Shown here: one piece after another, positions 1-55,181 of the stretch
How the letters are laid out: each line of letters opens with the position of its first letter
Position numbering within the stretch: position 1 is the stretch's first letter
NCBI GenBank assembly: GCA_947039515.1
Contig: CAMQYY010000005.1
Span: forward strand, 1 to 55,181
Direction: 5' to 3'
Length of the DNA: 55,181 nt
DNA from: an uncultured Ureaplasma sp.
GTDB taxonomy: Bacteria > Bacillota_I > Bacilli_A > Mycoplasmatales > Mycoplasmoidaceae
Program-made: the position numbers and the translations under genes
Notes under the pieces: model-generated
Told to the model about the DNA's origin: nothing
Databases searched by the model: none
The model's input: the letters and a program-made list of their open reading frames with translations, nothing else

Positions 1-324
1 TTTTTTATAAACATCATTTACATCTAATAACTGACTAGTTAAAATACCATTTTCTTTGATTTCGAAATATTCTTCAACATCTTTTTTATAAACATCATTT
101 ACATCTAATAACTGACTAGTTAAAATACCATTTTCTCTTATTTCGAAATATTCTTCAACATCTTTTTTATAAACATCATTTACATCTAATAATTGACTAG
201 TTAAAATACCATTTTCTTTGATTTCAAAATATTCTTGAACATCTTTTTTATAAACATCATTTACATCTAATAATTGACTAGTTAAAATACCATTTTCTTT
301 GATTTCAAAATATTCTTGAACATT
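1..324 (-). repeat. four 81-bp in-frame tandem repeats in the LRR gene
   Basis: Period is exactly 81 bp, with units beginning at 1, 82, 163 and 244. The copies differ at only a few bases (for example TTTGAT/CTTATT and the TTCTTCAAC/TTCTTGAAC variants). The array runs off the left edge, so the copy number is unknown. It encodes 27-residue repeats in one frame; near identity suggests recent expansion by slippage or recombination. Confidence 0.95.
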
Positions 325-1959
325 TTCTTCATCAATTTTCTCAGTCGAAATATATTCATCAATTGGATCTGAAAATTCAGAGTTTTTTTCAATAATTTGT
401 TTAGTAGTTAATTCATCTTCATCATATTCAGAAATAACAAACTCATCAGTTTTTCTATCACTATTCTCATTAATTTTAGATTTAATTTGAACAACATTTG
501 ATAAATCTTGATTGAATCATTCTGTAATATTCTCAAGAAAAATATCAGGACTAATAATTTTTTTAACATTAGTACAATTAAAAAAAGCATACTTATTTAA
601 TTTATATAGATTATTTGGAATTGTTATCACTTCCAAAGAAGTTAATCCTTGAAAAACTCCTTTTTCAATTATTTGGATTTTTTCATTAAAATAAATATCT
701 TTAACAGAGCTACAATTTTCAAAAGCAAAATGATCTATTTTCATAATAGAATCAGATAAAGTAATATTTTTTAAACTTTTGTTTTCAAGAAAACATCCAG
801 TTGGTATTAAGGCAAGATTATTCGATAATTTAATTTCTTCTAACTTAGAACATCTAGAAAATGCTCTAGGTCCTATCTCTATAACAGAATCTGGAATAAT
901 AATTTTTTCAAGTGAATAACAATTAGCAAAACTCACTTCACCTATTGATTTTAAATTACTAGGTAGAGTAATATTTTTTAGTAAATAACAATTTTTAAAA
1001 GCTCCATAAGCAATATCTTTTATATTATCTTTAAATAATAAAGTTTCAAGATTAGCACAATCTAAAAAAGCATTTCTATCAATAAATTCAATTGATTCTG
1101 GTAAGTCGATTATTTTTAATAATGGACAATTCATAAAAGAAGAATTACCAATTCTAGTTAAGTTATTATTAAAATTTACTTTTAGTAATGAAAGACAATC
1201 TTTAAAAGCTCTATTAGGAATTTGAGTTACTTGTTCTGGTATTGTTATTTCAACAAGACTTTTACAATCTGTAAAAGTAAAATTACCAAAAGATTTGACA
1301 GAATTTGGAAATTCAATATTTACTAAAGATTCACAACCAGTAAAAACATTATTTTCAATTGAAACAATATTTTCTGGAATTATAATTTCATTTAAAGAAG
1401 TACAATTTTTAAATAAACGACTTGAGATATTAATGATATTTTTAGAAAAAGTAAAATTTTTTAAATTGGTGCAGTCTGAAAAAGCAGCAGCATTGATTAG
1501 GCTTAAATTTTCTGCAGAATTAAATTCCTTGATTGATGAACAACCTAAAAAGGCATTTTCGCCAATTTCTTTTAAAGTATTTGGTAAATTTAATTCAACT
1601 AAACTTTCACAATTTTCAAAAGCAGATGCATTAATTATTGAAAGATTTTCAGGAAAAATAATTTTTTTCAAATTAATAGAAAATGAAAATATTTTAGTTT
1701 CTAAAATTTCTAGTTTTTTTGGAAGTTTTACATAAACAAGTTCAGAACATCAACTAAAAGCTTCAGCTCCAATTTTTTTAATATTATCAGCAATTTCAAT
1801 TGAAACAAGATCTTTCATGTTAGAAAAGGCATTTTCAGCTATTTCATCAAATTCTAAAAAATCTATTTCTTTAATTTCTTTGATTATATTTTTTTTAAGA
1901 ATTTTTTCTGCAATTTCTCTTGTTAAAGTTCTTGTTACTTTTTTTTGTGTAGAATCCAT
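1..1959 (-). CDS. BspA-like leucine-rich repeat protein with C-terminal 27-residue tandem repeats (3' end outside window)
   Basis: 653 residues are visible and the gene continues past the left edge. Residues about 20-480 are a long series of ~23-residue LRR_5 (BspA/TpLRR) repeats with the pattern 'IxxxAFxxCxxLxxIxLPxxL'. An acidic linker follows (about 481-545, several D/E and K/T residues), then four 27-residue repeats starting 'D-V-(E/Q)-E-Y-F-E-I-K' and ending 'Y-K-K'. In-frame TGA codons (for example at 514-516 and in 1672-1750) fall inside the repeats and read as Trp, so the pieces form one gene. The start ATG is at 1957-1959; the next residues are polar (MDSTQKKVTRTLTREIAEK), so no signal peptide is visible. 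BspA-like LRR proteins are usually surface adhesins; the missing signal leaves location open. The product name is firm, the function is inferred. Confidence 0.88.
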
Positions 1960-2001
1960 ATCAATTTTTTTCTCAATTTTTCTTTTAAATACTTAATAAT
2001 A

Positions 2002-2036
2002 ATTATAACAAAATGAATTAAATTGTTTTGTTATAA
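2002..2036 (-). promoter_or_regulatory. inverted repeat overlapping the likely LRR-gene promoter
   Basis: An 11-bp perfect inverted repeat, TTATAACAAAA (2003-2013) and TTTTGTTATAA (2026-2036), is separated by 12 bp. On the minus strand the left arm contains a TATAAT -10 match (2007 to 2002), about 43 bp upstream of the LRR start. No T-run follows, so a protein binding site is more likely than a terminator. This is inferred from symmetry and position only. Confidence 0.4.
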
Positions 2037-2040
2037 AGGA

Positions 2041-2077
2041 AAAATCAGTTTTCAATAAATGAAAACTGATTTTTTTA
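2041..2077 (-). terminator. rho-independent terminator of apt
   Basis: Stem AAAATCAGTTTTC / GAAAACTGATTTT with a 7-base loop. It lies just beyond the apt stop, with T-runs on both strands. Confidence 0.75.
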
Positions 2078-2091
2078 AATTTAAATAATTA

Positions 2092-2631
2092 TTAATAATA
2101 TGGCTTTTCATATTTTATTAAAGATATTTTTTTACTTTCTAATTTCTTAGATTGTAAGCCAACTAATTCAATTAAATATAAATTTGCAACAGGGATTGCA
2201 CCAACTGATTTTATTAAAGTTTCAATAGCAAATATAGTTCCGCCAGTTGCTAATAAATCATCAATTATTAAGATTTTATCATTCTTTTTAATATCATTTT
2301 TATGAATTTCAATTGTTGATTTACCATATTCAAAACCATAATCAATTGAAATAACTTCTCTTGGTAATTTTCCAGCTTTTCTAATTGGAACAAAAGGCTT
2401 ATTAACGGCTAATGATAAGGCAATACCGAATAAAAATCCTCTTGATTCTGGTCCTACTATTACATCATATTCAATGTCTTTTATTTGTTCTACAAATAAA
2501 TCAATAATATTCTTAACTAATTCTGGTTCTTTAAAAATTGGAGTAATATCTTTAAAAGCTATTCCTTTTTGTGGAAAATCTTTAACGGTAAAAATCTTTT
2601 CTTTTATTAAATTTAATTTATCTTCGTTCAT
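2092..2631 (-). CDS. apt: adenine phosphoribosyltransferase
   Basis: 179 residues, the usual length for the family. Apt converts adenine and PRPP to AMP, the main purine salvage route in organisms that cannot make purines. The PRPP-binding motif ILIIDDLLATGGT lies around residues 119-131. N-terminal 'FTVKDFPQKGIAFKDITPIF' and 'VGPESRGFLFG' are typical Apt signatures. It starts at ATG 2629-2631, 8 bp after the secDF stop, so the two are likely co-transcribed. A hairpin terminator follows. Confidence 0.96.
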   Translation of the reverse strand: MNEDKLNLIKEKIFTVKDFPQKGIAFKDITPIFKEPELVKNIIDLFVEQIKDIEYDVIVGPESRGFLFGIALSLAVNKPFVPIRKAGKLPREVISIDYGFEYGKSTIEIHKNDIKKNDKILIIDDLLATGGTIFAIETLIKSVGAIPVANLYLIELVGLQSKKLESKKISLIKYEKPYY

Positions 2632-2639
2632 AAATGCTC

Positions 2640-5600
2640 CTAATGATGGTTGATACCTTTAACATTTTGTTCATCAAGAATATCATAACTAGAAGGTCTA
2701 ATTCTTTTATTTGAAATATTATTAATCTCGTTTTGATATTTATCTCTTAAAATAACGAAGATATATCACAATTGTGGAAGGATATATAAATTAATTAAGT
2801 AACTAATTATGCTATTTATAAAAATTAATAAGAAACCTATAATTAAATTGATTATTCCAAGGAATGACATTAATAATGAAAATGATAACAAAATAATGTT
2901 TCAAATTATAAATGTTGGCTTTAATCTTGCAACAATTTGAGTAATAATTTCTTTTAAAGAATCATTTGAAACGATTTTTTTACGGTTTCAACTTGATTTT
3001 AAAGCAGAAACAATAATAAAAGAGCAAATAGAATTTAGAACATAAATAATACTAACAAATGCCATTGATTCAATTCCAATTAAATCAATTAAGAATCATG
3101 ATAATAATAAAGATACTCCTGTTGAAAAAATATTAATTATTAAAATAGGAACAACTGAAATAATATTTAGAGAAATAATAGATCAAACTATTAAAAACAT
3201 CATACTAATAAAGATTCCACTTGAAAGTGATATTAATAAATTTTCATTAGCTAAATATTTTAAATTAAAAATATTTATATTATTAGCTAATAAAGGATTT
3301 ACTAAATCAACAGGAAATTTATAACCATCAGGAATATAAATAACAAGTTGGTTTTCATTTAAACTATATTCAGCACCAGATAAACCAAGTAATCCAAGAA
3401 TTTCTTCAACGTCTAATCCAATAATATCAAGATTATTAACAATTAAGGTACTACTTGATCCATTATCAATTGGCATACCATTTGGTAAACTTAAAAATAA
3501 AATAAAACCGACAATTGCTATTATGAATGGAAATATTGCAATAAACATATTTCTTTTTTTAAATAAATTAATTGTAAAAAAATGTTTACTTCTTAATATA
3601 CCTTTAAACTTAGAATCTTCTAAATTAGTTTTCATACTATCATCTGCTAAAGATTCACTATTTACTTCATTATTAATTAATAGTATTTTCTTAGAAACAA
3701 ATAAAAAGTCTGATTTATGTGTATAAATTCTAATCAAAATTAATAATAATAAATATAATAATATGTAATTAAAAAATAATGAAACTAATCCACTAACTAC
3801 TAACATTGCACCAAATGATGAAATTTGAGCATTTGAAAAGAAAAAGAAAGATAAGGAAATAATTATTTGAACAACATAAATATCAAGAAACATTTTGCTA
3901 TACTTTAACATTGATTTTTGAAAAGCAGGAACAACTATAGAACCTTGGACAATTTCCTTCTTGACGTTTTTAAATAATAAAAATGGGATAAAGAAATTAA
4001 TAAAGGTAGAAGCAAATAGAGCTGCATAAACATAAAAATTAAATGTTAAACCAAATAAATTAAAGAATAATACAGAGAAACCAAAAGTAGATGCAGTTGT
4101 TATAAAAGACATGAATCCTGGGAATCTATATAAAACAGAAATAATTATTCCAATGGTTAGAATTAAAATTATTAATGAGAAAATAAAAAATTCAAAAGCT
4201 GTTAAGGTAACTAAAGTTTTAGGTAAAGTACTAATATTTGATCCTGAAAAAGATAATAAAGTATTACTACCAAACAAATTTCCCATATCTTTTTTAAGTT
4301 CATCAGCAATAACTAAATCTGTTGGTTTAGGTGTTGTTGATATTTCTCTATATGAATTAAGTAGAGAAATTAAATCTCTTGAATAATTACCATAATCAAT
4401 TGGAATTCTAGTATATAACAATTTATTCTTTAAAACAGTTGGACTAAAATTTGTTAAATCTATTCTAGAATCTGGTTTTAATCTAATTGATGTGTCATCA
4501 AACTCAAGGATAGGTTCATCATCATTTTGAACAACGATATTATTGTCATCAAAGAAATAATCATCATAGTTTCTATAGTCAATTATTCCATATAAAGATG
4601 ATCCATAAAGGTCATTTAAATCTGTATTATCGCTTTCAAGAAAGTATCACCCATTAATAATTGATGCTGAATATTGTTTATTAGTTGGTGGAGTTGTTGC
4701 TATATCAACTTTATATGAATTATTAGGTGCAAATATTTCTGAATTATAGAATTCATATAATATTGTCATCAAATTATCTTCTGTAACAATTAAATTAGAA
4801 TAAACTGGATCACCAACAAATTCAACAAATAATTTTTCAACACCATTAAGTGTTTGTAAATAACTATTAATTTTTCCATTAACTTCAGGAATAATAAATC
4901 AACGTTGGTCAGTAACATTAGTTTCACCAATATTAGTTCTTCTACCATTTGCATATTCATTATATAAACTTGCAAATATTAGATTATTTAATTTATTAAT
5001 AAAGTAAGATTTATCTTTTCAAAGAAATCAAGATTGATGAGTTTGAAAGGCATTAGTTAGATCTGGACTAGTTTCACCCTCACCACCAGTAGTTTTATTA
5101 ACTGCTTCAGGTGGAGGTTCTGGAGGAATTATTGATTTATCATAAAGATTTTTATCTTTAACAAAATTACTTGTATCAAAAACATGACTTGCTGTAGTTG
5201 AACTAGGTTTATTTGGTAAATCTATTTGAACAGCTTCACCAATATTAATAAGTTCATTATTTGATGTATAGTATTTACCTTCATTAGTATTCAATGATTT
5301 ATAATTTTTATCATCATTTAAAATATAGGAATTTACTGGAGTAACTTCATCTGCTATTATTCCTTTATTACCATCAGCTCTTCCAGTAGATTTATTATTT
5401 GTACCTGGATAGTTAATTCCAATATTTTCAAGTTCAACATTATAACTATTTAAAGCTTGTTTATAGATTTTAAAATTATTAACAATATCATTATCAGATT
5501 CTTCAATATCTAATAATCCAAAAATTTCACTAGAGGTATCAAAACTAGCGCTTAAAACACCAAATTCTTTATCTACATTACCTGTTTGATTATTTTTAAT

Positions 5601-5906
5601 AGTAGAAGTTCCAGTATTTACTAAAACTTGTGATAAACCTAAATTATTTAAAATTCTTTCTAGAGAATCTGCTGATTCTTTAATTACTTTTTCTTTTTCA
5701 TCAATAGGAATACCGTCTAATGATAATTGAATATCAAATGATGTTCCAGAACCAAAATCAGAACCCAAATGGGAATCTTGACTCATATAATAACCAGAAG
5801 TTGCTACTCCTGATAATCCACCTAGCATTAAGAGTGAAATTGAAGATCAACCTAATATTTTTTTTCATATATTAGAGTGGGTTTTTTTACTTTTTTTCAA
5901 AAACAT
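2640..5906 (-). CDS. secDF: fused SecDF protein-export membrane protein
   Basis: 1088 residues when TGA is read as Trp. SecDF uses the proton or sodium gradient to help SecYEG pull exported proteins across the membrane. Residues about 17-35 form the first membrane segment. A large extracytoplasmic region follows to about residue 560, including a proline/glutamate-rich stretch (PPEPPPEA). A membrane bundle with the SecD-like 'ISSFGAMLVVSGLVSLFF' comes next. A second half begins with a membrane segment near 'FIAIFPFIIAIVGFILFLSL' and carries a SecF-like membrane bundle to the C-terminus. The start is the ATG before the hydrophobic segment. It is divergent from rel across 61 bp. The family is recognised from topology and the membrane segments; the periplasmic domain is diverged. 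Confidence 0.8.
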
Positions 5907-5967
5907 AATAATTAATTATATATAATTATATAAAAAATTGTTAAATAAAAATTTAAGATAAGAATCT
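5907..5967. promoter_or_regulatory. divergent promoter region secDF / rel
   Basis: A 61-bp almost pure A/T spacer between oppositely oriented starts must hold promoters for both genes. Several TATAAT-like hexamers are present but none can be picked out with confidence. Confidence 0.4.
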
Positions 5968-8103
5968 ATGATTAAAAAGAAAAAAAAAGAATTACTAAAG
6001 AAAATGACTGATTTCAATTATTCAGAATCAGAAATTAAATTAGTTGAAAAAGCAATAGATTTTGCTGTTGAAAAACATGATAAACAACTTAGAAAATCTG
6101 GTGAACCTTATATTATTCATCCGATTGCTGTTGCTATATTATTAGTTGAATTATATTTAGATACTAATTCAATATCAGCTGCTATTCTCCATGATGTTAT
6201 TGAAGATACAGAATGTACAGAAGAAGAAATTAAAAAGCAATTTAATGATGACATCGCTCAACTTGTAGTACTTGTTACAAAAGTTTCAAATGTTTCTAAA
6301 ATAAATAGAGGTACTGAGGACTATCAGTCTAAAGAAAAGAATGATTATATTATTCAAGTTTTTATGTCAATTTCAATTGATATAAGAGCAATTATCATTA
6401 AAATAACAGATAGATTGCATAATATGAGAACTATTGAGCATTTGCAACCAGAAAAACAAAAAAGAATAGCAAAAGAAACACTTGAAATATATGCTAATAT
6501 TGCTGGAAGACTGGGTCTATTTTCAATCAAAACAGAATTATTAAATATTTGTTTTAGAGTTCTACACCAAGAAGAATATAATGAACTAACTAAAACTGTT
6601 AATGCTGAAATAGAATTAAAGGGTGAAAAGTTTGAATTAACTGTTGAAAATATTGAAAAAATATTGAATAATAATTCAATTAATTATGAAATAAAGAGAA
6701 GAATAAAGGGTGTTTATTCAACTTATTTAAAAAATGAATTTGAAACTAATACGATTAATTGTACAGATTTATTTGGTATTAGAATTATTGTAGATGATAT
6801 TATGGATTGCTATGCTGTTTTAGGTTTAATCCATCTTAACTACTATCATATAAAATCTAATTTAAAAGATTATATTTCTAATCCAAAAGCTAATTTATAT
6901 CAATCAATACACACAACAATTATTTATGAAGATTCAACTATTGAAGTTCAAATTAGAACTAAAAATATGGATTTAAAAAATGAATTTGGGATTGCTGGAC
7001 ATTGAAAGTATAAAGAAGCACATGAAAAAGAACATTCTCAACGTTTAATTCAAAATATGATTAGTGATTATTTAAGTGGTAATATTCAACAAGATGAAAA
7101 ATTATTAGCTATTAAAGAAATTTCAAAAAATAAAATTATTGAAGTTTTTTATAAAAATGAAAAAGTTTGATTACCTATTATTAATAACTCAAATGCCATT
7201 GATTTTGTTTCAAAATTTTCTAAAGAAAAATTTCCATACTTAAATGCTTTTTATATAAATAATAAAAGAGTTTCTTGAGATTCAACTATTCAATCAGGTG
7301 ATATTATTTCTATTGAATTTTCAAAATTTAAAACTATCAATAGATATTGATTACAGTTAACAAAAAAAACTACAACTAAAAATTTAATAAGAACTGAATT
7401 AAAAGAAATTGATAATATTGAAAAAATAAATATTAAAAAATTCTTATCTGAAATAATTTCAAAAGATTCTACTATTTCATCTGAACATATTCTAGAAACA
7501 ATTAAAGCTGAATATAACGAATTGGAACTTGAAAATTTTATAAAGATTGTTAGTGAAATTAAAATAGATGATATTGTTAATATTTTCTCAAGTAATCCAG
7601 ATAAGAATATTGTTAAAATAGTTAAAAACTTAAGTCATAAATTTATTCACAAAAAATCGTTATTTGCAGAAATCAAAAATATTGAATATGATAAAATCAA
7701 AATTTCAGATTGTTGTAGTAAAGTTCCAACACTTGATATTGTCGGTATTTTAGAAAGTAAAACTTTGAGTATTCATAGATTTGGTTGTAAAACTATTGAA
7801 GGTAATGAGGAATTAAAAAGAGTTATTGTTGAATGAAATCTTGATAAAATTAAAAAAACAGATAGATATTTTAAAGCAAAAATAAGAATACATTCCTCTT
7901 GATCAACTTCTTTATCTTCAAAAATAATAAATATTTTTATTAAGTACAGAGCTAATATTTCTAATTTTTTTCTAAATAAAAATAAAATAGAAAAAACTTG
8001 TATAATTGATATTGAATTATATGTTAAAAATTATCAACATTTAGAAAAAATGATGAATGAATTAATGTTTAGAAATACTATTGATGATTGAGAGTTAATT
8101 TAA
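5968..8103 (+). CDS. rel: bifunctional (p)ppGpp synthetase/hydrolase (Rel)
   Basis: 711 residues, full length for the RelA/SpoT family. It makes and degrades the alarmone (p)ppGpp in the stringent response. Residues about 25-180 form the HD hydrolase domain, with 'YIIHP', 'AAILHDVIEDT' and 'KITDRLHNMRT' all intact. Residues about 235-355 form the synthetase domain, with 'DLFGIRIIV', 'NLYQSIHTT' and 'EVQIRT' intact. A TGS domain follows (around 'KIIEVFYKN'), then a Cys-containing segment 'SDCCSKVPTLDIVG...IHRFGC' as in the zinc-finger/RIS region, and a weak ACT-like end. Several in-frame TGA codons read as Trp, one in the conserved 'AGHWKYKE'. It lies 18 bp upstream of hisS, a sensible pairing since uncharged tRNA triggers Rel. 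Confidence 0.95.
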
Positions 8104-8121
8104 AGGGGTAAGGTATCATTT

Positions 8122-9393
8122 ATGGATTATAAAAAACCTCGAGGAACTGTCGATTTAATTGATACTGATGCTAAAATATTTAGTAAAGTAGAAAAAATAT
8201 TAAAAGAAACAGCAGAAGAATTTAATATTAATGAAATAAGAACTCCTATCTTTGAATCAAAAGATTTATATATTAAATCTGTTGGTGAAACTAGTGATAT
8301 TGTTAATAAAGAATTTTATGACTTTATTGATAAAGGTGGTAGAAGTTTAGTTCTTAGACCTGAAGGTACTGCTGGAACTATTAGAGCTATTGTTGAAAAT
8401 AAACTTTTGAAAACAAATAATTTTTTAAAAGTTTATTACATTGGTTCAATGTTTCGTTATGAAAGACCTCAATCTGGGAGACAAAGACAATTTAATCAAT
8501 TTGGTATTGAATGCGTTGGAAATGTGACTTTATATGATGAAATTGATGTTATTTTATTAGCTGAAACAATTTTAAAAAAATTAAAAATTAACAATTACAA
8601 ATTAGAGATAAACAATATCGGTACTAATGAATCTAGAAACAAATGAGTTGATGCTTTAAATGTTTATTTTGATAAACATAAAGAACAATTAACGGAAGAC
8701 TCACAAAATAGAATCAATGTTAATCCTTTAAGAATTTTGGATGATAAAGTTGATGGTTCAAAAGAATTTGTAATTAATGCTCCAAAAATTAAAGATTTTT
8801 TAACAGAAGATGAAAAAATATATTTTGAAAATTTAAAAAAAATAATGGATTTTGTGGGAATTGAATACATTGAAAATCCGACACTCGTCAGAGGATTAGA
8901 TTATTATAATGGAATAGTTTTTGAGTTTATGTCAAATTCAACAATACTAAAAGGTCAGTCAACAATTATTGGTGGTGGTCGTTATAATAAGTTAATCGAA
9001 CAAACCGGTGGACCTGATGTTATTGGTATTGGTTTTGGACTTGGTATTGAAAGAATTATAGTTGCTACTCTTGAAGAAAATCCGAATTTTTTAGATGAAA
9101 TTTCATATGATGCTATTATCTTACCTTTATCAGAATCAAGTCATATTCAAGCAATGAAAATTCTTAATGAATTAAGAAAAAGTGATTTAAAAGTAATTGT
9201 TAATAATCAAACTTATAAATTATCAACACATTTTAAGTTTGTTGATAAATATAAAACAAATAACATTATTATTATTGGTGATGAAGAGTTGAAAAATAAT
9301 AATGTTATTATTAAGAATCAAATAGATAAAGTAGAAAATTATATTCAATTTGATAAAATAATAGATTTTTTAAAATCAGAAAGTAGTCATTAA
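8122..9393 (+). CDS. hisS: histidyl-tRNA synthetase
   Basis: 423 residues, normal for class II HisRS. It charges tRNA-His. Motif 2 is 'MFRYERPQSGRQRQFNQFG'. The HisA signature 'LVRGLDYYNGIVFEF' and motif 3 'GIGFGLGIERIIV' are present, and a C-terminal anticodon-binding domain starts near 'YDAIILPLSE'. One in-frame TGA (8644-8646) is Trp. A strong ribosome-binding site (AAAGGGGTAAGG, 8103-8114) precedes the ATG. The rel-hisS-aspS order and 1-18 bp gaps indicate one operon. Confidence 0.97.
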
Positions 9394-9394
9394 A

Positions 9395-11154
<1,760 letters not shown>

Positions 11155-11156
<2 letters not shown>

Positions 11157-12111
11157 ATGCATTTTTGTATATTTTTTCATTATGATATTTTAAATATTCA
11201 TTTAAAAAAACAAATCTTTTTTTAATATTTTGATAGCAAGATTCATATTGTTTGAAGAATATATTGAAATCATCTTCTAATAATTTTTTATCATTAGTTA
11301 TAATATTTCATTTCTCATCAAATGTGAATAAACCTCTATCGAATAGTTTGTGATGATTAGCACATAAAGTTATTCCATTATTAGAATCTATTTGTTCTAT
11401 TTGATTAGAACACTGAGAAAAAGGTTTGATATGACATGCTTGTAATAATTCAGGTCTATCAATACAACATATAATACATTTACCATCTCTATCTTTGATA
11501 CTAGCAGCAAAAATATGTTGTATATAGCCTCTACCTCTTGAAGTAGTTAAGTGTTCTCTATATATTTTTTCTTCAATACATTCTTTAAATTGATCGAAGT
11601 TATTATTTGCTAATCAATCATATTCATTTTTGTTACTATCTCTTAATGAATCAATACAAACATTAATCAATTCTGTTTTATATTTTTCAATTTCATTTGA
11701 ATCTATAATTAAATTTATTCTTATTATTTTAGTTTCATTATCAAACTGAAAAATAGAATTATTGGTCATTAATTTAGAAGCTGGCATTGAACAAATACTT
11801 CTTAATACTTGTTTTTGAACTATTTTATTTGTGATTCCAGTGTCTCAAACTTTTTTTGATTTTTGATTTTTTGTAATGTAATTTCAAAATTCAAAGTTGT
11901 ATGTAATATAGTTGTAATAATTTTTAACAATTTCAAAATTATTCAAATCAATATCTTCATTGAATAATTTATCACTTTTAATACTACTAATTATAGAAAG
12001 AAGCAATGCTGGTTTATATGGATATTTTAATCTCTTATATTCTTCACTTTTTATTGAAGCTTTTTTATCAATATTTTTTAAAAATTTTTCTCATTCGATT
12101 CTATTAGTCAT
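11155..12111 (-). CDS. HNH endonuclease (HNH_2-like)
   Basis: 318 residues with TGA as Trp. The C-terminal half carries an HNH domain: 'CIIC' zinc ligands, 'LLQACHIKPFSQ', 'NGITLCANHHKLFD'. This layout is typical of HNH_2 restriction-type nucleases, with catalytic His in 'ACHIKP' and the second His pair in 'NHHKLFD'. The N-terminal ~170 residues are not recognised and may bind DNA. It lies downstream of the poly-C small ORF on the same strand, 45 bp away, and is divergent from the GHKL-Z1 operon. It has its own -10 box (TATAAT, 12125 to 12120) just behind a palindrome. It is most likely a restriction nuclease of the island; specificity is unknown. Confidence 0.85.
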
Positions 12112-12119
12112 ATTAATTA

Positions 12120-12138
12120 ATTATACAACTATAGTTGT
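12120..12138 (-). promoter_or_regulatory. palindromic operator and -10 box of the HNH gene
   Basis: A 14-bp perfect palindrome, ACAACTATAGTTGT (12125-12138), directly abuts a minus-strand TATAAT (12125 to 12120), 9 bp upstream of the HNH start codon. A related 14-mer has the same placement at 12538-12551. The spacing suggests a regulator that blocks or aids RNA polymerase and a nearly leaderless transcript. Confidence 0.5.
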
Positions 12139-12156
12139 TTTTTAAAATCAATATTT

Positions 12157-12500
12157 CTAGCTTTTTTCTCAGTTTAAAAAGTATTTTTTTATTAAATTAT
12201 TAATTTCTTTTTCTTTATTTTTTCAATTATCAAAATTATAGATAGCATGACTAATACCACCAAATAATATATTCACTGTTGGGATACTATATTTTTTTTC
12301 ATTGTTTTTATCATAATAACCGTTGATTATTTTTTGATAAAATTGCACATTATTTCAACCCATTTGAAAAATAAATTCTTCTATGGTTAAATCTAGTAAA
12401 TTTTTTCTTAATTCAGTAATAAATAATTTGATATCAGGAAGATGTTGCTTATAACCCCCCCCCCCCGTTGGTTTTTGATTTGTTTTTCATTTTTTTCCAT
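12157..12500 (-). CDS. small phase-variable ORF, possibly a DNA-binding regulator; currently out of frame
   Basis: From ATG 12498-12500 the reading frame runs into a 12-base G tract (C on the plus strand, 12455-12466) and, with 12 bases, stops after 31 residues. The downstream frame is open from the tract to a TAG at 12157-12159 and encodes about 100 residues starting 'GYKQHLPDIKLFITELRK', with Trp coded by TGA three times. Tract lengths of 10 or 13 join the halves from this ATG. Lengths of 11 or 14 join them from a second ATG at 12488-12490, which has a GGAAA-like site. The segment around 'WNNVQFYQKIINGYY' vaguely resembles a helix-turn-helix, but I do not recognise the family. It sits upstream of the HNH gene and divergent from the GHKL operon, as a controller gene would. 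Confidence 0.6.
12455..12466. repeat. 12-base poly-C homopolymer (slippage tract)
   Basis: Twelve consecutive C on the plus strand inside the small ORF. Long G/C runs are conspicuous in such an AT-rich sequence and are the classic substrate for slipped-strand phase variation. The exact length could also be an assembly or base-calling error. Confidence 0.9.
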
Positions 12501-12529
12501 TATTTTATTCTTAGTTTCTTTTGATCATA

Positions 12530-12580
12530 ATTATAGAACAACTATTGTTGGTTTTTATATTTGAGTGTGTTCTATATAAT
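12530..12580. promoter_or_regulatory. divergent control region: second operator copy and two -10 boxes
   Basis: ACAACTATTGTTGG (12538-12551) matches the palindrome at 12125-12138 in 12 of 14 positions. A minus-strand TATAAT (12535 to 12530) lies just beyond it for the small ORF, repeating the operator/-10 geometry of the HNH gene. A plus-strand TATAAT (12575-12580) 32 bp before the GHKL start is the likely -10 of the operon. The operator lies upstream of that box, about where a -35 element or upstream regulator would sit. Confidence 0.5.
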
Positions 12581-12611
12581 TTTGTAGATCGTTCATAAAG
12601 GAACATAGATT

Positions 12612-14408
12612 ATGGATAATACAAAAAAACTAGTAGCAACTTATGAATTAATAAGAGGTTATAAAAATGAAAGAACTAATTATTGATTAGCTTTATCAGA
12701 ATTTATTGATAACTCTATTTCTTCATATAAGAATAAAAATCCTAATAATCCTATTGATGGTTTGAAGATTAATATAGATATTGATTATAGCGATAATGAA
12801 AATAAGAAAATAACTATTACTGATAATGCAAATGGTATGGATATGCTTGAATTATTAGATGCTATGCAACCTAATAGTAGAGAAGGAAAAACAGATAACG
12901 ATTATAACCAATATGGAATAGGAATGAAGTTAGGTATCTTTTGATTCGGAGAAGATGGTTTAGTTTATAGTAAAAAGAAAAATGAAAAAACATATTGCAT
13001 TGATTTTGAAACTAAAACAAAAAATAAGTCAAAAGCAATAGAATTAGAAGCAATAGAGATAGATGAAAATATTTTTTCAAATTCTGAATCAGGAACAAAA
13101 ATTATTATTTCTAATGTTTATCCTAATAGAAAAATAAATAAAAAAGATCTCGAAAGAATAGAAGATGCTCTAGGTTGAAGGTATTCAAAATTAATTCAAA
13201 GAGGATTGAAAATTTCTCTTTCTTCTACTAAATGTGATGAAAAACGTTCATCAAATATAGCTTCTTTTTATATTGAAGAATATAAAAACATTCCATTCAA
13301 TTTTAATCAATTTATAAATTATAAAAAAGGCAAAAGTAGAGAGATTCCTTATGATAGAATTAGTGAAGTAAAATCAAAAATTAGAAAAGAATTAGTAATC
13401 TTAGAAGAAATTACTAATTCTATTGATCGTATTATCAAAAAAGAAAAATTAGATACTTATCTTAAAAATATGGATGAAACATCAATTTATCTTGAAGATA
13501 TGGATAAATTCTTAGATTTAAGAATAGAATCATATGAAAAATTTCTAGATGGAAAAGATTTATTTTTTGAAAGAGAAATAAGTATCAATAAATCGGAAAC
13601 TAAAATTCAATTTGGTATATTAGGTGGGGATTTCCAAAATAATAAAGAGTCAGGATTTTCTAAAGATAGATATACAGGGTTAACTACATATCATATTGAT
13701 AGAGCAATAAATCATGGTCCGAATGAAGTTGATCAATGTAGTAATCTTCTGTTTGCAAAATCAATAAAAGGTAACACTACTAATAGTAGATGAATGTATG
13801 GTGAAATAAACTTAACTGGTATTGAAAATCCAGATAAAAATAAATCTAAATTTGACTGATCATATGATGAAGCAAAAGATAAAAGATCTGATCTAGTTCT
13901 TCAAGAAGAAACAACACATTTATATAAATCTTTATTGGGAATAATAACTCATATTGTAGAGATAACTAAATATCAAAAAAATGAAAAAATTACTACTGAA
14001 GCATTAAAAACTGTCAAAAATGATGTATCTAATCACTTACCTAGTATTGATTTTTCAATTAATAGAGATGTAGAAGGTGATGATTTTCTTAATTTTTATT
14101 TCCCTATTTTTGAAAATGAATATGAAGCAAGAATATATGAAAATAATAGGTTAGGAAAAGATTTAATAAAAATTGAAAAAAATGAAGATGAAAAAATAAT
14201 AAAAGTTCATTTTAATAATGATCATGCTTTTTGAAAACCATTATTAAAAAATGAAGATACTGAAATAAGAGGAAAAATGATTTATCCAATTATTATCACC
14301 ATGATAATATCGAACGAAGTTAGTTTGTTAAATGATTTAATTAGAAAAGATTTTTTAACCACATTTAATGATGTTGTATCTACCTTTAAAAAAGATATTA
14401 GAGGTTAA
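12612..14408 (+). CDS. GHKL (MORC-like) ATPase of a restriction-like operon
   Basis: 598 residues. An N-terminal GHKL/HATPase_c_3-type ATP-binding fold is visible: N box 'SEFIDNSISS' (about 29-38, Glu30/Asn34), G1-like 'TDNANGMD' (about 70), and G2 'QYGIGMKLG' (about 100). The G1 motif has Ala where Gly is usual in 'DNGxGM'. Bacterial MORC-like ATPases of this kind are known from restriction-like operons with Z1, DUF4420 and nuclease genes, where they are thought to open or remodel DNA. An AAAGGA site precedes ATG 12612. The stop overlaps the ribosome-binding site of the Z1 gene (AGAGG), so the two are translationally linked. The role is inferred from family and neighbours. Confidence 0.85.
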
Positions 14409-14409
14409 A

Positions 14410-15798
14410 ATGTGAGAACTTGGTAAAAAAATAATTACAAAAGAGATATCTACTAATAAAGACTATAGTTTTAGAGATATTTTAGAGTCGAAAGAATCTG
14501 AAATTGTTCTATGTGTTGGTCAAGTTCAATCTGGAAAAACAAGAAAAATAATAGAAATAATAAAAATAGCTATTGATCTAGAATACAACTATATTATCTT
14601 TTTTGGCGGAAATACTAATTCATTACTTAATCAAACACAAGATAGATTAGAAAGAGAATTGGTGGAGTTCGTCCATTCAGAAAAATTACAAATAAGTGAT
14701 GCAAAAAATTATGAAAAGTCATTTAATAGAAATGTACCATTACTATTTAATATTATCAAAAATGCAAAAGCTATCGATAATCTAAGAGAAAATATTTTTG
14801 AAGATATTGATTTAACAGATAAAAAAATTCTAATAATTGATGATGAATCCGATTTTGGTTCAATAAATATAGGAAAATCAGAAAATAAATCTAGTGTTCT
14901 CTATGGATCTATTGAAAAAATATTCAATAGATTTTATAATCCCAAACTATTAAAAGTCACTGCAACACCATATGGAAATATTTTAAATAGTAATTCTATG
15001 TCTCTAAAGATAAGAAAAATATTTTCATGAAAACCAGGTGATGGTTATACAGGATGAAAATATTTTGATGATAGAAAAAAAGATATATATGTTACTGATT
15101 TAGAAAGTGATATTGATTCTGGTGAAAATTTAGAATATGCAATATTAAGAAATTCTATAATTACACATTTTATTGCTTCTTATAATTTATATTATGAACA
15201 AAAAGATAGTTCTGAATCAAAAAATATTAATTCAGACTTATTAATTAATTGATTTTTAGAAACAAAAAAACATGAAGAAATAGGAAGAGATTGCTTAAAA
15301 ATAATTAAAGCAATGCAACAAATTAAAGATACTTTCTATGATATATATCTAAAAAAATTATCAATTGATAAAGATAAATTTAATGAATTTGTAAAAAAAT
15401 ATACCAATGAAATGGAAGTAATAGTATTAAACTCTGAAAATCAGGAAATAGGTAACAAGACATATAAAATAATTATTGGCGGTCATTTACTTTCAAGGGG
15501 CAATACATTTGAAAATTTGATGGTTGAATTATTTTTAAATTCCCCAAATGAAATTATTAATGTTGACACTTTACTCCAAAGATGTAGATGATTTGGATAT
15601 AGAGAAGAATATCGAGTAAAACACATGAAAATATTAATGGATAAAAAGATATTTAATGCTCTTGAAAATTGTGAAAATTATATAAATCTTTTTCAAGAAG
15701 GACAAATTCAAAATATTTCTTTTGTAGAATCAGAATTAAGAAGAATAGATAAAGAATTAGATTTAGTTAGAGGTACAAATAGTGGAAAATCAAAATAA
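14410..15798 (+). CDS. Z1-domain helicase-like ATPase
   Basis: 462 residues. Walker A 'GQVQSGKT' (37-44), Walker B 'ILIIDDESD', then 'KVTATPYGN' form a helicase-like ATPase core. The diagnostic Z1 block is 'IIIGGHLLSRGNTFENL' followed by 'DTLLQRCRWFGYREEY' around residues 355-400. Z1 proteins (PF10593) are characteristically encoded beside MORC-like ATPases and DUF4420 nucleases; they are thought to move on or unwind DNA. It is short for the family (often 700 or more residues), so an N-terminal region may be missing. It starts 1 bp after the GHKL stop. The next gene begins inside its last codons. Confidence 0.9.
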
Positions 15799-16657
15799 TT
15801 GAATAATAGATATTATAGATAAAGGTGGTAATTATGGATTATTTGTTTCAAATAAAGATGACTATAATATACATTTAGGTGATCTAGAAAAAATAAAATA
15901 TGACTATATTGAATATAAAGGTAAACATGAAATCAGAAATATAAGAACTGATGAAAATATCATTGCTCATTATTTTTCTTTTGATAAAGAAGTATTTAAC
16001 CTAGAATTTTTAAAAAATATTTGCATAGAAATTAATAAAATTTTAGAAAAAGAAAATAAATCAATCCAAGCTTCTTTTGAAAAAATAATTCAATATTTTT
16101 CTAAATTAAAATTTCAAAAAGATATTGGAAAAAAAATAATTGGTGATATAGCTGAGGCTTTATTTATGATTAAAGGTCAAGAAATCTTAAATATTAACTT
16201 CAAAAATGATTTACGTTTACTAGATAATGAACTGTATGATTTTAAGCATAATGATATATTTATAGAAGTTAAATCTGCTACAAAAAAAGGCAATCAATTC
16301 ATTATGAGTCTTAGACAATATGATGAGTCTAAAAATAAAAAATTGGTTATAGTTAAATTTACATGTTTAAAAGAAGGACACACAATTCTAGATTTATATG
16401 AAATGTTAAACCCTCTTCCTTCTTTATTAATGGATAAAAAGAAAAAATGAATGGATATCAATAGTAATTCTAAAAATGATATTTTAAATAGATACTCTGT
16501 TAATATAACAAATGCCAAAATTTATCTATTTGATGATAAAAATTTACCTAAAATAAATATTAGTGAATGAAATGCTATGAAAGATGCTGATTTAATAATT
16601 AATGCTACAGATTCAGAACTTATTCCACTAGAAAATCTTAAAAATTATTTGAACTAG
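15782..16657 (+). CDS. PD-(D/E)XK nuclease-like protein (DUF4420 type)
   Basis: 291 residues from a GTG start at 15782-15784 that overlaps the Z1 gene by 17 bp, with AGAGGT 8 bases upstream. No ATG in this frame would retain the N-terminal 'WIIDIIDKGGNYGLFVS'. The nuclease-like core is 'GDIAEALFMIKG' (about 121-132) and 'YDFKHNDIFIEVKSATK' (about 153-169), giving the E...D...E-V-K pattern of PD-(D/E)XK enzymes. In known MORC/Z1 operons the DUF4420 gene sits at this position and is the presumed DNA-cleaving subunit. A hairpin terminator lies just downstream, so this closes the three-gene operon. Confidence 0.8.
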
Positions 16658-16668
16658 AAGGTCGAAAT

Positions 16669-16695
16669 AAAAAGCAACTAAAGTTGCTTTTTATT
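16669..16695 (+). terminator. terminator of the GHKL-Z1-nuclease operon
   Basis: Stem AAAAAGCAAC / GTTGCTTTTT with loop TAAA, then a T-rich tail. Confidence 0.9.
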
Positions 16696-16723
16696 TTATA
16701 GATCTTATAATAAAATATTTTTT

Positions 16724-18118
16724 ATGTTTGAGAATAGTCAAAATAGTGAGAATAGAAGAATTCATTTTAATGAATTAAACAAAGATATGCCTTTAAAAGA
16801 TAAAATCTTTTGGGCTAAAAAGAAAATAAAAGAATTTTTTATATGAGCTGAAGAAAATAAATATGAAGAAATAACTGTCTCTTTTAGCGGCGGTAAGGAT
16901 TCTACTATTTTATTTCACCTTGTTAATGAAGTTCATAAAGAAATTAAATCAGAAATATACTTAATACCTGCTTATGCAGTTGAAATTACCTTTCCATCAA
17001 CATTAAAATTTATCAAAGATACTTGTGAAAAATACCAAGAAGAAAATGAATATATAAAAGAATTACTAATCAAACCTCCTAAGATGCCTTGAAACCAAAT
17101 TCTTGATGAAAAAGGTTATCCTATATTTTCAAAACAAACATCTGTTTTATTTAATAGAATAAAAAATTCTAAAACTAAAAGTGGTTTAACTAATTGAATT
17201 TTTAATATTGAAAGTACAATCTATTTCAAATTAAATAAAGAAAGGCTATTTTTACTTGATGATGAGATGTTGAAATTTCCTGAAATTCCAGTTGAATATC
17301 AAGATTATTTTCCAAAAAACACTTTATCTGGTTCTTATACTTTTTCAGAGAAATGTTGTACCTATGTGAAAGGTGGCTTAAAAAAAGATAATCGACCTAG
17401 TTTTATCGGAACAATGGCAGATGAATCTGCTATGAGAAAAAAATCATGAGTTGATAATGGATGTAACGTTTTTAACAATAAAAAACCTATGAGTAGACCA
17501 TTATCTATTTGAAATGAAAAAGATGTTTGAAAATATATAAAACAAGAAAAATTAGAAATTAATGAAGCTTATAATTTTGATCATAACTTAGATTGAGATA
17601 AACAAGATTTAAGATTTAAAAGACTTGGTTGCATATCATGTCCTTTTGGTTCAGCTGTAGAAAATAGAAAGATTCAAGTATTAAAAAAAAGTAAAAAAGA
17701 AGTTAGTAGATATGAATTAATGAATCGTTATGAAAAACTTTATGATTATTTACCTAAATTATATAAATTCCATATTATCAATACAGGAATGTATAAAGTA
17801 ATAATCGATATGGGTATTAAAATTGAATGTGATGATAAATATCAAGCTCTATATGATATTAGATGAAATCAAATTTCTGAATGATATAAAGAAGAGAATT
17901 TTAGAACTAATTTATTAAGAGTTATGTGTCAAATTGAAAACCATAATAATTATAAAAAATGAGATAGATATAAAGCTTGAGAATATACTCTTGAAGATTT
18001 TAATAAAGCTTTAAATAATTATAAAATTGTAGATCAAACAAATAAAACAGAAATAAATAAAATTAGAAGCATGATTAAAAAAGAATATGACAAAAATAAT
18101 CCCTATCCATTTGTATAA
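16724..18118 (+). CDS. PP-loop PAPS-reductase-like protein
   Basis: 464 residues. PP-loop 'VSFSGGKDSTIL' (about 51-62) belongs to the N-type ATP pyrophosphatases. Further family blocks are 'GYPIFSKQTS', 'SEKCCTYVKGG', 'IGTMADESAMRKKS', 'GCNVF', 'RPLSIWNEKDVWKYI' and 'GCISCPFG', with Cys pairs that could hold an Fe-S cluster. This pattern matches the phosphoadenosine-phosphosulfate-reductase-like proteins found in Firmicutes phages and islands better than DndC. A mollicute has no sulfate assimilation, so a role in modifying nucleic acid or a nucleotide is more plausible. It has its own upstream gap after a terminator and its own terminator, so it may be a separate unit of the island. Family firm, substrate unknown. 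Confidence 0.82.
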
Positions 18119-18160
18119 AAAGTCTTAGGTATAATAATCTAAGGTTCTAAGACTTTTTAT
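18117..18160 (+). terminator. terminator of the PAPS-reductase-like gene
   Basis: Stem AAAAAGTCTTAG / CTAAGACTTTTT around an 18-base loop; it begins at the stop codon. Confidence 0.75.
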
Positions 18161-18196
18161 AAATTTATTAACTATTATTTTTTCGTTTTTAAATAT

Positions 18197-19243
18197 CTAT
18201 TTAATATTGTTATTCAAATCTTTTTTTGAAGTTTGATTATTTATTTCTAAAAAATTTCATTCTTTTATTTTATTTTTAAAAATTTCATTTAAATTCATTT
18301 CTACTGTTAGGACATGTGTTCAAAATAATATAGGTGAATCAAAAAAACAATTTTTGAATAAAATATTTTCAAGTAAATTACTAGTAGAAAGTAGTTGTTT
18401 TTCATTTTCTTTTGTTGGAAAATGATAGTAATGTATGGGTAAATTAAATATTTCCACTAATAATTCAATGTCTATTACTTCTAATTCTTCTAATAATTCA
18501 TTATTTATTAATTCTAATTCTTCTAATAATTCATTATTTATTAATTCTAATTCTTCTTTTATAATTAATTTATCTTTTGAAAAAGATATTATATATTCTT
18601 TTAATTTTTGATAAGTTATTTCTTTTTTTTTACCAAAAATGTGTTCAATAAGTATTCTATGATTTAAAATAATATATTTTTTGTTTTTATCATTTGAAAA
18701 TTGGGAATTGATAATAATATCTAAAAATGCAGAATGTATATTTAATTTTTTATTATAATCAATATTAATTTTTTCTTCATTTAATAGTTCAATAATAAAT
18801 TCTGAAACAAATATTTTAATTCAAATTTCACTATAAAATATATTTCTTACATTTCAAATATATTCGGTAAATGAAAATTTATTTCCATTCTTATTTCAAC
18901 TTTTTTCTTTATTACAAACAAGCTTTAGAACATTGGATGGAGACTCTCCTAAAATTTTAAATTTACTAATATCTAGTTCACAATATTTAAATAATTCACA
19001 TGTAAATGAAAAAATTTTATATAGAGAATCTAAAAAATCTATATAAAAATCTGATTTTTTTATAATTTCTTCTATTTTTAGATCTATTTCTTTTTTATTT
19101 ATTAATTCCTTTTCTGTATATTCTAAAAATAATTCATTGATATTAAATCTGGTAAAATTATTTTTTTTATTTTTCAAAATTCATTTAAAAAAATTATTGC
19201 AATATGCTTGAATATCCTTATATGATATGTTCTTATATTTCAT
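18197..19243 (-). CDS. unknown protein, family C copy 1
   Basis: 348 residues, unrecognised. It is clearly homologous to the next gene (19479-20471): both start 'MKYKN(I)', share 'DFYIDFL(D/E)SLY', 'KINIDYNKKLNIHSAFLDI' and a C-terminal 'SPxLFWTHVL...EM' block. Strongly basic/hydrophobic, with no signal peptide or membrane segment. It contains a 33-bp tandem repeat giving 'ELELINNELLE' twice, predicted as a charged helix. Low-complexity AT-rich coding and tandem paralogy suggest a lineage-specific accessory gene. It begins at ATG 19241-19243. Confidence 0.75.
18482..18556 (-). repeat. 33-bp tandem repeat inside family C copy 1
   Basis: Two perfect 33-bp units (18482-18514, 18515-18547) and a partial third. 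The unit is in frame, giving 11-residue repeats. It is absent from the paralog at 19479-20471, so copy number probably changes. Confidence 0.9.
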
Positions 19244-19478
19244 AAATATTGATTATACAATATTTTTTAATTTTAAAATTAAAATAATAAAAGAGGAATA
19301 TTTAAGGATTATTTTTTTGTAAAAAGATGATGCTTTTTAAATAATTACTATTTGTTATTTTTCTAATTATCCATTTGAATTAAAATTTCCGTTTATTATA
19401 ATTAGATGACAAATAGCAAATAAAGCTTTTTGTAATTAATACTATGTTTTCTTCCTCTATTTTAGAATAAGAAAAATA

Positions 19479-20471
19479 TTAAATATTATTGATAAAAATT
19501 TTTTTAAAATCTTCTTGCTTTATTTTTAAAAAAATTCATTCTTCTATTTTATTTTTAAAGTTCTTACTTAAACCCATTTCTTTCATTAAAACATGTGTTC
19601 AAAATAATACTGGTGATTCAAAAAAACAATTTTTGAATAAATTATTTTTAAACAAGTACATATTTGAAAATATTTTTATATCTTTTTCAGTTATTGGAAA
19701 ATGATATAAATGTAAGGGCAAATTGAAAATTTTTTTTAATAATTCGATATCTGTTTCTTTTAATTCTGTTAATAATTTATTGTTATCTTGTTTATATTCT
19801 TTTTTACGATTTTCTTCAACTTCTGAAAAAGATATTATAAATTCTTTTAATTTAGCATATTTTTTATCTTTATCAAAGATACTGTCAATAAGTATTCTAT
19901 GATTTAAAATAATATATTTTTTGTATTTATCTCTTGAGAATTGAGAATTGATAGTAATATCTAAAAATGCAGAATGTATATTTAATTTTTTATTATAATC
20001 AATATTAATTTTTTCTTCATTTAATAGTTCAATAACAAATTCTGAAACAAATATTTTAATTCAAATTTTATTATAAATAATATTTCTTATTTTTTTAACA
20101 CCTCAAATAAATGTTGATCAATCTGTATTTTCAGAAACAGCGCTAGATAAATTCTTTTTAACATCAAAAGACTCATATATAATTGTGAATTCATTAATAT
20201 TAATTTTTAAAAAATTAAATAATTCACAACCAAAACAAAAAATATCATATAGAGACTCTAAAAAATCTATATAAAATTCTGATTTTTTTATAATTATTCC
20301 TATTTTTATATCTACTATGTTTTTATTTATTGAATGATTTTCAATATATTCTAAAAATAATTCATTAAAATTAAATTTACTAAAATCGTTTTCTTTATTT
20401 TCCAAAATTCATTTCAAAAAATTATTACAATACGCTTCAATATCTTTATAATTTATGTTTTTATATTTCAT
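19479..20471 (-). CDS. unknown protein, family C copy 2
   Basis: 330 residues, paralog of 18197-19243. The middle third (around 19890-20060) is nearly identical at DNA level to 18640-18810, while the ends have diverged. This mosaic pattern suits gene conversion or an old duplication. It lacks the 11-residue repeats of copy 1. Start ATG 20469-20471 lies in the same 'tttcataa' context as copy 1. No recognisable domain; no function assigned. The 235-bp gap between the copies shows no ORF. Confidence 0.75.
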
Positions 20472-20569
20472 AATTATTAATTATATAATATTTTCTAATC
20501 TAGATATTTAAATGATAAATAACTAAAATCATAAACAAAGTTAAAAAATAATTTATTATATAAATAAAT

Positions 20570-20870
20570 CTAACTTTTTTTATAAATTCATTAACTATTA
20601 TAAAAGATCAATCAATAAATTTTTTAATAGATTCTTTATTTTCTAGAGAGACATTTTATTGATTAAATCATCTAAAATGAGCTTTTAGTTTTATTAAATT
20701 AATTCTATGAAAAAAAATAAGTCTTTCTTTTAAAATTTTTTTAAAATTCAATTACTTTAGAATATTTATTAGTATATTTTCTTCTAAATCTTTAAGATAT
20801 CAATACATCATTAATATTATGAAGGACGATCATAATATCCTCTTCCCTGCTTTTTTTCTTTTTAATTTTT
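20570..20870 (-). pseudogene. decayed 3' fragment of the DEDDh-exonuclease gene (copy E1)
   Basis: The plus-strand stretch from about 20571 to 20720 matches the 3' end of the exonuclease gene at 24803-24960 base by base with scattered changes. It still reads 'FFHRINLIKLKAHFRWFNQ' and 'ESIKKFIDWSFIIVNEFIK', interrupted by a stop and frameshifts. The 20740-20880 part matches the second fragment at 23055-23201. It directly precedes the stop of family A copy 1. Confidence 0.7.
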
Positions 20871-20882
20871 AAAAAATTTTAA

Positions 20883-21641
20883 TTAATATGATTCTCCATC
20901 AAAAACATCAAAGTCCTTTTGATCTAATCAATGTTCCTCTCAACCTGATTCTTCTTCAAAAATAGTTTTTCATTCTTCAGGAAAGTATTTTTTTTGAAAT
21001 TTTGTTCTAAAAACAAGTTTTATAAAATTTTCAATACAAAATTCCCAAGATGGTATTTTAGCAAGCATTAGTATGTCATTTCATTCATCATATTCTTGAG
21101 ATATTTCGTATCAATATTCATATTTTTCTTGACATAGGTATAGTGAAATTGCTTTCAATCTATCCCCCATTTTATAAACTTCAACAATTGATAAATATGG
21201 AACTTCTTGACTAAAGAAGGTGTTCATTTTATTTAAAATTAATTTTTGTTGATCTTTATTTAGCACATAATTTTCATTATCTTCATCAAGATTTTTATCA
21301 GCTAATGATTCTAATAAATCAGCATCAATTCTGAATATAGTACTAGAATCAATATATAATGCTTTTTCTGATAAATCTATAGATTCTTCTATTAAAATTT
21401 CTCCTTTTTCAAGTTCTTTAAATTCACCATCTGAATAATTATTTCGAGATTTAATATATCAATAAGTATGATTTTTTTCATCATAAAAAATAACAAAAAT
21501 TCTGTCTTGTTTATTAGTAATTGATAATAATTTTTCTCCTTCAAAATCACGATTTGGCATTCCTGTTTCAAAAAATAAAGCAGGATTTAATAGTTCATTT
21601 TTTGATAATATTAGTGATTTAAACAGTTCTAATCTGCTCAT
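20883..21641 (-). CDS. unknown protein, family A copy 1
   Basis: 252 residues, no recognised domain. N-terminal half: 'IFVIFYDEKNHTYWYIKSR' then 'EKGEILIEESIDLSEKALYI' and 'DSSTIFRIDADLLESL', a beta-rich layout vaguely like small SH3-barrel toxins (PemK/ToxN type); this is only a hunch. Trp-rich C-terminus (several TGA codons). It is almost identical to 23202-23972 except for one short patch, and homologous to family B (21709-22377). No signal peptide. Start ATG 21639-21641 has an AGAAA-type site. Confidence 0.78.
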
Positions 21642-21708
21642 AATTTCTCTTTTCTATATTTTTATTAAATTAATTTAATAATTTAATATTACTTTTTTAT
21701 TATTATTT

Positions 21709-22377
21709 TTACATTTTTATTTTTGAAATTTGATTCGGAAAATATTCTTCTTGAAAATTGATCTTAAATTCAATTGCTTCTAAATATTTATCACTATCTT
21801 TATTTGACTCAGCATCATATAATCTGTTTTTATATTCTAGAGTTTCTTTTTTAGATTCTTTTTCTAGAACTTTATATTTTTCAGAACATAAATACAATGA
21901 AGAACCTTTTATTTCATCTTTTTCTTTATAAACTTCAACAATAGATAAATATGGAGGTTCTTGATTAAGACAATTATTAATTTCATTTAAAATAAGTTCT
22001 TGTTCATTTTTCTCTAAAATACAAGTTTTATTGTGTGTTTCATGATTTTTATCAACTAATGATTCTAATAAATAAGCATCTATTTTAAATATTTGACTAC
22101 AGTCAATATATGAATTTTTTTCAAATAAACCTATATTGTTTTTCCCTATTAAAATTTCGCCTTTTTTTTGTTTATTATCACTACCATTTTTATTAGCAAC
22201 ACCTCGAGATTTAACATATCAATAATTATCATTTTTTTTATCATAAAAAATGATAAAAGGTCTGACTCCTTTTGGATTTCTATTGCGTTCTAGGCGAAAG
22301 CCTAATTCATCAAATATAATAGGATTAGATTTATTATTTAATTTCATAAATGGTTTGAATAATTCTAATTTATTCAT
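21709..22377 (-). CDS. unknown protein, family B (diverged relative of family A)
   Basis: 222 residues. It aligns with family A over its first ~170 residues: 'M.KLELFK', 'FIIFYDKKNDNYWYVKSR', 'KKGEILIG', 'SYIDCSQIFKIDAYLLESLVDKN', 'PPYLSIVEVYK', 'SLYLCSEKYK'. The C-termini differ: this one ends in a Lys/Glu-rich tail and lacks the Trp-rich region. It lies 67 bp upstream of family A copy 1 on the same strand. A fragment of a second family B copy lies at 24022-24130. Function unknown. Confidence 0.75.
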
Positions 22378-22907
22378 AATTACTTCTCATTTCTAATATA
22401 GCTATCTAACTTCTTTATTATTAAAGGTATTTTTATTTTGCTCTATTAGAAGTTTAATTAGAAAAATATCATCTAATATTCAATTATTTATTTTATGTAT
22501 TTATAAAATATTCTTTTTGAATTTTTTACTAAAAGTACTTCTATATTAGGTAATTAAATCTATCATTTTTGAATTTTTATTTAAAAATGATATCTTATAG
22601 TGTCAATAAAATAGATTTTTGATATATCTTTAATATAAAAAAATATTTGTTTGAAAATTTTTATTAACTGAGATAAGGGATAGAATTTAGAATTTTTAAA
22701 AAAATTTCTTTAAAGAGTAGTTATATTAAAAATAAAAGATAATTCTAAAATAATTTTTAAGAATAGCATATTTTACTTTTTAACCAACAAATAATTTATA
22801 ACATAAATATTCATAAAATTTTTTGATAATTTATAATCTATAAAAATTTTGAATTTCTCTTACTATCGATAATAATTTCAAAATTTAGTATTTTATTTTA
22901 TTATAAA
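22378..22907. other. 530-bp AT-rich gap with no gene seen
   Basis: No ORF, RNA gene or clear repeat recognised. It probably carries decayed sequence between two copies of the duplicated unit, plus the promoter of family B next to 22377. Confidence 0.5.
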
Positions 22908-23180
22908 TTCATTAACTATTATTAAATATCAATTAATAAATAATTTAATAAATTCTTCATCTTCTAGAGAAATATATTCTTTATTAACTCATTTAAAATA
23001 ATCTCTTAATTTTATTAAATTGGTTCTGTTTAAAAGAAATAAGTCTTTTCTTTTAAATTTTCTTAAATTCAATACTTTAGAATATTTATTAGTATATTTT
23101 CTTCTAGATCTTTAAGGTATTAATACATCATTAATATTATGAAGGAGGATCATAATATCCTCTTTCCTGTTTTTTTTCTT
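22908..23180 (-). pseudogene. decayed 3' fragment of the exonuclease gene (copy E2)
   Basis: Matches E1 (20570-20870) and the 3' end of 24803-25930, with more substitutions than E3. It sits in the same place as E1, just before the stop of a family A gene. The fragment and gene were therefore duplicated as a unit. Confidence 0.65.
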
Positions 23181-23201
23181 TTAATTTTTAAAAATTTTAA
23201 A

Positions 23202-23972
23202 TTAATATGATTCTCCATCAAAAACATCAAAGTCCTTTTGATCTAATCAATGTTCCTCTCAACCTGATTCTTCTTCAAAAATAGTTTTTCATTCTTCAGG
23301 AAAGTATTTTTTTTGAAATTTTGTTCTAAAAACAAGTTTTATAAAATTTTCAATACAAAATTCCCAAGATGGTATTTTAGCAAGCATTAGTATGTCATTT
23401 CATTCATCATATTCTTGAGATATTTCGTATCAATATTCATATTTTTCTTGACATAGGTATAGTGAAATTGCTTTCAATCTATCCCCCATTTTATAAACTT
23501 CAACAATTGATAAATATGGAACTTCTTGACTAAAGAAGGTGTTCATTTTATTTAAAATTAATTTTTGTTGATCTTTATTTAGCACATAATTTTCATTATC
23601 TTCATCAAGATTTTTATCAGCTAATGATTCTAATAAATCAGCATCAATTCTGAATATAGTACTAGAATCAATATATAATGCTTTTTCTGATAAATCTATA
23701 GATTCTTCTATTAAAATTTCTCCTTTTTCAAGTTCTTTAAATTCACCATCTGAATAATTATTTCGAGATTTAATATATCAATAAGTATGATTTTTTTCAT
23801 CATAAAAAATAATAAAAATTCTGTCTTGTTTATTAGTAATTGATGCATTAAATCTATCTGAACAATGTGATGAACTCTCTCGATATGGGATTCCTGTTTC
23901 AAAGAATAAAGCAGGGTTTAATAGTTCATTTTTTGATAATATTAGTGATTTAAATAGTTCTAATCTACTCAT
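23202..23972 (-). CDS. unknown protein, family A copy 2
   Basis: 256 residues. Nearly every base matches family A copy 1 (20883-21641) outside one block: 23844-23889 here replaces 21525-21558 there (46 versus 34 bp, exactly accounting for the 12-bp length difference). The block changes residues about 28-44 just before 'ITNKQDRIF'. Such identity with one replaced patch points to recent duplication or gene conversion plus local replacement. Function unknown. Confidence 0.78.
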
Positions 23973-24021
23973 AATTTCTCTTTTCTATATTTTTTTAAAA
24001 GTTTAATTAATAATTTAATAT

Positions 24022-24130
24022 TACAATTTTTTTATTATTTTTATATTTTCATTTTTAAGGATTTATTAGAAAAATATTCCTCTTGAAAATTTTCCTTAAA
24101 TTCAATTGCTTTGAAATATTTTCCCTATTT
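24022..24130 (-). pseudogene. 3' remnant of a second family B gene
   Basis: The stretch resembles 21700-21800, the 3' end of family B, including the 'ttcaattgct' and 'attcctcttgaaaat' segments. It lies upstream of family A copy 2 in the same relative place as family B to copy 1. The rest of the gene is missing. Confidence 0.55.
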
Positions 24131-24160
24131 TGCAATGATTTTATATCATTAATTAATATA

Positions 24161-24191
24161 AAAAAACTTAGATAAAAATCTAAGTTTTTTT
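24161..24191. terminator. bidirectional hairpin terminator
   Basis: Stem AAAAAACTTAGAT / ATCTAAGTTTTTT with loop AAAA. On the minus strand it follows fragment E3 and the small membrane-protein gene, and could end their transcript. Confidence 0.8.
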
Positions 24192-24415
24192 ATAAATTCA
24201 TTAACTATTATGAAAGATCAATCAATAAATTTTTTAATAGATTCTTTATCTTCTAGAGAGAAAATTTCTTGATTAACTCATTTGAAATAAGCTTTTAGCT
24301 TTATTAAATTAATTCTATGAAAAAGAAAAAGATTATTCTTTTAAGTAAAATAAGTTTCAGCAATATCTTTATTAAAATAATTACTAAATTATTAATGTAT
24401 TTTCACTAATGAAAA
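24185..24415 (-). pseudogene. 3' fragment of the exonuclease gene (copy E3)
   Basis: Very close match to 24803-25030. It still encodes 'ESIKKFIDWSFIIVNEFIK' but is cut off at its 5' side, 7 bp from the stop of the small membrane-protein gene, and has lost its frame upstream. Confidence 0.7.
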
Positions 24416-24421
24416 CACTTT

Positions 24422-24616
24422 TTATTCAATTTCTAATTCGTTTTCAATTTCTTTTTTTAATCTTTTATTTTTAAGTCTTTGCTCTTTTATTTTTGTTCCA
24501 ATTCATACCATAAAAGTAATTGCTAAACTTGTTAATATAACAACACAAAGACCAATCATTATAATTAATGTTATTACTGCTGGAACTTCATTTCATCAAC
24601 TAGTTATTATTTCCAT
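24422..24616 (-). CDS. small single-pass membrane protein
   Basis: 64 residues. Residues about 12-42 form one long hydrophobic segment ('VITLIIMIGLCVVILTSLAI'), followed by a highly charged Lys/Arg/Glu tail. A very good ribosome-binding site (AAGGAG, 7 bases before ATG) supports real expression. Small membrane proteins beside duplicated accessory genes can be toxins or anchors, but nothing here shows which. Flanked by fragments of exonuclease and family C genes. Confidence 0.65.
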
Positions 24617-24628
24617 TATTTACTCCTT

Positions 24629-24706
24629 CATTTATTCTTAAAATTCATTTTAAGAAATTATTATAATATTCTTAAATATCTTCATAAGATTTTTTTTATA
24701 TTTCAT
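24629..24706 (-). pseudogene. 5' remnant of a third family C gene
   Basis: From pseudo-start ATG 24704-24706, the sequence parallels the first ~26 codons of both family C genes ('MKYKN...DIQAYCNNFFKWILKN' region) with small deletions that break the frame. Upstream bases also match. Nothing remains of the rest. Confidence 0.55.
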
Positions 24707-24802
24707 AATTATTATTTATACAATATTTTGTAAATCTTCTAAAGATGTAAAAAAATAAATATAAATAATCTCTTTAATCAATTTATAAAAATTATTTAAT
24801 AT

Positions 24803-25930
24803 CTAACTTTTTATAAATTGATTAACTATTATGAAAGATCAATCAATAAATTTTTTAATAGATTCTTTATCTTCTAGAGAGACATTTTCTTGATTAAATC
24901 ATTTAAAATAAGCTTTTAGCTTTATTAAATTAATTCTATGAAAAAGAAACAGATTATTCTTTTCAGTAAAATAAGCTTGAGCTATATCTTTATTAAAATG
25001 ATCACTAATTATTAATGTATGTTCTAAATCATCTAATATATTTTCTCTAATAATTAGATTTTTCATTTCTTTTTCTTCATTATTAATATTTTCACCAATT
25101 AGAACAAATTCCTCTTTAATATTTTTAGTAATTTCTCCATTAAGATTAATGTCAATAATATTAATTTTGATAGTTTTTTCTCTATCAATTGTATTTGATT
25201 CATCATTATCATGATCAGGTGATAAGTGGTTAGTTGAACTTTTATAATTAATAAAAGTTATTTTTTTAATATCTTCTAAATTATTTTGTTTTATTTGGTC
25301 TAATTTAAGCTCAGGGAACTCTTTTATGTTGTTAATTGTTCTTCTGGGTCTAATTGACTCTAAAAGTATTTTTTCAGTTAAATCAAGGTTTTCATCTTCG
25401 ATAAATTTTTTAGTAACATTATAAAGCTTATATGAATCAAACAAAGCTTCATGAGTTTTGTTACTTTCAGAAGTAAAAACATTAACTCATCCGTCTAATG
25501 AGAGTCTTACTTTATATTTTTTTCAAAGAACATCTTCATCAATATCAATGAATTCTAATTTCTTATTTGTTGCAGTTGATATTTTATGAGAGTTTTTATA
25601 TCTTAATAACTTAATAAAATGGTCATCTCAATTACCAAAATTAACGATATAATCGCTTGATGAGCAAAATCTATGAAACTCTTCATAGATTTCTCAATCA
25701 GATTCTTTTAAATGACTCTGGTCATTAATACTTAAAAAATATTGAATAAATGTTGTTAGTTTTTTTCTATTAAAACAAGACAATGAAATTTTATCAATTA
25801 CCTTATTGTTCTTAACTTTGATAGCTCCAATTTGTAGTAAGTGATATTTATCCATTTCAAGATCAAAGAAAACAGTTTCTTTATCTTTTTCAAAGATATT
25901 TTTAATAGAAAAATCTTTTTTTAAATCCAT
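24803..25930 (-). CDS. DEDDh 3'-5' exonuclease-like protein with unknown C-terminal domain
   Basis: 375 residues with TGA as Trp. The N-terminal ~170 residues are an RNase H-fold exonuclease: 'VFFDLEMD' (Asp23, Glu25), 'NFGNWDDHF' (Asp102/103), and 'HEALFD' (His160, Asp165), the full DEDDh set seen in DnaQ-like enzymes. The ~200-residue C-terminal part is not recognised and ends 'SIKKFIDWSFIIVNQFIK'. Its 3' end is repeated three more times upstream as decayed fragments. It could act in repair, RNA processing or defence; the plastic-zone location favours an accessory role. ATG 25928-25930 is chosen because it keeps the first catalytic motif. Confidence 0.8.
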
Positions 25931-26010
25931 CCAAATCCTTTTATTAAGTAATATTTTAGTTTATTAATTAAAAAAATAAAGAAAAAAAATCTAATGAATG
26001 ATTTGTAATA

Positions 26011-26041
26011 AAAAAGAACAGAAGTATTTCTGTTCTTTTTT
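26011..26041. terminator. terminator of the tRNA cluster
   Basis: Stem AAAAAGAACAGAA / TTCTGTTCTTTTT with a 4-base loop, 11 bp beyond the tRNA-Leu 3' end on the minus strand. Confidence 0.85.
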
Positions 26042-26051
26042 AATATTTTAA

Positions 26052-26135
26052 TGGTGCACTTGAAGAGACTTGAACTCCCACTCCGCAAGGAACTAGATCC
26101 TAAGTCTAGCGCGTCTGCCATTCCGCCACAAGTGC
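26052..26135 (-). tRNA. tRNA-Leu (anticodon TAG)
   Basis: Acceptor stem GCACTTG / CAAGTGC with encoded ACCA. Anticodon loop CTTAGGA, long variable arm as expected for Leu, T-loop GTTCAAGTC. Last gene of a five-tRNA minus-strand cluster. Confidence 0.95.
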
Positions 26136-26153
26136 ATAAAAGTTTTATTATAA

Positions 26154-26228
26154 TGGTGCCGTCGATAGGAGTCGAACCTACAACCTACTGATTACAAGTC
26201 AGTTGCTCTGCCATTGAGCCACGACGGC
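26154..26228 (-). tRNA. tRNA-Thr (anticodon TGT)
   Basis: Acceptor GCCGTCG / CGACGGC with encoded ACCA, anticodon loop CTTGTAA, T-loop GTTCGACTC. Confidence 0.95.
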
Positions 26229-26232
26229 AAAA

Positions 26233-26308
26233 TGGTGGAGTGTGAGGGGCTCGAACCCCCGACCTATTGCTTGTAAGGCAATTGCTCTCCCAACTGAGCT
26301 AACACTCC
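26233..26308 (-). tRNA. tRNA-Val (anticodon TAC)
   Basis: Acceptor GGAGTGT / ACACTCC with encoded ACCA, anticodon loop CTTACAA, T-loop GTTCGAGCC. Only 4 bp from tRNA-Thr. Confidence 0.95.
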
Positions 26309-26353
26309 ACAAAAAGAAAAAATATTTTTCTTATATTGTTGTTTTTCTTAAAA

Positions 26354-26430
26354 TGGTGACTCGTACGGGATTCAAACCCGTGAATGCACGCGTGAAAGGC
26401 GTGTGTGTTAAGTCGCTTCACCAACGAGCC
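26354..26430 (-). tRNA. tRNA-Glu (anticodon TTC)
   Basis: Acceptor GGCTCGT / ACGAGTC (one G-T pair) with ACCA, anticodon loop CTTTCAC, T-loop GTTTGAATC. Confidence 0.93.
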
Positions 26431-26431
26431 A

Positions 26432-26506
26432 TGGCGGCCACAGCAAGGATCGAACTTGCGACCAACCGGTTAACAGCCGGTTGCTCTACCGCTGAGCTAT
26501 ATGGCC
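26432..26506 (-). tRNA. tRNA-Asn (anticodon GTT)
   Basis: Acceptor GGCCATA / TGTGGCC with discriminator G and CCA encoded, anticodon loop CTGTTAA. First gene of the cluster; 1 bp from tRNA-Glu. Confidence 0.93.
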
Positions 26507-26528
26507 ATTTATAAAATAAACATTTATT

Positions 26529-26557
26529 ATTTTAATATAATAAACAAGAAAATGCAA
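26529..26557 (-). promoter_or_regulatory. promoter of the tRNA cluster
   Basis: Minus-strand -35 TTGCAT (26557-26552), 17-bp spacer, -10 TAAAAT (26534-26529), placed about 22 bp before the tRNA-Asn 5' end. Confidence 0.5.
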
Positions 26558-26586
26558 TAAAAACCTTTTTAATAACGAAAATGTTT

Positions 26587-27243
26587 TTATATTTCAGAAT
26601 TTAAATAATCAATTATTTTTTTTAATTTAACGTCTTGTTCATCACTTGCATTAACAACAATATAATTAATTCCATAGGTTTTACAAATTTGAACTAAATA
26701 TTCAGTATAACCTTCTCATAAATTTTTAAAATATATTTCATTAATTTTATAATTATCAGTTTCAATATTTCTATCTCTCTCAAATAATCTTTCTTTAAAG
26801 AGTTCTCATTCAATATCAATAATTATATATAGTTTAGGTATTCCAACAGAATAAATTAATTCTTGAATTTTATTAGTTCATAAAGCATCATAAAAACCAA
26901 AAGTAACTGGGTCTTTTGCCATATTTCTATGTGCAAATAAACGATCTTCAAAAACTGTTCTATCTACTAGAAAGAAATTATTATTTTCTGTAGCTTTTTT
27001 ATAATTTTCAAATCTTGTTAAGAAAAAATAAAGTTGAAAAACTGCTGGAGCAACATCATTTTTCTTTTCATATAGTGCTTTTAAAAGAACAGCTTGGATT
27101 TCATCACTAGGATCAATTTCCTCAATAACATCACAATCTAATTTTTTTGCTAAATTATGTATTAAGGTAGTTTTACCAGCAGCAATCATCCCTCCAATAG
27201 CAATAACATTGGATTGCTTAATTTTTTTAAATTCAGTTTTCAT
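26587..27243 (-). CDS. deoxynucleoside kinase
   Basis: 218 residues. It phosphorylates salvaged deoxynucleosides to monophosphates. P-loop 'GGMIAAGKTTLIHNLAKKL' (about 17-35), 'DRTVFEDRLFAHRN' (the E/D-R-S/T motif and following residues that hold substrate) and a late 'RDRN' lid-like stretch fit the dAK/dGK/dCK family. Its exact nucleoside preference cannot be read from sequence. I chose ATG 27241-27243; a TTG at 27253-27255 would add four residues. It is followed by the tRNA promoter. Confidence 0.88.
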
Positions 27244-27296
27244 TTTATTCTTCAATCATTAATATTCATTATAATTTTAATTTATTTTATTCAAAA

Positions 27297-28379
27297 TTAG
27301 GAAAATTTTATTTTGTCAAGTTGTTTTTGATTAGTTATTTCTCTATAGAAAAAGTAATAACCATAATTAGGATCATTTTCATTTAAAATAACATTTCTTA
27401 TCTCTTTATTCTTAAAGTTAATATTAGAATTTCTAATAGAATTTCTAAAAGTAGATGTATATGATTTCTCATTTTTTCAATTTTCATTATATTCAGTATA
27501 TGCTACAGAAAAAATAGATTCTTCTGGACCAACAATTTTTTTAAATTTTTCATAATTTTTTTTAAAAATACTTGAGTTAACAAAATCAGATAGATAATTC
27601 AAATTACCAGAAAGATTTAAACCAAAAATTAAATAACATTTACTCATTATTTCTTCATCAACTTCTGTTAAAACTTCTTTACCAAAAAACATTTTAGGAT
27701 CACAACCAAAATATTCTGTTGTTCAATAGTTACTTGGTGACATTATATAATAAAGTGAAAAAATTCTACTTAATGATTTTAAGTGGTTTTTTTGAATTGA
27801 AAAGTATTCGGAATATTTTTTTTCTTTTCGAAGATTTTTTAAATATTCTTTTTTATTTTTCTTTGCAAGTTTAACAACATTTCTTATTCAATCTCAACCA
27901 ATAGAATTATTTAAATCATAGTTTCTAAATACATAGAATAAAGTGAATATATTACGTGGTCTATGAAAATAACGATTTTTCTTATTTTGATTAATTGTTT
28001 TTCAATTTTGATTAAAATCAAAAAAATTAATATTTTCATCACTTTCAAGTTTGTTTAAAATATAGTCATAGTCTCTTATTAAAACTGATTTTCCATCACT
28101 TATAAAAGCATATTTTGTATTAAATATTTCTTTTGCTTTATTAATAACAGTTACCATTGAATCAACAATGGAAATATGACCTCAATAAACTTTGTTACTT
28201 AGATAAACATGAATATTTTTATTATTTTTAATGAAGTCTGATTCAATAAATTTTAAATATTCAACTTCATCTCGACCGTTATAAGAAATTAAATATTTAA
28301 ATCTTTGATCAAAATTTAGTTTTAGTTTTTGAATATTAAAATAAGCATCTCCAAATACTATAGAACATAAAGTAATCAT
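27297..28379 (-). CDS. GT14-like (core-2/I-branching type) glycosyltransferase, copy 1
   Basis: 360 residues. N-terminal 'FGDAYFNIQKLKLNF', 'KYLISYNGRDE', 'VYWGHISIVDSM' and 'KYAFISDGKSVLIRDYDYI' match the core-2/I-branching enzyme layout, where 'WG..S.V.A' and 'ISG.DyPL' are conserved. The usual 'SG.DyPl' appears as 'SDGKSVLI', so key residues may have changed. No signal peptide or membrane segment, so it would act on the cytosolic side, perhaps on capsule or glycolipid. Tandem with copy 2. Family call rests on short motifs and is moderate. Confidence 0.65.
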
Positions 28380-28419
28380 TAAATCTCCTATTTCTTTCTT
28401 TAAATTATTTTAAACTTTT

Positions 28420-29529
28420 TTATTTCAATCTTTGTTTATTTTTATTTAAAAAATTTTCAATTCTATTTAATTCTTTTTCATTAGTTATCTGTCTATAGAA
28501 AAAATAATAACCATCATTAAGATCTGATTTATTGAAAAGTATTTTTTCCATATCATCATTTTTTTTACTTTTAAAATAAACTCTAAAATCTCTTAAGATA
28601 GCGGCATATGATTTTTCATTTTTTCAATTTTTATTATATTCAGTATATGCTACAGAAAAGATGCTTTCTTCAGGCGCTCAAATATTTTTTAATTTTTCAT
28701 AATTTTTTTTAAAAATACTTGAATTTATAAAATCAAATAAATAATTCAAATTACCAGAAAGATTGAATCCAAAGCTTGCATAATACTTATCCAATATTTC
28801 TTTATCTTCATTTAATTTTTCTTTTCCAAGAAAAATTTTAAGATCATAACCATGATATTCATTTATTCAAAAATTATCATTTAAGAGAATAAAGTAAATT
28901 GAAAATATTTTAGTAAAAGTTTTTAAATATTTTCTTTTGATTGAAAAATATTCGGAATATTTTTTTTCTTTTCAAAGGTTTTTTAAATATTCTTTTTTGT
29001 TACTCTTAGCTAATTTAATCATTTTTTTAACACGTTTTATTCCACTTGTATTACCAAAATTATAATCTTTAAAAGCAATGAAAATATTTGTCATGTTTTT
29101 ATTGTGGTGGTGAAATTTATCCTTTTTATTGATAATTCTATAATTTGTTCTTCAATTTTGATTTCAATCAAAAAAATTGATATTCTCATCACTTTCAAGT
29201 TTGTTTAAAATATAGTCATAACTTCTTATTAAAACTGCTTTACCATCAATTATAAAAGCATATTTTGTATCAAATATTTCTTTTGCTTTATTAATAATAT
29301 TTACCATTGAATCAACAATAGAAATGTGACCTCAATAAACTTTATTTCCTAAATAAACATAAATATTTTTATTATTTTTAATGAAGTCTGATTCAATAAA
29401 TTTTAAATATTCTTTTTCATCTCGTTCGTTATAAGAAATTAGATATTTAAATTTTTGATCAAAATTGAGTTTTAATTTTTGAATATTAAAATTTGCATCA
29501 CCAAATAGTATAAAACATAGAGTAATCAT
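28420..29529 (-). CDS. GT14-like glycosyltransferase, copy 2
   Basis: 369 residues, paralog of 27297-28379. The first ~110 residues are almost identical, the middle (about 120-220) strongly diverged, then similar again ('EESIFSVAYTEYN', 'GYYFFYR'). Here the ISDGK block reads 'IIDGKAVLIRSYDYI'. Two unequal copies in tandem on the same strand 40 bp apart suggest duplication followed by acceptor-specificity change. Possible partners are UDP-sugars made via GalU (36161-37054). Confidence 0.65.
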
Positions 29530-29590
29530 TAAATCTCCAAAAATTGTTATTTAATTAATAATAAAATATTAAAAGTAATATTTATAAAAA

Positions 29591-30688
29591 TTAACTTTTA
29601 ATAACTGGATCTATTTTTGTTCATTTTGGAATAGAAATAGAAAATCTTATAGTTAGATAAATCATAATAACAGCGGCAAAAATTGCTTGAATAATTGCAA
29701 TTGCTAAAAATAAATTTGAAATAGCTTCGCTTGTTCCATATGATCTAAAAAAGATATGACTATAAAACATTGCAATAGGAGAAATTGTTGAAGGAAGTGC
29801 TAATGATGAATATGTTGAATTAAATTTTGTTTGAAATATTTTAAATAAAGTTAATAGCAAAAATAATCAAAATGAAAAAGAAATCATAACCAAAAGTAAG
29901 ATGATACTAACAACAAATGATTCACTATACCCTACAATAGGTTGTCCATTAATTGTAAAAACATTAACAAATCCTAGTAATGTTATTGAACTAGGAGCTG
30001 CTAAAATTGCGATTGTAGGTATTTTATCCTTTTCAAGATTATCATCAAAAGTAATTTTATAAAAAATATATGGAAGAAAAATAATGAATACTACAACACC
30101 AAAATATCAAATTATTTGAAATAAAATATTTGGTAATATTTCAGTAGGGAAGTTTGAACTCACTATTGATGAAACAATTAATGAAACTAATGGAACTGTT
30201 CAATAAACGTAATTCTTAAGTAAATTACGCTTATTGAAAGAAAAATAAAAGAAGAAACATAGAATAAAGATATGGAATAAAAATGACATTATTAATGTAA
30301 TTGTTCCAATAATAGTTGCAGCATTAACAGTTGGTTCTAATTGATTATTACAAAATGTTGGAATTGAAGCAATAAACCCAGATAATATTGCTCCACATAC
30401 TGGCATAGATGCTAAAAAGCTACATAGTATCGGATCAGATAATTCTTTTTTAAAATTATCAATGCTAATAAAAATTCTTATAATCATTAAAATTAAAATA
30501 ACAAAAGCAATAATCATGCATATTATTTGAAAGATATTATTATTAATATCATTGTAATTAACAATATCTTTCGTAAAATCTGATGCTATTAATTCACTTA
30601 AATTTCCAAAAGAAGCAATACCAAGACCAACACTTACAAGTGATAAAGGAGTCTTAATTAACTTTTCTTTAAAGTTATGACTAAACAT
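29591..30688 (-). CDS. TDT (SLAC1/TehA-type) membrane transporter
   Basis: 365 residues with about ten hydrophobic segments. The N-terminal 'TPLSLVSVGLGIASFGN' and internal 'ILAAPSSITLLGFVN' resemble the tellurite-resistance/dicarboxylate transporter (TDT) family, which forms anion or organic-acid exporters. The substrate cannot be told. Likely translated with the next upstream gene (30694-31509), whose stop lies 5 bp away. Start ATG 30686-30688. Confidence 0.65.
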
Positions 30689-30693
30689 AAAAA

Positions 30694-31509
30694 TTAATTT
30701 TCTTCAGTTATTTTAATAATTTTAGATGAAATAGAATTCAATTCATCTAATCATTCCTTGTTTAAGAAAGCAATGTTAGAATTTTTTGATTCTAAAAACT
30801 TTTTACACATATTATAACCTTTAGTTAAAATATCTTGTTCATCACTACTAATTGAATCAATAGTATTGATAATTGATTTATAATTTTTAATTATTTTGAT
30901 ATTTAAATTATCCATAATAAAATTATCAATTAAATTCATTGTCTCATCAACTAAAGTAGATGCTTTTTTGAAAAGAACTGTTTCAAATGAATGTTTATTA
31001 CCAATTTTATCAATTTCAAGAACTTTCTTACTTTGTCCTGGTTTAATTTTTAAAAAAATATTATTATTATGTTTATTAAAAGATGCTTTTTGTTTTTCAG
31101 ATTTATCTATTTGCGGTTCAGCTGATATATCATCAATATTAATATCAAATTCTTCTGTTTCTAAAGTATTTAATTCACTTGGAATATCTTCTTCTATTTT
31201 TTTATTTTCAACTTCTTTTTCTTCTTTTTTATTTGGACTAGAATGATCTGATTTTTTTTCTTTTTTTCTTTTAATTAAATAAATGAAAATAGGAATTAGG
31301 ATAATTATTGCAATAACAGGAACTGCTGCTGCTAATATAATTGGAATTAATGATGAAATTGAATTGGTTTTTTTAGTTTCTGGTTCACTTTTTTTAACTT
31401 CAATTTCTGAATCTTTGTTATGGTATGAAGAAGCTACTGCAATAGTTGATACAGTTGATATAGTAACTAATGAGGTCAAAGCTAAAGGTATTAAAAAAAT
31501 TTTTTTCAC
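30694..31509 (-). CDS. membrane-anchored protein with N-terminal signal segment
   Basis: 271 residues, family unknown. Residues 1-25 look like an uncleaved or cleaved signal ('MKKIFLIPLALTSLVTIS'). A second hydrophobic segment at about 52-80 is followed by Lys-rich 'RKKEKK', then an acidic/polar linker and a helical C-terminal region that probably faces the cytosol. It stands upstream of the TDT transporter on the same strand, with only a 5-bp gap, so the two products may work together. It is divergent from the LemA-like gene across 169 bp. Confidence 0.7.
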
Positions 31510-31678
31510 AATAATTCTCTTTTTTTAATAAAATATTACTTGAATAAGTTATAAATGTTTATTTAAGATATTCAATATATAAAAGCGTAAATATATAAAA
31601 TCAGTCTTAAAATTGAAGAAAAACACTATTTTATTTATGTTATAATTAAATATATTATAGAAAATATAATTCTTAATA

Positions 31679-32287
31679 ATGGCAGAAAATAAAAATATAA
31701 ATGATTCAACAGAAACTGCTGAAATAAATTTAAATAATTTAATAAAAAGTAAAAGTGATTTATTACCAACAACAAATGGTAATAAATTTTTATATTTTTT
31801 AACTAATACTTTTACATTCGGAATATTCAGTATAATTAACCATCAAAATATAAATAAAGTTATTTTAGAATTAAATGATTCTATTAGTGGAATTGATCTT
31901 AAATTCAAGTCTAAACTAAATTTAATAGGAGATCTTTCTGATATTTTTAATTTGGATGTAGGATTAAAAAAGTATATAAAGAAGAGAACTAAAGCATTAT
32001 CTACTATTGAAATAATTAATTATGAAAATAGAGATGTTTTTTCAAGAATGATAAATGATATAGATGTTGTTTTAAATGAATATATTTCTGAAAATGATTT
32101 AATTTCAAAACCTGAATTTAGTAAAAAAATTGAAGATTTTAATTTTGTTACTAAACAAATAATTCAAAATAGAAAAATTTATAATGAAAGTATTTCAAGG
32201 TTATATAAATTAGCTAATAAGTTCCCTACTAATATTATTATTACTAGTAAAAAAATACCTAATTATAATTACTTTAATCATAATTAG
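31679..32287 (+). CDS. LemA-like protein
   Basis: 202 residues. The C-terminal half matches the LemA pattern: helices with 'RTKALSTIEIINYEN', 'IIQNRKIYNESISRLYKLANKFPTNIII' and a final 'YF'. The N-terminus has a short hydrophobic stretch ('FLYFLTNTFTFGIFSI'). LemA proteins are membrane-anchored helical bundles of unclear function. The start ATG lacks a clear ribosome-binding site. Its stop is inside a terminator hairpin. Confidence 0.6.
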   Translation: MAENKNINDSTETAEINLNNLIKSKSDLLPTTNGNKFLYFLTNTFTFGIFSIINHQNINKVILELNDSISGIDLKFKSKLNLIGDLSDIFNLDVGLKKYIKKRTKALSTIEIINYENRDVFSRMINDIDVVLNEYISENDLISKPEFSKKIEDFNFVTKQIIQNRKIYNESISRLYKLANKFPTNIIITSKKIPNYNYFNHN

Positions 32288-32298
32288 GTATTTTTTTT
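32251..32298. terminator. bidirectional terminator
   Basis: 16-bp stem AAAAATACCTAATTAT / ATAATTAGGTATTTTT with a 13-base loop between convergent genes. Confidence 0.85.
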
Positions 32299-32644
32299 AA
32301 AAGTTTTTTACTTTCTTTTGATAAATGTAGAATGGGACAAATGGGATAAAAATATCAAGAATCATTAATGCAACAAGTGTATTTTTATTATCTGTTTTTA
32401 AGCGAGTTGTTGATTGGAATATTTTAATTCAATAGATGACTTTTCCAATAAATCCAATAATTGATAAAATAGCAAAGATAACACTGAAAGATAAAAGCAT
32501 CTCTTCTAAGTTTTTAAGTTCTTCACTTTTGTTATCAATAATAAATAGAACAAATGAAGTTATAGTTGGAATTAATGAAATTCATCAAATAATATTGAAT
32601 ATAGAATATTTTTTAACATTATTAATAACATCTTGCTTAGCCAT
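32297..32644 (-). CDS. small multi-pass membrane protein
   Basis: 115 residues with about three hydrophobic segments ('FNIIWWISLIPTITSFVLFI', 'SFSVIFAILSIIGFIGKVIY', 'LVALMILDIFIPFVPFYIY'). No family recognised. It starts 3 bp after the rRNA-methyltransferase stop and so is likely in its operon. Confidence 0.65.
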
Positions 32645-32647
32645 TTT

Positions 32648-33358
32648 TTACCTGCTTCCTAATTTATTTAAAAGAATTCCAGTTGCAACTGAAACATTTA
32701 ATGAATCAATTTTAGTGATTGGAATAAAAACTTTAAAATCTGAATTTTTTATAACTATATTAGTTATACCTAAATTTTCATTACCTACTATGATAGCACT
32801 TTTTTTATCAAATTTTACTTCATTAAAATCCAATGCATCTTCATCTAAAATTGATGCATATATTCAAACACCAACACTTTTTAATTTTTCAATAACATTT
32901 GATAAATTAGCTACTTTACACATATTAATATAATAAATAGCTCCCATACTTGATTTGATAGTTAAATCATTTATTTGAACTTGGTTTTTATTTTTATATA
33001 TAATAGCATCAATACCAAAACAAACTGATGTTCTGATAATTGCGCCAAAATTCCTTGGATCTTCTATTTCATCTAAAATTAAAATTTTTATTTGATCTTC
33101 TTTTTTTATTTTATCTATCAAATCATTAATAGATAAATTTTTTATTGTATTTTCTTTTAAGAAAGCTACACAAAATTGATGATTTAATGTTTTATCAAAT
33201 TGATTAAAAAAGTTATTATGTTCAATAATAAATTGGGTTTTATTGGGAAGGATATTTAATATATCTGGTTGGTTTTTGTTAGATATAACTTTATCAATTT
33301 CAAGATTATTTTGAATGGCTTCTAAAATAGATTTCTTACCAAATATTTTATTAACCAT
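32648..33358 (-). CDS. rlmB: SPOUT-family 2'-O-ribose rRNA/tRNA methyltransferase (RlmB/TrmH-like)
   Basis: 236 residues. It transfers methyl from SAM to a ribose 2'-OH of rRNA or tRNA. The N-terminal 'FGKKSILEAI' belongs to the L30e-like substrate-binding domain typical of RlmB. SpoU motifs 1-3 are present: 'EDPRNFGAIIRTSVCFG', 'IVGNENLGI', 'IPITKIDSLNVSVATGILL', forming the knotted SAM site. The RlmB assignment is the likeliest member. GAGG precedes the ATG. Heads an operon with the small membrane protein. Confidence 0.88.
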
Positions 33359-33456
33359 TAAAACCTCAATAATTCAGTGGAATATTTTAATTAAAATATT
33401 ATATTCTTTAATAAAAAAAAGAGTAAAAATAATAATTTTTTAATAATTTATTTCTA

Positions 33457-33481
33457 TATAATTTAAATATATAATTAGGAG
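33457..33481 (+). promoter_or_regulatory. -10 box and ribosome-binding site of arcA
   Basis: TATAAT at 33457-33462 and AGGAG at 33477-33481, 8 bases before the ATG. The pairing suggests strong expression. Confidence 0.6.
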
Positions 33482-33489
33482 AAATTAAT

Positions 33490-34722
<1,233 letters not shown>

Positions 34723-34740
34723 TTAATTATTCATATATAA

Positions 34741-34770
34741 AAAAAATAATACTTTATGTATTATTTTTTT
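34741..34770 (+). terminator. terminator of arcA
   Basis: Stem AAAAAATAATAC / GTATTATTTTTT with loop TTTAT. Confidence 0.85.
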
Positions 34771-34788
34771 TATGAATAAAGGATTAAA

Positions 34789-35481
34789 ATGAATATCTTT
34801 GATTTTAGAATTGCGATAAATGGTGATAAAAAAATAAGTTATAAAATACTTTATAATAAAAATAAAATGGTTTCGGCTGTCTTAAATAATGACACAAAAG
34901 AAATTGAAGTTTTTGCACCATTTAATTATCCAATAGATCAGATTGAAAAATTCATAGATATAAATTTTAAAAAAATTTATGAAATGGTTGAAAATAGAAA
35001 AAACCATATTAAGAGAATTGATTTAACAAATAATATTATTTATATAAAAAATATTAAGTATATTATCAAACCGATATTAACTATTAAAAGTGAAAAATAT
35101 GAAATTATAAATAATAAAATTTTTATTCATGTTAAAGATTTTTCAAATTATGAAAATATAGTTAAAAAAATGCTTTTAAATGAGACAAAAGATTATATTG
35201 ATTCGAGAGTCAATTATTGATCAAAAAAAATGAATATAGAATATAATAAAGTTCATTATAAATGATATACAGGTGTTTGAGGAAAGTGTTCTTGAAAGAC
35301 AAAAGATATCTATTTATCAATTAAACTCTTTGCACTAAGTCAGGAAATGATTGATTATGTTATCATTCATGAATTAGCACATATAATCCATAATAATCAT
35401 TCTAAAGAGTTTTGAGATTTTGTAAAAATATTTTCTGTTAATTATAATGAGATAAAACAAAAGATGAAGTTTGAAAAATAA
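34789..35481 (+). CDS. YgjP-like (DUF45) zinc metallopeptidase
   Basis: 230 residues. The zinc motif 'IHELAHIIHNNHSKEFW' (about residues 201-217) is the HExxH-containing signature of YgjP/DUF45, with a second downstream His. The N-terminal part has the usual 'EVFAPFNYPIDQIEKFI' block. Family members are small soluble enzymes reported as metal-dependent hydrolases. It begins 66 bp after arcA and is separated from it by a terminator. Confidence 0.85.
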
Positions 35482-35515
35482 TTTTAAAAATATATAATTT
35501 ATTTAATGAGGAAAT

Positions 35516-35893
35516 ATGCCAAAAAGAATAACGTTAACTATATCAGATGAAAATTTAAAAATTCTTAAAAAAGAATTTGATAAACTTGGTTCTTTAGCTG
35601 GTGATGATTTTCAAGTTTTTATAGAAAAATATGTTGAAAATGCTATAGATACACAACTTCATTTTTTAAATAAAAATGGTGGTATTGAAAAAGTTAATAA
35701 AGATACTAAAAATATTTTTGAAAAATTAATTAATAGTGGAAATAGTCTTGAAGATATAACTAAAACTATTGAAAATTTATTAGGTGAGTTTGGTCCTGAT
35801 CTTATTAATGAGCTTAGTGATTTAGGTTTGAAAAAAAATAATTCAAAAGAAGAAGAGTCTCATAATACTGAGAAAAAAACTAAAAAAAGTTAG
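35516..35893 (+). CDS. small protein with ribbon-helix-helix-like N-terminus
   Basis: 125 residues. 'MPKRITLTISDENLKILKK...FIEKYVENAI' looks like a ribbon-helix-helix DNA-binding fold (strand ITLTI, two helices), followed by an amphipathic helical region and a Lys/Glu-rich tail. A GAGG site precedes the ATG. A 24-bp palindrome lies only 5 bp beyond its stop, suggestive of an operator for it. Inference only; the fold call rests on the first 45 residues. Confidence 0.55.
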   Translation: MPKRITLTISDENLKILKKEFDKLGSLAGDDFQVFIEKYVENAIDTQLHFLNKNGGIEKVNKDTKNIFEKLINSGNSLEDITKTIENLLGEFGPDLINELSDLGLKKNNSKEEESHNTEKKTKKS

Positions 35894-35897
35894 TACT

Positions 35898-35921
35898 TAT
35901 AACATAAATATTTATGTTATA
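35898..35921. promoter_or_regulatory. 24-bp perfect palindrome
   Basis: Centred between 35909 and 35910, flanked by a TATACT -10-like box and followed by GAGG before the next ATG. There is no T-run after it, so it is more likely an operator than a terminator. Confidence 0.45.
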
Positions 35922-35944
35922 CTATTATAGTGAGGTAATCAATA

Positions 35945-36121
35945 ATGTCTAAAAATATTTCAGAAAACGAAAAAACTAAAAATTCTCCTAATAAAACAGA
36001 TTTAGTTATTGCTAAACATAGAAAAAATTTTAATAATAACTATTTTTCTAAAATAAATGAAAAAATTAGACTATTTATTTTAACTAAAAAGATTATCAAT
36101 GAAAAGAAAAAAGAAAAATAA
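35945..36121 (+). CDS. small basic protein
   Basis: 58 residues, very rich in Lys/Asn ('NEKTKNSPNKTDLVIAKH', 'IINEKKKEK'). A GAGG at 35931-35934 sits 10 bases before the ATG. No known family; a nucleic-acid-binding or ribosome-associated role is possible. It ends just before the galU terminator. Confidence 0.55.
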   Translation: MSKNISENEKTKNSPNKTDLVIAKHRKNFNNNYFSKINEKIRLFILTKKIINEKKKEK

Positions 36122-36148
36122 TTATTTTTCTTTAAAATATTTATATAA

Positions 36149-36181
36149 AAAAAATTAATTCTATTTAGAATTAATTTTTTT
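36149..36181. terminator. bidirectional terminator between small ORF and galU
   Basis: Stem AAAAAATTAATTCTA / TAGAATTAATTTTTT with a small loop between convergent genes; it overlaps the galU stop. Confidence 0.8.
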
Positions 36182-37054
36182 TATATAATCTAAGACATCT
36201 TCTTTTATTTCATCATTTTCCAAAGCAATATCTATTGTTGCTTTTACAAAGCCTAATTTAGAACCAATATCATAATGTTTTCCAATAAAATTCTTAGCAT
36301 AAACTTTTTCTTTTAAAGCTAATGATAAGATAGCATCTGTTAATTGAATTTCATCATTTTTATCTATTTTTACATTTTCAATTTCATTAAAAATATTATA
36401 GTTAAATACATAAATACCTAAAATAGCATAATTACTAGGGGCTTCAGTTAATTTTGGTTTTTCAACAACAGTTTCAAGAATAAATGGTTTTTCATTAATT
36501 ATTAAATCTTTATCGAGCGGTTTTACTATTCCAAATTTTTCAACATCTGGATCAGAAACTTCTTGAACTCCAATTATTGTAGAATCAGTTTCATAACTAG
36601 CATCTATACATTGTTTAGTTGCATAATTATCATCTGTTGTTTTAATAAAATTATCACCTAGTAAAACAACAAACTTCTCATTTTTTTGAATCAAATGTTT
36701 GCATTGTAAAATAGCATGACCGAGACCTAATGGTTCTTTTTGTCTAACAAAAGTAAAAGTAGCTAAATTAGCAACATTTTTTACCTTATTAAGAATATCT
36801 ATTTTATTTTTTTTCTTTAAATGTTCTTCTAATTCATAGTTATAATCAAAATGATCTGCTATAGCATTTTTGGATTTTGAAAGAACAAAAATAATATCAG
36901 TAATTCCTGAATTAACTGCATCTTCAACAATTAATTGAATTGTTGGAACGTCTAAAATAGGGAACATTTCTTTACAAATTGATTTTGAAGCTGGTAAAAA
37001 TCTAGAACCTATTCCAGCTGCAGGAATTATTGCTTTTGTTATTTTATTATTCAT
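36161..37054 (-). CDS. galU: UTP-glucose-1-phosphate uridylyltransferase
   Basis: 297 residues. It makes UDP-glucose for glycolipids or capsule. Nucleotide-binding signature '[26 protein letters not shown]', '[11 protein letters not shown]', 'VLLGDNF' and 'VVEKPK' are all present. Start taken as ATG 37052-37054 with an AGGTG site 4 bases upstream; a GTG at 37058-37060 would add two residues. Overlaps gyrA by 8 bp, so it is likely the last gene of the dnaN-S4-gyrB-gyrA-galU transcript. Confidence 0.95.
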
Positions 37055-39596
37055 TATCACCTATTTCAATCTGTTTTGTTTTTTCGAATTCTTCAACCAT
37101 TTCATCGATATCTTTTTCTGATTTAAAAATAGCTACTGATTGAATTTTTTCACCTGATTCTAAATTCATTAAAATAACACCACTAGTACTTCTAGATTTA
37201 GTTATTGAAATTTGTTCTATTGGTAAACGAATTACTTTACCAGTAGTTGTTATTAATAGTAATTCTTCATTACCTTTAACGATTTTAGTAGAAGCTAATT
37301 TACCTGTTTTTGGAGTAACTTTAAGAGTAACAACACCTTTAGCTCCTCTTTTTGTTAAACGATATGAATCAACGTCAGTTAACTTACCTAAACCTTTAGA
37401 ACCAACTGAAAGGATATATTTACCTTCACTTGAAGTATTAAAACCAACAACATGTTCTTTTGCTAGCTCATCAAGTTTGATAACTCTAACACCAGAAGTT
37501 TTTCTACCCATTTTTCTAACATTTTCTTCAGCAAATCTTACTAATTTACCATTAGATGCTCCAACAAATATTTCTTCTTCACCCATAGTTTTACGAACAT
37601 CAAAAAGTTTATCTTCTTCTTTTAAACTAATAGCTATTTTCCCAGTAGATCTAATCTTAGAAAATTCAGAAAGTTTTGTTCTTTTACCAAGACCATTTTT
37701 AGTAATAAAGAATAAACTACCTTCATCATAATTATCAATAGGTAATATTGATAAAATTCTCTCATTTTTTTCAATATCAATAATATTAATAGCAGGAATA
37801 CCTTTTGATTGTCTTGAACCAATTGGAATTTCATGACCTCTTACTCTATATACCTTACCTAAATCAGTAAATATTAATAAATCAATATGAGTTGATGTTG
37901 TTAATATTTTATCAATATCATCATCTTCATTAACTTTAGATCCAATAACACCTACACCACCACGATGTTGTGTTTTATAAGTATCAATAGGAAGACGTTT
38001 TAGATATCCTCTTCTACTCATAATAACAACAATATCTTCAACAGGTATTAAATCTTCATCATCAATAGATGAAGAAACACCATAAAGAATATTAGTTTGT
38101 CTCTCATCACCATATTTTGTAATTAAGTAATCTAAGTTTTCACAAATAATACCACTTTGTCTTTTCTTGTTAGCAAGAATATCTTTAATATCTGTAATTG
38201 TTAAATTAAGTTCTTCAAATTCTTTTTCAACCTTACTTCTTTCAAGACCAGATAAAGATCTTAATCTCATATCTAAAATTGCTTTTGATTGGATTTCTGA
38301 TAAATCATATTTAAGAATTAATTCTTTTTGTGCATTTTCGTTATTATCAGCTGATCTAACTATTTTTATAACAGCATCAATATTATTAACAGCAATTAAC
38401 AAACCTGATAAGATGTGTGCTCTTTCTTCTGCTTTCTTTAATTCAAAATTAAATTTTTTATCTAAAACATCATATTGGTGTTTTAGATAAACTTCCATTA
38501 ATTCTTTAATGTTTAATATTTTAGGAATACCATCAACTAAAGCTAAATTGTTAACACTAAAATTTGTTTGTAAAGATGTAGATTTATATAATTTATTTAA
38601 TAAAACAGTTGGAATTACATCTCTTTTTGTTTCAATAACGATTCTGATTCCTTCTCTTGATGATTCATCTCTCAAATCACTAATACCATCAATAGATCCT
38701 GCTTTAACTAAATCAACTATTTTATTAATTAGGTTTAATTTATTAACAATATATGGAATTTCATTAAAGATAATTGCATGCTTGTTATTTCCAATATCCT
38801 CAATTGTGTATTTAGAACGAACAGTTATAGAACCTCTACCAGTTCTAAAATAATCATAAATTCCATTTTCACCAACAATTTCAGCTCCTGTTGGAAAATC
38901 AGGGCCTTTAATATGTTCCATTAATCCTTCAATTTCAATTTCAGGATTTTCAATAAGAGCTTTAATAGCATTACAAACTTCAGTTAATGCATGCGGCGGC
39001 ATATTAGTAGCCATACCAACAGCAATACCACTTGATCCGTTTAATAATAAATTAGGTAAAATTGTCGGAAAAACAGTAGGTTCAATTTCGCTACCATCAT
39101 AATTTTCAACAAAAGGAACAGTATTTTTTTCAATATTTTTCAAAAGTTCATTTGATATTTTGCTCAATCTAGCTTCTGTATATCTCATAGCAGCAGGTGC
39201 ATCACCATCAATGGAACCAAAATTACCATGACCATCAATAAGTGGATATCTCATTGAAAAATCTTGAGCCATTCTAACCATTGTTTGATAAGCAGCTGTA
39301 TCACCATGTGGGTGATACTTACCAATTACTTCACCAACTAATCTAGCTGATTTTTTATGTGGTTTGTCACTAGTCATATTAAGACCATAAGCAGCATATA
39401 AAACTCTTCTATGAACTGGTTTTAAACCATCTCTTGCATCAGGAAGTGCTCTTGCTACAATAGTAGACATTGCATACTCCATAAAAGATGTTTCTAATTC
39501 ATTAACAATAGAATGTTCTATAATTTTTGTTTTAACTAATTGATCTTTAATTTCCTCAATTGTTAAACGCCCTTTTTTTGATTTACTTAAAGCCAT
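37047..39596 (-). CDS. gyrA: DNA gyrase subunit A
   Basis: 849 residues. With GyrB it introduces negative supercoils. Active-site Tyr139 in '[11 protein letters not shown]', '[11 protein letters not shown]', then C-terminal beta-pinwheel repeats ('RRGYLKRLP', '[12 protein letters not shown]'). The GyrA-box is seen as '[10 protein letters not shown]'. In the quinolone region, '[15 protein letters not shown]' (95-109) has Thr100 at the place of E. coli Ser83 and Gln104 at the place of Asp87. It lies 21 bp after gyrB. Confidence 0.98.
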
Positions 39597-39617
39597 TATT
39601 TAACCTTTTTAATGCTA

Positions 39618-41600
39618 TTAAACATCGATATTCTTAACATATTTTGCATTTTTAGCAATGAAATCTTTTCTTGGAGAAACATCATCACCCATTAATAAAG
39701 AAAATTGTTTATCTGCAATGATTGCATCTTCAATTGTAACTTTTAATAAAACTCTATTTTCAGGATTCATGGTAGTGTCTCATAATTGAATTGGATCCAT
39801 TTCACCAAGACCTTTATATCTTTGAAGAGTGAATCTTGCATTATTTAATTCACTCTTAATTGTTGCTAATTCAATGTCATTATAAGCATATTTAATGGTC
39901 TTACCACTTGTTACTTTATAAAGAGGAGGTTGAGCTATAAATATATTTCCATTTTGAATTAATTGGAACATATATCGATAAAAGAAAGTTAACATTAAAA
40001 TTCTAATGTGAGATCCATCAACATCAGCATCAGTCATAATTATTATTTTATTGTATCTTAAATTCTCTAATTTAAATTCAGGACCAACACCAGCACCAAT
40101 AGCTGCAACCATATATAAAATTTCATCATTTTGAAAAATTTTATCTGACTTAGCTTTTTCAACGTTAATTATCTTACCTTTTAATGGTAAGATAGCTTGA
40201 AATTCTCTTTCTCTACCAGTTTTAGCACTACCACCAGCTGAATCCCCTTCAACCATATATAGTTCAGAAACTTCTGGATTTCTAGTTGAACAATCTGCTA
40301 ATTTACCAGGAAGTGAATTTGATTCAAATGGTGATTTTCTTCTAGTAGCTTCCCTAGCTTCTGAAGATTTTTTTCTAGCATCTCTAGCAAGTAGTGATTT
40401 TTGAAGAATTACTTTAGCCTCTTCAGGATTTTCTAACATGAATTTTTCAAATATTTGACTAACAATATCATTAACAAATTTTCTAACTTCAGTATTACCT
40501 AATTTACCTTTAGTTTGTCCTTCATACTGTGGATTAGGGTGTTTAACTGATAAAATAGCTGTTAGTCCTTCAACAACATCATCCTTAGTGATTTTATCAT
40601 CCTCAGGTTTCAAATATTTATATTCAATTGCAAAACGATTAATAACTTTAACCATTGCAAGTCTAAAACCCTCTTCATGAGTTCCGCCTTCAATAGTATT
40701 TATGTTATTACAAAATGAATGTAAAGAGTTGTTATATGTTTTGTTATATTGAAAAGCAACTTCACATTTAATATTATAAGCTTCATTATTTAATGAATTA
40801 GGAATCTTAGCAAGACCATTTAATTCACCATAAATAATCATTGGAATTAAAGGTTCTTTTTCACTATTTAAATCTTCTACATATTCTCTTAATCCGCCAT
40901 CAAATTTTCATTCTTCTTTACGACCAGATTGCTCTGATGAAAATTTAATAAGAATACCTTTGTTTAAATAAGCTAATTCTTTTAATCTATCAATAATTCT
41001 TTTTTCATCTCAATCAGCTTTTTCCATAATTGTAAAATCTGGATAAAATTGAATAGTTGTTCCGTGTTTTTTATCTATTTTACCAATATTCTTTAAAGGT
41101 TCTTTAGCAAAACCACCATCATTAAATTCGATAAAATATTCTTCATAATCTTTTGCAACTCAAACCTTAAATCATTGACTTAAAGCATTAACAACACTAG
41201 CCCCAACACCATGTAATCCACCTGAAACTTTATATGAACTATTATCGAACTTTCCACCAGCATGAAGAATAGTTAAAACAGTTTCAACACCTGATTTTCC
41301 TGTTTTTTCATGAATACCTGTTGGTATCCCTCTACCATCATCCTCAACCTTAATAGAACCGTCTGCACATATTTTTAAATCAACATAAGTAGCATATGTT
41401 GCCATAGCTTCATCAATACAATTATCAACAATTTCTCAAATCATATGGTGAAGACCTTTTTCACCAGTTGATCCAATATACATACCAGGTCTTTTTCTAA
41501 CAGCTTCAAGACCTTCAAGAACTTTTATACTGCTTGAAGTATATTCAACTTCTTCTGAGGTTATTTCTTTTAATTCTTCATTTATTTCATCATTAAACAT
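39618..41600 (-). CDS. gyrB: DNA gyrase subunit B
   Basis: 660 residues. Supplies the ATPase that drives gyrase. GHKL ATP site: '[10 protein letters not shown]', '[13 protein letters not shown]', '[14 protein letters not shown]'. TOPRIM: '[15 protein letters not shown]', '[10 protein letters not shown]'. The stretch '[10 protein letters not shown]' is the C-terminal signature. A strong AAAGGAGAT site precedes ATG 41598-41600, which lies inside the end of the S4 gene. Confidence 0.98.
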
Positions 41601-41823
41601 TATCAATCTCCTTTGATTTTTTTATTTGATATTTTGTATTGTTAACAACCAAAATATAACCATCATATAATTTACGACCACGTCTTTTTTCAACATCATC
41701 GTTCACAATAATTTCATTTTCATCAATATATTCTTTAGCTAATGAACCAATGTCAATAATATTAACGAATTTCAAAAATTGACCTAAAGTAATGTATTCT
41801 GTTTTAATGAATATTTCTTGCAT
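41593..41823 (-). CDS. S4-domain RNA-binding protein (YaaA-like)
   Basis: 76 residues, a single S4 fold: '[14 protein letters not shown]...GSLAKEYI', '[19 protein letters not shown]'. In many Firmicutes a protein of this kind (YaaA) sits between dnaN and recF/gyrB. Here recF is missing and it abuts gyrB, overlapping by 8 bp. Confidence 0.85.
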
Positions 41824-41917
41824 TTTTCAATCTTTTTAAATTTAAATAACATATTAATTTTACCATAAAATAGCTATTTTTTTTAAGAGATATTTATTTA
41901 TGAAAAATAAATTAAAA

Positions 41918-43042
41918 CTAATATCTAATAGGTGAAATTAATTGTTTAAAACTTAAATTATTTTCATCTTTGATAATGATTGGTTTTATGTGTGATTCTA
42001 TCTCAAATTTAATAATATCGTTATCGAATACCTTTAATATTGATGATAAATAATTTACATTTAATAAAATTTTTATTTTATCTCCATCATGATTTTTTAT
42101 AGTTAAACTTTCAACTGAAGATCCTATTTCTAATGATTTAAAATTAATAATCATTTGATTTTTTTCAATTGTTATATCCACAATTGGAGTTTCTTCTTTA
42201 ATTACAAAAATAGAACCTTTTTCAAGTGAATTTAGTAATTCATTTCGATCAATATAAAAATTAATTATTGGTTTATTAATAAAAAAAGTTTCAACATCTG
42301 GGAATTGTCCTACAACTAAACTTGAAAATATTAAAATATCATCAAATTGAAAATAAATATTATTTTCTTTAATACTTAATTTAATATCACTATTTTTATT
42401 ACTAAGACTTATTATTCTTTTTAAAATTTCAATGTTAACAATAAAATCTAAATTAAGATTATCATTAAAGTTTAATTCTAAAAAAGCTATTTTAAATCCA
42501 TCTGTTGCTGAAAGTTTTAATTTTTTATTATGAACATCACTTAAAAAATGAATATTATTCATAACAGAATTTGTTAAATTATTATTTAACAAAATAGCGT
42601 GTGACATTTTATCTATGATCATTTGGATATCATCATAATTTAAACTAAAAACGTTCTCTTCTTCTGAAAGATTAAATTGATAATCAAAATATTCATTAGT
42701 TTTTAATAAAACCATCTCAGCTTCAAATGTTGAATTATTTATTTTTAAAGTATTTTCTTCTATTTTTTCTAAAATTATTTTTTCATTTTTTAGATTACTA
42801 ACTATTTTTGATAAAATTTTTGATTTTAATAAAATTTTACCTTCCTTAATAATTTCAAAACCTTCTTTTATAACAAATTTTAATTTATCATTATTTTGAT
42901 TTCCACAAATAACAGTTAAAGTATTATTTTCAGCTATTAATAGAAAATTATCTAGTAAGGGATTTATATTATAATTACTAATGATAGAATTAGTAGTCTT
43001 TAAAATTTTATTTATTGTATTTTTGTTAATAACTATTTTCAA
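41918..43042 (-). CDS. dnaN: DNA polymerase III beta clamp
   Basis: 374 residues. Three-domain sliding clamp that holds the polymerase on DNA. Patterns such as 'LLDNFLLIAENN', 'LSATDGFKIAFLEL' (central helix pattern) and C-terminal 'PIIIKDENNLSFKQLISPIRY' fit DnaN. The final 'PIRY' is close to the usual 'PMRL'-type end. It is at the head of the leftward cluster, but dnaA is not upstream; pth is. Confidence 0.92.
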   Translation of the reverse strand: MKIVINKNTINKILKTTNSIISNYNINPLLDNFLLIAENNTLTVICGNQNNDKLKFVIKEGFEIIKEGKILLKSKILSKIVSNLKNEKIILEKIEENTLKINNSTFEAEMVLLKTNEYFDYQFNLSEEENVFSLNYDDIQMIIDKMSHAILLNNNLTNSVMNNIHFLSDVHNKKLKLSATDGFKIAFLELNFNDNLNLDFIVNIEILKRIISLSNKNSDIKLSIKENNIYFQFDDILIFSSLVVGQFPDVETFFINKPIINFYIDRNELLNSLEKGSIFVIKEETPIVDITIEKNQMIINFKSLEIGSSVESLTIKNHDGDKIKILLNVNYLSSILKVFDNDIIKFEIESHIKPIIIKDENNLSFKQLISPIRY

Positions 43043-43218
43043 AACAAACCTTAAATTGATAAATATTACTTTGCATTTTATTTTATTATTAATTATTATT
43101 AGTGATGTTTATAAATGTTTATAAAGTCTAAAAAGCAATTAAATTATACTATATATTGTATTAATAATTATATTTAAAACTATGTTGATAAAATGTTAAT
43201 AAATAATAAAGGTTTATG
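43043..43218. other. candidate replication origin / divergent promoter region
   Basis: 176 bp, A+T about 85-90%, between dnaN (left) and pth (right). It holds four DnaA-box-like 9-mers in one orientation: TGTTTATAA at 43106-43114 and 43116-43124, TGTTGATAA at 43183-43191, TGTTAATAA at 43194-43202. They are degenerate relative to TGTGGATAA (1-2 changes) and paired at 10-11 bp. Location beside dnaN supports an origin; the missing dnaA argues for caution. Confidence 0.35.
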
Positions 43219-43797
43219 ATGATAAAAATTATTATAGGGTTAGGTAATCCTGGTGAAAAATATGAAAAAACTAAGCATAATGTTGGTTTTAAATTCATTG
43301 ATATTTTAGTTAATAAATTAAATTTGAATTCATGAAAAGAAAAATTCAATGGAGTTTTTATTGAATATTATTCTAATGATACAAAAATAATATTTGCTAA
43401 ACCAATGACTTACATGAATTTATCAGGTGATTTTGTTCGTAAAATTGTTGATTTTTATAAAATAAATATTGAAGAAGATCTTTTAATTGTTTATGATGAT
43501 GTTGATACAGAAAAAGGGAATTATAAATTTAAAACAAAAGGATCAAGTGGTGGTCAAAATGGTATTAAAGATATTATAAATAAACTTAATAATGACAAAA
43601 TTCATAGAATGAAAATTGGAGTAGGATTTAGAGATAAAAATATTGATTTGTCTAATTATGTTTTATCTAATTTTAATCAAGAAGATCAAAATAAAGTAAT
43701 TAATATAATTAATAAATTAACAGATGTTTTTAAAGATAATTTGGATAATGATTTTTTAAGTTTATCTCAAAAAATAAATCAGGTCAAAAAATGTTAA
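43219..43797 (+). CDS. pth: peptidyl-tRNA hydrolase
   Basis: 192 residues. It frees tRNA from stalled peptidyl-tRNA. '[20 protein letters not shown]' contains the conserved Asn and catalytic His; '[10 protein letters not shown]', '[10 protein letters not shown]' and 'GQNGIKDII' are typical. AAAGG 6 bases upstream favours ATG 43219; another ATG lies 3 bp before it. Its stop overlaps the tilS start. Confidence 0.96.
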
Positions 43798-44669
43798 TCA
43801 AAAAATATATAGCAGCTATATCAGGTGGACCTGATTCTATGGCTATGTTAGATATGTATAAAAGTAAAATAGATGTTGTTTGTACTGTTAATTATCAAAA
43901 GAGAGTTGATTCTCAAAATGATGTTGATATTGTTAAAAACTATTGTTTATTAAATAATATTGATTTTTATTTACTTGAAGTAACTGATGAAATGTATGAT
44001 TCCTATAAATCTAATAACTTTCAAGATGTTGCTAGAAAAATTAGATATAATTTTTTTCTTGAAACATCTATTAAAACAAATCTTAATAATCTTTTAATAG
44101 GACATAATTTAGATGATCATATTGAAACAGCTTTTATGCAGTTTTCAAAAAAATCTAAATCTCTATTTTATGGAATCAATAAAAAAAGCAACTACCAAAC
44201 TTTAAAAATTTTTAGACCACTAATTAAATTAAGAAAATCAACATTAGAAAGATATTGTAAAACTCATAACATTAACTATGCAATTGATTCTAGTAATTTA
44301 GAACCCATTTATAAAAGAAACGAAATAAGAATATTAATTAACAAATGAAAAACAGATGATCTTTTATTTTTTATTAAGAAAATCAATGACTATAATAATT
44401 CTAATAAATCTTTAGTTAAAGAAATTAAAGAAGTTGAAGAAAAATGAAAAAAAACAAAATTTGATGTTTTATTTTTTAAAAAAATATCTAACAAAGATAT
44501 TCAATATTATTTAATATATAATTTTTTAAAAGAGCATGATATTAATAAAATATCATATTCAAAAATTTTAAACATTATTGATTTTATCCAATCTAATAGT
44601 TTTAAAAAATACCGATTAGAAGATAATAAATTTATTCTTTTAAAAAATAATAAAATATCTATTTTTTAG
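43791..44669 (+). CDS. tilS: tRNA(Ile)-lysidine synthase
   Basis: 292 residues, on the short side, as in mollicutes. It changes C34 of tRNA-Ile2 to lysidine so that AUA is read as Ile. PP-loop 'AAISGGPDSMAML' (about 7-19), 'LLIGHNLDDHIETAF' and 'YAIDSSNLE' are the family signatures. Start ATG overlaps the pth stop by 7 bp (ATGTTAA), typical translational coupling. In-frame TGA codons in the C-terminal half are Trp. Confidence 0.95.
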
Positions 44670-44682
44670 AAAGGATTTTAAA

Positions 44683-45759
44683 ATGAATAATGCAATAGAT
44701 ACTTTAAGACCATTAGATGATCCATTTAGAATAGCTTTTTATATTGCAGATTTACCAATATATTGGTATGCAATTTTTGTTATGTTGGGTTTTTTAACTG
44801 GGCTAGTTGTTGCATGTATTAAAGCTCATTATTTTTATAAAATTTCATATGATTTAATAATATATTATCTATTTATAGCAATTCCAGTTTCTATTTTCGG
44901 AGCCAGGTTTTGATCTTGTTCTATCGGTGATGCTAAATGAGAATCCTTTTTTAATTTTAATTCTGGCGGATTAGCAATCCAAGGTGGAATAGTTTTTGCT
45001 CTTATTGCAGCCATAATATTTTTTAATTTGATGTTAGCAAAACCAAAATATCATGTGGAAGTTTATGAAGATGGAGAAACTTATATTAGAAAGCCAAGTT
45101 TTCTAATTTTTGCTGATGTTGTTTTACCTTGCATTTTATTAGGTCAAGCAATAGGGCGATGAGGAAACTTTTTCAATGGTGAAATTTTTGGTCAACAAGT
45201 ATCTGCTGAAAGTTTAGGTTGATTACAAACTTTTATGCCTGGTGTTTTTGATAAAATGCAAGCTATTAATCAAGATGTAACTAGTTCACTAACTGAAGGA
45301 GCTTATTATGCTCCATTATTTTTGTATGAGCAATGAGCTAATCTAATTGCTTTTGGGATTATTTATATAGGTTTTGATTTTATTAAAGGTATTAAAAGTG
45401 GAGTTATTTCTGGTAGTTATTTTGTTGCTTATGGAATAATTAGATTCATTCTTGAACCTATGCGATTTGAAACTTTTGAATTTACAGGAACTTATATAAT
45501 AAATGGGTTGTTATTAGCATCTGGCTTAATTACTATCATTATTTGTCAATTTATATTACCTAGATTCAGAAATATAAATATTCCTTTAGTTTTTAAATCT
45601 TATTATATGTTAGGTTATATAAAATTTCTTAAAGCACTTCATATTAGAAAAGCTGATGAATATTTAGCTTTAGATCCTAATTTGAAAAACTTTGGTAGTG
45701 AAGAAAAAGTTGATTTCCACAGAGGAGAATCAAACTTACTTTATTATGCTAACCGATAG
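44683..45759 (+). CDS. lgt: prolipoprotein diacylglyceryl transferase
   Basis: 358 residues, longer than typical (~280). It adds diacylglycerol to lipobox Cys of exported lipoproteins. Signature 'GRWGNFFNGEIFG' with TGA-coded Trp, 'SGGLAIQGGIV', C-terminal 'YGIIRFILEPMR', and about seven membrane segments. The last ~60 residues after the final membrane segment are an extra cytosolic tail. AAAGGA precedes the ATG. Confidence 0.95.
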
Positions 45760-47302
45760 ATCAACTTTCACAATTTCAAATTTGATCAACTAAATCTTTG
45801 TAAAATTCAGGTTCATGACTCACTATTAAAATAGTTCCTTTATAGTCTCTAATAGCCTTTCTTAATTCTTCTTTTGCTACTTTATCTAAATGGTTTGTAG
45901 GTTCATCTAAAATTAAAAAATTACTAGGTTTATTTATTAGTTTACATAGTTTTACTTTGGCTTGTTCACCACCACTTAAAACAGATATTTTAGATTCAAT
46001 ATGATTTTTTGTTAAACCAACTCTAGCTAAAGCACCTCTTACTGATTTATGATTTTTGAATTCTTCATCAAAACTTTCTCAAACATCTTCAAGACATGTT
46101 AGAGAACTTTTTTTACTTTCTTGTTCAAAATAACCTATTTCTAAAAATTGTCCTAAACTAGTATCACCTGATATAGGTTTATTAAGATTAATTAAACTTT
46201 TTAATAATGTTGTTTTACCAAGTCCATTAGTTCCGATAATTGCAATTTTGCTTCCTCTTTCAATAGTTAAATTTAGAGGTTTAGTTAATGGTTTTTCATA
46301 ACCAATAACTAAATCTTTAGTTTCAAGAACAACTTTTGAAGGTTTTCTATCTTCTTTAAAGGTAAAATTTGGAACTTGTGTTTTTTCATTTAATTCAATT
46401 CTTTCAATTTTATCAAGTGCTTTTTGTTTTGATTTAGCTCGTTTACTTGTTGAAGCTCTTGCACTATTTTTATCAATGAAAGTTTGAATATCACTTATTT
46501 GTTTTTGTTGTTTAACATAACTAGAAACAAGTTTATTTTGATTCATTTCAAAAGTTTTAACAAATAAGTCATAATTACCTGTATATCGAACAATATTTTT
46601 ATTTTCAACATGACAAATAACATTTACTAGAGGATTCAAAAATTCCAATTCGTGTGATATTAAAATAAAAGCATTTTCATAATTTAATAAGTATTGTTGC
46701 AATCATTCTATATGATTTTCATCTAAAAAGTTAGTAGGTTCATCTAATAAAAGAACTTCAGGATTTTCTAGAAGAAGTTTTGCTAAAAGTAATTTAGTTC
46801 TTTGTCCACCAGATAAATCACTAATTAATTTATCTCAACCAAATTCATTGATTCCAAGTCCTACTGAAACCTTTTCAATTTTTACATCGATTTCATAGAA
46901 ATCGCCATGATAAAGTTGGTCTTGAATAATTCCAGCTTTTTCCATATTTTCATCAATTTTTTCATCACTTAAATTTTCAGTATTTTCATAATAACCAATC
47001 ATTTTTTGTTCTAAAACAAACATATGATCAAAAGCTTTTTTAAGAAATTCTCTAACAGTTAATTTTTTATCTAATTCTGCATGTTGATCCATATAACCAA
47101 CAAGAATATCTTTATTTCAAATAACTTCACCTAATGTAGGCTCTTCTTTTTTAGCAATTATCTTCATGAATGTTGATTTACCATGACCATTACTACCAAT
47201 AAGACCAATATGCTCACCTTTTCTAAGTTCAAAGTTAACATCTTTAAAGACTTCTTTTTGTCCAAAGCTTTGATAAAGTTCTTTAACTCTCAATATACTC
47301 AT
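45749..47302 (-). CDS. ABC-F ATPase (ribosome-associated type)
   Basis: 517 residues with two ABC domains and no membrane segments. Domain 1: Walker A '[10 protein letters not shown]', signature '[15 protein letters not shown]', '[11 protein letters not shown]'. Domain 2: '[11 protein letters not shown]', '[14 protein letters not shown]', '[11 protein letters not shown]'. Linker of ~80 residues with Lys-rich helix ('[17 protein letters not shown]') as in ABC-F proteins that enter the ribosome E site. Most like the YkpA/YbiT-type housekeeping group; antibiotic resistance is possible but not indicated. Converges with lgt, overlapping by 11 bp. Confidence 0.93.
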
Positions 47303-47357
47303 AATTCTCCATTTTCTCTATCTTATTATATTTAATATTTACTTTGTTTCATATAAA

Positions 47358-47390
47358 AAAACAATATTACTCATTTGTAATATTGTTTTC
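47358..47390 (-). terminator. terminator of the Cys-rich gene
   Basis: 13-bp stem AAAACAATATTAC / GTAATATTGTTTT with a 6-base loop. A-run on its left gives the T-tail on the minus strand. Confidence 0.8.
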
Positions 47391-47439
47391 TTTTCATATT
47401 TTTTAAATCTCTAAAATTTTGTTGTTAATATTTATATTA

Positions 47440-47703
47440 TTAACAAGCACATTCAGTAGAACATTCTTCATTATTAGAACATTCACAAGAATCACAACAT
47501 TTAGAGTCATCATTGCATTCACAAGATTCATCACAACCATCTAAATATTCATTTTCAATAGCTAACATTTCTTGTTGATAATCAATTTTACTTTGAATTT
47601 TTCATTTAGTTAATAACATTTTATATGCTCATTTGATATTATCTTCGTTATCAGCAATTCCTAATTCTTTTATCAAGTCTTTTACATTATTTAATTTAAT
47701 CAT
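47440..47703 (-). CDS. small protein with a cysteine-rich C-terminus
   Basis: 87 residues. Residues 1-55 are helical and slightly reminiscent of a J-domain ('VKDLIKELGIADNEDNIKWA' then 'YKMLLTKWK'), without an HPD motif. Residues 57-87 contain ten Cys: CDESCEC, CCDSCEC, CSTECAC. The acid-Cys pattern suits metal binding or redox work like a metallothionein. Cys is rare elsewhere in the window. Two Trp are TGA-coded. It has its own terminator. Family unknown. Confidence 0.75.
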
Positions 47704-47800
47704 TTTTAATCCTTATTATGTATATATTTAGTATATGATAAATTAATAATAATACTAATTTAGTCTATTTATTTATATTTTTTATAAAAATAATTTATTT

Positions 47801-49630
47801 TTAATTAAACACATCTTTCTTATATTTTTCTAAAATTATATTTTTTCTAGCTAATAAAAAATCATTATAATTATTTTGATTTTTTTCTTTTTCAAAATTT
47901 TCAAAGGCAACTATAAGGTCATTATATTTTATTTCATCATTTATTTTAGCCCAAAGAGTAAGAGGTTCATTTTCAATAAATACTTTATCTAATTTATCTC
48001 TTTTATCATTATTTTTAACAGTTTTTAAAAGAGAAAAATTAGCAAAATTAGAAATATTTTTAATATTATTTTTTTCTAAAAGAGACCTTGGAATTAAATG
48101 ATCATTTTCAAAATTATTATTACTATTTTCAGAAACACTAATATTATCTCCATAAAGCATACTCATCAAAACACTTGATTTATCATTAAAATTTTTATGA
48201 TCATCTTTGCTTTCAAAATAAATATTTATTTTATTTTGAAATAAATCTAATTTAATTCTTTCATAATACTTATCTTCTGCCATTGCTTGATAAGCTTTTT
48301 TAGATGATGAACTTGAAAAAGTACCACTAAGCAAATCATAAATATAATATTGTTTTAGTGAATTAGCATTTTCTTTAATAAATTTTTTTCTATTAAAAGA
48401 ATCTTTTTCTTGAATTATTTTTTTAAATATTGAACCTAAGTAAGCAACAATATATGAACCCTTAGGCATTAAACGATATTCATCTTTTTTTGCATTTCCC
48501 TTGAAATCTTTGAAGAATCTAAAAATCTCATTATATATTTTTATAGATTCTTTCATATAGGAAATTATTCTATCTATATGTTCCATATCTGTTATATATT
48601 CACTTATTTTCTCACCTATTTCTTTATCTAAAAAAGATTTTTTTTCAATATTATTTTCAGTTTCTTCTAGATAAATTTTAATAATGTAAATTAAAGATGA
48701 AATATCAATTTGTTGATCTGATTTTTTTGAATTACCATCTATTCCTGTAAATTCTTTTGCTATATATGAATCTCAATTATCACCAATAGATTCTTGAAAA
48801 ATGTATCAAATAACATCATATGGAGTTAAATCATTATTTTCTTCATGATAAATATTAAGACAATCAAATGCAGGTACTAATGATTCTTTCATTTTTTCAA
48901 TTATTCTATCAGAATCTTCTATTTCCATTTTTTTCGATGATCACATAGATTTTCAAATGTCAGTATTAGTTAATTTTTTACCTTTTGTGTTTATTAATTC
49001 AAATAATTCTGAAGCTTCTTTTGTAGTACCTGTAAAAATAATTGTTTGAATTTGGTGATTCTCAATACCTAAATTTTCAACAGCAATTTCATAAATTCGT
49101 GAAGATATTGCCCCAACATCTCTATTATCTAATTGTCTCTTTTCAATTTCATCCCTGTTTTTATTTTTCAATTTATCAGCAAAATTAGTTGATTTAGAAA
49201 AATTTATATGACCTATTTCTTTTATTCAATCTGACTTTTTCAAAACATTCTTAAAAAAATCTATATATTTTTCATCTTGAAAATCTTCTGATATTTGAGG
49301 ATTATTTTCTTTATGTTTTTTAATACTAGTTTGAATAAAATTTAATAAATCTTCTTCTCTCATATTTTTAAAGATATTTTGATATATTTCAACTATTGTT
49401 GATGTTCTTTGTAACCCATCTAAAATATATTTCTGTCCATCCATTTCATGTAAAAATATAACTCCAAAAGGGAATCCATTTTTTATTGATTTTTGTAAAG
49501 CTTCTTTATCTTCTTTTTTTCAAACTAAAGTTCTTTGTATTTTTGGAACTCTTAATATTCCATTTTTATAGTCTGTAATTATTTTTTGAATTGTGGTTTC
49601 TTCATACTTGTATTTTATATTTTTATTCAT
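47801..49630 (-). CDS. GmrSD-like type IV restriction protein (DUF262 + HNH/DUF1524)
   Basis: 609 residues. N-terminal DUF262 (ParB-like nucleotide-hydrolysing domain): 'GILRVPKIQRTLVWKKEDK', 'YILDGLQRTSTIVEIY' (the usual DGQQR reads DGLQR), 'FELINTKGKKLTNTDI'. C-terminal HNH of the DUF1524 kind: 'FENDHLIPRSLL' followed by an Asn/Leu-rich 'ISNFANFSLLKTVKNNDKRDK'. Fused proteins of this class cut DNA carrying modified bases and protect against phage. It is alone on its strand between a Cys-rich gene and an MFS transporter. Start ATG 49628-49630. Confidence 0.85.
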
Positions 49631-49663
49631 AGTAAATTTATTGTCGCATAAAACTATTTAAAT

Positions 49664-51052
49664 TTATATTTTTCGATAATTTTGACTTCTATTTTCTTTT
49701 TTATAAAAAGATTCTTCTGATGAATCAGAACTTGATTTTTTGTTTAAATAATCATTATAAAAATAAATTAATCATAAAAAGACACTTAAACCAATAATTG
49801 TTGAATTTATAATCAAGCTATTATTGAAAAATTCTTGACTATTTTCTACAGCAAAACCTTTGATTCAACCAATAAAAAAACCTGAGACAGCAATACCTAT
49901 TGCTAAACATCCTTGATAAATTCCCATTGGTGTAATTTTCTTTGTATTATTAAAAATCATTGATAATGTTTTAGCTAATATTAAATTATATAAAAGACCA
50001 TAAGCAAAACCATTTAAGGCATGAATAGAAATATAACTAACAGGATCTAAAATAAAGATAACTGATATTGAATAAATTATTCAAACAAGTATTCCAATGC
50101 TGAAAATCTTAATAGTGCTCATTTTCTTGATTAAATAAGTTCCAACTAAAATTCCGCCAATTAGTTGTCCAATACTAAAAACAATTGAAATATATCCTTC
50201 ATAACTAGATACATCAACCCCATTAATTTTCCCGAGAGTTATAAGATTATTAGTAGCAACACCACCACTATTAGCAAATTTAATAAAGGTAATAACCATA
50301 CCTATTAATGCGATAAAAAGAAAATTTCTAGTTTCTTTTTTAGTATCAAAATAATCATCATTTTTTATAAATCCAAAAAAATTGTTTTTATTTTCTTTAA
50401 TGAAAAATCAAAAAACAAAAGCTATAAAAACTAGAACAATTCCAATCAATCACAAATATTTTAAAATATTTGGATCTCTATCTCCAACTTCATTAGTACT
50501 ACTTTGTGATATTAATGATTGAATTGGTGATGTTAAAAAATTAGCTAATAATGGTGGAATTGATAGTAAAGAAACATTTAAATAATTTTTATTCGGAGAA
50601 TATTGTTCTTTAAATAAAAGTTGAAAACTTCCAATACAACTTGCACCAATACCAACACCTATAGATTGAAGAACATTAGTAGTATCATTTGGATTAACTA
50701 AGATTGGAATATATAAAATAAATTGAGAAATAATAGCTAATAATAAAAATGCTTTTCGTTGTGTGAATCTAAAATTCATATAATCAGCAAAGGGTCTAAT
50801 AAAAATACCAATGATTCCATAGACACTTAAAACTAAGGCTAACATATTAATTTCACTACCAATAGCACTATCCATAGGATTAGCATATGGCCTTAACAAC
50901 ATTAAAGGCATTCAAAATATAGTATAGAAAATAAAAAGACTTTTAAATCCCCTTTGTTCTATTTTCAATTTGTATAAAAAAATACCTGAAAATATTCCAA
51001 TCAGAACAAAAAGAACTATATTAATTAGAATTTTTAACATTGCAGGTGTCAT
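49664..51052 (-). CDS. major facilitator superfamily transporter
   Basis: 462 residues, about twelve hydrophobic segments, with a central loop ('FWFFIKENKNNFFGFIKNDD') splitting two halves of six. 'GIIGIFIRPFADYMNFRFTQRK' (residues about 75-96) is the MFS loop 2-3 pattern with basic residues. Substrate unknown. In-frame TGA codons fall in membrane segments. Confidence 0.85.
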
Positions 51053-51180
51053 TATTCTTTATTATTCCTTAATTTCTAAATATTATTATCCATATTAAAT
51101 GGATAATAACCTCAATACTATTCTATAAATAAATTAGATAAAGAAATAAATTTTTAATTTAATTCACTTCTTTTCTTAGT

Positions 51181-51918
51181 TTAAGATGTTTTTTTAAAGC
51201 TCAATGGTCTTTCTTCTTTATTTATTATTCTCTTTATGTTTTCCTTATGTTTAATTAAAATAATTAAAAATCCGATAACTTGAAAAGCAAATAGTAAAGA
51301 TATTTGTTCAATACTTACAGTTGTTAATAAAATTAATTTTTCAATATCTGGTTCAAGTAAAAAACAATAATTTAATCCAGGAACAAATATTGTAAATAAA
51401 CTTAAAAAAGCAACTACTAGAACACTAAAAGAAACCATTTTAGTTTTTTTAACTATTAAAAGAGCTAAAATTAACAGAAATACAGCCATTATTGGAGAAA
51501 TTGTTCAAAGAGTACCACCAAAAGTACTAGCACCTTTACCTCCTTTAAATTTAAAAAATATTGGAAAACAATGACCAATAGTAGCAAATATACCACCTAG
51601 ATAAATTAAAACATATGGACTAAAGCTATTAGTTATATGTAAATCTAGAATAGAACCAAAAGCAAATTTAGCTATTAAGAAAGTAAAGATAGTAGATAAA
51701 AAACTTTTCATAACATCTAAAAACAAGATAATTGCAGCTGTTTTTTTACCATATATTCTAATTGAATTAGTTGCGCCAGCATTTTTTGATTCAAAATCTC
51801 GTGGGTCTTTTTTATAAAAAAGTTTTCCTACAATTATTGATCAATTTAAACTACCAAAAAAATAACCAAATAAAATAGCAAAAAGAATTATTATAGTTAG
51901 AGCACCAGTATATGTCAT
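51181..51918 (-). CDS. plsY: acyl-phosphate glycerol-3-phosphate acyltransferase
   Basis: 245 residues, multi-pass. It makes lysophosphatidic acid from acyl-phosphate, the first step in membrane lipid building in mollicutes. Signatures: 'GSLNWSIIVGK' (usual GSIP/N), 'RDFESKNAGATNSIR' (GSGNxGATN-like) and 'FKGGKGASTFGG' (KGGKG). These three loops form the PlsY active site. Longer than the usual ~200 residues because of an extra membrane segment near the C-terminus. Confidence 0.92.
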
Positions 51919-52127
51919 AATTAACTTTCATAATTAAGTAAATTATTTTAATAATTCAATTATCTTATAAGAAACTTAAAGTAATATTTTATTATTTTTT
52001 TTATATATAATAATATTTACTTATCTTAAAATATTAGTTGTTGTCTAAAGTTTGTTAAATTAATAAATAATTTAGAAAACTTATAATTTAAATAATCCAT
52101 TAAGTCGCAAACTAAAAAAGAGAAAAT

Positions 52128-54956
52128 ATGAATGATAAAATAATTATTAAAGGTGCTAGTGAAAATAATTTAAAAAATATTTCATTAGAAATTCCTAAGA
52201 ATAAATTAATAGTAATAACAGGTTTATCTGGTTCTGGTAAATCTTCTTTGGCTTTTGACACTATTTATGCTGAGGGTCAAAGAAGATACCTTCAATCACT
52301 TTCAACATATGCTAGACAATTTTTAAGTAAAAATGAAAAACCAAATGTTGAATCAATAGAAGGTTTAAGTCCATCAATAGCTATCGATCAAAAATCAACA
52401 GGACATAATCCACGTTCAACAGTTGGTACTATTACAGAAATTTATGATCACTTAAGAGTTTTATTTGCAAGAGTTGGTAAACCAATATGTCCAAAAGGTC
52501 ATGGTCCTATTAAAACTCAAACTTTAAAACAAATAGTTGATAATATTTTTCAACTTCCAGAAGATGAAAAAATAATTCTTTTATCTCCAATTTCTCTTTT
52601 TGAAAAAGGAAGTTTAGAAAATACCATTAATAACTTGAAAAAAGACGGATTTTTAAGAATTAGAATTAATGGTGAAATATTTTCACTTGATGAAGAAATT
52701 AATTTTAAAAATAGTGAAATAAAAAATATAGAAATTGTTATTGATAGAATTATATTAAATCATGACCAAGAAACAAGATCAAGACTTAATGATTCAGTAG
52801 AAATAGCTTTAAAAGAAGGAAAAGGAAAAGTTATTTTAAAGAAAGAAAATGATGAAATTTTATATAGCGAAAGTTTTTCATGTGAAAAATGTAATTTTAT
52901 TATTCCAGAACTTGAACCAAGATTATTTTCATTTAACTCTCCAATTGGTGCTTGTTTCCAATGTAAAGGATTAGGTTATACTATTGAACCATCTGTTGAT
53001 AAAATTATTCCTGATAAATCTCTTTCAATTATTGAAGGGGCTATTGATTTTTTTAAAAATGGTAATTCTATTTTAGGAATAGATTCACAAAAAACATTAG
53101 CATTAATGGAACACCATAATATTGATAAAAACAAGCCAATTAAAGATCTATCTAAATCAGAACTTGATTATATTCTTTATGGTACTGATGAAAAAATTAA
53201 TTTTACACTTCATTCATCTTCAGGTTCAAAATATGAAATAGTTCAAAGTATTGAAGGTGTTGTTAATCTAATAAAAAGAAGACATATGGAAACTAATTCT
53301 GATATTTCTCGTCAATATTATTCAAAATATATGACTGAAGCTAAATGTAATAAATGTCTTGGTAAGAAATTATCAAAAGAATCTTTAGCAGTTAAAATAG
53401 ATAATAAGGATATTATTGATTTAACAAATCATACTATTGATAGTTTAATTATTTTTTTAAATCAAATCAAATTATCAGAATCAGAAGAAGTAATTTCTAA
53501 GCCGCTTTTAAAAGAAATCTTAGAAAGACTAAATTTTTTAAATGATGTTGGATTAAATTATTTAACATTATCAAGAACATCAATGACATTAAGTGGTGGA
53601 GAATCTCAAAGAATCCGTCTAGCTACACAAATTGGCTCTCATTTAACAGGAGTTTTATATGTTCTAGATGAACCATCAATCGGTCTTCATCAAAAAGATA
53701 ATGATCGTTTAATAGAAACTTTGAAATATTTAAGAGATTTAGGAAATACTTTAATAGTTGTTGAACATGATGAAGAAACAATGATGAAAGCTGACTATTT
53801 AATTGATATTGGTCCTGGAGCTGGAAATAATGGTGGAGAAGTTACAGCTGCTGGAACTGTTCAAGAAGTTATCAATAATCCAAATTCTTTAACAGGTAAA
53901 TATCTTTCTGGAGAATTATTTATTCCAGTTCCTAAATCAAGAAGATCAGGTAATGGTAAAAGAATTGAATTAAAAGGCGCTAAAGGTAATAATCTTAAAA
54001 ATGTAGATTTATCAATTCCTTTAAATAAATTAATAGCAGTAACTGGTGTTAGTGGAAGTGGTAAAAGTTCATTAATATTAGATACTTTTGTAAAAGCTAT
54101 TCAAAAAAATAATTTTGATCCATTTGTAGAACCTCTTCCATATCATCATATATTAGGTTCTGAAAATATTGATAAAATTGTAATAGTTGATCAATCTCCT
54201 ATTGGGAGAACACCAAGATCAAATCCTGCAACATATGTTAGTGTTTTTGATGATATTAGAGATATATTTTCAGCAGTTCCAGAGGCAAGAGAAAAAGGTT
54301 ATACAAAAAGTAGATTCTCTTTCAATGTTAAAGGCGGGAGATGTGAGAATTGTCAAGGTGATGGAGTATTAAGAATTGCTATGCACTTTCTACCTGATGT
54401 TTTTATTCAATGTTCTGAATGCGAAGGTAAAAAATATAATGAAGAAACTTTACTAGTTAAATATAAAGGTAAATCTATTTTTGATATTTTAAGTATGTCA
54501 GTTGAAGAAGCTTTATTATTTTTTGAAAATATCCCATCAGTTTTTATGAAATTAAAATTAATGAATGATGTAGGTCTAGGTTATTTAAAACTTGGTTCTC
54601 AAGCAACAACTTTAAGTGGTGGTGAAGCTCAAAGAATTAAGTTATCTAAATTTTTACAAAAAAGACCAACTGGAAAAACTATTTATGTTCTAGATGAACC
54701 TACAACAGGTCTTCATACCGCTGATGTTGAAAAATTATTAAAAATTCTACAGAGAATTGTTAATAATGGTGACACGGTTCTTGTTGTTGAACACAATCTT
54801 GATTTAATTAAATGTGCTGACCATGTTATTGATGTAGGGCCAGGTGGCGGAATCAATGGTGGAGAAATAATAGCTACAGGAACGCCTGAACAAGTTATTA
54901 ATAATAAAAATTCAATAACAGCTAAATATTTGAAAGAAAAACTATTAAAAAAATAA
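52128..54956 (+). CDS. uvrA: excinuclease ABC subunit A
   Basis: 942 residues, full length. UvrA dimer with UvrB finds bulky DNA lesions for nucleotide excision repair. First ABC: '[15 protein letters not shown]' (32-46), '[15 protein letters not shown]', '[13 protein letters not shown]'; second: '[14 protein letters not shown]', '[15 protein letters not shown]', '[13 protein letters not shown]'. Both zinc-finger Cys pairs are seen (CEKCNF/CFQCKG, CENCQG/CSECEG). GAGAAA-type ribosome-binding site. uvrB is not in the window. Confidence 0.99.
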
Positions 54957-54960
54957 AAAA

Positions 54961-54980
54961 AACCTGAATTAATTCAGGTT
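54961..54980. terminator. bidirectional terminator after uvrA
   Basis: 20-bp perfect palindrome AACCTGAATTAATTCAGGTT flanked by A- and T-runs, between convergent genes. Confidence 0.9.
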
Positions 54981-55004
54981 TTTTTTATTTACTATAAAGA
55001 ATAA

Positions 55005-55181
55005 TTATCTATTCCCGCCGCCATTACTTCTTCTATTAAAGCTTTTTGGTGGACCTGATCTATCATCTCTTTTACGGAAGTCACCAGAACCAGATTGTCT
55101 GTTATCTCTTGAATATCCACCTTCTTTTTTACGGAAGTCACCAGAACCACCAGAAGATCTATCATCTCTTCTTTCAAAAGG
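55005..55181 (-). CDS. C-terminal tail of an RGG-like protein, probably a DEAD-box RNA helicase (5' part outside window)
   Basis: 58 residues visible, almost only Arg, Gly, Ser, Asp, Lys. Repeats around 'SGSGDFRK(R/K)' with 'DDRSG' and 'NRRSNGGGNR' at the end. Such Arg/Gly-rich tails are typical of DEAD-box RNA helicases and some ribosomal or RNA-binding proteins. The identification is inferred from composition alone. Confidence 0.5.
   Translation of the reverse strand, partial: PFERRDDRSSGGSGDFRKKEGGYSRDNRQSGSGDFRKRDDRSGPPKSFNRRSNGGGNR

Follow-up and report, generated by a model that had tools for sequence, protein, structure and literature searches.

A likely phase-variable, putative XRE-like controller of a restriction-type regulon in an uncultured Ureaplasma and its relatives

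Described systems closest to the island

Controller (C) proteins are known from restriction-modification systems such as PvuII, BamHI and Csp231I, and in Mycoplasma gallisepticum a C-family protein encoded at the hsd locus seems to act as a repressor of that operon (PMC12707154). Phase-variable restriction or defence genes include modA/modD, hsdS and PglX of BREX/Pgl (PMC5953494, on neisserial phase-variable restriction genes; PMC9122589, on phase variation of PglX/BREX and the regulator BrxR). Phosphorothioation systems include DndABCDE, SspABCD and IscS-DndBCDE-DndI; a PAPS-reductase-like DndC that has an HNH partner is described in PMC11662687.

The window analysed here is a stretch of 55,181 nucleotides from the draft genome (86 % completeness) of an uncultured Ureaplasma species, designated G000. 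The organism uses genetic code 4 (TGA = Trp); for example, aspS (9395-11137) is open only under this code. In the island (Table 1), the HNH gene lies downstream of a small gene, REG, on the minus strand, and the GHKL-Z1-DUF4420 and PAPS-like genes are divergent from REG. The domains suggest that these genes defend against foreign DNA, which remains an inference.

Table 1. Positions of the island genes, the REG reading frame and the putative regulatory elements in the window
Feature	Position	Strand	Remarks
HNH endonuclease (PF13391)	11155..12111	-	weak similarity to phosphorothioate-DNA restriction enzyme NF045808, below cut-off
Operator-like palindrome ACAACTATAGTTGT, HNH promoter	12125..12138	.	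abuts TATAAT (12120-12125); 13 nt from ATG
REG body frame	12157..12504	-	stop to stop, 115 aa (code 4); XRE-like HTH in first half
G12 homopolymer (coding strand), putative slippage switch	12455..12466	-	5′ end of the small putative controller gene REG
REG candidate start 2, ATG (ATG 12490)	12488..12490	-	at tract length 12 in third frame
REG candidate start 1, ATG (ATG 12500)	12498..12500	-	at tract length 12 out of body frame
Operator-like palindrome ACAACTATTGTTGG	12538..12551	.	between divergent REG and GHKL; on REG side 2 nt from TATAAT (12530-12535)
GHKL ATPase (HATPase_c_3)	12612..14408	+	MzaB/MORC-like architecture
Z1-domain helicase-like protein (PF10593)	14410..15798	+	MzaC-like
DUF4420 PD-(D/E)XK protein (PF14390)	15782..16657	+	MzaD-like
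PAPS-reductase-like PP-loop protein	16724..18118	+	invariant SFSGGxDS and CC-X90-CxxC

The GHKL ATPase, Z1 and DUF4420 genes follow the same order as in MZA/MORC-type operons (MzaB, MzaC and MzaD, respectively). The test against the MzaA-E equivalog scores was not met, with 15.8 of 850 bits for MzaB, 61.7 of 1500 for MzaC and 16.3 of 420 for MzaD. Moreover, unlike in MZA operons, MzaA and MzaE were not found next door, and a PAPS-like gene and an HNH gene accompany the three genes.

The PAPS-like protein passed as a PAPS/APS-reductase-like PP-loop protein, judged by its PP-loop (SFSGGxDS, against the SGGKDS of the class) and its fold (PF01507, E 1.4e-14; AlphaFold model with pLDDT 89.8; Foldseek match to CysH/PAPS reductase, E 5e-5). 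In APS reductases, the iron-sulfur motif has the form CC-X~80-CxxC. As in phosphorothioation defence and in the BrxP of type 4 BREX, a protein with a PAPS-reductase-like PP-loop and a cysteine motif is encoded beside an HNH nuclease, and its best PADLOC match was BrxP. However, the island has no DndD, DndE, DndB, SspB, SspC or other BREX gene, and there was no DndC equivalog match. Assignment of the PAPS-like gene to Dnd, Ssp or BREX was rejected, as the Dnd/Ssp test was not met and the partners are absent from the island.

Two paralogous proteins of about 340 aa without a Pfam family adjoin the island (18197-19243 and 19479-20471, minus strand), and a homolog with 60 % identity lies beside PAPS fragments in G003 (L109 1785-2828). 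They are followed by tandem paralogs of 222-256 aa and unknown function, two of them almost identical (20883-21641, 21709-22377 and 23202-23972, minus strand). A 609-aa protein at 47801-49630 (minus strand), by eye of a GmrSD/DUF262 restriction-like type with an HNH-like end, is a second candidate defence gene. In G005 and G002 the HNH genes are split into two or more frames (L041 1160-2133; L110 134-1097); this gene appears to be decaying in some species.

A simple repeat at the 5′ end of REG

The original prediction, made from the sequence alone, placed a 12-base C/G tract between the HNH and GHKL genes inside a regulator-like gene. The position and the length of the tract both held. The plus strand reads C12 and the coding strand of REG G12. 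Not even C8 was matched in 100 dinucleotide shuffles of the window, and the tract is the sole C/G run of at least 9, and also of at least 8, in the 686,630-base (687-kb) mollicute genome. The REG body frame is open across the tract, yet it has no ATG, GTG or TTG 5′ of it, and at length 12 the body downstream is joined to no start. The two candidate ATGs then yield products of only 30 aa (ATG 12500) and 13 aa (ATG 12490). The predicted frame arithmetic, in which 10 or 13 bases join one start to the body and 11 or 14 the other, also held, and the locus meets the test for phase variation mediated by a simple repeat whose length change alters the frame of REG. The further claim that the gene is currently off held for the reading frame in the G000 assembly only.

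Homologs of REG (~110 aa) were found in 14 other species of the same family, namely all five others of the genus and members of two further genera. The comparison is limited to species representatives, many of them drafts, and involves no reads, expression or binding data. The protein family is coherent, with 58 % mean column identity; two further matches, in G012 (E 9e-4) and G038 (E 0.01), were excluded as they had neither the motif nor the neighbours. A simple repeat is located just 5′ of the conserved body in 13 of the 15 copies. It is G12 in two of them (the window's species and G003), C8-C10 in nine (C8 in G058 and G100; C9 in G002, G004, G016 and G031; C10 in G001, G005 and G043) and (GA)14 in two (G049 and G023). 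The repeat is absent from G037 and G099, and both of these copies are in frame. Four of the 13 repeat-bearing copies, near one third, are in frame with an upstream ATG (G001, G005, G016 and G031). G000, G002, G003, G004, G043, G049, G058 and G100 are out of frame, as is G023 barring a possible TTG start. Close relatives can be in opposite states, with C9 in frame in G031 and C8 out of frame in both G058 and G100.

Runs of at least eight C or G occur at one to few sites per genome, and in G000, G001 and G002 the single site is the one at REG. Similarly, the sole array of (GA)8 or longer in each of the ~1-Mb genomes of G049 and G023 is at REG. Because other genomes, including G000, have GA arrays elsewhere, repeat-based switching seems to be a general habit of the group. 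The long (GA)n arrays of G000 (C1:2-53, C1:227419-227454 and C2:101184-101221, one of them at a contig end) are further candidate phase-variable loci.

Between the species compared, tract length and unit vary rather than being uniform. The retention of the repeat at REG (13 of 15 copies), the differing lengths among relatives and the presence of both frame states (four copies in frame) satisfy this part of the test for a phase-variable locus.

The body itself is under purifying selection. Its dN/dS between G000 and G003, both out of frame, is 0.089, lower than for HNH (0.27) and aspS (0.24) in the same pair, and other species pairs gave 0.12-0.19. Because this selection is seen between out-of-frame species, the body must have been translated for much of its history. 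This is what a reversible switch predicts, unlike the expectation for a pseudogene, and the part of the phase-variable locus test that asks for a product under selection despite OFF alleles was met by these two OFF species. Taken together, the varied repeat at one place in 13 of 15 homologs, the selection on the body, and the ON and OFF alleles in relatives support the claim of phase variation.

Two alternatives bear on these data. The first takes REG for a gene in decay and its homopolymer for a chance frameshift or an error of assembly. In its favour, the frame is broken in the assembly, and the G000 draft is incomplete. However, the body is under purifying selection, three kinds of repeat occupy one site in 13 species with four copies in frame, and a related species has an independently assembled G12. 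We consider this alternative all but excluded; a pseudogene or assembly error is ruled out by dN/dS and the homologs. The second is that the repeat works in the 5′ leader, through promoter spacing or translation initiation and not through the frame, with a downstream start yielding a shorter REG whatever the tract length. Mollicutes are known to vary phase through promoter spacing, and in G017 and G030 a (TA)n repeat lies upstream of the PAPS-like gene, not within it. Against it, intact REG copies join an N-terminal segment 5′ of the tract to the body, the repeat-free copies keep that segment in frame, and most copies have no alternative start between the tract and the HTH. The leader explanation is very unlikely, and we retain switching of the REG frame.

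The REG protein and the operator-like palindrome

The AlphaFold model of the 99-residue REG body (pLDDT 87, pTM 0.77) has helices at residues 9-21, 25-32 and 37-44, a short hairpin, and then helices at 61-74, 76-80 and 82-94. Using hhalign against ten XRE proteins of the same bacterial family, helices 1-3 aligned with the XRE HTH (P~6e-4, score 25-27). None of 200 column shuffles reached this score (best 19.6), and the controls, a reversed profile and a MerR alignment, failed to match in this way. The XRE fold is supported by these comparisons but not by any significant Pfam or Foldseek match. Pfam returned only HTH_19 at E 0.12 for one member, Foldseek of the model found nothing in PDB or BFVD, and library scans gave mere hints of HTH families. 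We lean, with moderate confidence, towards REG being a divergent XRE-like protein; that it binds DNA is inferred. A MerR/excisionase-like fold, suggested by weak Foldseek and PHROG matches, was ruled out by hhalign, and neither Foldseek nor a search of PDB sequences matched a DndE-like or other known fold.

The palindrome (A)CCAWCTATAGTTGG(T) is found at promoters within the island and at those of HNH nuclease genes, three of which are unlinked to the island. The exact form CAACYATRGTTG occurs once in G000, at the HNH promoter. The six genomes of the genus (4.7 Mb) contain 11 such sites, 10 of which are at promoters of an island, HNH or helicase-nuclease gene. They are found upstream of HNH in G000, G003, G004 and G005 and of the broken HNH gene in G002, upstream of GHKL in G004, and upstream of PAPS/REG in G001, G002 and G004. 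The last of the ten precedes a gene homologous to the helicase-nuclease that G023 has next to REG. The other large genus has the near-identical ATCTATAGTTGG upstream of PAPS or GHKL in G037, G043, G031, G100 and G054, and also upstream of HNH genes unlinked to the island in G037 (same contig, at a distance of 364 kb) and in G043 and G099 (on other contigs). Most other exact 12-mer matches fall within the coding sequence of housekeeping genes and were attributed to chance.

Seven operator-bearing HNH promoters have a clear ATG; in each of them the site stops 11-14 nt short of it and adjoins a TATAAT-like sequence. This position would suit repression, an inference made without binding data. The operator was not found at the HNH genes of G031, G054, G100 and G049, and there was no clear operator at the island in G049 or G023. 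HNH genes in REG-less genomes have no operator site (at least four mismatches), and the 12 REG-less PAPS-bearing genomes contain three exact operator 12-mers in all, about chance level.

This distribution is most simply explained by a regulator that acts in trans and is present or absent together with REG. Searches for XRE- or MerR-family proteins in G000 found none. We infer, without binding or expression data, that the regulator is REG itself. The label 'regulator-like' in the original prediction is supported by the XRE-like HTH match and by the restriction of the palindrome to promoters of the system.

With a palindrome at its own and the effector promoters, REG fulfils the promoter criterion for a C-protein-like regulator, binding itself being inferred. 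Like C proteins it would be a small HTH regulator encoded with restriction-type genes, and its own and the effector promoters have palindromes in common. Unlike them, it has ~110 aa and a C-terminal half made of helices, its conserved repeat probably makes it phase variable, and its putative operator also marks unlinked nuclease genes. Its system also lacks a DNA methyltransferase: none was seen among the Pfam-scanned island proteins, so the test for a C protein, encoded with a DNA methyltransferase and an endonuclease, was not met. Regulators of the BrxR/CapW type (PMC9122589) are comparable in that a dedicated DNA-binding protein regulates a defence operon through an operator that covers the promoter, as is inferred for REG. 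However, these are WYL-domain proteins that are not phase variable by a repeat, and REG is much smaller.

A switch that probably moved, and the proposed regulon

Wherever the contig extends far enough, in 14 REG loci counting that of the window, the PAPS-like gene adjoins REG. The GHKL-Z1-DUF4420 cassette often accompanies the pair, and the partner genes vary between this cassette, GmrSD and a helicase-nuclease; the constant theme is PAPS, a nuclease module and a switch. At L051, L100 and L102, GmrSD-type (DUF262) genes directly adjoin the PAPS-like gene and the cassette is missing, and we read these genes as interchangeable effector modules. In G001 an open frame of at least 2259 aa without a Pfam family lies directly 3′ of REG (L049 1-6777, minus strand).

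A repeat within the PAPS-like reading frame was present in nine of 12 REG-less genomes and in none of the 15 with REG (Fisher p 5e-5; species are not independent). The units are (GA)10 in G044 and G048, (GA)8 in G114, (GA)9 at the 3′ end in G103, G8 in G132 and G022, G9 in G057, and (TA)9 in frame in G133; G032 has (TA)11 at that position, out of frame. One contig of G036 terminates in 46 consecutive G (L103 7759-7804) at the site of the G8 of G022 and the G9 of G057, which is likely an assembly artefact at a true tract. In the PAPS tree, REG-bearing rows group together weakly (59/54), and REG-less rows fall outside in two well-supported groups. Likely, the switch was first in the PAPS-like gene and later in a newly gained REG, and the best reading is that it moved into the controller of the REG-controlled regulon from the effector side. 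The original prediction that a controller rather than an effector is affected held in part: it is true in three genera, and sister genera have the repeat in the PAPS-like, effector-side gene.

These data also allow a different role for REG, as a phase-variable subunit of the PAPS-like enzyme (e.g. a DNA-binding or specificity partner) and not a transcription regulator, so that its switching would directly toggle modification or restriction activity. REG is found only beside the PAPS-like gene, that gene carries the repeat where REG is absent, as if the switch points were interchangeable, and several g10 loci have REG directly after PAPS in one operon. However, the promoter palindrome, which also occurs at unlinked HNH genes of REG-bearing genomes and is absent from REG-less ones, needs a trans-acting DNA-binding protein, and G000 offers no XRE- or MerR-family match. 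The subunit explanation is unlikely.

Our preferred reading is that REG is XRE-like and phase variable and controls a defence regulon of restriction type, to which we give a probability of about 0.68. The tract, the frames, the conservation of the repeat, the selection on the body, the HTH similarity and the operator distribution are shown; operator binding, its sign, the defence role and switching in populations are inferred. Slippage in the repeat would switch expression of REG. When in frame, REG probably binds (A)CCAWCTATAGTTGG(T) at its own, HNH, GHKL-Z1-DUF4420 operon and PAPS-like promoters and would thereby set the restriction-type regulon as a whole, with the HNH genes at other chromosomal sites among its members. 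Repression is the most likely sign at the HNH and REG promoters, because at every HNH promoter that bears it, and at the REG promoter in G000, the operator is directly next to the -10. At the GHKL and PAPS promoters the operator is further upstream and could activate. As G12 puts REG out of frame in G000, we predict derepression of its HNH gene. It is less clear if this state leaves the defence genes off or derepressed, and the overlap of the operator with the HNH -10 points only tentatively to the latter.

As with modA/modD, hsdS and PglX, simple coding repeats would give reversible ON/OFF states of a defence-type system, the switching of REG being inferred. There the modification, specificity or methyltransferase gene varies; here it is the controller and, in sister genera, the PAPS-like gene. 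A phase-variable controller of a restriction-type regulon was not found in the open-access literature searched (subscription papers were not covered). A bolder reading, which we regard as no more probable than its opposite, is that the whole defence regulon with its unlinked nucleases is phase variable through one small dedicated controller. The switch would have moved from a sulfur-transferase-like gene in sister genera to the controller, with the repeat unit replaced several times (G, C and GA, and TA also in the PAPS-like gene), showing selection for switching itself.

In restriction systems, phase variation is known to affect modification or specificity genes, and there the cell's own DNA can be exposed in the OFF state. 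If a dedicated controller is switched instead, nuclease and partner genes would be toggled as one set, to which nucleases at distant sites of the genome also belong. The replacement of repeat units at one site and the inferred transfer of the repeat from one gene to another offer a natural comparative test of whether switching, and not one repeat or protein, is selected. The locus also draws attention to a system of PAPS-like, GHKL, Z1 and HNH genes that has not been studied and that occurs in minimal genomes with very few regulators left.
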